From: Muribaculaceae bacterium
GTDB taxonomy: Bacteria > Bacteroidota > Bacteroidia > Bacteroidales > Muribaculaceae
Length of the DNA stretch: 64,000 nt
NCBI GenBank assembly: GCA_017405965.1
Contig: JAFQZK010000004.1
Span: 186,001-250,000, forward strand
Reading direction: 5' to 3'
Position numbers and translations under genes: made by a program. The notes beneath the pieces are model-generated. The model made no database searches. It was not told the origin of the DNA and saw only the letters and a program-made list of their open reading frames with translations. Positions within the stretch are counted from its first letter, which is position 1; the number at the start of each line of letters is the position of its first letter. Shown here piece by piece: positions 1 to 64,000 of this stretch.

Positions 1-145
1 TAATGTCACAATACCGGGAAAAACTAGATACCTGAGGGTCTAAATTATCTGTTTGTTTGGATTGAATTGAATTTGTGACTCTTGATTTTACTGCAAAAAA
101 TAGAGTAAACTCTGTGTTTTTACAGTAAAATCAAGTGCAAATAAG

Positions 146-153
146 TACCTTTG
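146..153 (+). promoter_or_regulatory. -7 box of MATE gene
   Basis: TACCTTTG matches the Bacteroidetes sigma-ABfr -7 consensus TAnnTTTG. The expected transcription start is about 4 nt downstream, close to the ATG at 159, so the mRNA would be leaderless if that ATG is used. The ATG at 171 would give a leader of about 14 nt. Confidence 0.55.
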
Positions 154-158
154 CAGGC

Positions 159-1472
159 ATGAAAGAGGGCATGAATCGGGAGATATTGAAAATTGCGTTG
201 CCGGCGATTGTCGCCAACATCACGGTACCGCTGCTGGGACTGGTGGATACCGCTATCGCGGGGCATCTGGGTGACAAGGTGTTCATCGGTGCTGTGGCAG
301 TGGGTGCGATGATGTTCAACCTGGTGTATTGGAACTTCGGCTTCCTGCGCATGAGCACGTCGGGCATGACGGCTCAGACCTATGGCAGCGGCGATTTCAA
401 CGAGAGTGCTAAACTGCTGGGCGAATCCACCGCGCTGGCGGCACTCATCTCGGGCCTCATCATCCTCTTGCAGTGGCCCATCCGCTTGCTGCTGTTGTGG
501 ATTATCGGACCCTCGCCCGAGGTCACCTCGCTGGCCATCACCTATTTCACCATCTGCATCTGGGGTGTGCCGCCCGTGCTGGTGATGATGGCCTTCAAGG
601 GCTGGCTTTTAGGTATGCAGGACTCCAAGAGCGCCATGTGGATCTCCATCATGACCAATGTCTTCAACATCGGCGCAAGTCTGATTTGCGTCTATCTGTT
701 CAAGATGGGCTTTGTGGGTATCGCCGTCGGCACGCTGGCAGGTGAATGGCTGGGACTGTTGTATGCCGCGCTGACGGTGCAACGCAAGTTCCCTCGCCTG
801 AACGGTTTACTCGACTGGCGCCGCGTGTGGCGCTTCAAGGGCGCCGGACGCTATTTCAAGGTGAGCCGCGACATCTTCGTGCGCAGTTTCCTGCTGATGA
901 CCGTGAGCCTGGCATACGTCTCGATCGGAGCCCGCAGCGGCGACCTCATCCTTGCCGTCAACGCCTTGATATTGCAACTGTTTACCCTTTACAGCCACTT
1001 CATGGACGGTATCGCCTTTGCCGGCGAGGCCGTTGTGGGCAAGTACTACGGCATGGGCGACATGAGCCGCATGCGGCGTTGCGTGAGGCTGTTGTTCGGC
1101 TGGGGCCTGGCCGTAGCCGCTCTGTTCACGTTGATTTATTCGTTCCCGCGCATCGCCTTCTGGCTGCTGACCGACCAGCAGAGTGTCATCGAGGCCGCCA
1201 TGGACTACCGCGTGTGGTGCGCCTTGATACCTGCTGCCGGTATGGCGGCTTTTGTGTGGGATGGCGTGTTCATCAGCCTGACTCGCTCGATGGGCATGCT
1301 CATCAGCGCCGGCATCGCTTGGTCGCTGTTCTTCGTCATCTACTGGCTCACACCCGAGGCTTGGGGCAATAACCGCCTGTGGATTGCTTACCTGAGTTTC
1401 CTCGCTTTGCGCGGCATCATCCAGACCATCCTCTACCGTGGCTACCTCAAGCGCGGCGTGCTGGAACATTGA
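159..1472 (+). CDS. MATE family efflux transporter
   Basis: This is an inner-membrane multidrug/toxin extrusion antiporter that exports cationic compounds using a Na+ or H+ gradient. The 437-residue product has about 12 hydrophobic segments and the family N-terminus (a stretch like ALPAIVANITVPLLGLVDTA near residue 10), followed by a second homologous half. The length is normal for the family. The ATG at 159 or 171 is preferred over an in-frame GTG at 135, because a TACCTTTG -7 box at 146-153 places transcription start downstream of that GTG. The gene is monocistronic and ends at a strong hairpin terminator shared with the convergent M6 protease gene. The substrate cannot be told from sequence; the DinF-like branch is likely but unproven. 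Confidence 0.9.
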   Translation: MKEGMNREILKIALPAIVANITVPLLGLVDTAIAGHLGDKVFIGAVAVGAMMFNLVYWNFGFLRMSTSGMTAQTYGSGDFNESAKLLGESTALAALISGLIILLQWPIRLLLLWIIGPSPEVTSLAITYFTICIWGVPPVLVMMAFKGWLLGMQDSKSAMWISIMTNVFNIGASLICVYLFKMGFVGIAVGTLAGEWLGLLYAALTVQRKFPRLNGLLDWRRVWRFKGAGRYFKVSRDIFVRSFLLMTVSLAYVSIGARSGDLILAVNALILQLFTLYSHFMDGIAFAGEAVVGKYYGMGDMSRMRRCVRLLFGWGLAVAALFTLIYSFPRIAFWLLTDQQSVIEAAMDYRVWCALIPAAGMAAFVWDGVFISLTRSMGMLISAGIAWSLFFVIYWLTPEAWGNNRLWIAYLSFLALRGIIQTILYRGYLKRGVLEH

Positions 1473-1492
1473 CTCGACCCAGCCCTAATATA

Positions 1493-1540
1493 AAACGATG
1501 TGACGGGAACGCTTGAAACTCCCGTCACATCGTTTTTTTT
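1493..1540 (+). terminator. Rho-independent terminator after MATE gene
   Basis: A perfect 16-bp stem (1493-1508 with 1520-1535, core ACGATGTGACGGGA) with an 11-nt loop is followed by a run of eight T. The opposite side carries a short AAAA run, so it may also stop the convergent M6 protease transcript. Confidence 0.92.
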
Positions 1541-1562
1541 GTGTGGTTTTGTTAATGGATGA

Positions 1563-3341
1563 TTATTTGGTTTGTGATAGCTGCATGTTGATCAAGGCGG
1601 TCACATCAGTGATGTTGACAAGACTGTCCTTGTTGATGTCGGCGCAGGTCTCGCAGGTACCGTTCATGGAACCCAACAAGAAGCTGATAAGTACGGTGAC
1701 ATCGGTAACGTTGACAAGATTGTCATGGTTCACGTCGCCGCTGGTGTGCAGCTGTTTCATATACCAGAAACTGGCTGTGCCGTCGCGGTTGATGACCATC
1801 TCGGTCACGGGTTTGCCCAGGTAGCCCGCATTGCCGGTGATCTCGCCCCTGAAATCCATGTTGAGCTTGGTTGCCGGCGTTGATTCATCGCTCACCTCTC
1901 GCTTGTTGCCATATGGCCAGGTATCCCCGCTCTGGGTGTATTTGGACAACTTGTTATCGGCCGGAAGTATGGTAATCAGCTGAATCTTCTCGTTGTTGGG
2001 TTTATTGTTGGTCCACTGGCTCGCACTGTAGGTGATGTGAGTCACCAAGATGCCTTCACCGGGCAGAAAGCTGTCCCAACCATGGCGCTTGCGGTTCTCG
2101 AAGATGAAATACTCGTTCTTGTTCTCATCGCTCACGATACAAACGGCTTTATCGCTATCCTTTTGCTTTTGGTTCCATATAGGCAGGGTATAGTAGGTGT
2201 TGGGCTCGGGAGTGATATAATTCACCCATCCCATGAATACTTTCTCGTAGGCCGAATAACCTACCGGTGTGTAGCCGTCGTTGCAATAGCAACCCTGGCA
2301 CATGATGTCCCAGTCGCCCATGCCGAAATTGTCGTTATTGCCCGTGTCATACATGTCGGGCAAGCCCAGGCAGTGACCGAACTCGTGGGCAAACGTGCCG
2401 ATGCCGTCGATGGTCTTGCCGTTGTCGTTGGACCCGTGGAGCTCGTTGAACACAGCAAAATGGTTGACGTAGGGGTCGCCGATGCTGGGGCTGAAGGCGC
2501 CGTTGCCTCCCCTCGAGTAATATTTTGCGGCATCAAGTGTCCAGTTGCAGGGCCAGATGGCTTCGGGGTGGTAGGCCGCGGCTTGGGACTCGCCCACACC
2601 GGCAAAGATGATGATGACCACATCACAGTAGTAGTCGTTGTTGGTGTCATAGGGCTGGAACGACACGCTGTCGGCCGCTGCAAGCTGGCAAGCCTCGGTC
2701 ACCATCCAACCGATGCCCTTGTCCTTTGTCGTGCCCGAGTGGCCGCCGTAGTATTCGCGATTCTGCGACAGGCAGTAGATGCCATACACGTCAAATATGG
2801 GTTTATACATGCCGTTGGACTGGTCGTGGAAGTATTGTGCCACACCCTCCGAACCCGAAATCATGGCATTGATCACTTTCTCGCGGGTGTTGTTGAATTT
2901 CTTGTCCTGGAACTCGACCAGGATAACGGGGATGCGACGCTCGCCCATGGCGGGAACGCTGGCGGTGGCATTGCTGCCCGTGGCTGAGAGTTTGCCGCTC
3001 TTGTTGGGCAGCATGTATGAGTTGCGGGTCATTGTCAAGGTACCGCGTTGAACATTCACAAACGCTTTCTCGGCTGGTGTGCGTTCGCTGGCCTCATGGG
3101 CTCTGATGGAACTCAGGCCCGTCAGTCTCGAGGTGTAATAGAAGTCCCCGTCGCTGCCTCGGGCAACAGTCAGGCCGTCGCTGGTCACGATGGCATTGTT
3201 GAAGGCATTGCCCACGGCTTGTACTTTCAGTTTGGTGCCGTCGTGCTGTGTGACGGTATGCCAGCCGGGTTTGGCGGGTACAGCCATGGCGATGACCACA
3301 ACGCACAAGTAAATAGTCAAGAAACACAGTTTTCTTCTCAT
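1563..3341 (-). CDS. M6 family metalloprotease with C-terminal dockerin
   Basis: This is a secreted zinc endopeptidase of the immune-inhibitor-A-like M6 family, 592 residues. A signal peptide ends near residue 20 (AMA before VPAKPGWHT). The zinc site HEFGH lies at 319-323 with GLPD following (Asp329 as probable third ligand), and the Met-turn segment GMGDWDIM lies near 340-347. The C-terminus (about 534-592) is a two-repeat type I dockerin (GDVNHDNLVNVTDVT and ADINKDSLVNITDVT) whose linker carries a CxxC-like pair (CETC). The catalytic region is closely related to the next gene (3619-6462), so the two are tandem paralogs. This one lacks the extra domains between protease and dockerin. The substrate and dockerin partner are unknown. 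Confidence 0.9.
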   Translation of the reverse strand: MRRKLCFLTIYLCVVVIAMAVPAKPGWHTVTQHDGTKLKVQAVGNAFNNAIVTSDGLTVARGSDGDFYYTSRLTGLSSIRAHEASERTPAEKAFVNVQRGTLTMTRNSYMLPNKSGKLSATGSNATASVPAMGERRIPVILVEFQDKKFNNTREKVINAMISGSEGVAQYFHDQSNGMYKPIFDVYGIYCLSQNREYYGGHSGTTKDKGIGWMVTEACQLAAADSVSFQPYDTNNDYYCDVVIIIFAGVGESQAAAYHPEAIWPCNWTLDAAKYYSRGGNGAFSPSIGDPYVNHFAVFNELHGSNDNGKTIDGIGTFAHEFGHCLGLPDMYDTGNNDNFGMGDWDIMCQGCYCNDGYTPVGYSAYEKVFMGWVNYITPEPNTYYTLPIWNQKQKDSDKAVCIVSDENKNEYFIFENRKRHGWDSFLPGEGILVTHITYSASQWTNNKPNNEKIQLITILPADNKLSKYTQSGDTWPYGNKREVSDESTPATKLNMDFRGEITGNAGYLGKPVTEMVINRDGTASFWYMKQLHTSGDVNHDNLVNVTDVTVLISFLLGSMNGTCETCADINKDSLVNITDVTALINMQLSQTK

Positions 3342-3443
3342 TGGAAATGGTAGTTGAAGATGAATAATAAATGATATCAGTTATTGTAACACAATTGCCA
3401 CATAGCCTATGTGCAAGGGAATGTGACAATTACATTTACGGGC

Positions 3444-3452
3444 GCAAAATTA
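3444..3452 (-). promoter_or_regulatory. -7 box of M6 protease gene
   Basis: The minus strand reads TAATTTTGC (TAnnTTTG type), about 100 nt upstream of the start at 3341. No -33 element at standard spacing is clear. A CACATAGcCTATGTG palindrome lies between box and gene at 3400-3414 and could be an operator. Confidence 0.45.
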
Positions 3453-3552
3453 AGCATAATAATTCAAATAAGAAAATTATTTGGTATGATGGATTGATTT
3501 AAGTCGTTCGTTTGCTGTGATATTGCTACTTCATCATCGTTCCATTTTCCTG

Positions 3553-3595
3553 AAAAACAACGGGTTGCCCCATGAATTTACAGGGCAACCCGTTG
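3553..3595 (-). terminator. Terminator of second M6 protease gene
   Basis: On the minus strand CAACGGGTTGCCC (3595-3583) pairs perfectly with GGGCAACCCGTTG (3570-3558) over a 12-nt loop, followed by TTTTT. It lies 23 nt after the stop codon. Confidence 0.93.
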
Positions 3596-3618
3596 ACTGT
3601 TGATTTTACCGGTGGATA

Positions 3619-6462
3619 TTACTCGGTGCTGGTGAGCATCATGGTGATGAGCATGGTCACATCAGTCACGTTGATATTACCGTCGTTATTGATGTCTCCG
3701 CAGATTTGACAGCACTCGACATTGCCTCCAATCTGGTAGGTAATGAGGGTAGTCACATCGGTCACGTTGACCGTGCCGTCGTGGTTCACGTCGCCCAGCT
3801 GGTAGCTGTGGCCGTTCTCGAACAGGGTCACCTCCTCGATGTTGCTCCACGGGCTCTCGGTACCGTCCGAATAAACGGCTTTCACCTTGTAGTTGAATGT
3901 TCCGCTAGCCTCCAGGTCTTTCACGAGGTAGAACTTGTCGGTGATGTCGGTGATCAACCGGTAGGTGGTATCGCCGGTCTCTTGGGCATTGAGATTCATC
4001 GTGGTCAGGTCACCGGCATAGACGGTGACTTGCTTGATGCTCGAATAGTCGATCAATGACTGGATGGTCACGGCGTCGTTTGCGGCACAATCGAGGACGA
4101 TGACGTAATCGGTCATGTCCGGACCCAAGGCCACCTCCTGAGAAGCCATGCTGTTCGACACGCTGATGGTAGAGTTGTCGTAGTAATAGGACGCTGCCTT
4201 GATGACAACCGTCATCTTCTCATATCCGTTGAGGTTGTAGGTGGGGGATGAGATGGTGCCATCAAAGGCGAGAATCAGCGCGTTGCCGTAGGCGCCCAGA
4301 TAGGATGTGGCACTCCATCCGGCAGGCATGTAGTCGCTGTAGTTGCCCGAGATGTCAACGAGGCTATTGCCCTCAACAGCATCGGGTACGTTGCTGAAGT
4401 CGGCGGTCTCGAGCTGAACCACCAGAGGCTTGGTGTACACCTCGAGTGTGTAGCTGGCGACGTTGTCGTCGGGTGTCTGGTCGGTCCAGTCGGCACGGAA
4501 CTGCGTCAGATTGATCATCACACTGTCGGCAGGTTGCATCACGGGGGTATAGCCCTCGAGCAGGCCATGGCCAGCGAGGTTGACAATCACATCCTGGGCA
4601 CCGTCGCTCGAGAGAGTGAGCGTGGCTTGAAAATCCCTGTTGTCGTCAGGTGTGAAGGTCACGGTGACGTCAGTGCCGTTGGCGGCATCGGCATTGCTGA
4701 TGACAGTGGGGTTGATGCTGAACACGCCGTTGGCATCGTTGAGCCTGAGTGTGATGTCGCCTGTCAACGCTTGGCCGTAAACCCTCATCGTTATCGTGCC
4801 GCTTTGGGTCATCATCACATTGCCGAAGTTGAGGTCGTCGGTCGAAACCGAGATGACGGGATCCACCACAGCATCCTTCATGAACCAGAAGCTGGCCGTG
4901 CCGTTGTTGTTGATGACCATCTCGGTCACAGGCTTGCCCAGGTAGCCGGCATTACCCGTGATGCTGCCGTTGGCTCTCATGTACAGCTTGGCGGCAGGGG
5001 TGGAATTGTCGGTGAATTGGTTCTTGCCGTCGCGGGGCCACAGGTCGCTGTTTTCATTATAGTAGGACAGGGTGTTATCGACAGGTACGATGGTCATCAG
5101 TTGTATGTCTTGGTTGTTGACTGAGTTGCCCCACCATCGGTCAGGATTATAAGTGATGTGGGTGATCATGATACCCTGGCCGGGCAAGTAGCGGTCCCAA
5201 CCCTGGCGCTTGCGGTACTCCAGGACGAAGTATTCGTTCTCGTTCAGGTCACTGGTGATGCACACGGCCTTGTCGGTCGATTGCTGACTGAGGTTAAACA
5301 CGGGCAGGGTGTAATAGGTGCCGGGTTGCGCCTTGATATAGTCGATCCAGCCCATGAACACCTTCTCATAGGCCGTATAACCGGGCGGCGTGAATCCGTC
5401 GTTGTTGTAGCAGCCCATGCACATGACGTCCCAGTCGCCCATGCCGAAATGGTTGCCATTGCCGGTGTCGTAGAAGTCGGGAAGACCCAGGCAGTGGCCG
5501 AACTCGTGGGCAAAGGTGCCGATACCGTCTATCGTACTGCCGTCATCGTTGCTGCCGTACAGCTCGTTGAACACGGCAAAATTGTTGACGTAGGGGTCAC
5601 CGTTGTTGGGCCTGAAGGCGCCATTCCCGCCATAGTTGTAATAGGCGGCAGCGTCAAGGCTCCAGTTGCAGGGCCAGATAGATTCGGGATATGTCGTTGA
5701 GGCCTGTGATTCGCCTACGCCGGCATAGATGACGATGACCACGTCACAGAAGTCGTCGCTGTTGGTGTCATAGGGTTTGAACTGCACACCGTCGGCAGCA
5801 GCCAGCTGGCAAGCCTCGGTGACCATCGCTCCCAAGCCCTTGTCCGTCCCGTTGTAGTTGGCTCCGTAGTAAGAACGGTTCTGTGACAAGGTATAGATTC
5901 CATACACGTCAAATTCGGGCTCATACAGGCCGTTGGACTGGTCGCGGAAGTACTGTCCCACGCTCTCGTCGCCGGTGAGCAAGGCATCGATGATGCCTTG
6001 ACGGGTGTTACTGAATTTCTTGTCCTTGTACTCTACCAGAATGATGGGGATGCGGCGTGAGCCCATCGCGGGCACATCGGCATCGGCGTTGCTGCCGCCC
6101 ACACTCTTGAACGACCTTTTATTGCCGGGAATCTGATGTGATTTCTGCGGCATCGTCATGCTGCCACGCTGAGCATTCAGGAAAGCGGTCTCGGCGGGAG
6201 TGCGCTCGTTGACTTCGTGGGCACGCATCGTGGTCAGTCCTGTCAGCGACGAGGTGTAGTAGTAGTCTCCGTCGTCGCCACGGGCCACCGTCAGGCCGTC
6301 GCTGGTGAGAAAGGCGTGATTGAATGCGTTACCTACGGCTTGAACCTTCAAGGTGGTGCCGTCACTTTGTTTGATCGTGTGCCAGCCTGGCTTGGCGGGC
6401 ACAGCCATTACTGCAATGCTGCAACACAGCAGCATCAGTAAAAGAGCTAGATTTTTCTTCAT
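3619..6462 (-). CDS. Large M6 family metalloprotease with ASH-like and Fn3-like domains and dockerin
   Basis: This is a secreted zinc metalloprotease of 947 residues from the ATG at 6462, chosen because it opens a standard signal peptide (MKKNLALLLM, cleavage after residue 20) and lies just downstream of a -7 box. The protease domain spans about 21-590 with HEFGH at 319-323, the same positions as in the neighbour at 1563-3341. After it come a beta-sandwich of the ASH/choice-of-anchor kind (about 595-700, beginning VSTDDLNFGNV), a region with Fn3-like features (TLEVYTKP ... AVYSDGTESPWS), and a C-terminal dockerin (GDVNHDGTVNVTDVT and GDINNDGNINVTDVT) with Cys residues between the repeats. It looks like an extended paralog. 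It may act on extracellular host or dietary protein, which is inference. Confidence 0.9.
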   Translation of the reverse strand: MKKNLALLLMLLCCSIAVMAVPAKPGWHTIKQSDGTTLKVQAVGNAFNHAFLTSDGLTVARGDDGDYYYTSSLTGLTTMRAHEVNERTPAETAFLNAQRGSMTMPQKSHQIPGNKRSFKSVGGSNADADVPAMGSRRIPIILVEYKDKKFSNTRQGIIDALLTGDESVGQYFRDQSNGLYEPEFDVYGIYTLSQNRSYYGANYNGTDKGLGAMVTEACQLAAADGVQFKPYDTNSDDFCDVVIVIYAGVGESQASTTYPESIWPCNWSLDAAAYYNYGGNGAFRPNNGDPYVNNFAVFNELYGSNDDGSTIDGIGTFAHEFGHCLGLPDFYDTGNGNHFGMGDWDVMCMGCYNNDGFTPPGYTAYEKVFMGWIDYIKAQPGTYYTLPVFNLSQQSTDKAVCITSDLNENEYFVLEYRKRQGWDRYLPGQGIMITHITYNPDRWWGNSVNNQDIQLMTIVPVDNTLSYYNENSDLWPRDGKNQFTDNSTPAAKLYMRANGSITGNAGYLGKPVTEMVINNNGTASFWFMKDAVVDPVISVSTDDLNFGNVMMTQSGTITMRVYGQALTGDITLRLNDANGVFSINPTVISNADAANGTDVTVTFTPDDNRDFQATLTLSSDGAQDVIVNLAGHGLLEGYTPVMQPADSVMINLTQFRADWTDQTPDDNVASYTLEVYTKPLVVQLETADFSNVPDAVEGNSLVDISGNYSDYMPAGWSATSYLGAYGNALILAFDGTISSPTYNLNGYEKMTVVIKAASYYYDNSTISVSNSMASQEVALGPDMTDYVIVLDCAANDAVTIQSLIDYSSIKQVTVYAGDLTTMNLNAQETGDTTYRLITDITDKFYLVKDLEASGTFNYKVKAVYSDGTESPWSNIEEVTLFENGHSYQLGDVNHDGTVNVTDVTTLITYQIGGNVECCQICGDINNDGNINVTDVTMLITMMLTSTE

Positions 6463-6495
6463 AGTTTTTTGTGATTGAATGATGGTTATGTCGTG

Positions 6496-6504
6496 GCAAA
6501 TATA
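6496..6504 (-). promoter_or_regulatory. -7 box of large M6 protease gene
   Basis: The minus strand reads TATATTTGC, fitting TAnnTTTG, 34 nt upstream of the ATG at 6462. This supports the internal ATG over the longer frame that opens at 6588. Confidence 0.5.
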
Positions 6505-6621
6505 CAGTTTTATTTTCAAAAACTTATTATAAAAATGTAAAAACAATGAAAAGGCGTTCTGATGTGAGCCACACACGGGGTGGCACATCAGGGCATGAGG
6601 TAGTTGGAAAAACGTGTGAGG

Positions 6622-8703
6622 TTAGCGGTTCTGGCGGCGCCTGTTTCTCGCGTCGTCATACTTGTTGCCGGTATAGGTGTTGGTGATGCCGGTCGAGAAT
6701 TCGTCTTCTTCCTCGTCTTCGTTGCCGGTCTTGTCTTGCTTCTTCTCGACCTTGTTCTTGGCCTGCTCGGGCTTGTTGCGCTTGATGTCTTCGGGTTTCT
6801 GCAGGTCGAGCGCGGTTTCATAGATGTTCCAGGTCTCGTCAAGGTCCCAGTTGCGGCGCAGTTTCAGCCGTTTGGGGTAATAATAGACCTCCTCGGGTTG
6901 CAAGTGGCTGTTGTAGTTGCCGGTGTCCCACTGGCCGTTGCCGTTGCTGTCGAGGGTGAGACGCAGGTAATAGGTGCCGGGCGTGACGTTGAGCAGTTCA
7001 AACGCGCCGTCCTTTACCTTGACGGTGCGCATCACCCTCTCGCCGCTGCCCAGCAGTTCGACAAAGGCGTCGCCCTTGGCATTGACCTTGAAATAGACGT
7101 TGGCATATTCCTCAGTGCCCTTGACTTTCATATCCTTGACGAGGGGGTTGTTGTGCAACCCGTAGACCGACGTCACGGCGGCGCTGTCGATGGTCAGCCG
7201 GTAGGTGGAGTCGGGCAGGGTGGTGAAGGGGAGCCAGTAGCGCATGGGATTCAGGTCGTCGACAGGGCGCAACGACGGCACGACAGGGTAGGGCACCCAC
7301 AAGGTGTCGCGCTTGATCTCGAGGTGTACGCCCCGCGGGTCGATGCTGGCGATGGGCGTGTCAAACCTGAGGATGATGGAGTCGCCGATGTCGAAGCTTC
7401 CGCTCTTGGCGAGTTCCATATTGAGTCTGGGAGTGTCGTTGGGATCGACATGTTGCAGTTCCTTGATTTCCTCAAGATCACCCTCGCCCAGTTCCTTGCC
7501 TTGGGCTGCGGCTTTCTCTTGTTTCTCGAGCAGTTGGGCGAGGCGCTTGGCGCGCTCCTCGCGCTCCTTGGCTTTCTTTTCCTCTTCCTTGACCTGAGAG
7601 CTGGGTTTGCGGTAGCCGAAGCGCACGGTGTCGGTCACCTGCTCCAGGCGCTCGGCGGTGTCGGTGCGCAGGTAGGTCATGGCCACAATCAGCGTGTCGG
7701 TCTTGATCAGGGCCGAGTCGGTGATCCAGTAGAACAGTGAGTCGTTGGTCATCGTGCGTTCCACACGGTACCAGTCGCGCTCATGCTCGGCAGGATGCAG
7801 CACCTCGAGCTGCGGCAACGAGTCGTTGGGCGCGCCGAAGAGGATGTGCAGCTTGTGGGCCTCGGGACGTGACGTTTGTCTGACGTAGTGGTTGCGGTAG
7901 CCCTCGTTGAACATGCACAGCAGCAGGTCGTTAGGCAGGTACAGGGTGTGAGTCGCCGTCATCACCGTGTCCACGCGACGGTCAAAGGTGAAGACGGTGT
8001 CCTGAGAGGTGTACTCGCTCGTCGTGGGGACGATGATCTCGTCGAGGAAAGCGATGTCCTCGGTTCGGGCCATGTGGTAGTCGCCGTCAACATCACTGAG
8101 GGCGAAGACATGGTAGCTGCCGGGTTTCAGGTTGCGGATGGTGAACTTGCCGAGGTCGTTGGTGCGGCTCACGCGCTCCAGCGGCACGCGGGTGAAAGCG
8201 GTGTCGTCGAGGTTGCTGTGCAGACCCACAATCACGTGCTGCATCGGTTCCAGGTCGTTGGCGCGCAGCACGATGCCCGACACGGCCAGCGTGTCAATCT
8301 CGTCACCGGTCGAGAAGGCGAACGAGTAGCCGTCAAGTTGGTTGCCCTCGTTGTTGTCCTCGATGGCATTCGAGAAGTCAATGACATAGGTCGTGTTCTC
8401 TTCCAGTTCGTCGCGGAACTCGATGGTCACTTTCTTGCCCACCGTGCGGATGAGAGGTTGTGTCTTGGGAGCTGGCGAGATGATGACTTTCTTCTGCTGG
8501 TCCTTGAGGTTGACGATTTCGTCAAAGGTGATTTCCACCTTTTGGCCCTTGAAATTGAGGGCATTGGCCTCGGGCGATGACTTGACCACCTGGGGCGGTG
8601 TGTAGTCACGCGGACCACCCTCGGGCGACCCGATGCTGGCACATGCCGCGAGTATCACACCCACGACCAGTGTCAACAGCCAATATGTCCAGCGTCCTTT
8701 CAC
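6622..8703 (-). CDS. Ig-like (Big_5) domain lipoprotein
   Basis: This is a 693-residue lipoprotein, probably on the outer membrane. The start is taken as GTG at 8703: it gives a compact signal peptide with lipobox LAAC (Cys21), and the more upstream in-frame TTG at 8724 lies inside the -7 box. The mature N-terminus ASIGSPEGGPRDYTPPQVV and the following 100 residues (SSPEANALNFKGQKVEITFDE) match the Big_5 Ig-like domain proteins common in Bacteroidetes. A Lys/Glu-rich, coiled-coil-like segment lies near residues 370-410. The C-terminus is an acidic stretch followed by Arg-rich RRRQNR. The function is unknown; a structural or envelope-assembly role is only a guess. Confidence 0.8.
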   Translation of the reverse strand: MKGRWTYWLLTLVVGVILAACASIGSPEGGPRDYTPPQVVKSSPEANALNFKGQKVEITFDEIVNLKDQQKKVIISPAPKTQPLIRTVGKKVTIEFRDELEENTTYVIDFSNAIEDNNEGNQLDGYSFAFSTGDEIDTLAVSGIVLRANDLEPMQHVIVGLHSNLDDTAFTRVPLERVSRTNDLGKFTIRNLKPGSYHVFALSDVDGDYHMARTEDIAFLDEIIVPTTSEYTSQDTVFTFDRRVDTVMTATHTLYLPNDLLLCMFNEGYRNHYVRQTSRPEAHKLHILFGAPNDSLPQLEVLHPAEHERDWYRVERTMTNDSLFYWITDSALIKTDTLIVAMTYLRTDTAERLEQVTDTVRFGYRKPSSQVKEEEKKAKEREERAKRLAQLLEKQEKAAAQGKELGEGDLEEIKELQHVDPNDTPRLNMELAKSGSFDIGDSIILRFDTPIASIDPRGVHLEIKRDTLWVPYPVVPSLRPVDDLNPMRYWLPFTTLPDSTYRLTIDSAAVTSVYGLHNNPLVKDMKVKGTEEYANVYFKVNAKGDAFVELLGSGERVMRTVKVKDGAFELLNVTPGTYYLRLTLDSNGNGQWDTGNYNSHLQPEEVYYYPKRLKLRRNWDLDETWNIYETALDLQKPEDIKRNKPEQAKNKVEKKQDKTGNEDEEEDEFSTGITNTYTGNKYDDARNRRRQNR

Positions 8704-8720
8704 TTGAAATGATAGCGAGG

Positions 8721-8729
8721 GCAAAGGTA
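8721..8729 (-). promoter_or_regulatory. -7 box of Big_5 lipoprotein gene
   Basis: The minus strand reads TACCTTTGC. The predicted transcription start near 8718 gives a leader of about 15 nt to the GTG at 8703. Confidence 0.55.
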
Positions 8730-8822
8730 CATAAAAAAGTTGTGAAAGTTGTCAATAAGTTGTTCTAGATGTTTGAAAACCTTTGTATCGTCCTGAGATA
8801 GTCGTTAAAGGTCGTTGTTTGA

Positions 8823-9638
8823 TTATTTCAGGTCGATGATGTCCAGGTCGTTGGGGACGAGGATGGGACCGCGGTAGTATTGCCCGGCTTCGGCGCTGTA
8901 GGTGGCGGCGCGGGTCTCGAGGTTGGTGTCCTCGGTGTGGTAGAGGACCAGATGCTTCACGCCCAGTTCCTGGGCAATCATGCCGGCGTCAAGGGCGGTG
9001 CTGTGGCTTTTCTCGTAAGGGTTGAACACGAAGCGGTCCTTGTACAGGCAGAAGGCCTCGCACATTAGCCAGTCGCAGTTGCGGGCGTAGGGCTCGCTCT
9101 GCATGCTGTAAGGCTCGTCGCCCAGGCACACGAGTCGCTGCCCGTCGGGCAACTTGGCCTCGAAGCCGTATTGCTTGACCTTGGTCGATGCGATGTCAAA
9201 GAAGGTGACCTTCATGTCGTCGATGTCCACCGTCTCGCCGTCATGCACTTCTTGCAGGATGATGGTCTGCCCGATGGAATTGAAGATCTTGCGCGGAATC
9301 ATCAGCTCTCCCATCGTGTACAGGGCATGCTTCACCACGTCGTTGCAGTAGATGGTGAACGGGCCCTTGTGCTTGCCCTTGAAAATCATGGGGGAAATCT
9401 TGCGCATCATCCAGATGGCACCCAGGATGTGGTCGGTGTGGCTGTGGGTGACAAACATGTGCTTGATGCTCTCGAAGGGTATCTTGGCCTTCATCAGCTG
9501 CTGCAGGATGCCGTTGCCGCCACCGCCGTCCACGAGCATTCCGCCCATTGGGGTGCGGAGGTGGAAACAGGTGTTGTAGCAGTTGACGCACATGGCGTTG
9601 CCGGTGCCCAAAATGGTGATGCGTGTGGTGTTGTCCAT
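8823..9638 (-). CDS. MBL-fold metallo-hydrolase, RNase Z-like
   Basis: This is a 271-residue metallo-beta-lactamase-fold hydrolase. The binuclear metal motif HSHTDH lies at residues 65-70, preceded by the strand LVDGGGGNG. Later ligands are likely in LGDEP and in the C-terminal LVLYHTED. The fold and size resemble RNase Z/ElaC relatives, but the exact substrate (tRNA 3' end, cyclic nucleotide or small ester) cannot be assigned. The ATG at 9638 is 5 nt past the stop of the histidine kinase gene, so the two form an operon. This pairing might mean a signalling role, which is inference. Confidence 0.85.
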   Translation of the reverse strand: MDNTTRITILGTGNAMCVNCYNTCFHLRTPMGGMLVDGGGGNGILQQLMKAKIPFESIKHMFVTHSHTDHILGAIWMMRKISPMIFKGKHKGPFTIYCNDVVKHALYTMGELMIPRKIFNSIGQTIILQEVHDGETVDIDDMKVTFFDIASTKVKQYGFEAKLPDGQRLVCLGDEPYSMQSEPYARNCDWLMCEAFCLYKDRFVFNPYEKSHSTALDAGMIAQELGVKHLVLYHTEDTNLETRAATYSAEAGQYYRGPILVPNDLDIIDLK

Positions 9639-9643
9639 AACTG

Positions 9644-10882
9644 TCAAGACTTTACTTTAGGGAGTTCGATGCAGAAGGTCGTACCCTTGCCCAATTCCGA
9701 TTCCTGGATGTATATCTGCCCCTTGTGATATTCCTCGATGATGCGCTTGACCAGCGTCAGGCCCAAGCCCCATCCGCGTTTTTTAGTGGTGAAGCCGGGG
9801 TTGAACACGTTCTTGAAGTTCTTGCGTGCGATGCCTTTACCCGTGTCCTTGACAAGAATCACGACGTTGTTGGGGCTGTCCTCAACGGTGATGTCGAGTC
9901 TTCCCTCACCGTCCATCGCATCGACGGCGTTCTTGGTCAGGTTTTCCATCACCCAGGCGAACAGCGTCTGGCTCAGCATCACGCCGTTGTTGGTCTGGTC
10001 GTTGGTGTGAATCTGCAGGTCCACGCGCTTGGGGATGCGGGCACGCATATATTCTAGGCTGGTCACCACGGCCTCGTTGATCGACGTGAGTTCCTTGTCG
10101 GGCATCGAGCCGATCTTGGAGAAGCGGTCGGCGATGGTGGACAGGCGCTTCACGTCCTTGTCCATGTCGGTGACGATGCTGTGGTCAACACCCATCGAGT
10201 CCAGCAGTTGCATCCAGGCCATGAGCGACGAGATGGGCGTTCCGAGCTGGTGCGCAGTCTCTTTCGACAGACCCACCCACACCTTGTTCTGCTCGGCGCG
10301 CTTGATGCTCATCAGGGCAAAGTAGGCGATGGCAAAGAACAGGATGAGGACTGCAAGCTGGATATAGGGGAAGTAGGACAATCGGCGCAACAGCGTCGAG
10401 TCCTCATAATAGAGGTGCTGCGTCGTGCTGTCGTCGATGATGATGTCGATCTTGTTCTCGCTGTTCTTCAGGTGGCGCAACTTCTTGTTGAGGTACTCCT
10501 GGTTGGCGGGCGACTCTTCAAGGGGGTTGTCGGTGGGCTCAGGCAGACGGAAGTTGCGGTGATCCAGGATATTGTCCTCGTCATCCACCAGCAGCACGGG
10601 GATGTTGTGGTTACCCTCGATGATGCTGAACAGGAAATCAACGTCGGCCATGCCCGACTCAATGGGGTTCCCGTCGGCATCAAATTCGGTGTTGTTGCCC
10701 ATCGTGGCCAGCTCACGCGTAGCGTCGGCCCAGATTTCCATGCGCTCTCGCTCCTGCTCGGCCAGGTCCTTGACCAGGTTGTTGGAGATGTAGAGGAACA
10801 GCGCCACAAGCATCAGCGAGATGGCGAGAAACACCACCTTCCAGATGCGTCGTGAGTCATATATGTTGCGCAGATTCGCCAT
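9644..10882 (-). CDS. Membrane sensor histidine kinase
   Basis: This is a 412-residue two-component sensor kinase. TM1 spans about residues 15-33 and TM2 about 172-192, enclosing a 140-residue periplasmic sensor region. The phosphoacceptor His211 sits in ETAHQLGTPISSL, the N box in MENLTKNAVDAM (about 312-323), the G1 box in DTGKGIA and the G2 box in GWGLGLTLVKRI. The HQLGTP form of the H box is typical of Bacteroidetes kinases of this type. No response regulator is adjacent, so the partner must be elsewhere. It is co-transcribed with the MBL hydrolase from a well-formed promoter at 10902-10934. Confidence 0.92.
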   Translation of the reverse strand: MANLRNIYDSRRIWKVVFLAISLMLVALFLYISNNLVKDLAEQERERMEIWADATRELATMGNNTEFDADGNPIESGMADVDFLFSIIEGNHNIPVLLVDDEDNILDHRNFRLPEPTDNPLEESPANQEYLNKKLRHLKNSENKIDIIIDDSTTQHLYYEDSTLLRRLSYFPYIQLAVLILFFAIAYFALMSIKRAEQNKVWVGLSKETAHQLGTPISSLMAWMQLLDSMGVDHSIVTDMDKDVKRLSTIADRFSKIGSMPDKELTSINEAVVTSLEYMRARIPKRVDLQIHTNDQTNNGVMLSQTLFAWVMENLTKNAVDAMDGEGRLDITVEDSPNNVVILVKDTGKGIARKNFKNVFNPGFTTKKRGWGLGLTLVKRIIEEYHKGQIYIQESELGKGTTFCIELPKVKS

Positions 10883-10901
10883 GTTAAGTCGTTAACAGTG
10901 G

Positions 10902-10934
10902 GCAAAATTAGGCAATTCCCCCGAATTGAACAAA
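10902..10934 (-). promoter_or_regulatory. Promoter of kinase-hydrolase operon
   Basis: On the minus strand TTTG (10934-10931) is followed by a 20-nt spacer and TAATTTTGC (10910-10902), a full match to the Bacteroidetes -33/-7 promoter, 20 nt upstream of the ATG. Confidence 0.75.
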
Positions 10935-11332
10935 TGATGCGCCGGCAACTTGCCAAATCTTAGCCCTTGGCAATTGTATCAAACAACTGATTTTTCTGAA
11001 TCATCTGATGCTTCCGCATTGATTTCAGATGGATGACAGACCCTGATCCTGCGAGCAATGCGAGTATCCTGATAAAGAACGCGGATGCCAATTAAAACGA
11101 TTTTCTTTGATTTATTGCGAGCCTTTGCGAGCAATCCCAATCTCTTAGCGTCTTAGCGCCTTTGCGTGGGGCCCTTCGCGCGTAAGCCTAAAAAAGAGTT
11201 GTACCAGTTGTTCGATAAAATATTTTTTTTAATTTCTTGCGAGCTCAAGCGAGCAATCCCAATAATCTTAGCGCCTTCGCTCCTTCGCGTGGGGGTGGGG
11301 CCCACGTGCGCATGCCATTGTATTTGTTGTAT
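10935..11332. repeat. Intergenic repeat mosaic
   Basis: No gene is seen. The stretch carries two rounds of the dispersed modules GCGAGC...GCGAGCAATCCCAAT (from about 11117 and 11238) and CTTAGCGCCTT(C/T)GCGTGGGG (11142-11171 and 11267-11296), a GAATCATCTGA word near 10998, and the beginning of the module with core ATTTATTGTTTTCCTTTT (11312-11349), which continues into the HAD gene. Confidence 0.7.
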
Positions 11333-12193
11333 TTATTGTTTTCCTTTTAGCAGGTCTTTTTCGATCCAGTGAGCGACACTGTCCTCGGTATTGGGGCCGA
11401 TGACCTCGCTGGCAGCCGCTTTGACCTCGTCAAAGGCGTTCCCTACGGCCACGCTGTGGTCGGCAGCCTGCATCATGGCGATGTCGTTGCGGTTGTCGCC
11501 GAACACGACCACCCTGTCGGCGCCCACCTGTCTGGCCAGTTCGCGGATGGCGCCCGCCTTGCTGGTCCCGGCGGTGAAAATCTCGAGATAGCCTTCGCTC
11601 TCGTTAAAGATGTCATGATACAACATCACCGAGCACGTGGACACTGTGGCCTTGAGGTCGGCGGCAATGGCATCGAGTACGGTAAACTTGTTCATGGTGA
11701 AAATCAGCAGGGCCTCGTCGTCGCTGTGACGGTAATTCTTGTCATCAAGGAAGAACTTCTTCAGGGGCAGATGTTGCCGTGCAGCGATAAATCGCTCTTC
11801 CTGCTGCGACATGGCTCCGTAGTGGTGGGTGTGAAGCAGCCGGTCGCCATGGCGACGGTAGATGAAAGGGTGACTGTCGTAGCGGTCGAACACGTCGGCC
11901 ACGGCATTCACCGTCGTGTCGTCGATGCCGCGCGTGTGCTCATAGTTGGCAGTAACGGGATTCCACATCGCAGCACCGCCGATGACGATAAAAGGCAGGG
12001 TGGCATGCACCTCTTGCATCAGCGGCACGACCGTGGCGGGGGTGCGGGCCGTGGCAATGCTGAACAGGCCGCCCAATTCACCGATGACGCGGTTGAGTGT
12101 GGCAATGGTGCCTGCCGACAACTGTGAGTTGTCGTCAAGCAACGTGCCGTCAAGGTCGCTCACGTAGAGCGTCTTTGTTTCTCCTGTTTTCAA
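11333..12193 (-). CDS. HAD superfamily hydrolase, Cof type
   Basis: This is a 286-residue haloacid-dehalogenase-type phosphatase of the Cof/YbiV subgroup, acting on sugar phosphates or similar metabolites in the cytoplasm. Motif I is DLDGTLLD (nucleophile Asp13, acid/base Asp15) and motif IV is VFGDNRNDIAMM near residue 235, with the C2 cap between. The last residues (KGKQ and stop) are encoded inside a dispersed repeat module that also occurs at 18286-18322 and 35991-36029, so the 3' end may have been rewritten by a repeat. It lies 55 bp after panB, the gap filled by a TCTAACCTTTAACCT-type repeat. The substrate is not assignable. Confidence 0.88.
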   Translation of the reverse strand: MKTGETKTLYVSDLDGTLLDDNSQLSAGTIATLNRVIGELGGLFSIATARTPATVVPLMQEVHATLPFIVIGGAAMWNPVTANYEHTRGIDDTTVNAVADVFDRYDSHPFIYRRHGDRLLHTHHYGAMSQQEERFIAARQHLPLKKFFLDDKNYRHSDDEALLIFTMNKFTVLDAIAADLKATVSTCSVMLYHDIFNESEGYLEIFTAGTSKAGAIRELARQVGADRVVVFGDNRNDIAMMQAADHSVAVGNAFDEVKAAASEVIGPNTEDSVAHWIEKDLLKGKQ

Positions 12194-12210
12194 ATGGGAA
12201 ATAGGTGTCA

Positions 12211-12248
12211 GTCTCTTTAACCTCTAACCTCTAACCTTTAACCTGTAA
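12211..12248. repeat. TAACCTCTAACCTTTAACCT repeat
   Basis: This is a degenerate tandem heptamer (AACCTYT) between panB and the HAD hydrolase. Related tracts occur at 20256-20300, 26891-26917, 30676-30704 and 49272-49288. Confidence 0.7.
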
Positions 12249-13070
12249 TCAATACTGCTCATCGGCATTGGGGAAGTCGCCGCTCTTGACATCGCTGATG
12301 TAGTTGCCCACGCTGTCGATGATCTGCTCGCCCAGGTTGTTATAGACGCGCAGGAACTTGGGTTTGAATTCGCGGTTCAGGCCCAGCATGTCGTGCAGCA
12401 CCAGTACCTGGCCGCTGCAGGCGCCACCGCCGCCGATGCCGATGGTGGGCACGTTGATGCTCTGGGTGACCTTGGCAGCCAGTGTGGCGGGAATCTTTTC
12501 CAGCACGACGCCGAAACAGCCGATTTCGGCCAGCACCTTGGCGTCGGCCAGCAGGCGCGTAGCCTCGGCCTCGTCTTGGGCTCGTGTGGAATAGGTGCCG
12601 AACTTGTTGATCGACTGTGGCGTCAGTCCCAGGTGACCCATCACGGGGATACCGGCACGCAGAATCATCTCGATGGCAGCGCGCATCTCGCGGCCTCCCT
12701 CGAGTTTCACGCCGTCGGCGCCAGTCTCCTGCATGATGCGCACCGCGTTGCGTTGTGCCTCCATCGGGTCGCCCTGGTAGGTGCCGAAAGGCATGTCAAC
12801 AATGACCATCGCCCGCTTGACGGCACGCACGACTGTGCGGCCATACACGATCATGTCATCGATGGTGATGGGAATGGTGGTGGCATTGCCTTGCATGACG
12901 TTGGAGGCGCTGTCGCCCACCAGGATGATATCGATGCCGGCTTGGTCCACGAGGGTGGCCATGGTGAAGTCATAGGCAGTGATCATTGCGATTTTCTCAC
13001 CGGCAATTCGCATGTCGGCGATGCGCTTGGTCGTGACCTTGCGGGGGTCTGTAACGGTATAGGTTGACAT
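12249..13070 (-). CDS. panB: 3-methyl-2-oxobutanoate hydroxymethyltransferase
   Basis: This enzyme makes ketopantoate from 2-oxoisovalerate and 5,10-methylenetetrahydrofolate, the first committed step of pantothenate and coenzyme A synthesis. The 273-residue product has the family landmarks: MITAYDFTMATLVDQAGID, the metal-binding ILVGDSASNVMQG, VIVDMPFGTYQ, GADGVKLEGG and GIGGGGACSGQVLV. Length is normal for decameric PanB. It has its own promoter (13152-13183) and is probably transcribed with the following HAD hydrolase. No panC or panD is seen nearby. Confidence 0.97.
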   Translation of the reverse strand: MSTYTVTDPRKVTTKRIADMRIAGEKIAMITAYDFTMATLVDQAGIDIILVGDSASNVMQGNATTIPITIDDMIVYGRTVVRAVKRAMVIVDMPFGTYQGDPMEAQRNAVRIMQETGADGVKLEGGREMRAAIEMILRAGIPVMGHLGLTPQSINKFGTYSTRAQDEAEATRLLADAKVLAEIGCFGVVLEKIPATLAAKVTQSINVPTIGIGGGGACSGQVLVLHDMLGLNREFKPKFLRVYNNLGEQIIDSVGNYISDVKSGDFPNADEQY

Positions 13071-13151
13071 TATTTAGTTGAGTGTTTAGAGTTTGTCTAA
13101 AGATGTTGATTCTAATGCCTTGCAGCAAAAAGCCGTTCGGCATTAATGGCT

Positions 13152-13183
13152 GCAAATGTACTTGTTTGCCCGCAATAGACAAA
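13152..13183 (-). promoter_or_regulatory. Promoter of panB
   Basis: On the minus strand TTTG (13183-13180) is followed by a 19-nt spacer and TACATTTGC (13160-13152), about 80 nt upstream of the panB start. Confidence 0.65.
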
Positions 13184-13244
13184 ATTTTGTGCAACGATTA
13201 AACCAAAAAAACCTTAAAACATCTAATTATTCGGTTTTTATTGC

Positions 13245-13252
13245 TAATTTTG
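13245..13252 (+). promoter_or_regulatory. -7 box of Cys-rich repeat protein gene
   Basis: TAATTTTG fits TAnnTTTG and lies 51 nt upstream of the ATG at 13304. The leader is A-rich (AAAAGAAAGAAAA before the ATG), as is usual for well-translated Bacteroidetes genes. No clear -33 element. Confidence 0.5.
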
Positions 13253-13303
13253 GCGCGCAAATTCAATAACAATCAAACATAAATTAAATCAAAAGAAAGA
13301 AAA

Positions 13304-13885
13304 ATGAAGAAATTATTGTTTTCGCTCGTGATGATGGCTTTTGCCGTTAGTGCTATGAACGCTCAAGCAGTAGACGCTGCTCCTCAGGTACAGAAGGAAT
13401 GCTGCAAGGATCACAAGGATGGACAGAAGTGTGACAAGCCTGCCGATCAGCAGTGCCCCGACTGCAAGGCCAAGGCTGCTAAGCAAGAGTGCAAGAAGGC
13501 TGAAGGTCAGAAGTGCGAGAAGGCTGCTGGCATGAAGCACGAGTGCAAGGACGGCATGAAGAAGTGCGAGAAGGCCGAGGGCATGAAGCACGAGTGCAAG
13601 GACGGCATGAAGAAGTGCGAGAAGGCCGAGGGCATGAAGCATGAGTGCAAGGACGGCAAGAAGTGCGAGAAGGCCGAGGGCATGAAGCATGAGTGCAAGG
13701 ACGGCATGAAGAAGTGCGAGAAGGCTGCTGGCATGAAGCATGAGTGCAAGGACGGCATGAAGAAGTGCGAGAAGGCCCAGGCTGCTAAGCACGAGTGCAA
13801 GGATCACAAGGACGGCAAGTGCGACAAGCCCGCCGATCAGCAGTGCCCCGATTGCAAGGCTAAGGCCGCTGCCAAGAAGAACTGA
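13304..13885 (+). CDS. Exported Cys/Lys/His-rich tandem-repeat protein
   Basis: I do not recognise a family. The 193-residue product has a clear signal peptide (MKKLLFSLVMM, cleavage after about residue 20) without a lipobox, so it should be periplasmic or secreted. The mature part is built from five near-identical units GMKHECKDGMKKCEKAE (17 residues, one unit of 16) between two copies of a second module (DHKDG-KCDKPADQQCPDC). It has 21 cysteines, six HEC motifs and about one third Lys, with almost no large hydrophobics, so it is unlikely to form an ordinary hydrophobic core. Metal binding through the Cys/His pairs, or a disulfide-linked or redox-sensitive matrix, is plausible inference. It is monocistronic with a promoter and a strong terminator. 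Confidence 0.85.
   Translation: MKKLLFSLVMMAFAVSAMNAQAVDAAPQVQKECCKDHKDGQKCDKPADQQCPDCKAKAAKQECKKAEGQKCEKAAGMKHECKDGMKKCEKAEGMKHECKDGMKKCEKAEGMKHECKDGKKCEKAEGMKHECKDGMKKCEKAAGMKHECKDGMKKCEKAQAAKHECKDHKDGKCDKPADQQCPDCKAKAAAKKN
13529..13780 (+). repeat. 51-bp in-frame tandem repeat, five units
   Basis: Units begin at 13529, 13580, 13631, 13679 and 13730. The third is 48 bp, losing one codon. Units are nearly identical at DNA level, with few third-position changes, suggesting recent expansion or gene conversion. Copy number is likely variable between strains. Confidence 0.9.
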
Positions 13886-13908
13886 TCAGTTCTTTGAGAG
13901 ACATCTAT

Positions 13909-13950
13909 CTCACGTCTAATCACCGAACAGTGGTTTGGCGTGAGTTTTTT
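13909..13950 (+). terminator. Terminator of Cys-rich repeat protein gene
   Basis: A 15-position stem (13909-13923 with 13930-13944, one mismatch, some G-T pairs, outer CTCACG/CGTGAG) with a 6-nt loop is followed by TTTTTT. Confidence 0.88.
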
Positions 13951-14125
13951 ATTTCGTCGTCCGATCCATGAAATACTTCCGCCGATTCAGTCGGCCTGAA
14001 TGGAGCATTTTTCGCCTGTTTTACGGTTGAGAGGAATTTAGATTTTCTTGGCATGGTAACAAATATAATAGGTTTATAATCAGTGATTTATGGTTTATCT
14101 GAAGTTAGATTTTTGTTTTGGGGTA

Positions 14126-14157
14126 TTGTCAAGGTTCTCACATTCTAATAATTTTGC
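14126..14157 (+). promoter_or_regulatory. Promoter of DUF4886-type gene
   Basis: TTG (14126-14128), a 20-nt spacer and TAATTTTGC (14149-14157), 38 nt upstream of the ATG at 14195. Confidence 0.6.
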
Positions 14158-14194
14158 CAAAAATTGATTTATGTTGATGAATAACTATTGACCT

Positions 14195-17100
14195 ATGAAA
14201 CAAAAAATGTCATTAATGATTCTTGCCGCTGTTGCACTGCTCTTGGGTGCAGGGAGCGGCAATGTATGGGCGCAGGACGCTGTGCAGGTGACTGCAGGCG
14301 AAGCCCGTGTGACCCAGAACTTCGACGGCATGTGGGACAGTGAAGCCCAGGCTGCTACACTCGACATGCCGCAGGGATGGCGCGTTGATCGCCAGATGAG
14401 CGCTCCCCGCACGGTGGGCAGCTTCGCAACCGCTTCGACCAGCGTCATGTACACGGGTGGCGTGAGTCTGGCCAGCAATGCCAAGAACGGCACCTGGAAC
14501 TTTGTTTCCAGCAGCGATGCCAGCGACTGCTCGGTGGGTGGTCTGTCAACTACTGTTGACGGCGGTACCCGTTGCATCAATGTGATGACCTGTCTCCATA
14601 ATAACGGCGACGAAGCCATCACCAAATTGACTCTGGGCTACGACATCGAGAAGTACCGCGACGGCGACAATGCCGCCGGCTTTGCCGTTCAACTCTACGT
14701 TTCCAACGACGGTGTTAACTGGACCAGTGCCGGCGAAGACTTCTACAACTACTTCACCCCCGATGGCGCGACCCAGGGTGCAGCTGTGGTTCCCATCAGT
14801 ACGACCCCCGTCACTGGCAAGCAACTCATGGTTGACTTCGCTGCCGGTGCCGACCTTTACTTGGCATGGAACATCAGCGTGGCCAGCGGCACCAGCCCCA
14901 ACAAGGCCATGGGCTTGTCGATTGACAATGTGGTCATCGACGCGACTTTTGCCTCGCAGGACCAGGCTTGCTACATCTATGTCGAGGATGTGACCAAGTG
15001 GGCTGCCATGTATATGGCTGTTGACGGCGGTGTAGCCCAGGCTCCCGCCAGTGGCGCCGTGGTCAATGGCGTGACCTACAAGGTGTGGTCGCTTGAGATG
15101 GACGGTAATGAGCACGCGCTCGTCTTTACCGACAACAATGGCAATACCTTGAACACCAGCATCACCGCCAATCGCGATTATTACCTGTGTGTGACCAAGG
15201 AGGAGGTGACCGAAATCACCGACCCGCAGAACTACGAGGGTTATGTGGATCCCACGCGTCCCCCGTTTGTCGCATCGGGCATCTTCCTGCGCGGCGAGGT
15301 GAACAGCTGGGGCGCAGTGGCCGACTGGGAATTCAGCGACGAGGGCGGCGGCACCTATGTGTTGTATGACAAGGCCTTGAGCGGTCAGTTCAAGGTGGCC
15401 GACTCGGGCTGGACCAGTGCCTGCAACTATGGCAGCAACGGCACCAGCATTCAGATGGGCGTTCCCTATAACCTTGTTTTGGGTACCAACGACAACATCT
15501 CGTGCGGTGGACTCTCCTTCGTGTGCAAGCGCATCGTGCTCAACATCAACAATGGCACTGCCACGCTGCTGCTCGAGAGCGATGACGACGACACGGGCCT
15601 GACGGCTGTCTATGTCATCGGCGACAACAATGGCTGGAACTATATGGATGCCTCGGGCAAGCTCGATCTTGTCGAGGGCAAGACGTTCAAGGGTCAGGTG
15701 ACCATGCCTGCCGTGGGCGACGGTTACAGCCACTGGCGCATCTACCAGCGCCTGGGTATGGGCGGCGTGTGGGGCGCTGAGAACGACCTCACCGGCGACA
15801 ACACCAGCGGCACGCTCGTCAAGGGCGCCACGGGCAAGGTTTCGACCGCTCCCGGCACCTATGACGTGACCTTTAACCTCGCTACGGGCGAATACAGCCT
15901 CACGCTGGCTGCCTCCACCCCCACCTCGATGACACTGCAACCCGCCGACGTGGTACTCGTTCCCGAGTTGCCCGAGCAGGTCAAGGTGCTCTCGCTCAAC
16001 AACAGCCTCATTTATTATAATGATCAGGACGCTGTGTTCAACGGCATTGCCCAGGCGATGGGCAAGGATGCCAACTGGACCAAGCACACCCTGCTGGGCA
16101 AGTCGCTCTTGACCCATTGGGAAGAGGGTGACGGCGTGGCCGAGGACGGCAATCCCGGTGCCAAGATGCTCGTGCGCAGCGAGGCTTGGAGCCACATCAT
16201 CCTGCAGGAGCAGAGTTCGCTGCCCCGCACCAATATCGAGTCCTTCCGCGCCAACGTGAAGCGCTGGGTGGACTACATCCGCGAGTATTGCCCCAACCCC
16301 AACGCCATCATCATCGTGCCCGTCAACTGGGCCTACAGCGGCGACTGGGCTAACTACACGGCTTTCAACGCTACCTTCGTCAAGAACTACCAGGATGTAG
16401 CCCTCGACTTGGGCGTGACGCTGTGTCCCGTGGGCGTGGCCTATCAGGAGGTCTATGACCTGGAGGGCAGCGAGGGTACCCTCACTTGGTTCCTCGATGA
16501 CCGCCATCCGACCCTCAAGGCTACCTATATGGCCGCCGCGATGGAGTATGGCCTCATCTACGGTGTTGACCCGATGGACATCACTTGGGCTCCCAACGGC
16601 CTGAATGCCACCGACGCTGCCGCCATGCGTGGCTATGCCAGCCGTGCCTTGAACGGCTTCACCAACTATGTTGACCACACTGCCGGTCAGGTTCATTACA
16701 AGGTGACCGTGCGCGACCAGTTCGGCATGGAAATCGAGGCTCCCGAGCCCGTGGTGATGACCTTGAGCGATGGCGGCGAAATCAATGCCGACCAGGTGTT
16801 CACCAGCAACGGCGTGAATGGCGAATACACCGTTACCGCCACTACCGGCAACTTCACCCAGAACGCTACCGTCAAGGTGGCTACGGCGCTGACCGAGGTG
16901 GTGACCTATCCTGCCATCGAATTGGATGAAACGACGTTGAGCGCTACCCAGAACTTCGACGTGATGGGTGACGAGGCCACCGCAACGCTGCCTCAGGCTT
17001 GGCGCATCGACCGCATTCTCACTGCTCCCCGCACCGTGGGCCGCTTTGACCAGGCCGATGACCAGACGATGTACAGCGGCGGCGTGAATCTGCCCAGCAA

Positions 17101-18082
17101 TGCCAAGAACGGCACCTGGAACTTCGGCGACAATGCCGGTGATGACCGCGCTCTGGGCGGCATCTCGACGGGTGTGGCCGGCGGTACCCGCTGTGTCAAT
17201 GTGTATGCCCATCTGCTCAACACGGGTGATAAGGACATCGAGAACCTCAATGTCGCTTACAACGTCGAGAAGTACCGCAAGGGCAACAACAGCGCTGGCT
17301 TTGCCGTGCAGCTGTATTACTCTATCGACGGCCGCAACTGGACCAGTGCCGGCAGCGATTTCTACACCTACTTCGCCCCCGACAGCGAGACGGCAGGCTA
17401 TGAGACCGTTCCTGGTGAGACCGTTCCCGTCAATGGCGTGCTCGGCACCAAGATTTCGCGCGGATGTGACCTGTATCTGGCTTGGAACATCAGCGTGGCC
17501 AGCGGTGACGCCGCACAGGGTGCCATGGCCTTGGGAATCGACGACTTCAGCATCAAGGGCGAACTGCCCAAGATTCCCGCTTCGCAGCACTACATCTTCG
17601 TCAACGACTTGACGGGTTGGGATGCTCTGGGTCTGTATGCTTGGGGTGACAGCGAACTCTTCGGCGCATGGCCCGGCGAGGCCAGCGTGGGCGATTCCAT
17701 CGTCAACGGCGTCAACTACAAGGTCTTCCTGCTCGACGCTAACAGCGGCAACTATCACCTGATTTTCAACAACTGGAACAATGGCTTGCAGTTGCCCGAC
17801 TATGATATCGTGGCCAACCGTGACTACTACTTCATCATCACTTCCAGCGAGGTGAACGAGTTCCAGGCTACCGTGATCGAGAATGTTGTTGACAATGAGC
17901 CTCAAATGCAGTTGAGCGGCAAGATGGTGACCTATCCCGGTGCCATCACCGTCTATAACCTGCAAGGTCAGGTTGTCGCTACCGGCAAGGGCAACGTGGG
18001 TCTCTCGCACCTGTCGCGCGGCATCTACGTCATTCATGGCCGCTACGGTAGCCATGTTTCGACCATCAAAGTCACCATTTAA
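14195..18082 (+). CDS. Large secreted multidomain protein with SGNH-hydrolase-like (DUF4886) core
   Basis: This is a 1295-residue exported protein (signal peptide to WAQ near residue 27). Residues about 36-250 and 925-1115 are duplicated copies of one module (GWRVDRQMSAPRTVG and AWRIDRILTAPRTVG; both SNAKNGTWNF, both LYLAWNISVASG). The segment near 365-430 resembles SusE/SusF-type beta domains (FLRGEVNSWGAVADW). Residues about 593-790 fit the DUF4886 SGNH hydrolase pattern: Ser604 in LNNSLIYYN, IILQEQSS, and D768-x-x-H771 in DDRHPTLKATY. Near 1130-1210 is a CBM26-like module (YAWGDSELFGAWPG). The last 60 residues (VYNLQGQVVAT ... LSRGIYVI) look like a type A T9SS sorting domain. It is probably a surface carbohydrate esterase or glycan-binding enzyme; the activity is inference. 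Confidence 0.8.
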   Translation: MKQKMSLMILAAVALLLGAGSGNVWAQDAVQVTAGEARVTQNFDGMWDSEAQAATLDMPQGWRVDRQMSAPRTVGSFATASTSVMYTGGVSLASNAKNGTWNFVSSSDASDCSVGGLSTTVDGGTRCINVMTCLHNNGDEAITKLTLGYDIEKYRDGDNAAGFAVQLYVSNDGVNWTSAGEDFYNYFTPDGATQGAAVVPISTTPVTGKQLMVDFAAGADLYLAWNISVASGTSPNKAMGLSIDNVVIDATFASQDQACYIYVEDVTKWAAMYMAVDGGVAQAPASGAVVNGVTYKVWSLEMDGNEHALVFTDNNGNTLNTSITANRDYYLCVTKEEVTEITDPQNYEGYVDPTRPPFVASGIFLRGEVNSWGAVADWEFSDEGGGTYVLYDKALSGQFKVADSGWTSACNYGSNGTSIQMGVPYNLVLGTNDNISCGGLSFVCKRIVLNINNGTATLLLESDDDDTGLTAVYVIGDNNGWNYMDASGKLDLVEGKTFKGQVTMPAVGDGYSHWRIYQRLGMGGVWGAENDLTGDNTSGTLVKGATGKVSTAPGTYDVTFNLATGEYSLTLAASTPTSMTLQPADVVLVPELPEQVKVLSLNNSLIYYNDQDAVFNGIAQAMGKDANWTKHTLLGKSLLTHWEEGDGVAEDGNPGAKMLVRSEAWSHIILQEQSSLPRTNIESFRANVKRWVDYIREYCPNPNAIIIVPVNWAYSGDWANYTAFNATFVKNYQDVALDLGVTLCPVGVAYQEVYDLEGSEGTLTWFLDDRHPTLKATYMAAAMEYGLIYGVDPMDITWAPNGLNATDAAAMRGYASRALNGFTNYVDHTAGQVHYKVTVRDQFGMEIEAPEPVVMTLSDGGEINADQVFTSNGVNGEYTVTATTGNFTQNATVKVATALTEVVTYPAIELDETTLSATQNFDVMGDEATATLPQAWRIDRILTAPRTVGRFDQADDQTMYSGGVNLPSNAKNGTWNFGDNAGDDRALGGISTGVAGGTRCVNVYAHLLNTGDKDIENLNVAYNVEKYRKGNNSAGFAVQLYYSIDGRNWTSAGSDFYTYFAPDSETAGYETVPGETVPVNGVLGTKISRGCDLYLAWNISVASGDAAQGAMALGIDDFSIKGELPKIPASQHYIFVNDLTGWDALGLYAWGDSELFGAWPGEASVGDSIVNGVNYKVFLLDANSGNYHLIFNNWNNGLQLPDYDIVANRDYYFIITSSEVNEFQATVIENVVDNEPQMQLSGKMVTYPGAITVYNLQGQVVATGKGNVGLSHLSRGIYVIHGRYGSHVSTIKVTI

Positions 18083-18111
18083 TTCATAACCATTATTCAA
18101 GACACTAATCC

Positions 18112-18159
18112 ACACTCTACACTGCAGGCTATCGCCCGCAGTGTAGAGTGTTAGTTTTT
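18112..18159 (+). terminator. Terminator of DUF4886-type gene
   Basis: ACACTCTACACTGC (18112-18125) pairs perfectly with GCAGTGTAGAGTGT (18138-18151), followed by TAGTTTTTA. A second small hairpin GCGGGC/GCCCGC follows near 18169. Confidence 0.85.
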
Positions 18160-18182
18160 AGTCTTATGCGGGCTGTCGCCCG

Positions 18183-18480
18183 CAGTGGAGAAGTGGAAAG
18201 GAAGAGAAGTGGAAAGGAAGAGAAGGTGTATGGGGTGAGTGTCGAACGAGTAGAGACGCAAAATTTTGCGTCTCCTGAATGCGGATGCCATAGTATTTAT
18301 TGTATTTATTGTTTTCCTTTTTTCTTAGCGTCTTGGCGTCTTAGCGTGAGACTTGTGTGCGGATGCTCAATGAAAAGTTGTTCAAGTTGTTCAGCGTTGT
18401 ATTAGTTGTTTGATGAAAGGGATGCGGCTGCCAGGAGTGAGGTATCAAATTTCCTTAATATTGTCCTAAAATGCGTTAAG
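18183..18480. repeat. Intergenic repeat mosaic
   Basis: No gene is seen. It holds a GTGGAAAGGAAGAGAA tandem pair (about 18191-18224), one copy of the GACGCAAAATTTTGCGTC palindrome (18253-18274), the module with core ATTTATTGTTTTCCTTTT (18286-18322), a CTTAGCGTCTTGGCG module (18323-18350) and GTTGTTCAAGTTGTTCAG (from about 18377). Confidence 0.7.
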
Positions 18481-18482
18481 GT

Positions 18483-18515
18483 TTTGCCCGTGTGGGCAAA
18501 ATGTCGTAATTTCGC
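18483..18515 (+). promoter_or_regulatory. Promoter of dusB operon
   Basis: TTTG (18483-18486), a 20-nt spacer and TAATTTCGC (18507-18515, one mismatch to TAnnTTTGC), 34 nt upstream of the dusB ATG. Confidence 0.6.
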
Positions 18516-18548
18516 AGGGTTAAAACAACACCAAGGCACCGTTTCACA

Positions 18549-19565
18549 ATGAAAATAGGGAATGTAGATTTGGGCGATCGCCCCGTGATGCTGGCACCCA
18601 TGGAGGATGTCACCGATCAGTCGTTCAGGCTCATCTGCCGTGAACAGGGTGCCGATTTGGTCTATACCGAGTTCGTGAGTGCCGATGCGCTGATACGCAG
18701 TATCGAGCGCTCTTTCCAGAAGATGGCTATCGCTCCCGGTGAAAGGCCTGCCGCGATCCAGATCTATGGCCGTGACGTGGACTCGATGGTCGAGGCCGCA
18801 CGCATCGCTGCCACCGCCAAGCCCGATTTCATCGACATCAACTGGGGTTGCCCCGTGAAAAAGATTGCCGGCAAGGGCTCGGGTGCGGGAATGTTGCGCA
18901 ACGTGCCGTTGCTGCTCGAGATCACGCGTGCCGTGGTCAATGCGGTCGATCTGCCTGTGACGGTGAAAACGCGTCTGGGATGGGACCATGACCACAAGAT
19001 TATCGTCGAGTTGGCCGAGCAACTGCAGGACTGCGGTATCGCCGCCCTCACCATTCATGGCCGCACTCGTTCCCAAATCTATACCGGCGAGGCCGACTGG
19101 ACCTTGATAGGCGAGGTGAAGAACAACCCGCGCATGAAGATTCCCATCATCGGCAACGGAGATGTGACCACGCCCCAGCGCGTGAAGGAGTGTTTTGACC
19201 GCTATGGCGTCGATGGCGTGATGGTGGGCAGGGCCAGCATCGGTGCCCCGTGGATTTTCAGGGAGATGAAGCAGTATCTGCTCACGGGCGAAGTGCCGGT
19301 CATCAGCAACGAGGAGAAAATGGCGCTGGTGCGCCGCCAGATTGCCGAGAGCATCGACCGCATCGACGAGTACCGCGGCATTCTGCACATTCGCCGTCAC
19401 TTGGCCGCAACGCCGTTGTTCAAGGGAATACGCAACTTCCGTCCCACGCGCATCGCCATGCTGCGGGCCGATACTCGTGCCGAACTTGAAGCCATTCTTG
19501 ATGACATTGAGAACAACATATTGCCAAATATTGAAACACAACATGATGAAAAAGGCGCTGATTAG
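18549..19565 (+). CDS. dusB: tRNA-dihydrouridine synthase
   Basis: This is an FMN-dependent enzyme that reduces uridine to dihydrouridine in the tRNA D-loop. The 338-residue product has the Dus barrel motifs: MLAPMEDVTDQSFR at the N-terminus, DINWGCPVKKIAGKGSGAGML containing the catalytic Cys, LTIHGRTRSQIYTGEADW, IPIIGNGDV and VMVGRASIGAPWIF. It is closest to DusB. Its last 23 nt overlap the start of the downstream DUF2807 gene, implying translational coupling. Confidence 0.95.
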   Translation: MKIGNVDLGDRPVMLAPMEDVTDQSFRLICREQGADLVYTEFVSADALIRSIERSFQKMAIAPGERPAAIQIYGRDVDSMVEAARIAATAKPDFIDINWGCPVKKIAGKGSGAGMLRNVPLLLEITRAVVNAVDLPVTVKTRLGWDHDHKIIVELAEQLQDCGIAALTIHGRTRSQIYTGEADWTLIGEVKNNPRMKIPIIGNGDVTTPQRVKECFDRYGVDGVMVGRASIGAPWIFREMKQYLLTGEVPVISNEEKMALVRRQIAESIDRIDEYRGILHIRRHLAATPLFKGIRNFRPTRIAMLRADTRAELEAILDDIENNILPNIETQHDEKGAD

Positions 19566-20253
19566 TTTGATAGGATTTTTCGCTGTGGCATTGATGGCGG
19601 GAGCTCAGGTTTCACGCCACGAGGTCAATGTGGGTGATTTCTCGCGTCTGGTGCTGCTCGACAACATCAACGTGAATTACCGCTGCAATCCTGATTCAGC
19701 GGGATATGCCGTGTTCACTTGCAATCAGGAGACTGCCGATCATCTCTTGTTCACCCTCTCGGACAAGGGACGTTTGTCTATTCAGGTCAATGATGAATTT
19801 GAGCGACTCGGCAATCTGCCCACGCTCACGTTATACTCCTCCTCGCTCGACGAGGTCGAGAACTCGAGCGACAGCACCCTGCGTGTATCGGGGCTGCAGC
19901 CCATGAAGATATTCAAGGTGCGCCTCATCGATAACGGTAAGATTATCGTGCGCGGCGTGCGTGCTTCCCAGCTCGAGCTGCAGATTTTGAGCGGCAAGGG
20001 CAAGATCATAGCCGACGGCTCATGCGATAACTTGTTGCTGCGCTTGGTGGGAACGGGCGAGATCCAGGCCGACCAAGTGACGGCGACCGACGTCTCGTGT
20101 CGCATCATGGGAACCGGCACGATAGGTTGTAACGTGGAAGGCGGAAACCTCAAGGTGAGCGGTAGCGGTACCGGCAAGGTCTATTACAAGGGCAATCCCA
20201 GCAAGGTCACCGTGCGCAAACTCGGTACTATCAAGGCCATCCCAATGGAATGA
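19543..20253 (+). CDS. DUF2807 (head GIN domain) exported protein
   Basis: This is a 236-residue exported protein (signal peptide MMKKALISLIGFF, cleavage after about MAGAQ). The mature part is a repetitive beta-solenoid typical of the putative auto-transporter adhesin/head-GIN family DUF2807: short strands ending in Gly turns such as GKGKIIADGS, GTGEIQADQV, GTGTIGCNVEG and GSGTGKVYYKG. Start is ATG 19543 or the adjacent 19546, both within the dusB 3' end (23-nt overlap, different frame), so it depends on the dusB transcript. The function of the family is unknown; a link with dusB is not obvious. Confidence 0.88.
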   Translation: MMKKALISLIGFFAVALMAGAQVSRHEVNVGDFSRLVLLDNINVNYRCNPDSAGYAVFTCNQETADHLLFTLSDKGRLSIQVNDEFERLGNLPTLTLYSSSLDEVENSSDSTLRVSGLQPMKIFKVRLIDNGKIIVRGVRASQLELQILSGKGKIIADGSCDNLLLRLVGTGEIQADQVTATDVSCRIMGTGTIGCNVEGGNLKVSGSGTGKVYYKGNPSKVTVRKLGTIKAIPME

Positions 20254-20255
20254 CC

Positions 20256-20300
20256 TCTTTAACCTGTAACCTTTAACCTGTAACCTATAATTTTTAACCT
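20256..20300. repeat. TTTAACCTGTAACC repeat tract
   Basis: This member of the AACCTNT heptamer family fills the gap between the DUF2807 gene and the M24 peptidase gene. Confidence 0.65.
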
Positions 20301-20308
20301 AAAATATT

Positions 20309-21709
20309 ATGTTCAGTAAACAGACTTACATCGGTCGTCGTGACGAGTTGAAAAAACTCGTGGGTGACGGCGTGATTTTACTCTTCGGCAACAACGAGTC
20401 GCCGTGTAATTATCCCAATAATGCCTATGGCCCGTTCCGCCAGGACTCGAGTTTCCTGTATTACTTCGGTCAGCAGCGCGATGGTCTGGTGGGCGTCATT
20501 GATATCGACAACAACAAGGAGATGCTCATTGGCGACGACATCGACATCGAGGACATCGTGTGGTATGGCTCGGTCGACAGTGTCGCCGACATGGCCGCCC
20601 AAGTGGGCGTTGCTAATTCGGCTCCGATGAAGCATCTGCAGGTCATCTGTGACGAGGCCCGTGCCAAGGGCCGTCGCATCCATTTCCTGCCGCCCTACCG
20701 TCATGACACCAAAATCCAGATCATGGACCTGCTGGGCATCCACCCCGACAAGCAGGCAGTTGCCGTGTCCCATGACCTGCGTATGGCGGTCATCAACATG
20801 CGCTCGGTCAAGACTGCCGAGGAAATCGCTGAACTGGAGCGTGCTGCCGAGGTGGGTTATCTGATGCACACAACGGCGATGAAGCTCATCAAGCCGGGTG
20901 TGACCGAGAAGTTCATCGGCGGACAGATTGACGGCATCGCATTGAGCTATGGCGCAAAGAACAGTTTCGCCACCATCTTCTCGCAGCATGGCGAGATCAT
21001 GCACGGCAATCCGTCGATGGCTCCGCTCGAGGCTGGACGCCTCGCCCTGTGTGACTGTGGTGCCGAGACGATGGAGTTCTACTGCAGCGACAACACCCGC
21101 ACGATGCCTGTGAGCGGCAAGTATGACCAGCGTCAACTCGATATCTATCGCATCGTTGAGGAGTGCCATGACCACGCCCTGGATATCTCCAAGCCGGGCA
21201 TGAAGTACATGGACGTGCACTTCTCGGTGTGCCGCTTGATGACTCAGCGCCTCAAGGAACTGGGTCTGATGAAGGGCGACGTGGACGAGGCAGTGGCTGC
21301 CGGCGCACATGCCATGTTCCTGCCCCACGGACTGGGCCACATGATGGGTATGGATGTGCACGATATGGAAGGACTGGGACAGATTTACGTCGGCTTCGAC
21401 GAGGAGACGCGTCCCAATCTGGAGCAGTTCGGCACCAACTGCCTGCGCATGGGTCGCCGTCTGCAGGAGGGTTTTGTGGTCACCGACGAGCCGGGCATCT
21501 ATTTCATTCCCGCCCTCATTGACGATTGGCGTGCCAGTGGTCATTGCGCCGAGTTCCTTAACTTCGACATGTTGGAAACATACAAGGACTTCGGCGGTAT
21601 CCGTATCGAGGATGACATTCTCATCACGGCCGACGGCTGCCGCTTCTTGGGCGAGAAGCGCATCCCCTATCATCCCAAGGATGTCGAGGACTTCATGGCT
21701 GCCGACTGA
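20309..21709 (+). CDS. M24B family Xaa-Pro aminopeptidase
   Basis: This is a cytoplasmic metallo-aminopeptidase that removes an N-terminal residue preceding proline. The 466-residue product has an N-terminal AMP_N domain (residues 1 to about 150, NAYGPFRQDSSFLYYFG) and a pita-bread catalytic domain. Visible metal ligands are the Asp residues in CDCGAETMEFYCSDNTRTM, the His in HGLGHMMGMDVHD, Glu in VTDEPGIYF and Glu in GGIRIEDDIL. The length fits PepP-type enzymes. It follows the DUF2807 gene after a 55-bp repeat-filled gap and may be co-transcribed. Confidence 0.94.
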   Translation: MFSKQTYIGRRDELKKLVGDGVILLFGNNESPCNYPNNAYGPFRQDSSFLYYFGQQRDGLVGVIDIDNNKEMLIGDDIDIEDIVWYGSVDSVADMAAQVGVANSAPMKHLQVICDEARAKGRRIHFLPPYRHDTKIQIMDLLGIHPDKQAVAVSHDLRMAVINMRSVKTAEEIAELERAAEVGYLMHTTAMKLIKPGVTEKFIGGQIDGIALSYGAKNSFATIFSQHGEIMHGNPSMAPLEAGRLALCDCGAETMEFYCSDNTRTMPVSGKYDQRQLDIYRIVEECHDHALDISKPGMKYMDVHFSVCRLMTQRLKELGLMKGDVDEAVAAGAHAMFLPHGLGHMMGMDVHDMEGLGQIYVGFDEETRPNLEQFGTNCLRMGRRLQEGFVVTDEPGIYFIPALIDDWRASGHCAEFLNFDMLETYKDFGGIRIEDDILITADGCRFLGEKRIPYHPKDVEDFMAAD

Positions 21710-21730
21710 TTTGGCAGCTTAGATATTATC

Positions 21731-21763
21731 TTTGTTCTTGCTACAAAAAACCAGTACCTTTGC
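21731..21763 (+). promoter_or_regulatory. Promoter of unknown exported protein gene
   Basis: TTTG (21731-21734), a 20-nt spacer and TACCTTTGC (21755-21763). This is a full consensus match 29 nt upstream of the ATG at 21792. Confidence 0.78.
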
Positions 21764-21791
21764 AAATATTATTTGCAAAAAATAATTGATC

Positions 21792-22877
21792 ATGATGAAG
21801 AAGATTTGTTCACTTGTGTGCATGGTGTGTGTAGCTCTTGTCGCATTGTCACAGAACCTGATGCTGGATCAGGAAGAAGCCGAAGACGTTATTGACGTCG
21901 TGGGCTACTTCTGTAAGAACGACAGCATGACTTTCAGGCTGATTCAACAAGAGTATGAGATAAAAGGCTGTGACACAACCATCAGCGAGTCCTGCGAGAA
22001 GGAATTCCTGATTGTGGTGACTGATTCCACCAGCAAGGGTTATAAGATGAAATATGTCCCCTTGAGTTTCAAAACCCTTGATGATAATACGGATGATGGT
22101 ATCATGACGAGTGCCATTAACAAATTGATGATGTCTGAGGAATGCAATTTCACGACCGATGAACTTGGACAATTGCAGAGCATCGACAACTGGCGTGAAA
22201 TCCGTGACCATCTCAAGAAGGGCGTCAAGGTGGTGTGTGACTCCCTGTACAGTAATATCTCGGACATGGACAGCATCATGTCACGCAAGGAGTTTGAAAA
22301 AATGTTGTCGCTGCTATTGCCGTCAGATATGGAGTCGATACAGGATTCCTACGAGGAACTCACAGACCTGTTCGGCATCCACGGGTCGGTTTTTGACATC
22401 GGCGACCAGGAATTGGACAGCGAGATGAACGGCTTTCCGCAGCACCGCCTTGTCCGTATCGGCTACACCGCCGTTGAGGACGAGGAGAACGATTTTGACG
22501 GTGATTATGCCATTTCAACCAAGTCCACGACGCTCATACCTGTCGAGGACATGAAGGATTTGATGGGTTCGGCGTTTGATGTAGTCTCAATTATAATGGG
22601 TATGGCCAACGAGAGCTTGGACACCGATAGTCTGGATCTGGTGCGCGACATGATTGTTGACAGCATCAGCGCAGCCAAGCCCTCTGGCATTGAGATGACA
22701 ACCAGCGAGTATTATCGTTTCTTCTTGAATGGCTGGCCCAAGGAGTATTATTACTCGGAAGTCATTGATATGGGTATCGAAAAGCGAGTAGAGGCCCGAT
22801 CCATTGAATGGATTAAACGCAACTGGAATATATACTTCCGTGAAGACGAGGACACACCTGAGCACCGCGAGATATAG
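21792..22877 (+). CDS. Exported protein of unknown function
   Basis: I do not recognise a family. The 361-residue product begins with a signal peptide (MMKKICSLVCMVCVALVALSQ). The mature protein is acidic (SDMDSIMSRKEFEKML, EDEENDFDGDY, FREDEDTPEHREI) and rich in short helices, with two Cys early on (GYFCKNDS, KGCDTTISESC). No lipobox, membrane segment or repeat is evident. The start is ATG 21792 or 21795; an in-frame TTG at 21786 is disfavoured. It is monocistronic with a consensus promoter and lies convergent to yebC. Confidence 0.75.
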   Translation: MMKKICSLVCMVCVALVALSQNLMLDQEEAEDVIDVVGYFCKNDSMTFRLIQQEYEIKGCDTTISESCEKEFLIVVTDSTSKGYKMKYVPLSFKTLDDNTDDGIMTSAINKLMMSEECNFTTDELGQLQSIDNWREIRDHLKKGVKVVCDSLYSNISDMDSIMSRKEFEKMLSLLLPSDMESIQDSYEELTDLFGIHGSVFDIGDQELDSEMNGFPQHRLVRIGYTAVEDEENDFDGDYAISTKSTTLIPVEDMKDLMGSAFDVVSIIMGMANESLDTDSLDLVRDMIVDSISAAKPSGIEMTTSEYYRFFLNGWPKEYYYSEVIDMGIEKRVEARSIEWIKRNWNIYFREDEDTPEHREI

Positions 22878-22896
22878 GATTTTTTATCGGGCAGCC

Positions 22897-22945
22897 GGTG
22901 TATGGACAGCTGCTTAATTTGCTTGACTAGGCAACCGCATACACC
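22897..22945. other. Inverted repeat downstream of unknown gene
   Basis: GGTGTATG (22897-22904) pairs with CATACACC (22938-22945) around a smaller internal structure. It may help end the transcript of the preceding gene; there is no T tract. Confidence 0.4.
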
Positions 22946-22954
22946 AATAATAAC

Positions 22955-22992
22955 AAAAAAAACAGGCGGTTTCTATCATTGAAACCGCCTGT
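22955..22992 (-). terminator. Terminator of yebC
   Basis: On the minus strand ACAGGCGGTTTC (22992-22981) pairs perfectly with GAAACCGCCTGT (22973-22962), a 7-nt loop, followed by a run of T. Confidence 0.93.
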
Positions 22993-23019
22993 GTTGTTGT
23001 TTAGAGCAAGAAGTGTGGT

Positions 23020-23754
23020 TTACTCCTCGTCGCCACCTTCGGCCTCGGCCATGGTGGTGAAGACGTTCTGCACGTCCTCGTCCTCTTCAAGGGCCTCGAT
23101 CAGGGCCTCGACCTCAGCGCGCTCGGCATCGCTTACCTCCTTGTAGTCGGCAGGCTCATAGACGAACTCACTGCTCTTGATCTCGAAACCGTTCTCCTCG
23201 AGGTACTTCATGATGTCGCCGTTGGAAGCGAAGTCGCCCGACACGAGCATTTCCTCCTCGTCGATGGCAAACTCCTCGGCTCCGCAGTCGATCAGCTCCA
23301 ACTCGAGCTCATCGGGGTCAACATCGGCCTTGGGAGCCACGTGGAAGTAGCACTTGTGGCTGAACATGAAGGCTACGCTGCCTGAGTTACCCAGCGAACC
23401 GCCCTTCTTGTTGAAGTAGTTGCGCAGGTTGGCGACGGTGCGGGTGGTGTTGTCGGTAGCGGTCTCTACCAGCACGGCAATGCCGTGAGGGCCGAATCCC
23501 TCATAAATCACCTCCTTGTAATCACCGGCATCCTTCTCACTGGCGCGCTTGATGGCGCGTTCGATGTTCTCCTTGGGCATATTGGCCGTCTTGGCGTTGG
23601 CGATCAACGCGCGCAGGCGGGAGTTGCCTTCGGGGTCAGGACCACCAGCCTTAACGGCGATGGTGATTTCCTTGCCGATACGTGTAAACGTGCGGGACAT
23701 GCTGCCCCAGCGTTTCATCTTTCTTGCTTTGCGATATTCAAAAGCTCTTCCCAT
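23020..23754 (-). CDS. yebC: YebC/PmpR family protein
   Basis: This is a 244-residue member of the YebC/TACO1 family, described as DNA-binding regulators and more recently as factors that help ribosomes through difficult sequences. Landmarks are the N-terminal GRAFEYRKARKMKRWGSMS, GGPDPEGNSRLRALIANAKTANMPKENIERAI, EGFGPHGIAVLVE and NKKGGSLGNSGSVAFMF. The C-terminus is very acidic (EALEEDEDVQNVF ... AEGGDEE). Length is normal. It is a single gene with its own terminator. Confidence 0.96.
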   Translation of the reverse strand: MGRAFEYRKARKMKRWGSMSRTFTRIGKEITIAVKAGGPDPEGNSRLRALIANAKTANMPKENIERAIKRASEKDAGDYKEVIYEGFGPHGIAVLVETATDNTTRTVANLRNYFNKKGGSLGNSGSVAFMFSHKCYFHVAPKADVDPDELELELIDCGAEEFAIDEEEMLVSGDFASNGDIMKYLEENGFEIKSSEFVYEPADYKEVSDAERAEVEALIEALEEDEDVQNVFTTMAEAEGGDEE

Positions 23755-23896
23755 TGTTCTGTGTATATATTATTTAAAGATTAATATTTTCAGTTTTGGC
23801 CTCATGACCTCGCGTGAGAATTCAGTGGTCTGTTGTCAGTTGCCAGTAGACGGATGCCAACTCCTAACTCCTAACTCCTAACTTCTAACTCCTGAC

Positions 23897-26362
23897 TTAC
23901 CTCAGTTTCGCACCCAGTTGCGTCTCCAGGTTCTTGATGATCTTGTTCATGATGGCGTCGATCTGCTTGTCGTTGAGCGTCTTCTCGTTGTCCTGCAGAA
24001 TCATGCTGATGGCATAAGACTTCTTGCCGGCCTCGAGTTTGTTGCTCTCATAAACGTCAAACAAGGTCATCGACTTCAGCAGCTTCTTCTCGCTGCTCTC
24101 CACCACGCGACGGATGTCGTCATAGGTCACCTGACGGTCAACCAGCAGGGCCAGGTCGCGGCGCAGCGGCAGCGTCTTGGGCAGGTCGCTGTACTTGATG
24201 TCCTTCTTCATCGCCAGCTTGCAGGCAAGGTTCCAGTTCACCTGAGCATAGTAAACGGGCTGGTCAACGTCAAATTTCTTGGCCAACGCCTCGTCCACGA
24301 CACCCATCACGGCGATGGTCTTGCCGCCACGATTGCTGTAGCGCAGAGCCGGATTGAGTATCTCGTCCTCGTGCTGCTCAACGACCAGGTCGCTCATGTT
24401 CAGTCCCATGTTGACGAACATGTTCTCCAGATCAGCCTTCAGGTCATACACGTTCAGTGCCCTCACCTTGTCGGCCCACGACTCGTCGTGGTTGTTGCCG
24501 GTGAGCCACATACCCATCTGGGTGCTCTCGCTGTAGGGAGCGAGGGCCTTTTCCTCCTGGCTGATGCTGCCGTCATGGCTATAGACGTTGCCGAACTCAT
24601 ACAGGCGCAGGTTGGGATTCTTGTGGTTGATGTTGCGGGCAATGCTCTCCAGACCGCCGAACAACAGGGTCTGGCGCATCACGTTCAGGTCACTGCTCAG
24701 CGGGTTCATGATGTGCACACACAACTCGGCGGGATAAGTCGTCAGGCCCTCATAGTAGGCGCCCACAGTGAGCGAGTTGTTCATAATCTCGTGATAACCC
24801 ACGCTGGTGAGCTGGTTGCTCACGATTTCCTGTTTGTCTTCACGGAAGTCCACCTCGGTCTTGTTCGACAGGCTGCTGTGAACCTCGCTGGTGAACTCGA
24901 CGTTGTTGTAGCCGTACACGCGCAGGATATCCTCGACAACGTCGCACGGACGCTGAACATCGACGCGGTAGGGCGGCACGACGAGTTGCAGTTTCTCCTC
25001 GTCCTCGGCGGTGATTTCCATCTCCAGACTCTTGACGATGTCGCGAATCTCGTTGTGGGGAATCTCTTTGCCGATGAGGTTTTTAACGTAGTCGTAGCGC
25101 AACTCAACGGGGAAGCCGGGGAAGTCGTGCGCCTTCACGTCAATGATGTCACCGCAGATTTCGCCACCGGCCAGCTCCTTGACGAGCATGGCGGCCAACT
25201 TGAGGTTATAGATGACGCTGTTGGGGTCGATGCCGCGCTCAAAGCGGAACGAGGCGTCGGTGTTCAACCCGAAGCGACGGGCCGTCTTGCGGATCCACGT
25301 GGGGTGGAAATAGGCCGACTCCAGGAAGACGTCGGTAGTGGTCTCGGTAACGCCTGAGTCCAGACCGCCGAACACACCACCGATGCACATCGGCTCCTCG
25401 CCGTTGCAGATCATCAGGTCGCGGTCGGTGAGCGTGCGCTCCACGCCGTCGAGGGTGACAAACTTGGTGCCTGCAGGCACGGTCTTGACCACAATGCGGT
25501 CGCCCTTGACCTTACTCAGGTCAAAGCAGTGCATCGGTTGGCCGGTACCCAGCAGGATGTAGTTGGTGATGTCCACGATGTTGTTGATGGGACGCTGGCC
25601 CACTGCCAGCAGCAGGTCCTTGAGCCACTTGGGACTCTCCTGGACCTTCACGCCGCGCACGGTCAGTCCGGCATAGCGCGGGCAGGCCTCGGCGTTCTCT
25701 ACAGTGACGGGAATACCGCCGTCCTTGCGGTCGATGGCAAACTCCTCGATGCTGGGACGATGCAGGTTGCCCTCCATGCCGTTATGTTTCATCCAGGCCG
25801 ACAGGTCGCGGGCCACACCATAGTGCGAGCCGCCGTCAATGCGGTTGGGCGTCAGGTCCACCTCGATGAGGTAATCGTCCTCGATGCCGTAGTAGTCAGC
25901 GGCAGGGGTGCCAACAACAGCGTCCTCGGGCAGGACGATGATGCCGTCATGGCTGGCGCCCACGCCGATTTCGTCCTCGGCGCAAATCATGCCCAGCGAT
26001 TCCTCGCCGCGCATCTTGGAACGCTTGATGGTGAACTCCTGGTCGCCGTCGTAGAGCTTCGTGCCCAGGGTGGCGACGATGACCTTCTGTCCGGCAGCCA
26101 CGTTGGGGGCACCGCATACGATCTGCACGGGGTCATTGCCATCGCCCAGATCGACGGTGGTGATGTGCAGATGGTCGCTGTTGGGATGGTCGATGCAGGT
26201 CATTACCTGTCCCACGACCAGACCGCGCAGTCCGCCCTTGATAGTTTCGACTTGTTCTACTGCTCCCACTTCCAGACCCAGCGAGGTCAGCGCCTCGGCC
26301 ACCTTTTCAGGCGTCAGGTCGGTGTCAATATAGCGTTTGAGCCATTTATAGGAAATATTCAT
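23897..26362 (-). CDS. pheT: Phenylalanine-tRNA ligase beta subunit
   Basis: This is the beta chain of the alpha2-beta2 phenylalanyl-tRNA synthetase, which charges tRNA-Phe and edits Tyr-tRNA-Phe. The 821-residue product starts at ATG 26362 (MNISYKWLKRYIDTDLTPEKV), the universal N-terminus, rather than at the longer frame opening at 26398. Domains in order: EMAP-type tRNA-binding domain (about 40-150), B3/B4 editing domain, B5 domain, catalytic-like core (SLTVGAYYEGLTTYPAELCVHIMNPL) and C-terminal FDX-ACB domain (LPLRRDLALLVDRQVTYDDI). pheS is not in this window, as is common in Bacteroidetes where the two are unlinked. Confidence 0.97.
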   Translation of the reverse strand: MNISYKWLKRYIDTDLTPEKVAEALTSLGLEVGAVEQVETIKGGLRGLVVGQVMTCIDHPNSDHLHITTVDLGDGNDPVQIVCGAPNVAAGQKVIVATLGTKLYDGDQEFTIKRSKMRGEESLGMICAEDEIGVGASHDGIIVLPEDAVVGTPAADYYGIEDDYLIEVDLTPNRIDGGSHYGVARDLSAWMKHNGMEGNLHRPSIEEFAIDRKDGGIPVTVENAEACPRYAGLTVRGVKVQESPKWLKDLLLAVGQRPINNIVDITNYILLGTGQPMHCFDLSKVKGDRIVVKTVPAGTKFVTLDGVERTLTDRDLMICNGEEPMCIGGVFGGLDSGVTETTTDVFLESAYFHPTWIRKTARRFGLNTDASFRFERGIDPNSVIYNLKLAAMLVKELAGGEICGDIIDVKAHDFPGFPVELRYDYVKNLIGKEIPHNEIRDIVKSLEMEITAEDEEKLQLVVPPYRVDVQRPCDVVEDILRVYGYNNVEFTSEVHSSLSNKTEVDFREDKQEIVSNQLTSVGYHEIMNNSLTVGAYYEGLTTYPAELCVHIMNPLSSDLNVMRQTLLFGGLESIARNINHKNPNLRLYEFGNVYSHDGSISQEEKALAPYSESTQMGMWLTGNNHDESWADKVRALNVYDLKADLENMFVNMGLNMSDLVVEQHEDEILNPALRYSNRGGKTIAVMGVVDEALAKKFDVDQPVYYAQVNWNLACKLAMKKDIKYSDLPKTLPLRRDLALLVDRQVTYDDIRRVVESSEKKLLKSMTLFDVYESNKLEAGKKSYAISMILQDNEKTLNDKQIDAIMNKIIKNLETQLGAKLR

Positions 26363-26394
26363 GATTTTGAATAATTTATATCGCTTAAAAACGT

Positions 26395-26426
26395 GCAAAA
26401 TTACAATAAATCCCGCTAACTGCCAA
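26395..26426 (-). promoter_or_regulatory. Promoter of pheT
   Basis: On the minus strand TTG (26426-26424), a 20-nt spacer and TAATTTTGC (26403-26395), about 33 nt upstream of the ATG. Confidence 0.65.
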
Positions 26427-26598
26427 CATTATAAAAAGAAATCACTTCTCACATAACCCGAATTACCGTCAAATACTACCTCTTCAAGCTAGATTAAATG
26501 CAATGGTTATCACATTATTTGCCCAAGAAAAAGTGGTAAGTAACGTGAGTTCGACGAAATGCAATTCTAAATATCAGTGGGTTAGTGGCCAAATGGCA

Positions 26599-26626
26599 GT
26601 AGAGACGCAAAATTTTGCGTCTCTAC
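26599..26626. repeat. GACGCAAAATTTTGCGTC palindrome, copy
   Basis: This is a perfect 28-bp palindrome (GTAGAGACGC at each end). The same core occurs at 18253-18274, 35811-35835 and 35868-35892. Confidence 0.9.
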
Positions 26627-26758
26627 AGAGCTAATGAATTCAGTATCAATGATTTGTCTTCGTTGAATTCACGTTAAGTTTTTGCCATTGTTGCAAAAAG
26701 TTGTAACTATGCTCAAGCGAAAGGTAAGCGAGGAAATCACTAAGGCCCTCAAATAATC

Positions 26759-26789
26759 ACCCCTGGCGCTGCCAAGCAGTACCAGGGGT
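26759..26789. other. Nested stem-loop
   Basis: ACCCCTGG (26759-26766) pairs with CCAGGGGT (26782-26789), enclosing CTGC-caa-GCAG. It lies 2 nt after the stop of a 15-codon open frame and looks like a terminator without a T tract. Confidence 0.55.
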
Positions 26790-26914
26790 TTAGTAAATAT
26801 ATATCGTCGCGGGGATTACGCCCCACGTAGCCAAAGGCTCATAGAAATCTCTCTAACCTGCTCGCGGCAGCGAGCATAAAAGGCGGATGCCTCTTTAACC
26901 TTTAACCTCTAACC

Positions 26915-26945
26915 TTCTAAACTTGCCAATCCGACAAGTTTAGAA
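26915..26945 (-). terminator. Stem-loop directly after gyrB
   Basis: TTCTAAACTTG (26915-26925) pairs perfectly with CAAGTTTAGAA (26935-26945). It abuts the gyrB stop codon and has no T tract, so it is a probable transcript end or 3' stabiliser. Confidence 0.6.
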
Positions 26946-28955
<2,010 letters not shown>

Positions 28956-28983
28956 TCAAAAAACGTGGGTGTCTAAAAACGTA

Positions 28984-29014
28984 CAAAATTACAAAAAATC
29001 GCCCATTTACCAAA
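28984..29014 (-). promoter_or_regulatory. Promoter of gyrB
   Basis: On the minus strand TTTG (29014-29011), a 19-nt spacer and TAATTTTG (28991-28984), 58 nt upstream of the ATG. Confidence 0.7.
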
Positions 29015-29163
29015 AGTCTGAAACCTTAAAAAATACTAATTTCCACCGCCCTTTCAGCCTATGAGAAAAACCCGTTTTTTCAGTATTTTCCGTAATCTCC
29101 GCCGATGACTTTGTCGGTAGCATTTTTCTTTGCCAGTAATGTGGTGTTTCACGGCAATTTCAC

Positions 29164-29172
29164 TAATTTTGC
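29164..29172 (+). promoter_or_regulatory. -7 box of rRNA methyltransferase gene (leaderless layout)
   Basis: TAATTTTGC ends 5 nt before the ATG at 29177, so the predicted transcription start falls at or within 2-3 nt of the start codon. Confidence 0.55.
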
Positions 29173-29176
29173 ACTG

Positions 29177-30541
29177 ATGAAACTGCATGAGGATTTTATA
29201 GAGCAATTACGTGAGCTGTTGCCCGACGAGTGGGAGGCACTGGCCGATGCGATCACGACGAGTGAACCCAGCATCACCGTGCGCGTCAACGATGCACGTG
29301 GGGTGGAGGTGCCCAAGGGGTGCCGCCGTGTGCCCTGGTGCAGCGAGGGCTTTTATCTCACTGACCGCCCTGCCTTCACCTTCGACCCCGACTGGCATGC
29401 GGGACGCTATTATGTGCAGGATGCCTCGTCGATGTTCATCGCTCATGCCATCCGCAGCCACATTCCCGAGCCGGTGCGCTATCTTGACTTGTGTGCCGCC
29501 CCCGGCGGCAAGACTACGGCTGCCATCCAGGCCTTGCTGCCGCAATCGCTGGTGGTCGCCAACGAGATAGTGCCGCCGCGTGCCCGTGTGTTGGCCGATA
29601 ATGTCATCCGCTGGGGCGACCCGCGCTGCGTGGTGACCAGCAACGCGCCCGCCCAAATCGGCAAATTGACTCATTTCTTTGATGTGATAGCCGCTGATGT
29701 GCCCTGCAGTGGCGAGGGCATGATGCGCAAGGACGACGAGGCGGTTGCCCAATGGTCGCCAGCCCTGGTCGAGCAGTGCGCCCAGCGCCAGCGCGAGATT
29801 CTCACCGACGTCTGGCAGGCCCTGCGCCCCGGCGGTCTCCTTATCTACAGCACCTGCACCTACAATCGCCAGGAGAACGAGCTGATGGCCGATTTCATCG
29901 TGAATGAACTGGGCGCCACCTCACTTGAGGTGCCTGTTGAGCCCGAATGGAACATCCATCCCGCCATCGGCAGCGCGTGCCACTGCTACCGTTTCATGCC
30001 TCACCGCGTGGATGGCGAGGGCCTGTTTATGGCAGTTTTCCGCAAGGATGGCGATGCCCCGCGGCAGGATATCCGCGTCAAGGACAAAAACGCAAAAAAA
30101 GCCGATGAAATCGGCAAGAATTGGCTCTCACGTCCCGACGATTATGTGGTCGAACAACAGGGTGACCTGTCAATTGCTGTGCCGCAGGACATCCGTCGCG
30201 AGGTGACGGCCCTGCGCACCTCGCTGAATGTGTTGCACGCTGGCGTGGAACTGGCTACCGTCATGGGCCGCAAAACCGTGCCCCATCACGCGCTGGCCAT
30301 GTCAACGGCGAGGGCAGCCGACGCCTTCCCCGTCTGCGAGGTGGATTATCCCACCGCCCTGCGTTACCTGCGCGGCGAGAGCATCACGGTCGATGGCCCG
30401 CGTGGCTATGTTCTCGTCGCCCATCAGGGTGCCATTCTCGGCTTTGCCAACAACCTGGGTAACCGTGCCAACAACCTCTACCCCAAGCCCCAGCGCATCC
30501 TCAGCACCCACCTCCCCGCCACCAAACCATCAGTCCTCTAA
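29177..30541 (+). CDS. NOL1/NOP2/Sun family rRNA cytosine methyltransferase
   Basis: This is an S-adenosylmethionine-dependent RNA m5C methyltransferase, most like RsmF/YebU, which modifies 16S rRNA. The 454-residue product has GRYYVQDASSMF, the SAM motif I region DLCAAPGGKTTAA, the PCS motif with catalytic Cys in ADVPCSGEGMMRKDD and the second Cys in YSTCTYNRQENE. A C-terminal RNA-binding extension (about 300-454) contains TALRTSLNVLHAGVELA and ends in a PUA-like region. The start is the ATG at 29177; a longer frame opening at 29105 would lie upstream of the -7 box. Confidence 0.92.
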   Translation: MKLHEDFIEQLRELLPDEWEALADAITTSEPSITVRVNDARGVEVPKGCRRVPWCSEGFYLTDRPAFTFDPDWHAGRYYVQDASSMFIAHAIRSHIPEPVRYLDLCAAPGGKTTAAIQALLPQSLVVANEIVPPRARVLADNVIRWGDPRCVVTSNAPAQIGKLTHFFDVIAADVPCSGEGMMRKDDEAVAQWSPALVEQCAQRQREILTDVWQALRPGGLLIYSTCTYNRQENELMADFIVNELGATSLEVPVEPEWNIHPAIGSACHCYRFMPHRVDGEGLFMAVFRKDGDAPRQDIRVKDKNAKKADEIGKNWLSRPDDYVVEQQGDLSIAVPQDIRREVTALRTSLNVLHAGVELATVMGRKTVPHHALAMSTARAADAFPVCEVDYPTALRYLRGESITVDGPRGYVLVAHQGAILGFANNLGNRANNLYPKPQRILSTHLPATKPSVL

Positions 30542-30564
30542 AAACGAAGACAATCACAATTCAT

Positions 30565-30654
30565 CAAACAACTTGAACAACTGTTAACAACCTAAACAAC
30601 AGATTAATAAATCAAAAAGTTGTTTTAGTTGTGTGATGTTGTTCAAGTTGTTTG
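30565..30654. repeat. Long inverted repeat CAAACAACTTGAACAAC
   Basis: A perfect 17-bp inverted repeat (30565-30581 with 30638-30654) belongs to the dispersed GTTGTTCAAGTTGTT family also seen near 18377. An alternative partner for the left arm lies at about 30618-30638. Likely structured downstream region of the methyltransferase transcript. Confidence 0.65.
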
Positions 30655-30704
30655 AAAAAAAGCGTGCGAATTCCTCTCTAACCTTTAACCTCTAACCTTT
30701 AACC

Positions 30705-30721
30705 TGCTCGCGCAGCGAGCA
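30705..30721 (-). terminator. TGCTCGC/GCGAGCA hairpin after winged-helix gene
   Basis: A perfect 7-bp stem with a 3-nt loop, 2 nt beyond the stop codon. The same hairpin recurs at 26859-26876 and 49289-49306, preceded each time by the AACCTNT heptamer tract, so it is a dispersed module that may serve as a terminator here. Confidence 0.5.
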
Positions 30722-30723
30722 CT

Positions 30724-31005
30724 CTACAGATTCAGGTAGCTTTTTAAGGCCTCGACATATTCCTCAAAGGCTTTGCGACCTTGCTCGGTAACCTGGCAGG
30801 CGGTACGCGTCTTCTTGCCGACAAAGCCCTTGGTGACGGTAATGTAGCCGGCAGCGGAGAGTTTATCGAGTTGCACGCTCAGGTTGCCTGCTGTGGACTC
30901 GGTCTTCTCCTTGAGATAGACGAAGTCGGCCTCGTCCACGCTCATCAGGATGGACATCACCGCCAGCCGCAACTGGGAGTGCAGGATGGGATCGAGCTCT
31001 TTCAT
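30724..31005 (-). CDS. Winged-helix transcriptional regulator (HTH_34 type)
   Basis: This is a 93-residue, one-domain DNA-binding protein. The start MKELDPILHSQLRLAVMSIL, the recognition helix region STAGNLSVQLDKLSAAGYI and the wing KGFVGKKTRTACQVTEQGRKAF fit the HTH_34 group of MarR/ArsR-like regulators. It overlaps the upstream membrane protein gene by 4 nt (ATGA), so the two are translationally coupled. Twin palindromic sites TAAAGCGGTTTA in the operon promoter region are the best candidate operators for autoregulation. Confidence 0.9.
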   Translation of the reverse strand: MKELDPILHSQLRLAVMSILMSVDEADFVYLKEKTESTAGNLSVQLDKLSAAGYITVTKGFVGKKTRTACQVTEQGRKAFEEYVEALKSYLNL

Positions 31006-31634
31006 TGTTGCTGCTTGGCTTTGTAGTTAATAATGTGCCCCGGGATAATCATCATGCAGATGAAGGCGACGATGAACATCGGCAGATACCAGTTGGCGCC
31101 AAAAGGTATTCCAGCGGCAATGCAACACATGGTGAAAATGCCAACCAACAACCCTAATGAGCCACCAACTACAAGTGACTTCTCTTTCACGACAATACCA
31201 TTAGCCACTTCGGCAAACGGCACCATGATTAAAGCGAAGATGAACATCGATTTCCAGATGTTGGCATCAGCGTGAGCAAAGAATATGAAACCGATGCAGA
31301 ACAGCATGGCCACTAATGACGAAATGCCCACAACGGACCAAATCTGCGTCACAATACGGTCGGAATAGCTCTTCACGCCTGATTTCACTTTCTGCTTCTT
31401 GACCATCAACGGCTTGAGGATGTAGCCGACGAGGGGTATCAGGAACCAGCAGAAGTTGTATATCGGATTGCCTGTGGTTGAGAGCAGGATCCATACAAGG
31501 GCAGTGACAGCTACAGTGAGGTAACCCCACATCAGCATGATGTTGCCGTCGCCCACATAGCGCTCACGGGTGCGCTTAATCATCGAGGTGATCAATTCGA
31601 GACTCTCTTTCTCGGTCATTTTCTTGTCTTCCAT
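31002..31634 (-). CDS. Multi-pass membrane protein paired with winged-helix regulator
   Basis: This is a 210-residue inner-membrane protein with about six hydrophobic segments (for example LTVAVTALVWILL, NFCWFLIPLVGYIL, SLVAMLFCIGFIFFA, MFIVAFICMMIIPGHII) and a charged N-terminus (TEKESLELITSMIKRTRERY). I do not assign a function. Such two-gene units of HTH_34 regulator plus small membrane protein are common in Bacteroidetes. Start could be ATG 31634 or 31619. Transcription should start at the promoter 31735-31767, giving a leader of about 100 nt containing one putative operator. Confidence 0.8.
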   Translation of the reverse strand: MEDKKMTEKESLELITSMIKRTRERYVGDGNIMLMWGYLTVAVTALVWILLSTTGNPIYNFCWFLIPLVGYILKPLMVKKQKVKSGVKSYSDRIVTQIWSVVGISSLVAMLFCIGFIFFAHADANIWKSMFIFALIMVPFAEVANGIVVKEKSLVVGGSLGLLVGIFTMCCIAAGIPFGANWYLPMFIVAFICMMIIPGHIINYKAKQQQ

Positions 31635-31657
31635 AACTTGAATTCTTTAATTTGGCT

Positions 31658-31670
31658 ATAAAGCGGTTTA
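31658..31670. promoter_or_regulatory. Putative operator, proximal copy
   Basis: ATAAAGCGGTTTA, with TAAA/TTTA half-sites around GCGG. An identical 13-mer occurs at 31741-31753. This copy abuts a second -7-like box (TAATTTTG, minus strand 31678-31671), covering the start point expected from it. Confidence 0.55.
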
Positions 31671-31734
31671 CAAAATTAACTAAAATTCTCCGAAAAAAGA
31701 ACAGCACTCGCGATTACCGTTCTTGTTTCACGCT

Positions 31735-31767
31735 GCAAAGATAAAGCGGTTTATAATATAAACCAAA
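31735..31767 (-). promoter_or_regulatory. Promoter of membrane protein/regulator operon
   Basis: On the minus strand TTTG (31767-31764), a 20-nt spacer and TATCTTTGC (31743-31735), full consensus. Confidence 0.75.
31741..31753. promoter_or_regulatory. Putative operator, distal copy
   Basis: ATAAAGCGGTTTA lies inside the spacer of the consensus promoter 31735-31767, where a bound repressor would block RNA polymerase. It is extended by T to a longer palindrome (ATAAA/TTTAT). Confidence 0.6.
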
Positions 31768-31825
31768 TATTTCTCAATTATTTAACCTTCTTTAACATAA
31801 TTATATCCTTTTAGCTTATCTTGAT

Positions 31826-31895
31826 GTAGGGCCTCGCCTTGGCGTGGCCGCGATAAAAGCAAATGTTCAGGATAGCGGCCACGCCAAGGCCCTAC
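31826..31895. repeat. GTAGGGCCTCGCCTTGGCG repeat pair, inverted
   Basis: A copy at 31826-31851 faces an inverted copy at 31875-31895 that lacks 5 nt; together they can form a long hairpin. Single copies occur at 35747-35772, 49122-49147 and, diverged, at 61541-61566. Confidence 0.85.
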
Positions 31896-31904
31896 AAAAA
31901 AGCA

Positions 31905-32138
31905 AGTGGCCAGAGCACTGTCTCTAACCACTAAACTCTAATTTCTAAACTCTAAACTTCAAGCGGCTCCACGCCGCTTGAATAAAACTAGTGGCCAGAG
32001 CATATCCTCTAACCACTAAACTCTAATCTCTAAACTTCAAGCGGCCCACGCCGCTTGAATAAAATTAGTGGCCAGAGCGTCCACTCTAACCACTAATCTC
32101 TAAACTCTAAACTTCAAGCGGCACGGCCGCTTGAATAG
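31905..32138. repeat. Three tandem copies of a 72-85 bp hairpin unit
   Basis: Units start at 31905, 31990 and 32067 with AGTGGCCAGAGC, continue with TCTAACCACTAAACTCTAA and end with a palindrome of CAAGCGGC and GCCGCTTG arms. The array ends just before the metG stop codon (32140). No coding potential is seen. Confidence 0.88.
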
Positions 32139-32139
32139 C

Positions 32140-34206
32140 TCACCCTACTTGGCAACCGGGCTTGACGGGTCCGGTCGGGCCGATGACCACGAGGCGGCCG
32201 CCGGCGTCCTCGGCGCTCAGGATCATGCCCTGGCTCTCGATGCCCTTGAGTTTGCGCGGCGGGAAGTTGGCGATGAAGCACACCTGCTTGCCCACGAGCT
32301 CCTCGGGCTCATACCACTTGGCGATGCCGCTGATGATGGTGCGTCCTGCCATGCCGTCGTCGATGGTGAATTTCAGCAGCTTGTCGGCCTTCTTCACCTT
32401 CTCGCACTCGACAACGGTACCTACGCGGATATCCAGCTTGGCAAAGTCGTCGATGGTGCATGACGTGGTGACGGGCTTGGGCTTGAAGTTGTTGATGATG
32501 TTCTCCTGCTTGATGCGTTCCAGACGGTCGATTTGCGCTTGGATGACAGGATCCTCGATCTTCTCGAACAGCAGCACGGGCTGTTCCAGCTGGCGTCCGG
32601 CGGGCAGGATGTCGATGTCGCCCAGGCGGCTCCACTCGGCCCTCTCCATACCGATCATGCTGCGCAGTCTAGCGGAGCTGAAGGGCAGGAACGGCTCGAA
32701 GGCGATCGACAGGTTGGCGGTGATCTGCAGGGCCAGGTTCATGATGGTCTGCACACGTGCCATGTCGGTCTTGGCAAGCTTCCAGGGCTCGGTATCGGCC
32801 AGATACTTGTTGCCGCAGCGGGCCAGATCCATAGCGTCCTTCAACGCCTCGCGGAAGTGGAAGTGCTCGATGTGGTCGCTCAACACGGCCTTCACGTTCT
32901 TGAATTCCTCGATGGCGGCACGGTCGATGTCGGTGAGTTCGCCGGCCTCGGGAACGATGCCCTCACAGAACTTGTGAGTCAGCACCAGGGCGCGGTTCAC
33001 GAAGTTGCCCAGGATGGCCACCAGCTCGTTGTTGTTGCGGGCCTGGAAGTCCTTCCAGGTGAAGTCATTGTCCTTGGTCTCGGGCGCATTGGCGGTGAGC
33101 ACATAGCGCAGCACGTCCTGCTTGCCGGGGAAGTCCTGCAGATACTCGTGCAACCATACGGCCCAGTTGCGGCTCGTCGAGATCTTGTCACCCTCGAGGT
33201 TCAGGAACTCGTTGGCGGGCACATTGTCGGGCATGACGTAATCGCCGTGGGCCTTCATCATCGTCGGGAAGATGATGCAGTGGAACACGATATTGTCCTT
33301 GCCGATGAAGTGGATCAGGCGCGTGTCCTCACGCTGCCACCACTGCTGCCAGCTGCCCCAGCGCTCAGGCTGGGCGTCGCACAACTCCTTGGTGTTGCTG
33401 ATGTAGCCGATGGGCGCGTCAAACCACACGTACAGCACCTTGCCGTCAGCGCCCTCGACGGGAACGGGGATGCCCCAATCCAGGTCGCGGGTCATCGCGC
33501 GGGGCTGCAGCCCGTTGTCGAGCCACGACTTGCACTGGCCATACACGTTGCTGCGCCATTCCTGATGGCCCTCGAGGATCCACTCCTTGAGCCAGCCCTC
33601 ATACTCGTTCAGGGGCAGGAACCAGTTGGTGGTGTCCTTCAGGATAAGCGGATGGTCGCTGTCCTTGGCGTGCGGATTGATCAGTTCGGTCGGATCCAGG
33701 TCGCGGCCGCAGCCGTCCTCACACTGGTTGCCCTTGGCTGCCGGATGGTGGCAGTAGGGGCACTCGCCCTCGACGTCGCGGTCGGTAAGGAACTTGCCGT
33801 CCTGCTCGTCATAGAACTGCTTGGTCACCTTCTCGATGAGTTTGCCCTCGTCGTAGAGTTTGCGGAAAAACTCGGCGGCAAACTGGTGATGAATCTTGCT
33901 GGTCGTGCGGCTGTAGATGTCGTAGGAGATGCCGAACTCGTCAAATGAATCCCTGATGAGGGTGTGGTAGCGGTCCACAACCTGCTGCGGGGTAATGCCC
34001 TCCTTGCGGGCGCGTTGGGTCACGGGTACGCCATGCTCATCGCTGCCGCCCACGAACAGCACGTTCTCGCCCTGCAGGCGCAGGTAGCGCACGTAGATGT
34101 CGGCGGGCACATATACGCCAGCCAGGTGGCCGATGTGTACAGGTCCGTTAGCATAGGGCAGCGCCGTCGTCACCAGCGTGCGAGCAAATTTCTTCTCTTT
34201 CTCCAT
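32140..34206 (-). CDS. metG: Methionine-tRNA ligase
   Basis: This class I aminoacyl-tRNA synthetase charges tRNA-Met. The 688-residue product has the HIGH-type motif [14 protein letters not shown], a knuckle zinc ribbon ([19 protein letters not shown]), the KMSKS equivalent KISTS ([13 protein letters not shown]), the helical anticodon-binding domain and a C-terminal EMAP/Trbp111-type tRNA-binding OB fold (about 585-688, [17 protein letters not shown]). The length is normal for the dimeric form. Its 3' end is closely followed by the tandem hairpin repeats at 31905-32138. The promoter lies at 34248-34277. Confidence 0.97.
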
Positions 34207-34247
34207 TTTTTATCCTTGTTTTTACTGTTTGTTTGCCATTTGAAAGG

Positions 34248-34277
34248 GCAAAGGTACTAAAAAGTTTCCACTTTCAA
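34248..34277 (-). promoter_or_regulatory. Promoter of metG
   Basis: On the minus strand TTG (34277-34275), an 18-nt spacer and TACCTTTGC (34256-34248), about 42 nt upstream of the ATG. Confidence 0.6.
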
Positions 34278-34385
34278 GTCTTTGCTCCTCAGTTTCTGAT
34301 TTTTGATGCCCCATCAGCACAATCAAAACCGCCATACACCATCTCAAATTACTGGTTTCCAGCCCAGAAATTCCCCCTCCTTAAC

Positions 34386-34420
34386 TTTTATAGAAATTCT
34401 ATAATAGAAATCCTATAAAA
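34386..34420. repeat. 35-bp direct repeat, copy downstream of ATPase gene
   Basis: It is identical over 35 bp to 35651-35685 in the same orientation. It consists of two adjacent 13-bp units, ATAGAAATTCTAT (a perfect palindrome around its central base) and ATAGAAATCCTAT, flanked by TTTT and AAAA. The copy lies 9 bp past the ATPase stop codon. Confidence 0.93.
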
Positions 34421-34429
34421 TTTGTTTTA

Positions 34430-35596
34430 TCAGCCCTTAAGTTGTTGAAGGAGGTTGGCTGATCCGTATAACCTATTAATCCATAGGGCAAAGAACGGGT
34501 CGTTGATGGAATACTTTCCGGCAAGTTTTGTGATGATTCCCTTGGTGAGAAGTTGTGCCGCTGCATATTGGACTGCACTGGCCGAGGCCAATTTATGGTC
34601 CTTGACAAACTTGGCCGAAGTGATGCGTTCTGCCTCTCCTTCCTGGGCGATAGCATAAAGCAGTGGCTTGTGTTTATCGGGAATATTGGACAATTGCTCA
34701 CGCAACATGGGTTCTTTAGAGTTAATGACGTTGTTGATTGCGGTGATGACCATGTCAATCGTGACGTCGGAGCCCTCACGGGTGATGGAATACAGTTCAT
34801 TGAAGGTCTTCTGCATGGCATAAGTGTTACCGCTGTAGAGCCGATAGACCTCCTTCACCAGTTCCTCGCTGATGGTTCGCTTGCCTCGATTCATGTGATC
34901 AATCACAAACCGTGCATACACATCAATGTCAATGGCTTTCAATTCCAGGGTGTCGGCGCTATTGTAAAAAGGCCTGGCCGAGGACATGAACATCTTCTGC
35001 ATGATGTGGTACTCGCTACCGGCAAAGATGAAATGCGTGTTGGATGCCTGTTGTACGTGGGTGCGGAGCAGGGCCTCGATATTCTTTTCGGGATAATTGG
35101 CAATCTGTTGAAATTCATCAAAGGCGACGATACAGGGTTTGTCAGCATTTTCCAGATAGGTGAATATCTCTTCGAGAGTCATTGCTGGGCGTGTGATGTC
35201 GCCCAACTCCAGGTTAAAAGTGGGCATATTGGTGACCAAATCGATACTGAATTTGCCACTGAGAGATTTGAGCGTATGCACAAACGAGGTCAACATCTTC
35301 TGCCCAAACGGCAGGATAGCTTCAAAGATGCTTTTACCGAACAGGAACGTGAATTCCCTCAGGCTGGTGGTGTGCAGGATGTCAATGAAGATGGTGTGAT
35401 AATTGTTAAAGATAGGCTCCTTGTCATAGCAGTAATTTATCAGTCCTGTCTTGCCCATGCGTCGAGGAGATATCAACACCAGATTATTACCGTTGGTCAG
35501 CGACTTGATGAGGCTTGCACTCTCGCTGACACGGTCACAGAAGTACTCTGGCTCTATCTTGCCCGATACGATAAATGGATTGATGATCTTTTTCAT
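34430..35596 (-). CDS. AAA family ATPase (archaeal-type ATPase_2 domain)
   Basis: This is a 388-residue P-loop ATPase of the ATPase_2/STAND-like group widespread in Bacteroidetes. The N-terminus NPFIVSGKIEPEYFCDR is typical. Walker A is SPRRMGKTGLI (about 43-53) and Walker B is CIVAFDEFQQI. A sensor region FIFAGSEYHIMQKMF and a C-terminal winged-helix part (SASAVQYAAAQLLTKGIITK, DPFFALWI) follow. No known partner effector is encoded beside it. The gene is more AT-rich than its neighbours and is enclosed by perfect 35-bp direct repeats at 34386-34420 and 35651-35685, which suggests transfer as a unit. Its biological role is unknown; stress, defence or mobile-element maintenance are possibilities only. 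Confidence 0.88.
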   Translation of the reverse strand: MKKIINPFIVSGKIEPEYFCDRVSESASLIKSLTNGNNLVLISPRRMGKTGLINYCYDKEPIFNNYHTIFIDILHTTSLREFTFLFGKSIFEAILPFGQKMLTSFVHTLKSLSGKFSIDLVTNMPTFNLELGDITRPAMTLEEIFTYLENADKPCIVAFDEFQQIANYPEKNIEALLRTHVQQASNTHFIFAGSEYHIMQKMFMSSARPFYNSADTLELKAIDIDVYARFVIDHMNRGKRTISEELVKEVYRLYSGNTYAMQKTFNELYSITREGSDVTIDMVITAINNVINSKEPMLREQLSNIPDKHKPLLYAIAQEGEAERITSAKFVKDHKLASASAVQYAAAQLLTKGIITKLAGKYSINDPFFALWINRLYGSANLLQQLKG

Positions 35597-35627
35597 AATC
35601 TATCGCCTTTTAGTAATCAATGACGCT

Positions 35628-35636
35628 GCAAAGATA
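35628..35636 (-). promoter_or_regulatory. -7 box of ATPase gene
   Basis: The minus strand reads TATCTTTGC, 32 nt upstream of the ATG. The position where a -33 element would lie is occupied by the edge of the 35-bp repeat (35651-35685), so that repeat could act as an operator. Confidence 0.55.
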
Positions 35637-35650
35637 ATCATTATTTTTGA

Positions 35651-35685
35651 TTTTATAGAAATTCTATAATAGAAATCCTATAAAA
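35651..35685. repeat. 35-bp direct repeat, copy upstream of ATPase gene
   Basis: Perfect copy of 34386-34420, located 55 bp upstream of the ATPase start codon and overlapping the expected -33 region. Confidence 0.93.
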
Positions 35686-36089
35686 ATCTATTGATGTCAG
35701 CTAAAAGCCAAAGAAATAGTGCTTTTCCCCGATTTTTCCTGCTTATGTAGGGCCTCGCCTTGGCGTGGCCGCCATGCGTCAATTATCATCAAAATACGGC
35801 CTAAATCTATGTAGAGACGCAAAATTTTGCGTCTCAAGGGTAGGCTCCTTGTAACGCATTGTTGAGGGAGACGCAAAATTTTGCGTCTCTACAGGAATAT
35901 TTCAATTGAGAAAAAAACCGAATCATCTGAGAACTCTGACATTCAGAATATTCAGATGATTCAGTTGTTGTTAAAATACTCGTTCCAAGCCGGATGGCTA
36001 GTATTTTTTGTATTTATTGTTTTCCTTTTTCGCTACGATCAGTCTAGCAAAAAACTTGTTTTCCCTTTATCAAGGGTTGTCGTGGAGGA
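35686..36089. repeat. Intergenic repeat mosaic
   Basis: No gene is seen. In order: a GTAGGGCCTCGCCTTGGCG copy (35747-35772), two copies of the GACGCAAAATTTTGCGTC palindrome (35811-35835 and 35868-35892), an 11-bp inverted repeat GAATCATCTGA (35920-35930 with 35952-35962) and the module with core ATTTATTGTTTTCCTTTT (35991-36029). Confidence 0.75.
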
Positions 36090-37469
36090 TTACTTCACGA
36101 GGATCTTCTTGCCGTTGTGGATGTAGATGCCGCTAGCGGGAGCCTTGGTGGGAACGCCCAAGAGGTTGTAGTACAGGCCATCGTTCTGCTCAGCAGCATT
36201 GATCTCCTCAACAGCAGTGTCTTCCTGATAAGGAGGCATGAAGATAACCAGACCCTTGCTGGGGTCGTCAGCCTGGTGGTAGATCACCTCCTCGATGTTC
36301 TCCTCGGTCTGCTCGGCCACGTTCCAGGTGTTGCCCTGGGCCCAGATGGTGGCAGTGCCGTTGTTGAACAGGTCATAGAGCACGCCATTGTTGCCGTTGT
36401 TCACAAAGGTGTTGTTGCCGGGGTTGTAGTCCTCGGCCTCGGGATCCTCGACCTTACCCAGGTTGATGTTGGGTGCGCCGGTGGGCACGGTGATGCCCCA
36501 CAGGCCACCTTCCATCCAGTTACCCTCCATGTAGATGTTGCTGCTACTGCTGCTGTCATAGATGCTGACGCAGCTGCCGCCGTTGTTGGGGTTGGTCTCG
36601 TAGCAGTTGTCAATCATCACGTTGTTGCGGATGATGGCGTCAACGCTGCCGATGGTGGTGATGCCATAGCGGTTGTCAGCAATGTAGTTGTTCTCGATGA
36701 TGTTGATGCCGCTGTGAGCCAGGCCCATCATGTTGCTCAGACCGATGCCGCCCGAGAGGGTGAACTGACCGCCAATCACGTCATTGTCGGCGATGATCAC
36801 GTCGTAGGGGCCACCCACCGTCAAGTTGATCTGGGGCTTGTTGCGGTTGTCGGTGGTGTTGTGCCAGAAGAGGCAGTTGCGGATGATGATGCCCACGGGG
36901 TTGGTGGCACCGTTACCGATGGCGTTGAGGGTGTTCTCGATGAAGTAGCAGTTCTCAACGATGTTGTTGTCGCACGAAGCGTTGAACGACAGGGCACCCG
37001 AGCTGGAGCTCTTGCCGTTGTGCAGCGTGAAGGTGCAGTTGTCGGCTGTCAGGCTGCTGTTCAGGCCACCGAAGACAACGCCCACATATTCAAAGGTGAC
37101 GTTCTTGAGAGTGGCGTTGCCGTTCTCGCCCAACATCCAGAAGCCCTTGGGCTTGCTGTTCTCGTTGTCACGGGTAACGACGGCGGTATCGGCGGGGGCG
37201 AAGTCAGCGTCGCCGTCAAGGGTGATCCTCACACCGTCGGCCATCTTGATGATGTCGTTGTTCTGCAGTTGCAGCACGTCGCCCTCGGCGATGGTGAAGT
37301 CGGCGCTCACCAGATAGGAACCATCGTCCTGCAGGGTCACGCCGGTGCCCTCGATCTGGCTCAGGGCATTAAAGGTGTACACGTTGCCGGTGCCGTCACT
37401 GACGAAACCTTGGGCCATTGCTCCGGCTGCCATGGCGGCCAGAACCAAGAATGCGTAGATTTTCTTCAT
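36090..37469 (-). CDS. Secreted right-handed beta-helix protein with sorting-like tail
   Basis: This is a 459-residue exported protein (signal peptide ending AGAMAQ near residue 20). The middle (about 110-330) shows the short repeating strands of a parallel beta-helix (NATLKNVTFEYVG, SLTADNCTFTLHN, NNIVENCYFIENT, VGIIIRNCLFWHN, AIIRNNVMIDNCY). This fold is found in polysaccharide lyases and related glycan-active proteins; no catalytic motif can be named. The end, LYYNLLGVPTKAPASGIYIHNGKKILVK in outline (YYNLLG ... GIYIHNGKKILV), resembles the tails on Bacteroidales type 9-secreted or surface proteins. A -7 box TATCTTTGC lies upstream at 37511-37519 (minus). Single gene; function unknown. Confidence 0.8.
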   Translation of the reverse strand: MKKIYAFLVLAAMAAGAMAQGFVSDGTGNVYTFNALSQIEGTGVTLQDDGSYLVSADFTIAEGDVLQLQNNDIIKMADGVRITLDGDADFAPADTAVVTRDNENSKPKGFWMLGENGNATLKNVTFEYVGVVFGGLNSSLTADNCTFTLHNGKSSSSGALSFNASCDNNIVENCYFIENTLNAIGNGATNPVGIIIRNCLFWHNTTDNRNKPQINLTVGGPYDVIIADNDVIGGQFTLSGGIGLSNMMGLAHSGINIIENNYIADNRYGITTIGSVDAIIRNNVMIDNCYETNPNNGGSCVSIYDSSSSSNIYMEGNWMEGGLWGITVPTGAPNINLGKVEDPEAEDYNPGNNTFVNNGNNGVLYDLFNNGTATIWAQGNTWNVAEQTEENIEEVIYHQADDPSKGLVIFMPPYQEDTAVEEINAAEQNDGLYYNLLGVPTKAPASGIYIHNGKKILVK

Positions 37470-37510
37470 GTTGTGTTGATAATTAATAGGTTAATAGAAT
37501 GAATTGATTC

Positions 37511-37519
37511 GCAAAGATA
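37511..37519 (-). promoter_or_regulatory. -7 box of beta-helix protein gene
   Basis: The minus strand reads TATCTTTGC, 42 nt upstream of the ATG at 37469. No clear -33 element. Confidence 0.5.
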
Positions 37520-37633
37520 GTAAAATCAATTGGAATATTTATTTGTATTACCCTCATTTTGCATTCAATGGTGTGGTTTTTGACCGATCTCGGGCTAAAA
37601 CTTGCTGATTCAGATAGAAAAACTGCCTTGGGT

Positions 37634-37666
37634 TTTGTGATATGTGAAAAATTTGTTATAATTTTG
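37634..37666 (+). promoter_or_regulatory. Promoter of Na/Pi cotransporter gene
   Basis: TTTG (37634-37637), a 21-nt spacer and TAATTTTG (37659-37666). The box overlaps an in-frame GTG at 37666, so that GTG cannot be the translation start of this transcript. Confidence 0.7.
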
Positions 37667-37707
37667 TGACCGAAAACAATAGCAATAATTCAAACACTTG
37701 TTGTTCA

Positions 37708-39537
37708 ATGGATTACTCCTTAGTTGACTTTCTTGCACTGATTGGTGCGGTGTGCCTCTTCCTCTATGGTATGAAAATCATGAGTGAAGGTTTGCAGAAA
37801 GCCGCCGGCAGTCGTTTGCGTTCTATCCTGGCCTGGATGACCAAGAATCGTTTCCTTGCTGTTATCACTGGCGTTGTCATTACTGCCTTGATTCAGAGTT
37901 CATCGGCATCGGTATCGATGGTGGTGAGCTTCGTCAACGCGGGTCTGATGCCGCTGGAGCAGTCGCTCGCAGTGAGCTTTGGTGCCGCACTGGGTACCAC
38001 GTTCACCGAGTGGATCATCGCCATCTTCGGCTTCAAGGTCAAGATGTCGGCCTTCCTGCTCCCCTTGTTGGCCTTCGCCGTGCCCATGCTCTTCATCAAG
38101 CGTAACAACTACAAGAATATCGGTGAGTTGCTCATCGGTTTCGCCTTCTTGTTCATGGGTCTGGATGCCATCAGCGCCAATGTGCCTGACTTGTCCAAGT
38201 CGCCCGAGGTGTTCGCCTGGTTGCAGCAATACACGTCGATGGGCTTCTGGTCCATCCTGATTTTCACGCTCGTCAGCTGGGTCATCACGATGATGATCCA
38301 ATCGAGTGCCGCAACCTTCGCCATCGTGCTGATCATGGCGGCCAAGGGATGGATTTCGTTCGACATCGGCTGTGCCATGGTGCTGGGTGCCAGCATCGGT
38401 ACCAGCATCACGCCCTTGCTGGCCTCGTTGGGCGGTAATGCCGAGGCCAAGAAGGCGGCCCTGGGCCATGCGCTGTTCAACCTGTTCGGCGCAGTCTGGG
38501 TATTGATCATCTTCCAGCCCTTCGTGCAGCTGGTGACTTGGGTGGTCAGGGATCTGTTCAGCCTGGGCGACCCGTGGGCGTTATACAACAGTGTGAAGGC
38601 GGGCGGCAGTGTCGAGGGCAGTGCCCTGATGCAGGAACAGGTGGCGATGTCCATCGGCATGACGATGTTCCACACCATCTTCAAGATCTGCAACCTGTTG
38701 ATCATGATTTGGTTCACCAGGTTGTATGTGAAGCTGCTCAACGCCATCGTCAAGAGCAAGAAGAAGGAGGACGAGGAGTTCCAGCTCAAGTATATCCAGG
38801 GTGGTCTCATGAGTGCCAGCGAGTTGAACATTGCCCAGGCTCAGCGCGAGATTGTCGTGTTTGCAGGGCGTGTTGAGCGCATGCTGGGAATGGTCAAGGA
38901 ACTTGTCCACACCAAGACCGGCACCCCCGAGTTCAACAAGATTCTGTCCCGTATCCAGAAGTATGAGGACATCACCGACCGCATGGAGTTTGAAATCGGA
39001 AGCTACCTGAACAAGGTGCTTGACGGACGCTTGAGCAGCCAGGCCAAGGCGCGTGTCGCAAGCCTGCTGAGCATCATCAGCGAGCTCGAGAGTATCGGCG
39101 ACAGTTGCAACAACATCGCCAAGGCGCTTGTGCGCAAGGAGGAAGCCGATGCCCACTTCAACGAGTACAACTATGCCAACATCGACACGATGCTCACGCT
39201 CGTGAGCGAGGCCATGACCAATATGCTGGCCGTGCTCAGCGACATCGACAACGTCACTGCCGAGGACCTCATGCGTAACTACAACAAGGAGCGCGAGATC
39301 AACAACTTCCGCAATGCATGCCGCACCGAGAATATCGAGAACGTCAACCAGAAGAAGTACCCCTACAAGGCCGGTATCTTCTATATGGATATCGTCTGCG
39401 AGGCCGAGAAGTTGGGCGACTTCATCGTCAACGTCATCGACAACATGGAGGACATCATGCGCCGCAGTTCTTCGGTCACCAGCGGCCTGCCCATCGGCGA
39501 GCTTAACCCCGAGAAGACCGCCATGGTTAGTAAATGA
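37708..39537 (+). CDS. Na/Pi cotransporter family protein with PhoU-like tail
   Basis: This is an inner-membrane sodium-phosphate symporter of the PNaS/NptA-YjbB family. From ATG 37708 it has 609 residues. The membrane half (to about 345) contains the two inverted signature repeats ALIQSSSASVSMVVSF and MMIQSSAATFAIVLIM. The cytoplasmic C-terminal half is helical and PhoU-like (AQREIVVFAGRVERMLGMVKEL, LSIISELESIGDSCNNIAKAL), a layout common in Bacteroidetes homologs. The frame opens earlier at GTG 37666, but the promoter position argues for the internal ATG. Monocistronic, ending near a strong hairpin at 39600-39636. Phosphate uptake or efflux cannot be separated from sequence. Confidence 0.92.
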   Translation: MDYSLVDFLALIGAVCLFLYGMKIMSEGLQKAAGSRLRSILAWMTKNRFLAVITGVVITALIQSSSASVSMVVSFVNAGLMPLEQSLAVSFGAALGTTFTEWIIAIFGFKVKMSAFLLPLLAFAVPMLFIKRNNYKNIGELLIGFAFLFMGLDAISANVPDLSKSPEVFAWLQQYTSMGFWSILIFTLVSWVITMMIQSSAATFAIVLIMAAKGWISFDIGCAMVLGASIGTSITPLLASLGGNAEAKKAALGHALFNLFGAVWVLIIFQPFVQLVTWVVRDLFSLGDPWALYNSVKAGGSVEGSALMQEQVAMSIGMTMFHTIFKICNLLIMIWFTRLYVKLLNAIVKSKKKEDEEFQLKYIQGGLMSASELNIAQAQREIVVFAGRVERMLGMVKELVHTKTGTPEFNKILSRIQKYEDITDRMEFEIGSYLNKVLDGRLSSQAKARVASLLSIISELESIGDSCNNIAKALVRKEEADAHFNEYNYANIDTMLTLVSEAMTNMLAVLSDIDNVTAEDLMRNYNKEREINNFRNACRTENIENVNQKKYPYKAGIFYMDIVCEAEKLGDFIVNVIDNMEDIMRRSSSVTSGLPIGELNPEKTAMVSK

Positions 39538-39599
39538 TGTACCTGATGGACGGTTCTTCCGGGACATCCCGTTAACCGCGAGGCACCGTTAAACTAATA

Positions 39600-39636
39600 T
39601 TTGCGGCCAGCTGTCATTCCGACAGCTGGCCGCAAA
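39600..39636 (+). terminator. Strong stem-loop after Na/Pi cotransporter gene
   Basis: TTTGCGGCCAGCTGTC (39600-39615) pairs perfectly with GACAGCTGGCCGCAAA (39621-39636) with a 5-nt loop. There is no T tract, but its strength and position suit a terminator. Confidence 0.75.
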
Positions 39637-39675
39637 CTGTAAATATAGAAGTCAACTCTGCTAGTTTTTGTTAAT

Positions 39676-40093
39676 GCTAATTACGCTAAATAGACTAATT
39701 TCACGAAAGAACTGTTCGTAATCATTAGTGTCCGGTAAAAATGTGATAAAACTTCACAGGCAGCTGAATAACAAGGCTATAATGGTGGTTTCACATGAAG
39801 AGACCTACCTTTAAGCCCGTAGGGCTGTCAGGTTATAGGCAGGAGTGGAGCGAAGCGGAACTCCTGTAAATGAGCGCAACACACGATTAATAGCCCCATT
39901 GGGGGCGACAGACTGTTTGTCAATAGTTTACTGCCGCCCCGATGGGGCTTGAATGGGAGTGTGTCCTATTACAGGGGTTGCACTCGGCTTCGCCTCGTTA
40001 CACCCCTGCCTATGCCCTGACCGTTCCTAACGGAGCTTTACCGGACATAAACGATTCGCAATATTAGAAAGATTCGTGAAATTGGCATTAGCC
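39676..40093. mobile_element. MITE-like element with nested inverted repeats
   Basis: A non-coding block of about 420 bp is bounded by matching inverted repeats at several levels: GCTAAT/ATTAGC at the edges, AATTTCACGAA (39697-39707) with its complement (40073-40083), and TGTCCGGTAAA (39729-39739) with its complement (40037-40047). Inside, a TAGGCAGGAGTGGAGCGAAG segment is imperfectly mirrored by a segment ending in CACCCCTGCCTA, and AGCCCCATTGGGGGCG is mirrored by CGCCCCGATGGGGCT. No transposase is encoded and no target-site duplication is obvious. Another GTCCGGTAAAA copy occurs at 41698-41708. Confidence 0.6.
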
Positions 40094-40197
40094 CCGCAGG
40101 GCTTTGACTAAAAGTCTATCATTGCCACAAAGTTTACTTGGTCGTTGCGTGAGCACGGTCACTAAACCAAGTCATATTCTTCACTCAGCCTCCAGTG

Positions 40198-41535
40198 TCA
40201 CTGGTGGAGCAGGTTGTCGATGAGCATCACCGCGTCGGTGATGTTGATGCTGCCGTCACCGTTGAAATCGGCCTTGGTGAGATTAAGCTGTGACGCATCG
40301 TTGTTTAACAGGTAATTGATGACGAGGGTGGCGTCGATGATGTTGAGGACTTTGTCGTCGTTGACATCGCCTGTGAGCCCTACCAGATCGGGGTCGGGTA
40401 CAAAATTGATGACCATGTCTTGATAAGAGTTGAATTGCAGGCCTCGCACTTCCAGCAAGGCGATGTCAAAGTAGCCGTCGTAGTTGCCGTACCATCCCCA
40501 ATTGACGTGAACCAGTCCCTCCTCGTTATAGCCGTCGATAACGAATGAGTGACCGGCGGCCATCAGACCCACCGAAGGATCGAATTTCAAATAGACGCCC
40601 TGATAATACAAGGGGCGACGATGGCTCAACTCGTTATAGACCATATCCATCCATTCGGGTTCGCTGTAGTCGCTGCGCACGACCGTGGCGGCATCCTTGC
40701 TGTAGCCGAAGTAGTTCTGGGCACCAGCCACGCCGGCTTGGTTGCTTGACCCTGACTCGTTGGTGGCGTAGGTCATCCAGCTGACCAGTCCGCAGACATA
40801 GGACAACAACGCTACGGCACGTCCTTGAGCCTCGGTGTACTGGCCCTCGGGGTAGCTGTCCAGCATATTGTCCCAGTCAAAGGTCGCATCAAAGCTGGTG
40901 CTGGCTTCTTTGTCGCCGATCAGGAAATTGGCCGTACCAGCGGCATGGTCGGGAAAGCGGTAATAGCGGACGATTTGAGCCAGGGCTGTGGCAACGCAGC
41001 CCACACAGCAATGCACCACATCGGGCGTGTAGTCGTCACAAATCTCGCCATAGCCGGTCGGGCACCAGTAGCTGTAGGGCGCGTCCTGTCCCCATTGCGA
41101 TGTGATCAGGGCATCAACTTTGGCGGGATACTTGGCGGGGTCGGGCAGGGTGGTCGTGAAGCCGATGTCTCGGCCGGTGACGATGCGTGACACTTCCTCG
41201 ATGCTCTGGCAGAACCACTCAAAGCCCGGATTGGCCTGACCTGCACTCGATGCTCGGCCATTGCCCACAGCCAGTACAGCCGGCAGGCGGTCGTCGGCTG
41301 CTATCATGGCAAAGTCGCCTTGACGGGTTTGATAGAGGCTGTAGGCACTGGTGACACGGGCCTCGGTCAAGGGCGAGGAGGCATTGAAGCGATGACCGCC
41401 TGCGGTCATTGTCGTCAAGGCTTGCCGGGCCGTTTGCAACATGGCTTGCTTATCACGCGGTGCACTCCATGCAGGTGTGCTCAACAAGAACATAGCCAAC
41501 AAGAACGCGATGGGTTGTGAAATTTTTTTTAACAT
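40198..41535 (-). CDS. C10 family cysteine protease (streptopain-like) with dockerin
   Basis: This is a secreted papain-like protease of 445 residues from ATG 41535, chosen because it opens a signal peptide (MLKKISQPIAFLLAMFLL, cleavage near AWS-A). A SpeB-type propeptide spans about 25-140. Catalytic Cys180 lies in VGCVATALAQIVRYYRFP and His329 in AAGHSFVIDGY, followed by VNWGWYGNYDGYF. The C-terminus (about 385-445) is a two-repeat dockerin (GDVNDDKVLNIIDATLVINYLL and ADFNGDGSINITDAVMLI). Related C10 enzymes such as interpain, periodontain and the Bfp proteases degrade host proteins. A nearby inhibitor (spi-like) is not seen. It is a single gene with promoter 41580-41613. Confidence 0.92.
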   Translation of the reverse strand: MLKKISQPIAFLLAMFLLSTPAWSAPRDKQAMLQTARQALTTMTAGGHRFNASSPLTEARVTSAYSLYQTRQGDFAMIAADDRLPAVLAVGNGRASSAGQANPGFEWFCQSIEEVSRIVTGRDIGFTTTLPDPAKYPAKVDALITSQWGQDAPYSYWCPTGYGEICDDYTPDVVHCCVGCVATALAQIVRYYRFPDHAAGTANFLIGDKEASTSFDATFDWDNMLDSYPEGQYTEAQGRAVALLSYVCGLVSWMTYATNESGSSNQAGVAGAQNYFGYSKDAATVVRSDYSEPEWMDMVYNELSHRRPLYYQGVYLKFDPSVGLMAAGHSFVIDGYNEEGLVHVNWGWYGNYDGYFDIALLEVRGLQFNSYQDMVINFVPDPDLVGLTGDVNDDKVLNIIDATLVINYLLNNDASQLNLTKADFNGDGSINITDAVMLIDNLLHQ

Positions 41536-41579
41536 ACTTGGAAGTTTGGATGGTGTTAATATTGAATAAGTTAGCGTTG

Positions 41580-41613
41580 GCAAAGTTAATGATTTCTATA
41601 GTGGATTTCCAAA
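41580..41613 (-). promoter_or_regulatory. Promoter of C10 protease gene
   Basis: On the minus strand TTTG (41613-41610), a 21-nt spacer and TAACTTTGC (41588-41580), about 45 nt upstream of the ATG. Confidence 0.65.
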
Positions 41614-41697
41614 TAAAAACTGCCAATTTCTGTGAAAAGACATAACATAAAGGCTAAACCCTGCAAAAACACACACTAACCAAAATCAATAATTAGG

Positions 41698-41880
41698 GTC
41701 CGGTAAAAGACGTACTTTCTGATGTACATCTTTGATGGGCACAATTTGTGATTAGATACAACTTGTGGCAGATGAGCAGGCTGAAGGCCTGCACAAGGCC
41801 AGTAGGCCTTGAATAGGAATAACCCCAGGGCGCATAGGCCGTAGGTCTATGTGGCCTGGGGGAGAGGGCGCGAAATGGAA
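41698..41880. other. Structured intergenic element with three hairpins
   Basis: Starts with GTCCGGTAAAA (shared with the MITE-like block at 39676-40093). Three stem-loops follow: GCAGGC/GCCTGC (41776-41792), AAGGCC-agta-GGCCTT (41795-41810) and a long one with CCCCAGG/CCTGGGG ends (41823-41861). No open frame is credible. It may be a repeat element or a small structured RNA. Confidence 0.55.
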
Positions 41881-41980
41881 TGGGCCTCGTAGAGGGCCAC
41901 TCACTGCCATCATTTGTGGTGTGCCAAAATTCAACGTCGCAGAAAAAACCGTGTTCCGCACAAAATCATTCAAATTTGTT

Positions 41981-42014
41981 TAATTTCCCGCCCGCCAGGG
42001 CGGTGATTTTTTTT
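41981..42014 (+). terminator. TAATTTCCCGCCCGCCAGGG terminator-like repeat
   Basis: CCGCCC (41988-41993) pairs with GGGCGG (41998-42003), followed by TGATTTTTTTT. The same motif without the T tract occurs at 45346-45369, so it is a dispersed unit. No plus-strand gene precedes it. Confidence 0.5.
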
Positions 42015-42056
42015 GGCAAAACAATTATGACACACCTTCCGAGCTGTGTGTATTGT

Positions 42057-42097
42057 CACTTGAGGCGATGCCCCCTCAGGTGACATCGCCTCGATGT
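42057..42097. other. Overlapping alternative stem-loops
   Basis: TCACTTGAGG can pair with CCTCAGGTGA, or the overlapping GAGGCGATG can pair with CATCGCCTC further on. The two stems exclude each other. It lies about 55-90 nt downstream of the lipoprotein gene (42150-42947) on its transcribed side. Confidence 0.5.
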
Positions 42098-42149
42098 AGA
42101 AGTGATTCTGTTTGATTTCTCGCGCGGTGCGCGATCAATGTGTTCAAGG

Positions 42150-42947
42150 TTATTTCTCGACCTTGAAGTCACTCAAGGTGGGGCCGCTATCGGTCATGGT
42201 GACGGTAGCGCTGATGGTGGGCATGTCGTCATAGTGCAGCACCTTGCCCACGACGAAATTCACGCCGGGGGTGACGCGGACCGTAAGCGGGCCCTCGATG
42301 CTGTAGGCAATCTGCTCGCCGATGTAGATGGCGTCGTCCATAAAGCCGCCCATGTCCTCCATCGTGTTGGTTGCCTTGGCGATTTCCTGTTCATCGGCAT
42401 AGAAAGTGATTTCTTGACCTTCGATGCTGTAGGTGAGCACCTTGCGCAAGGCTTCCTGCATCTCGTAGGGGTCAATCGAGTTCACGATATGGGCATAGCC
42501 ATCGTCGTCAAAGCGCAGCAGATAGGGACGCTCGACATTCACGCCGGTACCCTCCATGTCGCTGCCCAGAATCCACAGGTCGCCCGTGGCGGCGTCATAG
42601 CGTGCACGCGGCATCCTGCCGTGGCGCAGCTGGGGCAGGGCTGTCTTCACGTCGCCCTTGCCGACGACCATACCGTAGCCCTCGCTCGACACCGTGTCGC
42701 CGCAGTTGAGCAGACTATACACGGCTACACCCGTCGTCTTGTCATCCATGACAGTCTCGTAGCGGTCGTCGAGGTTGACCTGCTTCATCAGGTCATACAC
42801 CGCCTGAGGCGCGTCACCGGGGGCAACAGCCTCTTCCATTGTTCCGTTCACGGGGCTCTGATTGTAGCCCTTGTTGCAGCCGGTCATCACGCCGCACAGT
42901 GCAACCACTGCGGCAACTGCCAACCATTGTTTCATCTGTTTCTTCAT
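42150..42947 (-). CDS. Lipoprotein of unknown function
   Basis: This is a 265-residue lipoprotein with signal peptide MKKQMKQWLAVAAVVALCGV and lipobox MTGC (Cys24). The mature part has no domain I recognise. It contains repeated beta-strand segments (VAVYSLLNCGDTVSSEGYGMVVGKGDVKTALPQL, GDLWILGSDMEGTGVNVERPYLLRF, AYSIEGPLTVRVTPGVNF), suggesting a beta-propeller-like or sandwich fold. Monocistronic, with -7 box TATCTTTGC at 42987-42995 (minus). Divergent from the metallophosphatase gene. Confidence 0.8.
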   Translation of the reverse strand: MKKQMKQWLAVAAVVALCGVMTGCNKGYNQSPVNGTMEEAVAPGDAPQAVYDLMKQVNLDDRYETVMDDKTTGVAVYSLLNCGDTVSSEGYGMVVGKGDVKTALPQLRHGRMPRARYDAATGDLWILGSDMEGTGVNVERPYLLRFDDDGYAHIVNSIDPYEMQEALRKVLTYSIEGQEITFYADEQEIAKATNTMEDMGGFMDDAIYIGEQIAYSIEGPLTVRVTPGVNFVVGKVLHYDDMPTISATVTMTDSGPTLSDFKVEK

Positions 42948-42986
42948 CTTATTTCAGGTGTTAAAATTGTGTTTGCTTTATCGCCG

Positions 42987-42995
42987 GCAAAGATA
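42987..42995 (-). promoter_or_regulatory. -7 box of lipoprotein gene
   Basis: The minus strand reads TATCTTTGC, 40 nt upstream of the ATG at 42947. Confidence 0.5.
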
Positions 42996-43068
42996 GTGTT
43001 TTTTCTTTCTCGCTGTCATCATTGATGAAAAATCGTGCTTCGGTGGTATAAAAAAGCGGACTTTTCAC

Positions 43069-43076
43069 TACTTTTG
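43069..43076 (+). promoter_or_regulatory. -7 box of metallophosphatase gene
   Basis: TACTTTTG fits TAnnTTTG; the ATG at 43103 is about 23 nt past the expected transcription start. An in-frame GTG at 43076 lies in the box itself and is rejected as a start. Confidence 0.5.
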
Positions 43077-43102
43077 TGCTTGGTATTAATTTCCCGTTGA
43101 CT

Positions 43103-44521
43103 ATGAGCCAAGAAAGAATCCCCGACAGTGTGAAGATGGTGATCATCAGTGACCTGCACGTGATGGCGCCGAAGTTGCTGGTGAACGATGGACCGGCATT
43201 TGAGGATTATGTGTCGCGTGACCGCAAGATGCTGCGCGAGAGTGTCGAGATTCTGGACACGCTCGTGGGCGATATCCAGGCGCTGAAGCCGGACATTGTG
43301 CTGGTGACAGGCGACCTGACTAAGGACGGTGAACGTGCCAGCCACGAGATTGTGGCCAGCCATCTGCACCGCCTTGTCGATGCCGGAATTCAGGTGCTTG
43401 TTGTCCCTGGAAACCACGACATCAACAACCCCGATGCCCGCTTCTACGACGGTGACAAGACCACACCGGCCGACACCATTACCCGCAACGACTTTGCCGA
43501 CATCTACCGCGATATGGGCTATGACGACCGCTCGCGACGGGACCTGGACACGCTGAGCTACTGCCGCGATGTGGCCCCGGGCCTCACCATCCTGGCCATT
43601 GATGCTTGTATGGACCGCCTCAACACCTTCGTCTCGCGAGGCGACTCCCGCGACCATTGCAAGACCAGCGGGCGTCTCGAGGCATCGACGCAGCAATGGC
43701 TGACGGAACAGGCTGCTGCCGCCACCGCCGCGGGTAACCGTGTCATCGCCATGATGCACCATCATCTGGTGCCTCATTTCCATATGGAGAACACCCTGGC
43801 AGCCCCTTATATGGTCGATGACGCCGGCCACCTGAGCCAGGGGCTGATGCAGGCGGGAGTCCATGTCGTTTTCACGGGCCACCTGCACATCAGCGACATC
43901 AGCCAGATGAGTACCCGGCAGGGCGAGATGGTCGAGATTGCCACAGCGGCTGCTGTGGGTTATCCCTGCCAGTGGCGCATCGCCAATTGTAATCCCATGG
44001 CTGGCAAACTCCAGCTGCGCACCTGTACGCTGCACACCTTGCCGTCCGACCCCACCTTCAGCGAGCGTGCCCGTGATGCATTCGCCAACAGCATTCCCAC
44101 CATGACGCACGGGGTGCTCGAGCGCTATTGGCCCGAAATCAGCCAGGCACTTGACAATTATCGCAACAAGCATTCCTTCATGGCTCGGTTCGTCAAATTA
44201 CCCGACACCCCCGAAGCCATCGCCGAACTCTTGCTCAAGCACCTGCAAGCGCCTGTCACAAAGGCTTACATCACTTTTGCCGAAGGCAACGAGTGGGGTG
44301 TTGACAGCCAAGCCCTCATCAACCAGCTCATCGACGGCATCGACAAGATCGTGAATGAGACTGTCACCGGCATCTTGCGTCCCATCGCCAAGGCTGCCCT
44401 GCACCTGCGCATCTATGGCATTGCCCGACTGGTGTTGCGCAGCATCCTCGAGGATCGCAACGACATCGGCACCGAGCACGAGTCGGTCATCAACGATCAC
44501 ACGGCGATCATCAATCTGTAA
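43103..44521 (+). CDS. Calcineurin-like metallophosphoesterase
   Basis: This is a 472-residue binuclear-metal phosphoesterase. Visible ligands in order: Asp and His in IISDLHVM (near residue 15), VLVTGDLTKDG, VVPGNHDINNP, MMHHHLVPHF and VFTGHLHISD. That is the complete motif set of the family. No signal peptide is present, so it is probably cytoplasmic. The C-terminal 150 residues are helical and of unknown role. The substrate may be a nucleotide, phospholipid or protein and cannot be assigned. It is monocistronic and divergent from the lipoprotein gene. Confidence 0.9.
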   Translation: MSQERIPDSVKMVIISDLHVMAPKLLVNDGPAFEDYVSRDRKMLRESVEILDTLVGDIQALKPDIVLVTGDLTKDGERASHEIVASHLHRLVDAGIQVLVVPGNHDINNPDARFYDGDKTTPADTITRNDFADIYRDMGYDDRSRRDLDTLSYCRDVAPGLTILAIDACMDRLNTFVSRGDSRDHCKTSGRLEASTQQWLTEQAAAATAAGNRVIAMMHHHLVPHFHMENTLAAPYMVDDAGHLSQGLMQAGVHVVFTGHLHISDISQMSTRQGEMVEIATAAAVGYPCQWRIANCNPMAGKLQLRTCTLHTLPSDPTFSERARDAFANSIPTMTHGVLERYWPEISQALDNYRNKHSFMARFVKLPDTPEAIAELLLKHLQAPVTKAYITFAEGNEWGVDSQALINQLIDGIDKIVNETVTGILRPIAKAALHLRIYGIARLVLRSILEDRNDIGTEHESVINDHTAIINL

Positions 44522-44847
44522 AGCAATATTTCCGACCGATTCTGGAGTTGATTTCTAGCAGCGACTAGAAGTTGACCCTGTGGCATATTGTCGCACACAT
44601 AACCGTGCTAACGCGTCCCGAAATTAAAAAGACAATTAGCTCTAAAAGAATAGTTTGCTTCCCCCCGATGGGTGGTTAAAAACAGATGGACAACTGCTAT
44701 ATCATTATCAAATTTTTTTTGCGCTCTAAGGGGCCTTTCGTTGTTCATTTTTTAACCGGAATGATGCACATATGATTGCAAATAATAAAATTTTTCTACT
44801 GAAATGCATAGTTTTGGTATCATTTTGTCTATTTTATTGCTCTTTTG
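44522..44847. other. AT-rich leader region, no gene
   Basis: No gene is seen. It has a TTCTAG/CTAGAA stem-loop (44553-44570) just after the metallophosphatase gene, then becomes strongly AT-rich up to the LuxR-type gene promoter. Confidence 0.5.
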
Positions 44848-44880
44848 TTTGGTTTTGTGCATTTTCCTGTTTATTTTTGC
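44848..44880 (+). promoter_or_regulatory. Promoter of LuxR-type gene
   Basis: TTTG (44848-44851), a 20-nt spacer and TATTTTTGC (44872-44880), in an AT-rich setting, 41 nt upstream of the ATG. Confidence 0.7.
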
Positions 44881-44921
44881 AAATACGTTAAAAATAGCAT
44901 CTTATCTAAAATCGTGGTATT

Positions 44922-45140
44922 ATGAGTGCCCCCAAAATTGAACTAACTTCCAGAGAAAAGGAAGTACTTGAATTGCTGTCAAACGGATATAACAGCAAGG
45001 AAATCGGAGAGAAAATTTTCATCTCTTCAAACACTGTGGAGTATCATCGCAAGCAATTGTTGCGTAAGACCAACTCTCGAAATGTCGCTGAACTCATCGG
45101 TAAAGCTTACCGCACAGGATTGTTAAAAATCAACGATTGA
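44922..45140 (+). CDS. Stand-alone LuxR/GerE-type DNA-binding protein
   Basis: This 72-residue protein consists of only the GerE helix-turn-helix: LTSREKEVLELLSNGYNSKEIGEKIFISSNTVEYHRKQLLRKTN. There is no receiver or sensor domain, and a promoter plus a terminator frame it tightly, so it is a real single-domain gene and not a fragment of a longer response regulator. It might work as a dimer, or compete with full-length NarL/LuxR regulators for sites; both are inference. Confidence 0.9.
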   Translation: MSAPKIELTSREKEVLELLSNGYNSKEIGEKIFISSNTVEYHRKQLLRKTNSRNVAELIGKAYRTGLLKIND

Positions 45141-45154
45141 CCATTCATTATTTC

Positions 45155-45188
45155 AAGAGCTATGCCTTCAGCGTAGCTCTTTTAATTT
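45155..45188 (+). terminator. Terminator of LuxR-type gene
   Basis: AAGAGCTA (45155-45162) pairs with TAGCTCTT (45174-45181), extended by an inner GC pair, followed by TTAATTT. Confidence 0.8.
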
Positions 45189-45449
45189 ATAACCCTATAC
45201 AACATCAAATCAAGGCTCATGCATGAGTGCCTTGTTTTTTTGTGCTCACTCTCAAGGATATACGAACTGCTTGAAAGCGTCTTTATACGGCTGATGCCGG
45301 TTCCTTATGCAAATTATAAATAAAGCAAAGTTATCTTAATTTGATTAATTTCCCGCCCGCTAGGGCGGTTAAAACTGAGTCAAGTGTAGTTTTGCAACAC
45401 CCTCTTAATATAACTGATAGGCCTACTTCTATTCGTTTCCTGAAATACA
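45189..45449. other. Intergenic region
   Basis: No gene is seen. It contains one copy of the TAATTTCCCGCCCGCTAGGG hairpin repeat (45346-45369), otherwise plain AT-rich DNA. Confidence 0.6.
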
Positions 45450-45488
45450 GTGCCCCCGAAAAGTCGGATGAAGACTTCTCGGGGGCAC
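45450..45488 (-). terminator. Strong stem-loop after flavoprotein gene
   Basis: GTGCCCCCGA (from 45450) pairs with TCGGGGGCAC (to 45488), extended inward by AAGTC/GACTT. It lies 28 nt past the stop codon at 45516. It lacks a T tract but is a probable transcript end. Confidence 0.7.
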
Positions 45489-45515
45489 GTTGTTTAGTGC
45501 TTTACTGCCGTCTGA

Positions 45516-48500
45516 TTACTGGAAGGCGTTCTCGCTCAGGCCCTTGCCGCCGATGGCAAGATCCTTCATGTATTCGGGAACAGGCTTACCCAGATACTTG
45601 TCAACATATAGCTTGGCAAGATACTGGCCGAGCATGAAGCCGTGGCCACGCAGACCGGTGAGCAGACCCACCTCGGGATCGATGATGTAACGCGGCTCGA
45701 TGTAGTAGCCGGCCCATACGGCGTGGAAGCCTACCGATGCCAGGTTGGGAATCCACTGGGCAAACATCTCGCTCACGATCTTCAGGAAGGCCTGACTGTT
45801 GTACTTCAGGTTCTGGCGTGCCTCATAGGCGTCGCAGTCGGGTGATGCACAGCCGATGATCTGGCCGGTGTGCAGGAACTGCTGACCGTAAACGGCGTTG
45901 AAGCCCTTGTAGTGACGACGGTCGATGATCATGTCGAGTGAGTCGCCGTTGACACCCATGTTGGGCAGGCGACGGGTGATGAATGCCTGGTGCTTGACGG
46001 GATAGAGCTGGGTGTCGATGCCGAGCATATCGGCAAACTTCTCCGAGCCCCAACCCATGGCGTTGACAAAGTGGTCACAGGTGTATTCCACGTAGTGCTT
46101 GTCGTGACGGCGAACCAGCACACGGTACTTGTCGCCCACGCGCTGAACGCTCATCACCTCGCAATCCTCGAGCACCTCACCGCCATGCTGCTTGCCCACG
46201 TTGCGCACATAGTCGATTGTGCGGCCCGGGGTAGCCTGCCAGCAGTTCTCCGAAATCAAGGCGTGGCTGTAGATGTTGTCGTTGGGATTCCAGTAAGGCG
46301 AAATCACCTTGGTGAAGTCCTTGCGGTCAATCATATAGGCCTCGCTCCAGGCGCGGGAAGCGTCCAGTGAGCGATAGGTGGCGTCGTCATGTACGAGGTT
46401 GACATAGCGGGTCATCTTCAGGTCGATGTTGCAGTGCTGCTGGTCATCACGGAAGATTTCCAGGTTGTGCATCGCGATGTCGCTGATGTCGGGGTTGGAG
46501 AAGGCGGGACGGCCGCCACCGATGCAGCGCCACGTCGAACCGCGGTCATAGTTGACCAGGATGACACGTTTGCCGGCCTCGGCAAAGTAACGGAAGGCGG
46601 CGCTACCAGCCATACCGCCGCCAGCGACGATAATCTCGGTCTCGGCCTTCTCGATGATGGAGCCGTGTTCAAACACGAAGGTCTCCTTCGTTTCTCCGTT
46701 GTACACATCGCCCAGGGTAACCTGGTTGGCCAGCGGGGCGCGCGGGGTGCTGTCGCCGGTCACCTCGATGCCGTGGGCACGCAGGACCTGCTTGGCGCGC
46801 GACACGCAGCGCTTGCCGCGGCAGGGACCCATACCCATGCGGGTGGTGTGCTTGAGCTCGTCAACCGAGATGTACTTGCGGTCGCCCACCAGGGTCAGCA
46901 GGGTCTTCACGTCAACGTCCTCGCAGTGGCAGACGAAGGATTTGCCTTCCTCGGGATTGGTGAGGGGACGCAGGTTCAGGGGCTCGGGATAGCGCTCCTT
47001 GAGGATGAAACCTTTCACCTGGTTCAGGTCTTCGACCTCGGTAGCCTGCACGCGGGCCACATTGGTCTTGTTGTCTTTCTTGAGCACCTTCTCGATGAGG
47101 CCTTGGCCCACCTTGGCACCGTTGTCATCAACCAGGAACACTTCCTTGCCCTCTTCAACATCGTACTCTACGGGCAGGAACACCACATTCTTGCGCTTGT
47201 CGTAGCCGAAGATGGCCAGACCCGGGCAGTGGTTCACGCACTGCATACAGCCGATGCACTTGTCATAGTCAACGATGGGCACCGACGATGTGGTGGGCTT
47301 GGTGATGGCACCCTGCGGACAGGCAAAGGTACACGGGTTACAAGCGAAGCCGTACAAGCAGTTGATCTGCACATAGGGCTTAGCGGCCATGCGCTCCTCG
47401 CTGGGAACGCGCGGCTCATCGAGCAGGCGCACGGGACGCTGCTGCGAGTCGATATACTGGCGGGAAACCTCCAGATAGTCCTCATAGGAGAAACGGAGGC
47501 CCAGCTCCTGGGCTACCTCATAAGCCACCTGCTTACCGCGAAGCACGGCACTGGTGCCCTCGCCGATGCGAACGGCATCGCCGGCACCATACACGTTGCG
47601 GCCAAACACCGAACGGCCCTTCACGAGCAGCTGGTTGTCGGGAATCAGACCCGTGCAGATGTTGATGATGTCGATGTCGTCAATCACTTGCTCGGTGCCG
47701 GGAATGGGCTGGAAGTTCTTGCACTCGGCAATCACGGCACCGGTAACGCCGGTGTAATCCTCGTTGGGGATGGCGCGGATGAGCACGTGCGAGGTCATGA
47801 TGGGGATGCCCAGACGGCGAACGCGGTTGGCCTGAACGGGGAAACCGCCCTCGTGGTCCATACCCTCGATGATGGCCTTGATCGTGGCTCCGGCCTGCAT
47901 GGCCTGGTAGCTCGTCAGGTAGCCGATGTTACCGGCACCCACGGTGAGCACGCGCTTGCCCAGCAGGGTGTGCTCCTGGTTCATCATCTTTTGGAACACC
48001 GCAGCGGTGTAAACGCCCGGCACGTCATCGTTCTCGAACACGGGCATGAACGGCACGGCACCGGTAGCCACCACCAGATGGTCGGCGTCGATGTAGCTCA
48101 CCTCCTGGGTGACGATGTTCTTCAGGGCGATGCGGCGACCTTCGAGCAGGTCCCACACGGTATTATTCAGCAGGATGCCGTCGTGGTTGTCACCGGCCAG
48201 CGTCTTGGCAATGTCAAAACCACGCATTCCGCCGAACTTCTGCTCCTTCTCAAAGAAGAAGAACTGATGCGTCTGCATATTGAACTGGCCACCCTCGGTA
48301 GCGTTGTTATCTACCACAATGTTGGGAATTCCCAGCGCAGTGAGTTGCTCGCGGCATGCCAGACCGGCAGGACCACCGCCGATGATAGCCACCGTGGTCT
48401 TGTAAACCTTGGTCTCGCTGGCAGCACGGGTCTTGCCCTCGGGCATATAGTCCTTGGGAATCTCGCGCACCTCTTTCACGCCGTCAACGCTGGTGATGCA

Positions 48501-48737
48501 GATGCGGCGCACCTGACCGTCAACAAGCATCTCGCAGGCACCGCACTTGCCGATACCGCACTCCAGACTGCGGTTGCGACCGGTGGTACTGTGGCTGTGA
48601 ACAATTAATCCTGCCTGATGAAGGGCGGCAGCGATGGTTTTGCCTTTCTGACCGCGAACGGTTCTCCCTTCAAATTGGAATTCTACATACTCTTCTTTCG
48701 GAAGGTCAAGAATAGGATGGTTCTCAATTTTATACAT
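45516..48737 (-). CDS. Fused iron-sulfur flavoprotein oxidoreductase (HcnA-HcnB-HcnC-like)
   Basis: This 1073-residue protein joins, in order: a 2Fe-2S ferredoxin domain (Cys60, 65, 68, 80) like HcnA/SoxA N-termini; a pyridine-nucleotide disulfide-type FAD domain (about 115-430, VAIIGGGPAGLACREQL); two 4Fe-4S clusters (CLYGFACNPCTFACP and CIGCMQCVNHCP); a BFD-type 2Fe-2S domain (FVCHCEDVD ... CRGKRC); and a D-amino-acid-oxidase/DadA-type FAD domain (about 690-1060, EIIVAGGGMAGSAAF). These parts are separate subunits in hydrogen cyanide synthase, octopine/nopaline oxidase and amino acid or D-hydroxyproline dehydrogenases. It probably oxidises a secondary or alpha amine and passes electrons to a carrier. 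The substrate is not assignable. No partner genes are adjacent. Confidence 0.85.
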   Translation of the reverse strand: MYKIENHPILDLPKEEYVEFQFEGRTVRGQKGKTIAAALHQAGLIVHSHSTTGRNRSLECGIGKCGACEMLVDGQVRRICITSVDGVKEVREIPKDYMPEGKTRAASETKVYKTTVAIIGGGPAGLACREQLTALGIPNIVVDNNATEGGQFNMQTHQFFFFEKEQKFGGMRGFDIAKTLAGDNHDGILLNNTVWDLLEGRRIALKNIVTQEVSYIDADHLVVATGAVPFMPVFENDDVPGVYTAAVFQKMMNQEHTLLGKRVLTVGAGNIGYLTSYQAMQAGATIKAIIEGMDHEGGFPVQANRVRRLGIPIMTSHVLIRAIPNEDYTGVTGAVIAECKNFQPIPGTEQVIDDIDIINICTGLIPDNQLLVKGRSVFGRNVYGAGDAVRIGEGTSAVLRGKQVAYEVAQELGLRFSYEDYLEVSRQYIDSQQRPVRLLDEPRVPSEERMAAKPYVQINCLYGFACNPCTFACPQGAITKPTTSSVPIVDYDKCIGCMQCVNHCPGLAIFGYDKRKNVVFLPVEYDVEEGKEVFLVDDNGAKVGQGLIEKVLKKDNKTNVARVQATEVEDLNQVKGFILKERYPEPLNLRPLTNPEEGKSFVCHCEDVDVKTLLTLVGDRKYISVDELKHTTRMGMGPCRGKRCVSRAKQVLRAHGIEVTGDSTPRAPLANQVTLGDVYNGETKETFVFEHGSIIEKAETEIIVAGGGMAGSAAFRYFAEAGKRVILVNYDRGSTWRCIGGGRPAFSNPDISDIAMHNLEIFRDDQQHCNIDLKMTRYVNLVHDDATYRSLDASRAWSEAYMIDRKDFTKVISPYWNPNDNIYSHALISENCWQATPGRTIDYVRNVGKQHGGEVLEDCEVMSVQRVGDKYRVLVRRHDKHYVEYTCDHFVNAMGWGSEKFADMLGIDTQLYPVKHQAFITRRLPNMGVNGDSLDMIIDRRHYKGFNAVYGQQFLHTGQIIGCASPDCDAYEARQNLKYNSQAFLKIVSEMFAQWIPNLASVGFHAVWAGYYIEPRYIIDPEVGLLTGLRGHGFMLGQYLAKLYVDKYLGKPVPEYMKDLAIGGKGLSENAFQ

Positions 48738-48807
48738 GATGAATGGTTTATATGGTTATTGTTTCTTTTTCAGCGATTTAACCCCCATTAGGGGTAAACG
48801 AGGTGCA

Positions 48808-48815
48808 CAAAGATA
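48808..48815 (-). promoter_or_regulatory. -7 box of flavoprotein gene
   Basis: The minus strand reads TATCTTTG, about 71 nt upstream of the ATG at 48737. A CCCCCATTAGGGG hairpin lies between. Confidence 0.45.
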
Positions 48816-48839
48816 ACGTATTTTTGTGAATTCTGAGAG

Positions 48840-49378
48840 AAAATAGCCGAAATTATTAAGAAATTTAACGGCTATGGTTCACAAGTCTTTAAGGCAACTT
48901 CAGCGTAATAAATATGTCCAAAAGTTCAAGTGAAATGGAATCGAAGTGGATTGCTATAATTATTTAACCTCGTTTTCGTCCAGTTTTTCTCATCAATCAA
49001 ATTCAAATCACTACATCACAGCCAATTAGAATCACTTGGCATAATATCCACAACGCCCCACCCAGTTTCTCCTTGTATATCCCATAGCATCAACCTCCCC
49101 CCTCAAAAGCAATTGTTGAACGTAGGGCCTCGCCTTGGCGTGGCCGCACCCAAAAAAAGTAAAACATAAATCATCCTCAAACCATAAAACAGTAGTTTAA
49201 GTAGTCTCAGATGTCTTTTTAATAATTCTTCGCGCCTTAGCGCCTTCGCGTGGGGCCCCGTGCGCGGATGCCTCACTAACCTCTAACCTGCTCGCGCCAG
49301 CGAGCAATCCCAATAATTCTTCGCGCCTTAGCGCCTTCGCGTGGGGTCTCGTGCGCGTAAGCCCAAATAAGAAGATTC
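48840..49378. repeat. Intergenic region with repeat mosaic
   Basis: No gene is seen. The first 280 bp look plain. Then come a GTAGGGCCTCGCCTTGGCG copy (49122-49147) and the alternating modules CTTAGCGCCTTCGCGTGGGG (near 49236 and 49326), AACCTCTAACCT (49272-49288) and the TGCTCGC/GCGAGCA hairpin (49289-49306). Confidence 0.7.
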
Positions 49379-49380
49379 AG

Positions 49381-49421
49381 AAAAAACAAGCCCGGCTGGA
49401 TTGTTGTGGTTCCAGTCGGGC
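49381..49421 (-). terminator. Terminator of fructan operon
   Basis: On the minus strand GCCCGACTGGA (49421-49411) pairs with TCCAGCCGGGC (49400-49390; one G-T pair), followed by TTGTTTTTT. It closes the operon 28 nt after the fructokinase stop codon. Confidence 0.88.
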
Positions 49422-49448
49422 GAGTTTATAATTGAGCAGGTATTCGCT

Positions 49449-50339
49449 TTACTTGGCGGCGGCGAGGAGCTCGGGAGTCAGGGTGGGCATAGCGCCGTTC
49501 TGGGTGCAGACGTAGGCGCTGACCTTGACGGCCAACTCGTGAGCCTCAGGAACGGGTTTGCCGTTGAGGATGGCGGCGCAGAAGGAGCCTGTGAACGAGT
49601 CACCGGCACCGACGGTGTCGGCCACTTCAACCTTGGGGGTCTCTTGGAACGACATCTGGCCACGCGTGAACACGTACGAGCCGTTGGTGCCGCAGGTGAG
49701 CACGAGCATGTCGAGGTCATACTTGCCCAGGATGAGCCAGCACTTGTTCTCGATGTCAAGGCCGGGATAGCCGAACATGCGACCGATAGTCACCAGTTCC
49801 TCGTCGTTGATCTTGAGGACGTTGCAACGGCGCATCGACTGTTGGATGATCTCCTTGTTGTAGAACTGCTGACGCAGGTTGATGTCAAAGATCTTCATGC
49901 AGTCGTCGGGGGTGGCATCCAGGAAACGGTGGATGTTCTCGCGCGACACGACGTTGCGCTGAGCCAGCGAGCCGTAGCACACGGCGCGGCAGTTGGCGGC
50001 GATTTCCTCGATTTCGGGCGTGAAGGGAATATTGTCCCAGGCCACGTTCTCCTTGATGTCGTAGGTGGGGATTCCTTCCTCGTTCAAGGTCACCTGCACG
50101 GTGCCGGTGGGATAAGGCACACGCGGCATGAGGTACTTGAGACCGTGCTCCTCGAGGGCTTCGATGGTCTCCTCGGCGAGCTTGTCCTCGCCCAGTGCAC
50201 TGATGGCGATGGAGTTGTCACTGCCCAGGAACTGGCCTGCATGATAGGCGAAGTTGGCGGGAGCACCACCCAGTTTCTTACCTTCGGGGAGAACATCCCA
50301 CAGGGCCTCGCCCAGGCCCACTACATAACGTTTGTCCAT
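49449..50339 (-). CDS. Fructokinase, PfkB family
   Basis: This cytoplasmic sugar kinase phosphorylates fructose. The 296-residue product has the PfkB N-terminal motif (KLGGAPANFAYHAGQFLG) and the C-terminal signature VADTVGAGDSFTGSF with catalytic Asp. It is the last gene of the fructan locus, after an MFS transporter and two GH32 genes, the same gene set as the Bacteroides thetaiotaomicron levan locus. That context makes fructose the expected substrate, giving fructose 6-phosphate. The gap to the upstream MFS gene (104 bp) contains a perfect 13-bp inverted repeat that may process or attenuate the mRNA. Confidence 0.93.
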   Translation of the reverse strand: MDKRYVVGLGEALWDVLPEGKKLGGAPANFAYHAGQFLGSDNSIAISALGEDKLAEETIEALEEHGLKYLMPRVPYPTGTVQVTLNEEGIPTYDIKENVAWDNIPFTPEIEEIAANCRAVCYGSLAQRNVVSRENIHRFLDATPDDCMKIFDINLRQQFYNKEIIQQSMRRCNVLKINDEELVTIGRMFGYPGLDIENKCWLILGKYDLDMLVLTCGTNGSYVFTRGQMSFQETPKVEVADTVGAGDSFTGSFCAAILNGKPVPEAHELAVKVSAYVCTQNGAMPTLTPELLAAAK

Positions 50340-50381
50340 ATTCAGTTTTTAAGTTGTGAGTTTTAAGTTTTATGGCTACTG

Positions 50382-50436
50382 ATTACACGAATTCTACCGA
50401 TTAGTTGAATCTCTCAATCAGTTGAATTCGTGTAAT
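50382..50436. repeat. 13-bp inverted repeat ATTACACGAATTC
   Basis: ATTACACGAATTC (50382-50394) pairs with GAATTCGTGTAAT (50424-50436), in the gap between MFS and fructokinase genes. The right arm with its continuation (GAATTCGTGTAATTCGTAGT) is repeated at 51694-51713 in the gap on the other side of the MFS gene. Confidence 0.85.
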
Positions 50437-50443
50437 TCGTAGT

Positions 50444-51613
50444 TTAGTTTTGAGTTTTCGTTCCGAGTTGCTTGATATAGGTGAACAGATAGATGACACC
50501 GATGGCCATCACTGCCACAGCACCTGCTTGGCCCACTGCATCGCTGGCGAAGCCCATGAGCAGCGGGAAAATGGTGCCGCCAAACAGGCCCATGATCATC
50601 AGACCGGAAACCTCGTTCTGCTTCTTAGGCATCGACTCAAGAGCAGTGGCAAAACACATCGAGAAGATGTTGGAGTTACCGTAACCCACGAGAGCGATAG
50701 CAGCGTAGAGGATCCACTTCTCGTGGCCGAAGAACATACCGCACATCGACAGGGCCATCATGATGACACTGATGATGAAGAACGTCCTCATCTTGAGCAC
50801 GCGCAGGAAGAATGAACCCGTCAAGCAACCGATGGTACGGAAGATGAAGTAGAGCGAGGTGGCAAATGCGGCCTCGTTCAGGGTCATGCCAAGGCGCTCC
50901 ATGAGGATCTTGGGGGCGGTGGTGTTGGTACCCACATCGATGCCCACGTGGCACATGATGCCCAGGAACGAGAGCAGCACGATGGGCTCACCGAGGAGCT
51001 TGAAGCACTCCACAAAGGTCGAAGGCTTGCCCTCGATTTTCTCCTCATGGATGGGGGTTACTCCTAACAAGACAGCCGAGAAAATGCCGATCACAAAGAA
51101 GATGGCGAACAACACGCGCCAGTCAAGTCCCAGACTGGGTATCATCGCCGTGGCTCCCCACATGGCCAGATAAGGCGCGATGAACGAGGCGATGGCCTTG
51201 ATGAACTGGCCGAAAGTCAGCGTCGATGCCAGATTGCCGCCACCCATCACGGTCGATACCAACGGGTTGAGAGAGGTCTGCATCAGCGCATTGCCGATAC
51301 CCAGCAACGAGAAAGCGATGAGCATCACAGGAAAACTGTTGCCGAACAACGGAATCATCAGCGAGAGAATAGTCACTACCAGTGACAGGAGCACCGTCTT
51401 TTTACGGCCGATCTTGTTCATCAGCATGCCCGTGGGAACGCTGAAGATGAGGAACCAGAAGAAAACCAACGACGGGAAGATGTTGGCCACCGAGTCCGAG
51501 AGACCGAGGTCTGCTTTCACATAGTTCGAAGCGATACCCACGAGGTCAACGAAGCCCATGCAGAAGAAGCACAGCATGACCGCAATGATCGCGATTTTAT
51601 TTGTCTTTGCCAT
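50444..51613 (-). CDS. MFS sugar transporter
   Basis: This 389-residue inner-membrane carrier has 12 predicted membrane segments. It carries the MFS loop motif GMLMNKIGRKKTVLL after TM2 and is of the FucP/GlcP-like sugar:H+ symporter type found in Bacteroidetes. Placed between a GH32 gene and fructokinase, it most likely imports fructose from the periplasm. It is flanked on both sides by copies of the GAATTCGTGTAATTCGTAGT repeat, so it sits in its own segment of the operon. Confidence 0.9.
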   Translation of the reverse strand: MAKTNKIAIIAVMLCFFCMGFVDLVGIASNYVKADLGLSDSVANIFPSLVFFWFLIFSVPTGMLMNKIGRKKTVLLSLVVTILSLMIPLFGNSFPVMLIAFSLLGIGNALMQTSLNPLVSTVMGGGNLASTLTFGQFIKAIASFIAPYLAMWGATAMIPSLGLDWRVLFAIFFVIGIFSAVLLGVTPIHEEKIEGKPSTFVECFKLLGEPIVLLSFLGIMCHVGIDVGTNTTAPKILMERLGMTLNEAAFATSLYFIFRTIGCLTGSFFLRVLKMRTFFIISVIMMALSMCGMFFGHEKWILYAAIALVGYGNSNIFSMCFATALESMPKKQNEVSGLMIMGLFGGTIFPLLMGFASDAVGQAGAVAVMAIGVIYLFTYIKQLGTKTQN

Positions 51614-51725
51614 TTTTATTTAGTTTTTAGTTGCTCAACTACTAATTACGCTACTTAATACCAACTATTATTGTATCCGATTAATAATTTGATGAATTCG
51701 TGTAATTCGTAGTTGTAGTTAGTTG

Positions 51726-53387
51726 TTAGTAGTTGATTTGGTAAATCGTGGCCTTGCCGCCCTTGACCTTGAGGTTGGTATAAGGCGTGGTGGGGAACAC
51801 GAGGTTGGTCATCGCCATCTTGCCGTCGGCATCAAAGGCTTCGATGCTGCAACGGTCAACGAAGATGCGCAGCTGCTTGATGTTACCGTGGGTGGGGGCG
51901 ACTGTTACAACGGGGAAGGCCTCACTGAATGAAGCGTCACCGCTGGCGGTGCGGTCCATGGCAAAAGTCTGCTTGGCCGCATCATATTTCATCACCACCT
52001 GCTCGCCGTTGGCGTTGGACAGGATCAATTCCGTTGAGTTCTTCACATCCACGACGATTTCACAGGTCTCGGTCGGCTTCTTCACCTTGACACCGCGGGC
52101 TGCGAGCATTTCGGGTGAGGGCTTCACGCTGACGTAGGACTCCTCACCGTCGGTGAACAGGCCCAGGTCTCGGGGAATCGAGTTGGCGCTGCGGAACTGA
52201 CGCGTGGGCACCTGGTTGGCGTACTGCCAGTTAGACATCCACGCGATGACCACATGGCGGCCTGCAGGCGCATTGTAGAACGATACCGTGGCATAGTGGT
52301 CCTTGCCGTAGTCCATCCACTTGGTCACCTTGGGCATCGACTCGCAGGTGAACTTGTGGCCGTCAAAGTCGCCCACAAAGTACTGCGTTGCTGAGCCGCC
52401 GAAAGGACCGCCGGGGTTGATGTTGCAGATCAGCACCCACTTGCCGTCGATTTTCATCAGGTCGGGGCACTCCCACACACCACCGTGGTTGCCGTATTCC
52501 TTGCCGAAGGAACTCTCATACTTCCAGGTCTTCAGGTCCTTGGAGCTGTAGATGTTCATCTCTTGTCCGGCAGCCAGAATCATGTTCCAGGCGTTGATGT
52601 CGCTGTTCCAGAAGGGGTTCGGATCGCGGAAGTCGGGCACGTCGCTCGTCAGCACGGGGTTGCCCTCATACTTGTCGAACGTCATGCCGTTGTCGTGCGA
52701 GATGGCGATAGACTGCGTCTGGTTCTGTCCGGCGCTGGTGTAGATGGCCACCACATCGTTTCCGTCGGTCACACAGGAGCCCGAGAAGATGGTTCCCAGG
52801 GCATCAGGCTCGATGGCGATGGGCTGAGGCGTCCAGTGGATCAGGTCGGTCGAGGTCGAGTGGCCCCAAGTCATGTTCTCCCACTGCGAGCCGTAGGGGT
52901 TGTACTGGTAATACAGGTGCCACACACCATCCTTGTAGAACATACCGTTGGGGTCGTTCATCCAGCCGTAGGCCGGCGTGTGGTGATAGGCGGGACGGAA
53001 ACGCTCGCGGTTGGTCGCATCGAACGTGTCGGTAACGCGCATCTCACGCCAGCAGACGAAATCCTTCACGGCACCCGTCGTGCGGCGGTCACCATGGAAA
53101 GCGATGTCAAGCAGCACTTTCTTGTTGCCGAAGCGCTGAATATCCAGTGGCACATAGTAGTCCACCTTGTCCACAGCAAAGCGCACGTTGAGTGTCTGCA
53201 CCAGCTCATTGTCAACAACAACGCGCACGTGGGCATTCTCCTCCTTTTCCTGCACGGGCAGCAACAGGTACTTGCCCGTAGCGTCAACCCGCAGCATGGC
53301 GTGGTTTTCGCTCAACATCTGGGGGGCCAGTGCCGTGGCCGAGAAGGCCACGAGCACTGCCGCCATGATAGTTAATAGTCTGTTCAT
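51726..53387 (-). CDS. Glycoside hydrolase family 32 fructanase
   Basis: This enzyme hydrolyses beta-fructosidic links of levan, inulin or sucrose. The 553-residue product has a signal peptide without lipobox, so it is probably periplasmic and exo-acting. An N-terminal accessory beta domain (about 25-125) of the kind seen before GH32 in Bacteroides (DUF4980-like) is followed by the five-blade propeller. Catalytic residues: nucleophile Asp145 in WMNDPNG, Asp255 in FRDP, acid/base Glu306 in ECPD. The C-terminal beta-sandwich ends with IDRCSIEAFDADGKM-type strands. It follows the GH32-like lipoprotein gene by 31 bp. Confidence 0.95.
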   Translation of the reverse strand: MNRLLTIMAAVLVAFSATALAPQMLSENHAMLRVDATGKYLLLPVQEKEENAHVRVVVDNELVQTLNVRFAVDKVDYYVPLDIQRFGNKKVLLDIAFHGDRRTTGAVKDFVCWREMRVTDTFDATNRERFRPAYHHTPAYGWMNDPNGMFYKDGVWHLYYQYNPYGSQWENMTWGHSTSTDLIHWTPQPIAIEPDALGTIFSGSCVTDGNDVVAIYTSAGQNQTQSIAISHDNGMTFDKYEGNPVLTSDVPDFRDPNPFWNSDINAWNMILAAGQEMNIYSSKDLKTWKYESSFGKEYGNHGGVWECPDLMKIDGKWVLICNINPGGPFGGSATQYFVGDFDGHKFTCESMPKVTKWMDYGKDHYATVSFYNAPAGRHVVIAWMSNWQYANQVPTRQFRSANSIPRDLGLFTDGEESYVSVKPSPEMLAARGVKVKKPTETCEIVVDVKNSTELILSNANGEQVVMKYDAAKQTFAMDRTASGDASFSEAFPVVTVAPTHGNIKQLRIFVDRCSIEAFDADGKMAMTNLVFPTTPYTNLKVKGGKATIYQINY

Positions 53388-53418
53388 TATTGTAAAGGTA
53401 CTAATTGTTGTTTACCGT

Positions 53419-55008
53419 TTACTGGAACACTTTCAGATCCGAAATGGTGATATTGCCACCATAGTTGTTGATACTCCAGCAGTTCTTCTGGATACCGTAG
53501 ATGCGGTTGGTATAAGCGCAAACGTCGTTGATGTACATCACCATCACCGAGTTGTCGGTGTAGATGTTGATGTGATAAACATTATCGGCGGGACGCTCAA
53601 ACCAATAGCCGTCGATACCCTCGATGAAGCCCTTACCGGCGCTGCCTTCCTGCTCGAAGTTCACCTTGCGGTGATTCTCATCCTCGGGGTTGACCATCAT
53701 CGTGTAGTAACGGTCACTGTCGATACCGCGAACCAGCGAGATGCCGAAGCGGTCCCAGTTGTTGGACGTGGTCACCGTGAACGAGATGTGTTGGCTGGTT
53801 CCCAGGCGGTTGTACATCACAAACGCGTCGTCACCCGACAGCTTGCCGTTCACACCGCTCATCTGGGCACCGTTGCTGGCCATCACCTTGACGGTCTGCT
53901 CCTTGTTGAACTTGGCAGCGATAGCGGGTACCTCACCCACGGTCAAAGTACCGTCGGCATGCTGGATAATCTTGTGGCATACAAGTGCGCCCGACCAGTT
54001 GGGCTCGCCACCGGCACCCACGTTGATGTTCTTGTCATGGATGGTGTTGCCGGTGCGGTAGGGGCACCAACCCCAGATGTAGCGGTCCTGACCGTTGCTT
54101 GCCGTCTTGCCGGCATAGAAAGCGCGGGTGTCGAGGATACCCTCATGACCGTCGCGGGGCCAGTTGGCTCCGGGATCATTGAAGCAGGCCTTCAGGGCCT
54201 CCCAAGTCGGAGCCATCATGTACTTCACCTTGCGGCTCCACGAGGCACGATAACCCTCGCTGTAGACGAGATACCACCAGTTGCCCATCTTGAAGATGTC
54301 GGGGCACTCACACATGCGGTCCCAGATCATGGGGAAGTTGCCGACGTGTTCCCACGTCTTCAAGTCGTTGGACTTGAACTCGGCAAACTTCAGGTTGCTG
54401 GAAATGACCATGTGGTAAAGACCGTCGTCGGCAACAAAGATCTGCGGGTCGCGGAAGTCGTTGTCCGAGTAGCCGTAGGTCGAGCCCTTCAGCATCCACA
54501 AGGCGTCCTTCGACCAATCCTTGAAGTCGGACGAGGTGGCCCTCATCACGGCCTCGCGGCCAAAACGGTCATGTCCCGTGTAATAGATGTAGTACAAACC
54601 GTCCTTCTCATTATAGATACAGCAGCCTGTACCCAGGGCCGCATCCTGCTCGTCGGGAGAGGTGCCGGTCGGCAGCACTTCGCCCAATGACTGATAATTG
54701 GCGCAGTCAACAGTCGAGACGCCCCAGAAGGGGTGGTAGTTGAAAGCGGCATTGTTGTCAAACTCCTGCAAATAGAGCACCTTGAAGTGACCTGCCTTGG
54801 CGTCATAGAAAGGCATCGGGTCACCACAACGGCCGATGGCGGGGTTGTAGTAGGTCTGGAAACCGGCCTCGTCCATCGAGTTGAAGAATGCAGGCGTGTC
54901 CCAATCCTTAGAGGGGTCGGGGCCGAATTTATCCTCACTGCATGCCGACGAAGCGAGCATAAAGCAGCACAGCATCAATGCGCTGAAAATATTCTTATAC
55001 TGTTTCAT
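53419..55008 (-). CDS. GH32-like surface lipoprotein glycosidase
   Basis: This is a 529-residue lipoprotein (lipobox ASSAC, Cys23). The catalytic propeller (about 45-350) carries all three positions of the GH32/68 triad: GDPMP (Asp63) in place of WMNDPNG, FRDPQIF (Asp187) and ECPDIFK (Glu234). A C-terminal beta-sandwich (about 380-529, WYFERP... ISDLKVF region) follows. It is probably an outer-membrane, endo-acting fructanase that cuts the polymer for import by SusC/D, as the lipoprotein GH32 does in related loci; the endo mode is inference. The nucleophile motif is unusual, so a binding-only role cannot be excluded. Confidence 0.82.
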   Translation of the reverse strand: MKQYKNIFSALMLCCFMLASSACSEDKFGPDPSKDWDTPAFFNSMDEAGFQTYYNPAIGRCGDPMPFYDAKAGHFKVLYLQEFDNNAAFNYHPFWGVSTVDCANYQSLGEVLPTGTSPDEQDAALGTGCCIYNEKDGLYYIYYTGHDRFGREAVMRATSSDFKDWSKDALWMLKGSTYGYSDNDFRDPQIFVADDGLYHMVISSNLKFAEFKSNDLKTWEHVGNFPMIWDRMCECPDIFKMGNWWYLVYSEGYRASWSRKVKYMMAPTWEALKACFNDPGANWPRDGHEGILDTRAFYAGKTASNGQDRYIWGWCPYRTGNTIHDKNINVGAGGEPNWSGALVCHKIIQHADGTLTVGEVPAIAAKFNKEQTVKVMASNGAQMSGVNGKLSGDDAFVMYNRLGTSQHISFTVTTSNNWDRFGISLVRGIDSDRYYTMMVNPEDENHRKVNFEQEGSAGKGFIEGIDGYWFERPADNVYHINIYTDNSVMVMYINDVCAYTNRIYGIQKNCWSINNYGGNITISDLKVFQ

Positions 55009-55015
55009 GAGTCAA

Positions 55016-56446
55016 TTACTTGGTTAAATAGTTGATAGCATTCTTGGTCATAATCGCAATGTTCTTGTGGAACTTCTCGGTGTAACCTGCCTCGTAGGTG
55101 TAGGAATACCAGTCGAAGCAACCCGAGCCGATGCAGATGATACCACCCTTGCCGTCATGAGCGGGATACTCCCAGAGCACGATAGCGCCGTCACCACCCA
55201 CGCCGAGGACCTTACCGCCGGTGCGGCTGGTCCAAGCGTCATAGTTGTCATAGCCACCCCAGTCGGTACCGATGTGGTACTGGGCAGTGGAGTTGGTGAT
55301 GTGGTAGCCGGCATCGGTACAGTAAACCTCATTGGGGTTATCACCGGCCACAAGACCCTGATAGATGGCATGGTCATTCTGACCGTCAAAGATGCGGAAG
55401 GTCCACGGGCCGCCGCACAACTCGGCGTAGGCCTCGTCCTGACCCCAGCAGTTGTTGGGCGTAGTCCACTCGTCGTCACCGGTAGTGCCGATGAACGAGG
55501 GCAGGTTAACGGCATAGCGGGTGAGCAGCAACGCACCGCCGTTCTCGTAGAACTGGCGCAGCTCGTTCAGCGTGTTCATCGCGTCGGTACCCTTGGCAAC
55601 AAAGTTGTCATGGCCGTCAACGCCGCCATCCACGTGCCAGTGCCACCAGATGAGCTTGCATTCCGACAGGTCGAGCGTGCCGGCACGCAGGTCGGCAAAC
55701 GAAGCATACAGCGAGCTCTCCACGTTGCCCAGCATCCACTGGCAAGCGGTCTGAGCCTCAAGATCAAGTTCACTCATCGTGGGAGCGGAACCCAGGAAGA
55801 GGGCCTTGGGCTTGCTGATAGCGATCACCTTGACAGTGTAAACACTCTCGGCCGAATTGTTCTTCACCGTGTAGGTGACGGGCTGCGAGAAGTCCTGAGC
55901 CACACCCGATGACGGGGTGATCGTTGCATTCTGGCTATAGGTGATGGTCGGTACCAGGTTGGTGATATCGAGCGTAGCGGGAATGTAGACTACAATCGTC
56001 TTGGTCTCCTGGTCGATGCTACCCGTGTAGATGTCGTTGATCACGAACGACGTGATGCGGGCCTCGTCGTGGAGGACCGACAGGGTCCAGTCCATAAAGA
56101 CGTCACCGTTCTTGACGTGAAGCACCTTGGCTGCGTTCATGTTGATGGTTTCGCCCTCGCGAATGTTGCACACGGCACCGTTCGACATCTTCAAGGCTGT
56201 CACCTTCATGGCCGATGTCTCATAGACCTCGGGCAGACGAACAACGATGGTGCGTGAAGGCAGGTCGATGATTCCCTCGTAATTGTCCAGCTTGAGTTCA
56301 TCAATCATGCAATTTCCCGCCAACTGCAGGTCACTGATGTTGTCTTCGGAGCATGAGCTGAGCATTGAGGCGAGTCCGCAGCAGGCAAGACACGCACAGA
56401 ATATATATAATATCTTAGCTTTCATAATCATTATTATTTTATTCAT
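55016..56446 (-). CDS. Surface glycan-binding lipoprotein, DUF4960 type
   Basis: This is the outer-surface glycan-binding protein of the fructan locus. About 476 residues from ATG 56446 (ATG 56425 is equally possible and gives MKAKILYIF at the start). Lipobox LSSC is followed by Ser/Glu/Asp. Two or three Ig-like DUF5018-type domains (about 35-210, ITSFVINDIYTGSIDQETKTIVVYIP) precede a C-terminal DUF4960-like domain (about 215-476, KALFLGSAPTMSELD ... GGALLLTRYAVNLP), the layout of the B. thetaiotaomicron levan-binding protein BT1761. It lies 24 nt after susD. Confidence 0.88.
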   Translation of the reverse strand: MNKIIMIMKAKILYIFCACLACCGLASMLSSCSEDNISDLQLAGNCMIDELKLDNYEGIIDLPSRTIVVRLPEVYETSAMKVTALKMSNGAVCNIREGETINMNAAKVLHVKNGDVFMDWTLSVLHDEARITSFVINDIYTGSIDQETKTIVVYIPATLDITNLVPTITYSQNATITPSSGVAQDFSQPVTYTVKNNSAESVYTVKVIAISKPKALFLGSAPTMSELDLEAQTACQWMLGNVESSLYASFADLRAGTLDLSECKLIWWHWHVDGGVDGHDNFVAKGTDAMNTLNELRQFYENGGALLLTRYAVNLPSFIGTTGDDEWTTPNNCWGQDEAYAELCGGPWTFRIFDGQNDHAIYQGLVAGDNPNEVYCTDAGYHITNSTAQYHIGTDWGGYDNYDAWTSRTGGKVLGVGGDGAIVLWEYPAHDGKGGIICIGSGCFDWYSYTYEAGYTEKFHKNIAIMTKNAINYLTK

Positions 56447-56470
56447 CAGGATTTAACAATGTTGCGGTGA

Positions 56471-58210
56471 TTACCAGTTGCCAATGTTCTGAGTGTAATG
56501 GCCGTTCGAGGCCGAAATCTGACTGAACGGGATGGGCAGGTACTCGTCCTTGTTGGCCGTGAAATGGGCAGCACTGTAAATGGCACAGTGGTCGATTTCC
56601 TCCGAGTAGTACTTGTTGAGTACACTGGCAGCATCGCCCCAGCGCACGAGGTCGAAGAAGCGCTCGCTCTCCATACCCATTTCCAAGCGACGTTCCATCT
56701 TCACGATCTTAACGGTCTGATCTTTGGAATAGCTGCCGGTGTAGCGGCTGATGAACATCTTCACACCGTAGGAGTTGGGATAGCTGGAAATCATCTGGGT
56801 GCTGGTGGCTGCACGTGAGCGCAGCTGGTTCACGAGTTCGATGGCTTGGGTTGACTGGCCCATCTGGGCGTAAGCCTCGGCACGCATCAGCAGCACGTCG
56901 GCATAGCGGAAGACGATGCGGTTCATCGAGCTGGCCCAGTAAGAACCCTTAATGAGGTAGCTGCCGATGAGAGCAGGGTCAACATTGTGCTTGAGAGACA
57001 CATAGTAGCCATACAGGCCGTTGCTGCGGCTCCAGATGCTGGTCTCCTCCATCATGTAGTTGCGGTTGAACATGTAGGGCAGACCGGGCATACCCACGGT
57101 GAGGAACAGGCGCGGGTCGGCGTTATCCTCAGCCATGTTGTAATCCTTCTCGTTGAAAGTGTCGAGCAAGGGAAGACCGTCGGCTCCGGTGTGGTAGGCA
57201 TTCACCAGGTTCTGCGAGGGCTTGTAGAAGTCGCAGCCGCCATCGGTGGCACCGGGAATGTTGGGCGGAATCAAGCCGTAGCTCCAGTTCAGGTTACCGT
57301 AGGTGGAACCGTCGTTGCGCGAGTACTGGATGGCCCAGATGCTCTCGATACCGTTCTCGAACTCTTCCTCGGGACGGAAGTTGTTGTGGAGGTCAGCCTC
57401 CAGACCGTAGTTGGTATACAGCGAGGGGTTGGTGAACTCGATCACCTTCTGCAGGTCTTCCTGATTGATGCTGGTCACCTGATTGCTGTTGGCGTCATCC
57501 TGGCGGTATGCCTTGTAGAGATATACCTTGGCAAGGAATGCGGCAGCGGCGGCACGCGTGGGACGGCCCTTTTGGCTCTGAACCTCGGGCAGGGTATTGT
57601 AGGCTTCCATCAGGTCATCGATGATGAGTTGCCAGCCCTCGTCGTTGCTGTACTGCCTGTTGGACAGTTCGTTATACTCTTCGTAGGTCAAGTTCTCGTT
57701 GACAACAAAGGGGATGTTCTTGTACAAGCGTTTGAGCAGGAAGTGGCCGTAGGCACGCAAGAATTTCATCTCGGCCAGGCGCTGTCCCTTCATAGCGTAA
57801 CTGTCGTCGGTCTCCTTGAGCAGGGCGATGGCACTGTTCACGCGCGACAGGCTGTTGTACAACCTCACCCACATGTCGTTAATGTTCCAGTTGGTGGTGA
57901 GAACACCCTGCTGGATCTCGAGCTGGTGGAACACGTCACCGTCGCTGGTACCGTTACCACCCTTATAAGCGTCATCACTACGCACGTCGAAGTTCCACAT
58001 CGAGAATGATGAGTTGATGTCCTCGGCCGAAGTGAAGATGGCGTAGGCCGAGATGGCCATGGCCTCGGCATTCTCGGGAGACTTTACCTGTTCGTCACTC
58101 AGTGTGGCTTGGGGCTTGTGCTCATCGAGAAAATCGTCACATGATGTAAACAATGTGGTGGCGCTGCAGCAAATCAGACCTACACACAATATATTGAATA
58201 TCTTTTTCAT
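56471..58210 (-). CDS. SusD/RagB family nutrient-binding lipoprotein
   Basis: This is the lipoprotein lid of the SusC channel. The 579-residue product has lipobox FTSC (Cys24), the N-terminal SusD helix region DDFLDEHKPQATL, LRAYGHFLLKRLYKNIPFVVNENL in outline (RAYGHFLLKRL), tetratricopeptide-like helices, and the family C-terminus RRLEMGMESERFFDLVRWG ending in YLPIPFSQI. Located 15 nt after susC. Confidence 0.96.
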   Translation of the reverse strand: MKKIFNILCVGLICCSATTLFTSCDDFLDEHKPQATLSDEQVKSPENAEAMAISAYAIFTSAEDINSSFSMWNFDVRSDDAYKGGNGTSDGDVFHQLEIQQGVLTTNWNINDMWVRLYNSLSRVNSAIALLKETDDSYAMKGQRLAEMKFLRAYGHFLLKRLYKNIPFVVNENLTYEEYNELSNRQYSNDEGWQLIIDDLMEAYNTLPEVQSQKGRPTRAAAAAFLAKVYLYKAYRQDDANSNQVTSINQEDLQKVIEFTNPSLYTNYGLEADLHNNFRPEEEFENGIESIWAIQYSRNDGSTYGNLNWSYGLIPPNIPGATDGGCDFYKPSQNLVNAYHTGADGLPLLDTFNEKDYNMAEDNADPRLFLTVGMPGLPYMFNRNYMMEETSIWSRSNGLYGYYVSLKHNVDPALIGSYLIKGSYWASSMNRIVFRYADVLLMRAEAYAQMGQSTQAIELVNQLRSRAATSTQMISSYPNSYGVKMFISRYTGSYSKDQTVKIVKMERRLEMGMESERFFDLVRWGDAASVLNKYYSEEIDHCAIYSAAHFTANKDEYLPIPFSQISASNGHYTQNIGNW

Positions 58211-58225
58211 AGTGAATCCTGAATT

Positions 58226-61200
58226 TTAGAATGAAACATTAAGACCATAGGTTATATTCAGGGGGATAGGATAGCCGAAGTTGGGATTCTCGGGATCCAC
58301 ACCGGTGAATGACTTGCTCTTGATGGTCAGCAGATTCTGGGCCGACACATACATGCGCAGGCGGGCCAAGTGCAGCTTGTCACACACACTGCTGCCGAAG
58401 TTGTAACCCAGCTGGATGTTGCGCATCTTGGCGAACGAACCGTTCTCAACAAAGTAGCTGCTCACACGCTTCTCGTTGTTGTTGTCCATCGTGCTCACAG
58501 CGGGGATGTTCGAGCTGGGATTATTGGGAGTCCATGCGTCAAGCAGGCGACGACCCTTGTTCAGGTTGGTGATGTTCAGGCCGGCCCACAAGTCGGTCTC
58601 GCGCTTCAGGTCGCTGATCACGTCAACGCCCTGAACACCCTGCCAGAACATGGTGAAGTCGAAGTTCTTGTACTCAAGATAGATGTTCAGACCCCAAGTG
58701 AAGTCGGGAACGGGAGAGTAGATCCACTTCTGGTCCTTCTCGTTGATAACGCCGTCCTCGTTCAGGTCTTTCCAGCGGATACGGCCCAAGCCGGCACCAT
58801 CTTGTGCGGCATGGTTGTAAATCTCTTCCTGGCTCTTGAAGATACCGTCATACACATAGCCCACCTGGGCGCCCATGGGATGGCCGACAACGCTCTCGAC
58901 GCCGTTACCACCGAAGGTGCCGGCGGCTGCCAGCGTCTCGGGAATCTTGGTCACCTTGTTGCGATAGGTGCCGATGTTTCCGGCGATGTCATACTGGAAA
59001 TCGCCCACGCTGCCGCGGTAGCCCACGTTCAGCTCGATACCCTTGTTGGTCATCTCACCGGCGTTGATCCACTGGCTGCTGCCCTCACCCATCACACCGA
59101 TGCCGGGCATGTAAACCAGAATGTCGGTGGTCTTCTTGTAGTACCACTCAAACGAGCCGTAAAGCGCGTTGCGAAGCATACCGAAGTCAACACCGAGGTT
59201 GGTCTGGGTCGTGGTCTCCCACTTCAGGTTATCGTTGCCCAACTGGTTGCGCTTGAAACCGCTGGGGAGCGTCTGGCCGCCGTTGGTGCCGGCAATGTCG
59301 TAGCTGGTACCGTAGCTCTGGCCACCGAAGCCGGCCTCACCATAGTTGCTCTCGAAGATGGTGTAGCGGGCAATGTTGGAAATCTCCTGGTTACCGGTCT
59401 GACCCCACGAGGCACGCAGCTTCAGGTTGTCCAGCCAGTCCAGACTCTTCATGAAGGATTCCTCGCTGATGCGCCAACCAAGGCTCACCGAGGGGAACGT
59501 ACCGTAGCGGTTGTTGCGACCGAAACGGCTTGAACCGTCGTAACGCATGGTCACGCTGGCCAGATAACGGTCAGCGTAGGTGTAATTCACCTTGCCGAAG
59601 AACGACACCAGCGTGTAGCCCTCGCCCGAGCCGTAGGCCTCGGCCTCACCCACTGCAGCGTTGGGCCACATGTAATCGGGATTCAGCACAGCAAAGTCGT
59701 AGGCCTTGCCGCTCAGCCACGAGTCATCCTCGCGGTTGAGCTCGGTACCGATCATGATGTCACCACGATGGTTGCCGCGCTCCAGGTTGTAGGTGGCAAT
59801 GGCATTCCACATCCACTTGGTCCAGTGCTCCTGCTTGGCCTCGACTGCATTGGTCGGATTGGCAACAGTGCCCTCGGTAATGGGATAGGTGAAGATGCGC
59901 TGCTGCTTCTGCGAGTAGTCAAGACCGAAGGTCGACTTGATGTTGAAATCGGCAAACGGGTTGATGTTGATGAACGCGTCACCGAACATGCGCCAATAGG
60001 TGTAGCGGTTGTCGCTGTTGCGGTCAAGACGGGCAACGGGGTTCTCGCGGTCGGGATAACCGCCAACGGGACCGGCATACTTGCCATCGGTCGTGTAAAC
60101 GGGCAGCGAGGGGTTGAACTGCAGCACGTTCTCCAGGAATCCGCCAGGAGCCTGAAGCTCGTTGGTGCGGTTCACCGTGAAGTGCTCACCCACGGTCACG
60201 ATCTTGCGGTCACCCACGTTCAGCAGCTTGTAGGTCGAGTTCATACGGGCCGACAGGCGCTGGAAGTCAGACATCTTGATGATACCGTCGTTCTTGTAGT
60301 AGCCCAGCGAGAAGAAAGAGGTTCCGTTCTCGGTACCCTGGCTCAGCGACACGTTATACTGCTGAACCAAGCCCGTGCGAGTCGTCTCCTTGAACCAGTC
60401 GGTATCGGCGGCGGGAGTCGTGCCTGCGGGATCCAGGAATTTGTTCATCGTGATGTTGTTGAGCACGGGAACACCCATGGCATCGTAGCTCCAGTCATAA
60501 TGGTAACCCAGACCGTTCAGGTTGGGATTCAGACCGTCGTTCACAAAGCCTTGCCACATCGTCTGGCCGAACTCCTTGGCGTTCAGCACTTTCATCTTGT
60601 GGGCATAGGTCTGTACCGACAGACTCGCATCTAAGTCGATTCTCACCTTACCGTCCTTGCCGCCCTTGGTCGTGATGATGATCACACCATTGGCAGCGCG
60701 GCTACCGTAGATAGATGCCGAGGCGGCGTCCTTCAACACCTGGATGCTCTCGATGTCATTACCGTTGAGCTCGTGCATACCGGCCTTGGTGGGAACACCG
60801 TCGATGATGTAAAGCGGGTCGTTGTTGTTCAACGTACCTGTACCACGGATGCGAACCGTTGCAGCACCCGAGGGGTTACCGTCGGCCGAGATGTTCATGC
60901 CCGGCACGCGACCCTGCATCGCCTTGATGGGGTTGTTCTCGTTCTGCTTGACCAGATCGGTCACGCTCACTACACTCACGGCACCGGTAAGGTCGGCCTT
61001 GCGCTGAGTGGTGTAACCTGTCACCACAATCTCGTTAAGGGCAAGGGCGTCCTCCTGCATGGTAACAACCATGCCATCGCTAGCAGGCATCTCAACATTG
61101 AGAAAGCCCACATACGAGAAAACCAGCGTCGCACCCGGGTTTACCTTGAGGGTGAAGACGCCGTCAAAATCTGTCACGGTACCGTTGCTGGTACCCTTCT

Positions 61201-61333
61201 CCATCACAGTGGCGCCGATGACGGTTTCACCCGTCGCATCGACGACCGTACCTGTGATTTCTGTTTGCGCATACAAGATTGTACACGTCAACATGAGCAT
61301 GAAGCTGAGTAGAAATCTTTTCAGTACGTTCAT
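58226..61333 (-). CDS. SusC/RagA family TonB-dependent outer-membrane transporter
   Basis: This protein imports oligosaccharides across the outer membrane with SusD. The 1035-residue product has a signal peptide (to YAQ), an N-terminal carboxypeptidase-regulatory-like domain (EITGTVVDATGETVIGATV), a TonB box-like stretch near residue 100 (NEIVVTGYTTQRKADLTGAV), the plug domain (LQGRVPG-type MQGRVPGMNI, GSRAANGVIIITTKGG) and the beta-barrel ending in LNITYGLNVSF. It is the first gene of the fructan operon, with a -7 box at 61385-61392. No hybrid two-component or ECF regulator is adjacent. Confidence 0.96.
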   Translation of the reverse strand: MNVLKRFLLSFMLMLTCTILYAQTEITGTVVDATGETVIGATVMEKGTSNGTVTDFDGVFTLKVNPGATLVFSYVGFLNVEMPASDGMVVTMQEDALALNEIVVTGYTTQRKADLTGAVSVVSVTDLVKQNENNPIKAMQGRVPGMNISADGNPSGAATVRIRGTGTLNNNDPLYIIDGVPTKAGMHELNGNDIESIQVLKDAASASIYGSRAANGVIIITTKGGKDGKVRIDLDASLSVQTYAHKMKVLNAKEFGQTMWQGFVNDGLNPNLNGLGYHYDWSYDAMGVPVLNNITMNKFLDPAGTTPAADTDWFKETTRTGLVQQYNVSLSQGTENGTSFFSLGYYKNDGIIKMSDFQRLSARMNSTYKLLNVGDRKIVTVGEHFTVNRTNELQAPGGFLENVLQFNPSLPVYTTDGKYAGPVGGYPDRENPVARLDRNSDNRYTYWRMFGDAFININPFADFNIKSTFGLDYSQKQQRIFTYPITEGTVANPTNAVEAKQEHWTKWMWNAIATYNLERGNHRGDIMIGTELNREDDSWLSGKAYDFAVLNPDYMWPNAAVGEAEAYGSGEGYTLVSFFGKVNYTYADRYLASVTMRYDGSSRFGRNNRYGTFPSVSLGWRISEESFMKSLDWLDNLKLRASWGQTGNQEISNIARYTIFESNYGEAGFGGQSYGTSYDIAGTNGGQTLPSGFKRNQLGNDNLKWETTTQTNLGVDFGMLRNALYGSFEWYYKKTTDILVYMPGIGVMGEGSSQWINAGEMTNKGIELNVGYRGSVGDFQYDIAGNIGTYRNKVTKIPETLAAAGTFGGNGVESVVGHPMGAQVGYVYDGIFKSQEEIYNHAAQDGAGLGRIRWKDLNEDGVINEKDQKWIYSPVPDFTWGLNIYLEYKNFDFTMFWQGVQGVDVISDLKRETDLWAGLNITNLNKGRRLLDAWTPNNPSSNIPAVSTMDNNNEKRVSSYFVENGSFAKMRNIQLGYNFGSSVCDKLHLARLRMYVSAQNLLTIKSKSFTGVDPENPNFGYPIPLNITYGLNVSF

Positions 61334-61384
61334 AGTTCTGTTGGTTTGGGTTAGTAAAAAAAATGTTTTTTGTCAATAACTGCC

Positions 61385-61392
61385 CAAAATTA
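61385..61392 (-). promoter_or_regulatory. -7 box of fructan operon
   Basis: The minus strand reads TAATTTTG, 52 nt upstream of the susC ATG. A CCTCT/AGAGG inverted repeat (61394-61411) lies just upstream and could be a regulator site. The -33 element is not clear, as expected for an activator-dependent promoter. Confidence 0.5.
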
Positions 61393-61540
61393 ACCTCTTT
61401 ATATATAGAGGACTATCAATTATCGTTCACTAGCTATCAAATTTGTTTCATCACATCATTTCTGCTAGACAATGAACGATTTTTACAAGCCCCTACCCCA
61501 AACAATAACTCAAATCGCGATTTCCCGCGTCGCTCGCACT

Positions 61541-61566
61541 GTAGGACCTCACTTTGGCGTGGCCGC
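61541..61566. repeat. Diverged GTAGGGCCTCGCCTTGGCG copy
   Basis: It reads GTAGGACCTCACTTTGGCG and continues into GTGGCCGC, a diverged member of the family at 31826, 35747 and 49122. Confidence 0.75.
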
Positions 61567-61615
61567 GCTCCTCACGACATAAAACCCATACGCTTTGTCG
61601 CAAAAGGAATATTAA

Positions 61616-61682
61616 AAGACAAGAAGGACAAAAAGACGATTTATTGGTTATCAATAAAAAGTCAGTTTGTCCTTCTTGTCTT
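61616..61682 (-). terminator. Long symmetric stem-loop between DUF1573 and susC genes
   Basis: AAGACAAGAAGGACAAA (61616-61632) pairs perfectly with TTTGTCCTTCTTGTCTT (61666-61682). Inside, GAC/GTC and TTTATTG/CAATAAA stems continue the symmetry to a 5-nt loop. Read on the minus strand it ends in a short T-rich tract, so it may end the DUF1573 transcript 136 nt after the stop. Confidence 0.65.
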
Positions 61683-61817
61683 CCAAATCACGGTTGCCCG
61701 CAACGTTCGCCGATGCCCCTTGGTTTAATTCGTAGTTTAATTCTTCGCACCTTAGCGTGGGGCATTCACCAGCAACTGTTCACTGTTAACTATTCACTGT
61801 TAACTGCCCCGCGGGCA

Positions 61818-62429
61818 CTACTTAATCATCACGTCGAGGGTGATGGTCACTTGCCGTTGCTTGCCTTGCTCGCTGGTGGTAACCGTGTAAGGAATGTGTT
61901 GCAGACCTTTGGGCGTCTTCTCGTCGGGCGTAAAGGTGATGGAAAGCGTCTCGGTGCGGTCATTCTCATCGCGATGCAGGACAGCCACATTTCTTTCCTT
62001 GGTTTCACCGGGATGCATCACTCCCAAATCAAAACGGTCGGTCGAGAGTCGCAGGTGTTCACTCACAGCGACGGGATAGCGCTTCATGAGCGTTTCTTCG
62101 CTCAGGACGCTGTTGCCCGTCATCGACAGTTTCACGCGCTTACGGTCGGTGCCGTAAACTACTGTCCCGCTCACGTTGAACTCGCCGCCCCGGCCCTGCG
62201 GATTGAACCGCAGGATGACTTGGGACGAGTCGCCGGGCTGCACTTGGGCAAACCGGTCGAACTCCATAGTAGTGCACTCGCATGAGGTGTAACCCTGCTG
62301 CAGGGTCACCGCCTCAGTGCCGTCGTTGCGCAGCCAGTAGGTATGCTCCTGCACGCCTCCCGTCTCCTGGATGGTTCCCAGCGAGGCGGTAGCGAGTCCA
62401 ATGACCACCAGGGTATCTGCAATTAACAT
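61818..62429 (-). CDS. DUF1573 domain exported protein
   Basis: This is a 203-residue exported protein with a short hydrophobic N-terminus. It contains a DUF1573 beta-sandwich: EHTYWLRNDGTEAVTLQQGYTSCECTT, then VQPGDSSQVILRFNPQGRGGEFN, with the conserved CxC pair. A second, weaker copy (about 115-200) follows (LSTDRFDLGVMHPGETKERNVAVLH). Proteins of this family are common in Bacteroidetes, often as lipoproteins; the role is unknown. It lies 30 nt after the dockerin GH32 gene and should be in the same operon. The short gap carries TTTAGTCCTTAG repeats. Confidence 0.85.
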   Translation of the reverse strand: MLIADTLVVIGLATASLGTIQETGGVQEHTYWLRNDGTEAVTLQQGYTSCECTTMEFDRFAQVQPGDSSQVILRFNPQGRGGEFNVSGTVVYGTDRKRVKLSMTGNSVLSEETLMKRYPVAVSEHLRLSTDRFDLGVMHPGETKERNVAVLHRDENDRTETLSITFTPDEKTPKGLQHIPYTVTTSEQGKQRQVTITLDVMIK

Positions 62430-62459
62430 AGTCTTTAGTCCTTAGTTTTTAGTCCTTAG

Positions 62460-64000
62460 TTAACTCAGGATGATGTCGATTACCGCATTCACGTCGGCAA
62501 TGTTCACCTCGCCGTCACCGTTCACATCGGCAGCGTCTAATGTGCCGCCTGAGAGGATGATATCGATAATCGCGTTCACGTCGGCGATATTCACCTCGCC
62601 GTCACCGTTCACATCACCCACCACTGTTGTGGAGGGCGACAACGAAGGGTCCAGCGTCCATGCGTTGATGCGGGCAGGAGTCGCAGCGGTGGCAAAGGCC
62701 TCGGCCTCGACCTGTGCGGCATCGTTGGGGAACAGGCGCACCGAGTAGGCCCAGGTGTCGTTCACAAAGATGTCGGCGATCGAGCCGTCGAGATAGACGT
62801 GAAGGGTCAACTTCTCACCGGCAGCCACCCGCTTGGGCAACGCTGCGCTATAGATACTGTTGTAAACGCGGCTGTCGTTGACCGTCCTGGACAGTGTGGC
62901 CATATCGAGGGTGAGGTTGCCGCTGGCGGCATCATAGGTCAACGAGACCTTGCCCGAGCCCGATTTCAGGAAATTGAAGCCCATTTGGCCCTCTCCCACG
63001 GTGAACTCGCCCAGCAACTCAATCTGGCGGCCGCTGACGGGTGCCAGCGACTCGGTGCCGTTGAGGGTGAGGTTACGGGTGACGGATGTCTTGGAACGCA
63101 TGCCTGTCAGGCCGCTGTAAGGCTTCTGAACGAGCATACCATGCGCATCGAGGCTGATTTCGCGAGGCAGGGAATAGTTGTGTGCCCAGCCCATGTTGTA
63201 GTTCACGTTGGTCGGCAACTTGTCGGGCACGATGCCCAGCATGATGGTTTTGCCGTCCTTTTGGTAGATGGTGGGCGAGAGCAGGCCGTATCCTTCACGG
63301 CTGATGCCTCCCATCTCCAGGTACTGTACGCCGTTGCCGTCAGGGATGAACTTGCCGTCGGCACCGATGGTGCCTGTCCAGCACAGGGTGCGAACACCAC
63401 TGCCCATGCCCAGCGGAGTGCAGGTGAACAACCACTTGCCGCCTCCCATATCAGTGATGTTGGGCATCTCCCAGAAGGTGCCATGCTGATTGGCATTGCC
63501 TCCCTGGAAGAAGATGGCTCCGTCGTTGCTCCAAAGTCCGTTCTCCATCAGGCGGTGCAGCGTGCAGGCGCCCACGCCGTTCTTGCTGGTGCCCACGATG
63601 ATGTACTGCTGGCCATTGGCGGTGAAATAGTACGGGTCGCGGAAGTCATCCGACAAGCCGCCGGGACGGCCGTTGATGAGGATGCCCTGCTTGTTCCAGT
63701 CGATGAGCGTGGCATCGGCGGGAGTGGCCTGGGCAATCACCGCACGGGCGTTATCCACGGCGGTATAGAGGATGGCAGGCGTGCCATGGTTGTCATAGAC
63801 GCAGCCGCTCCAACAGCCCTTGATGTCATAGCTCTCGCCAGGGGCGATGGCTATGGGCTCCTCACGCCAGCTGTACAGGTTCTCGCTCGTGATGTGGCCC
63901 CAGTGCAGACGCGACATGTAGGGGCCGTTGGCGTTCTTCTGGAAGAAGACGTGGAACTTGCCGTCGCTGTAGGTCATGCCGTGGCTCTCGTTGGTCCAGC
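62460..64000 (-). CDS. GH32-family protein with C-terminal dockerin (5' end outside window)
   Basis: This is a partial gene; the visible part is 512 codons, open at the window edge. The first visible residues read WTNESHGMTYSDG, the position of the GH32 nucleophile motif WMNDPNG, but with Glu-Ser-His in place of Asp-Pro-Asn. The other triad positions are present: FRDPYYF and acid/base Glu in FWEMPN. A GH32 C-terminal beta-sandwich (about 300-440; LHVYLDGSIADIFVND) is followed by a dockerin of two nearly identical repeats (DVNGDGEVNIADVNAIIDII). It is probably a secreted fructan-active enzyme or a binding protein derived from one. Located upstream of DUF1573 in an operon and near the fructan locus. 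Confidence 0.85.
   Translation of the reverse strand, partial: WTNESHGMTYSDGKFHVFFQKNANGPYMSRLHWGHITSENLYSWREEPIAIAPGESYDIKGCWSGCVYDNHGTPAILYTAVDNARAVIAQATPADATLIDWNKQGILINGRPGGLSDDFRDPYYFTANGQQYIIVGTSKNGVGACTLHRLMENGLWSNDGAIFFQGGNANQHGTFWEMPNITDMGGGKWLFTCTPLGMGSGVRTLCWTGTIGADGKFIPDGNGVQYLEMGGISREGYGLLSPTIYQKDGKTIMLGIVPDKLPTNVNYNMGWAHNYSLPREISLDAHGMLVQKPYSGLTGMRSKTSVTRNLTLNGTESLAPVSGRQIELLGEFTVGEGQMGFNFLKSGSGKVSLTYDAASGNLTLDMATLSRTVNDSRVYNSIYSAALPKRVAAGEKLTLHVYLDGSIADIFVNDTWAYSVRLFPNDAAQVEAEAFATAATPARINAWTLDPSLSPSTTVVGDVNGDGEVNIADVNAIIDIILSGGTLDAADVNGDGEVNIADVNAVIDIILS
62464..62615 (-). repeat. Near-identical duplicated dockerin repeats
   Basis: The two dockerin halves (GDVNGDGEVNIADVNAIIDI and DVNGDGEVNIADVNAVIDI) differ by very few residues and are also very similar at DNA level (ACGTCGGC(A/G)AT(A/G)TTCACCTC in each), which points to recent duplication or gene conversion. 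Confidence 0.8.

Follow-up and report, generated by a model that had tools for sequence, protein, structure and literature searches.

We find it likely that the window, the whole 64,000-nt stretch of Muribaculaceae DNA analyzed here, holds a chromosomal one-gene mobile cassette that is gained and lost by recombination at an operator-like repeat. The cassette would comprise an AAA ATPase gene, its short promoter, and one copy of a 35-bp repeat, REP (TTTTATAGAAATTCTATAATAGAAATCCTATAAAA); with the cassette present, two direct REPs would surround the ATPase, and with the cassette absent, one REP would be left. As an earlier note on this DNA had claimed, the two REP copies are identical (35/35 bp) and in the same orientation (Table 1), one of them 9 bp after the ATPase stop codon. 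The other lies 54 bp before the start codon, which corrects the 55 bp given in that note. Each copy contains two 13-bp palindromic units, again as claimed: the first matches its own reverse complement at 12/13 positions, the mismatch being the center, the second at 10/13, and the full 35-mer at 30/35. At up to 2 mismatches, the 13-bp unit has 8 matches in the window, all within the two REPs (0.46 expected by chance; maximum of 4 among 100 shuffles of the window). The whole assembly (3.6 Mb, 40 contigs, 96% complete) contains 2 occurrences of the 35-mer at ≤3 mismatches, and the unit ATAGRAWTYCTAT is confined there to the two REPs, while a control pattern, ATAGRAWTYCTAT read backwards, occurs once per strand. 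The single-strand folding score of REP (z of −2.7) is that expected for a palindrome, and a terminator scan of positions 34200 to 36100 found none, which argues against a terminator function. With two copies in the assembly, REP is not an ordinary dispersed repeat, unlike GAGACGCAAAATTTTGCGTCTC, a perfect 22-bp dispersed palindrome that occurs in relatives, too; two of its four exact copies in the window are paired and adjoin the ATPase cassette.

Table 1. Coordinates of the repeats, the ATPase gene, and neighboring or related features
Feature	Stretch	Coordinates	Strand	Remarks
metG, methionyl-tRNA synthetase	Window	32140..34206	-	Host gene flanking the site
REP, boundary copy	Window	34386..34420	+	3' side of the ATPase gene; units 34390-34402, 34404-34416
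ATPase gene, SSO1545/PABY2304-type AAA ATPase (PF01637)	Window	34430..35596	-	388 aa
TATCTTTGC, -7-like element	Window	35628..35636	-	Between REP and ATPase start codon
REP, promoter-side copy, operator-like	Window	35651..35685	+	Units 35655-35667, 35669-35681
459-aa protein	Window	36090..37469	-	Other host flank of the site
GAGACGCAAAATTTTGCGTCTC copies	Window	35814-35835, 35868-35889, 18253-18274, 26602-26623
Hairpin copies, exact	L174 (G242)	3202-3254 (53 bp), 4870-4922 (53 bp), 5032-5077 (46 bp)
Neighbors of the clade-2 cassette	L223	9768-11646 and 7391-7909

The ATPase scores 40.2 bits against PF01637 (gathering score, 33.2), and its structural model has a predicted C-terminal winged helix, in keeping with the SSO1545-type fold. 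At 47.1% GC, the gene is more AT rich than metG (60.9%), the gene at the opposite flank (57.5%), and the window (54.5%), in agreement with the earlier note. The product of that opposite gene was labeled "beta-helix" by eye and has no Pfam match. TATCTTTGC, which is kept in close ATPase homologs, resembles what we take to be the Bacteroidetes −7 promoter element. An antisense open reading frame (ORF) of 356 aa overlaps the ATPase gene. Neither the cassette nor the 8 neighbor genes at 26.9 to 41.6 kb include a recombinase or transposase, and the element itself therefore offers no explanation of its movement. Setting the antisense ORF aside, the ATPase fills the cassette and the cassette ends are direct repeats, features that do not fit an insertion sequence or transposon. 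Relatives of the ATPase were matched in 89/101 genomes of the genus, distant paralogs counted. The protein is rare on plasmids (22 of 72,556 records) and phages (2 of 50,697 records), always at <60% identity; IMG/VR holds 1 locus, at 61% identity, and neither motif pattern (REP or that of the second clade described below) has an exact match in viral contigs; on these grounds we rejected a phage or plasmid origin of the gene. Farther along the window, positions 40198 to 41583 encode a C10 peptidase with an Inhibitor_I69 domain and a dockerin.

Across the family, the two-unit motif (≤3 mismatches) was found in 19/397 genomes, all in the window's genus, and the reversed-pattern control in none of the 397. 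Of these motif-bearing genomes, 8 have the ATPase bracketed, and in G247 the motif is confined to the promoter of a 65% homolog. The other 10 (completeness, 81 to 98%) lack both an ATPase in the fetched stretch and, anywhere in the genome, a homolog of ≥75%. The earlier note had taken a repeat found widely without the ATPase as evidence against its reading. To the letter, that is the situation in 10 of 19 genomes; yet 8 of these 10 REPs precede metG, at the position of the ATPase in relatives, as an empty site predicts. We scored this metG-upstream site in 44 genomes of the genus plus the window, drawn from 95 with a metG match as the nearest by metG identity (≥93% identity or near-complete fragments, seven at 80 to 84%, plus G264, whose stretch was chosen from its motif match); most comparison genomes are draft metagenome assemblies. 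Of the 45 sites, 6 were filled (REP-ATPase-REP), 11 had a solo REP, and 28 were without a two-unit REP. The sister species G316 (filled) and G381 (empty; support of 100/100) align on both flanks, REP included (159/173 left, 174/198 right), and the filled site equals the empty site plus the ATPase plus one REP. Empty sites with one REP, which the earlier note had suggested looking for in relatives, thus exist. A second pair, G207 and G256, from one well-supported group of four, aligns at 124/151 on the left, whereas alignment on the right takes 91 gap columns. G232, sister to the window's genome (G000), is among the 28; it has one degenerate REP unit, lacks a close ATPase, and offers no clean empty site, its flanks and those of G000 aligning poorly. 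G272 could not be scored, since its contig ends ~90 bp upstream of metG. The end of a G272 contig and the poor alignment of G000 with G232 weaken two comparisons.

Solo REPs are alike and their surroundings are not: in 10 of the 11 solo genomes (G402 left out), pairwise REP identity is 93% in the better orientation and 90% in site orientation, against 36% and 26% (ungapped) for the adjoining 35-bp flanks. Their distance to metG runs from about 166 to 684 bp, with 3063 bp in G402, and several directly follow a terminator-like hairpin (by eye). Two further genomes carry other ATPase genes at the metG site. In G242 (L174), a PDC-S27-type ATPase gene (3272 to 4717) is flanked by dispersed hairpin copies rather than REP, and in G333 (L161, 445 to 1743), the same two host genes enclose an AAA_14/DUF4143 (PDC-S01) ATPase with neither REP nor any direct repeat of ≥9 bp at its flanks. 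The metG spot thus accepts several ATPase families.

Genome comparison shows scattered presence on the species tree, filled and empty sites, ATPases in both directions, and arrays with a second cargo. To this extent the mobile-cassette reading of the earlier note held up, the gene being present or absent as a unit, in both directions, at other loci, and likewise in a second clade. At the metG site, the ATPase is codirected with metG in G000, G237, G207, and G260 and opposite to it in G316 and G351. G187 has it at a distance of ~38 kb from metG and G272 on a contig other than that of metG, beside methyltransferase- and nuclease-like genes (by eye). The sister genomes G304 and G310 have their solo REP elsewhere than metG, at a locus labeled BlaI-like by eye; an additional partial REP is present at another place in G304. 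The orientation of REP also varies: relative to the ATPase, G000 and G237 have it one way round and the remaining six carriers the other, and the solo REPs of the sister genomes G212 and G410 are oppositely oriented relative to metG. Both differences count against the cassette reading.

Arrays were found in both genera. The order in G237 is REP, an EcoRI-type methylase and a GmrSD/HNH nuclease, REP, ATPase, a one-unit REP, and metG; part of the 3' region of the upstream gene is repeated along with each REP, as if the cassettes had integrated by homology. In G402, a similar methylase/nuclease pair (by eye) separates a REP from metG, and no second REP was found. The second ATPase clade, in another genus and beside fusA (label by eye), has a different 33-bp motif, present in 9/26 genomes. 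This motif brackets the ATPase in G414, G415, G416, G417, and G436 and also brackets a RhuM-type cassette in G416, G417, and G436. In G438, RhuM is bracketed without the ATPase; the gene matches PF13310, Fic, and PADLOC PDC-S23. A single clade-2 REP separates RhuM from fusA in G428 and G437 and adjoins a RhuM-like gene at a different locus in G426. The two flanks of the cassette in G415 align with G437 at 131/146 and 208/261, the latter with 110 gap columns between stretches that differ in length. At the clade-2 locus L223, the ATPase cassette is flanked by a ParA-like and SIR2-like (ThsA-related) gene pair and, at its opposite end, by a HepT-like gene (Table 1).

Bracketing is confined to parts of the family. 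REP stands on both sides of 8/8 homologs of ≥75% identity, the window's ATPase counted; both sides have the two-unit form in 7/8, and G237 has one unit at the 3' side. Among 104 ATPase loci (9 dropped as the same genomes under another id), the flanking-repeat signal was higher than in any of 60 shuffles at 18: 8 of the window's clade, 4 of the fusA clade, L083, and L105, L085, L131, L101, and L104. The signals at the last five loci are weak or come from repeats of other intergenic sequence, that of L101 taking in part of its motif ahead of the next gene (7 mismatches/33). A downstream repeat copy thus marks the window's clade, the fusA clade, and L083, where the repeat is longer. Bracketing as a rule of the family is ruled out by its occurrence in 13/104 loci and by a third clade that lacks a second motif copy. 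L083 has an ATPase of a further clade between ~220-bp direct repeats (about 2773 to 2990 and 4189 to 4412, by eye) that span promoter, iterons, and upstream intergenic sequence.

The third clade served as a control, in that the motif of an unbracketed paralog was looked for in 101 genomes. It was found in 11, beside the ATPase in 7 and without an ATPase in the fetched stretch in 4, and no filled site had a second motif copy. Three of the solos (G272, G280, and G242) follow an aldo/keto reductase-like gene (by eye) that adjoins the third-clade ATPase in G301, G409, G187, G325, and G328; the G272 contig ends ~75 bp beyond the motif, and its ATPase could lie farther out. For a motif that persists without ATPase and without bracketing, target-site duplication alone fails as an explanation, and simple loss would explain it.

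The promoter-side REP has counterparts across the family. In a survey of homolog loci (ATPase gene found in 113/114), AT-rich palindromic or tandem units lie upstream of the start codon in most of the 113 and vary from clade to clade (both by eye). Compared with 158 upstream regions of other genes at the same loci, 84 ATPase upstream regions are enriched for dyads (P = 1e-7) and direct repeats (P = 9e-6); the shares of regions singly passing z > 2 are 13% and 11%, against 4% and 9% in controls. Since the promoter-side REP is a family feature, the two REP copies are not equivalent: on this sequence evidence, one would be an operator-like promoter element and the other a boundary copy. After reduction of 102 proteins to 88, motif similarity had a partial correlation of 0.128 with the C-terminal part of the protein and 0.185 with the N-terminal part (permutation P = 0.001 for both), suggesting that it follows the whole ATPase rather than the winged helix. 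At L107, a second copy of the ATPase's own promoter motif (2 mismatches/33) lies ~1 kb upstream, before another gene.

The same distribution could have arisen without mobility, by vertical inheritance of an old locus that had acquired a second operator copy by accident, and its repeated deletion between the direct REPs. Direct repeats of 35 bp that lie 1.2 kb apart are expected to delete, any single empty site is explained equally well by loss or gain, G232 keeps its degenerate unit, and in the third clade the single motif remains where the ATPase is absent. On a metG plus gyrB tree (41 rows, 37 ingroup genomes, G264 left out; 13/38 inner branches with support of <80), a minimum of 7 changes is needed to account for the 8 carriers of the ATPase clade and a minimum of 11 for REP, which is present in 21 genomes when degenerate copies and those at other sites are counted. 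ATPase dS is ≥1.04 in 28/28 pairs and saturated in 17, compared with 0.33 to 0.88 for gyrB, 0.36 to 0.90 for metG, and 0.39 to 0.58 for the neighbor gene, which 4 of the filled genomes carry at the site. dN/dS for the ATPase is 0.03 to 0.09 in the 11 pairs with a finite value, and the protein is thus under purifying selection. ATPases at one site that are more divergent than their hosts and the neighbor gene suggest separate insertions; taken at face value, the values point to separate acquisition, a reading softened by the saturation and by codon bias in gyrB and metG. Repeated loss also fits poorly with ATPases in both directions at the metG site and at other loci, with solo REPs that are 93% identical between flanks that fail to align, and with the RhuM cassette that stands between repeats without an ATPase in G438. 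We therefore regard repeated loss as unlikely.

Gain and loss of a mobile cassette, the reading we prefer, could proceed as follows. REP would be the operator of the ATPase, as the winged helix of the model and the clade-own promoter repeats suggest, and selection on this putative operator would keep its sequence constant. The constant stretch of 33 to 35 bp may then be where cassettes cross over in and out, with a circle of the ATPase and one REP probably integrating into a resident REP via host recombination. Of the possible mechanisms, we favor this one, in which a conserved operator serves as a passive recombination site. The ATPase itself, as accessory or defense cargo, probably acts as an SSO1545/STAND-type regulator that senses stress or phage.

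A dedicated site-specific system at REP, run by the ATPase or by a host recombinase under its guidance, strikes us as unlikely. The protein matches no nuclease or recombinase family, the RhuM cassette of G438 is bracketed with no ATPase present, and the clade-2 33-mer is not near-symmetric (6/33 against its own reverse complement). The fold neighbors of the modeled ATPase would permit an active role: the Orc1/Cdc6 initiators (2qby, 2v1u) likewise combine an AAA ATPase with a winged helix and have repeats adjoining the gene, at 12% identity to the window's ATPase. A shared fold is, however, no proof of function. That the ATPase does the moving, as an initiator-like protein, is a long shot in our judgment. 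It would then bind its own iterons, assemble on REP, excise and integrate (or replicate) a minimal circle of one gene and its binding site, and mobilize bracketed restriction-modification or RhuM cargo, and the Bacteroidales clades with private repeats would be separate, mutually noninterfering mobile systems. Improbable, too, is a REP that acts as an operator only, its second and solo copies being operators of an ATPase-controlled regulon: the family-wide promoter motifs, the predicted winged helix, and the precedent of mycobacterial IniR, a transcriptional regulator with an SSO1545-like ATPase domain (PMC5760070), are in its favor, but solo REPs occur in genomes with no ≥75% homolog found, their distance to metG varies, with several right behind a terminator-like hairpin (by eye), and the window's assembly has no further REP copies.

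Under the mobile-cassette reading, a private promoter repeat per ATPase, together with REP at gene-less sites, would mark cassette gain and loss, and each ATPase would come with a defined binding-site hypothesis. Such cassettes, occurring in gut and rumen Bacteroidales, may explain how single candidate defense genes that bring no recombinase come to replace one another at set positions in the chromosome. Cargo and neighbors at these sites strongly match PADLOC PDC-S23 (RhuM), PDC-S27, and PDC-S01, which we take to be single-gene defense candidates, whereas the match of the window's ATPase itself to PDC-S01 and PDC-S27 is marginal (E of 0.0013 each).

In the open-licence literature, a scope outside which most subscription papers fall, we found no description of this arrangement. 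For the SSO1545/PABY2304 family (PF01637, ATPase_2), the literature searched describes neither a repeat-bounded cassette nor an empty site, and no role for relatives of this common ATPase. Integron gene cassettes are one-gene units; they integrate at a site of which a single copy remains without them, and they form arrays. The ATPase cassette resembles them in its single gene, in the one site left when it is absent, and in its arrays; unlike them, it carries its own promoter and has no integrase among the 8 neighbor genes at 26.9 to 41.6 kb. In organization, the nearest analogue is the Xer dif modules of Acinetobacter, which are likewise small accessory-gene cassettes with short conserved boundary sites that have moved between contexts (PMC6449649). 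A dif site there is a 28-bp sequence in which a 6-bp center separates two 11-bp arms, and modules lie between inverted repeats. REP does not fit this definition of 11+6+11 bp and inverted sites; instead, REP consists of paired 13-bp palindromic units, stands in direct orientation, and doubles as the promoter motif of its cargo.
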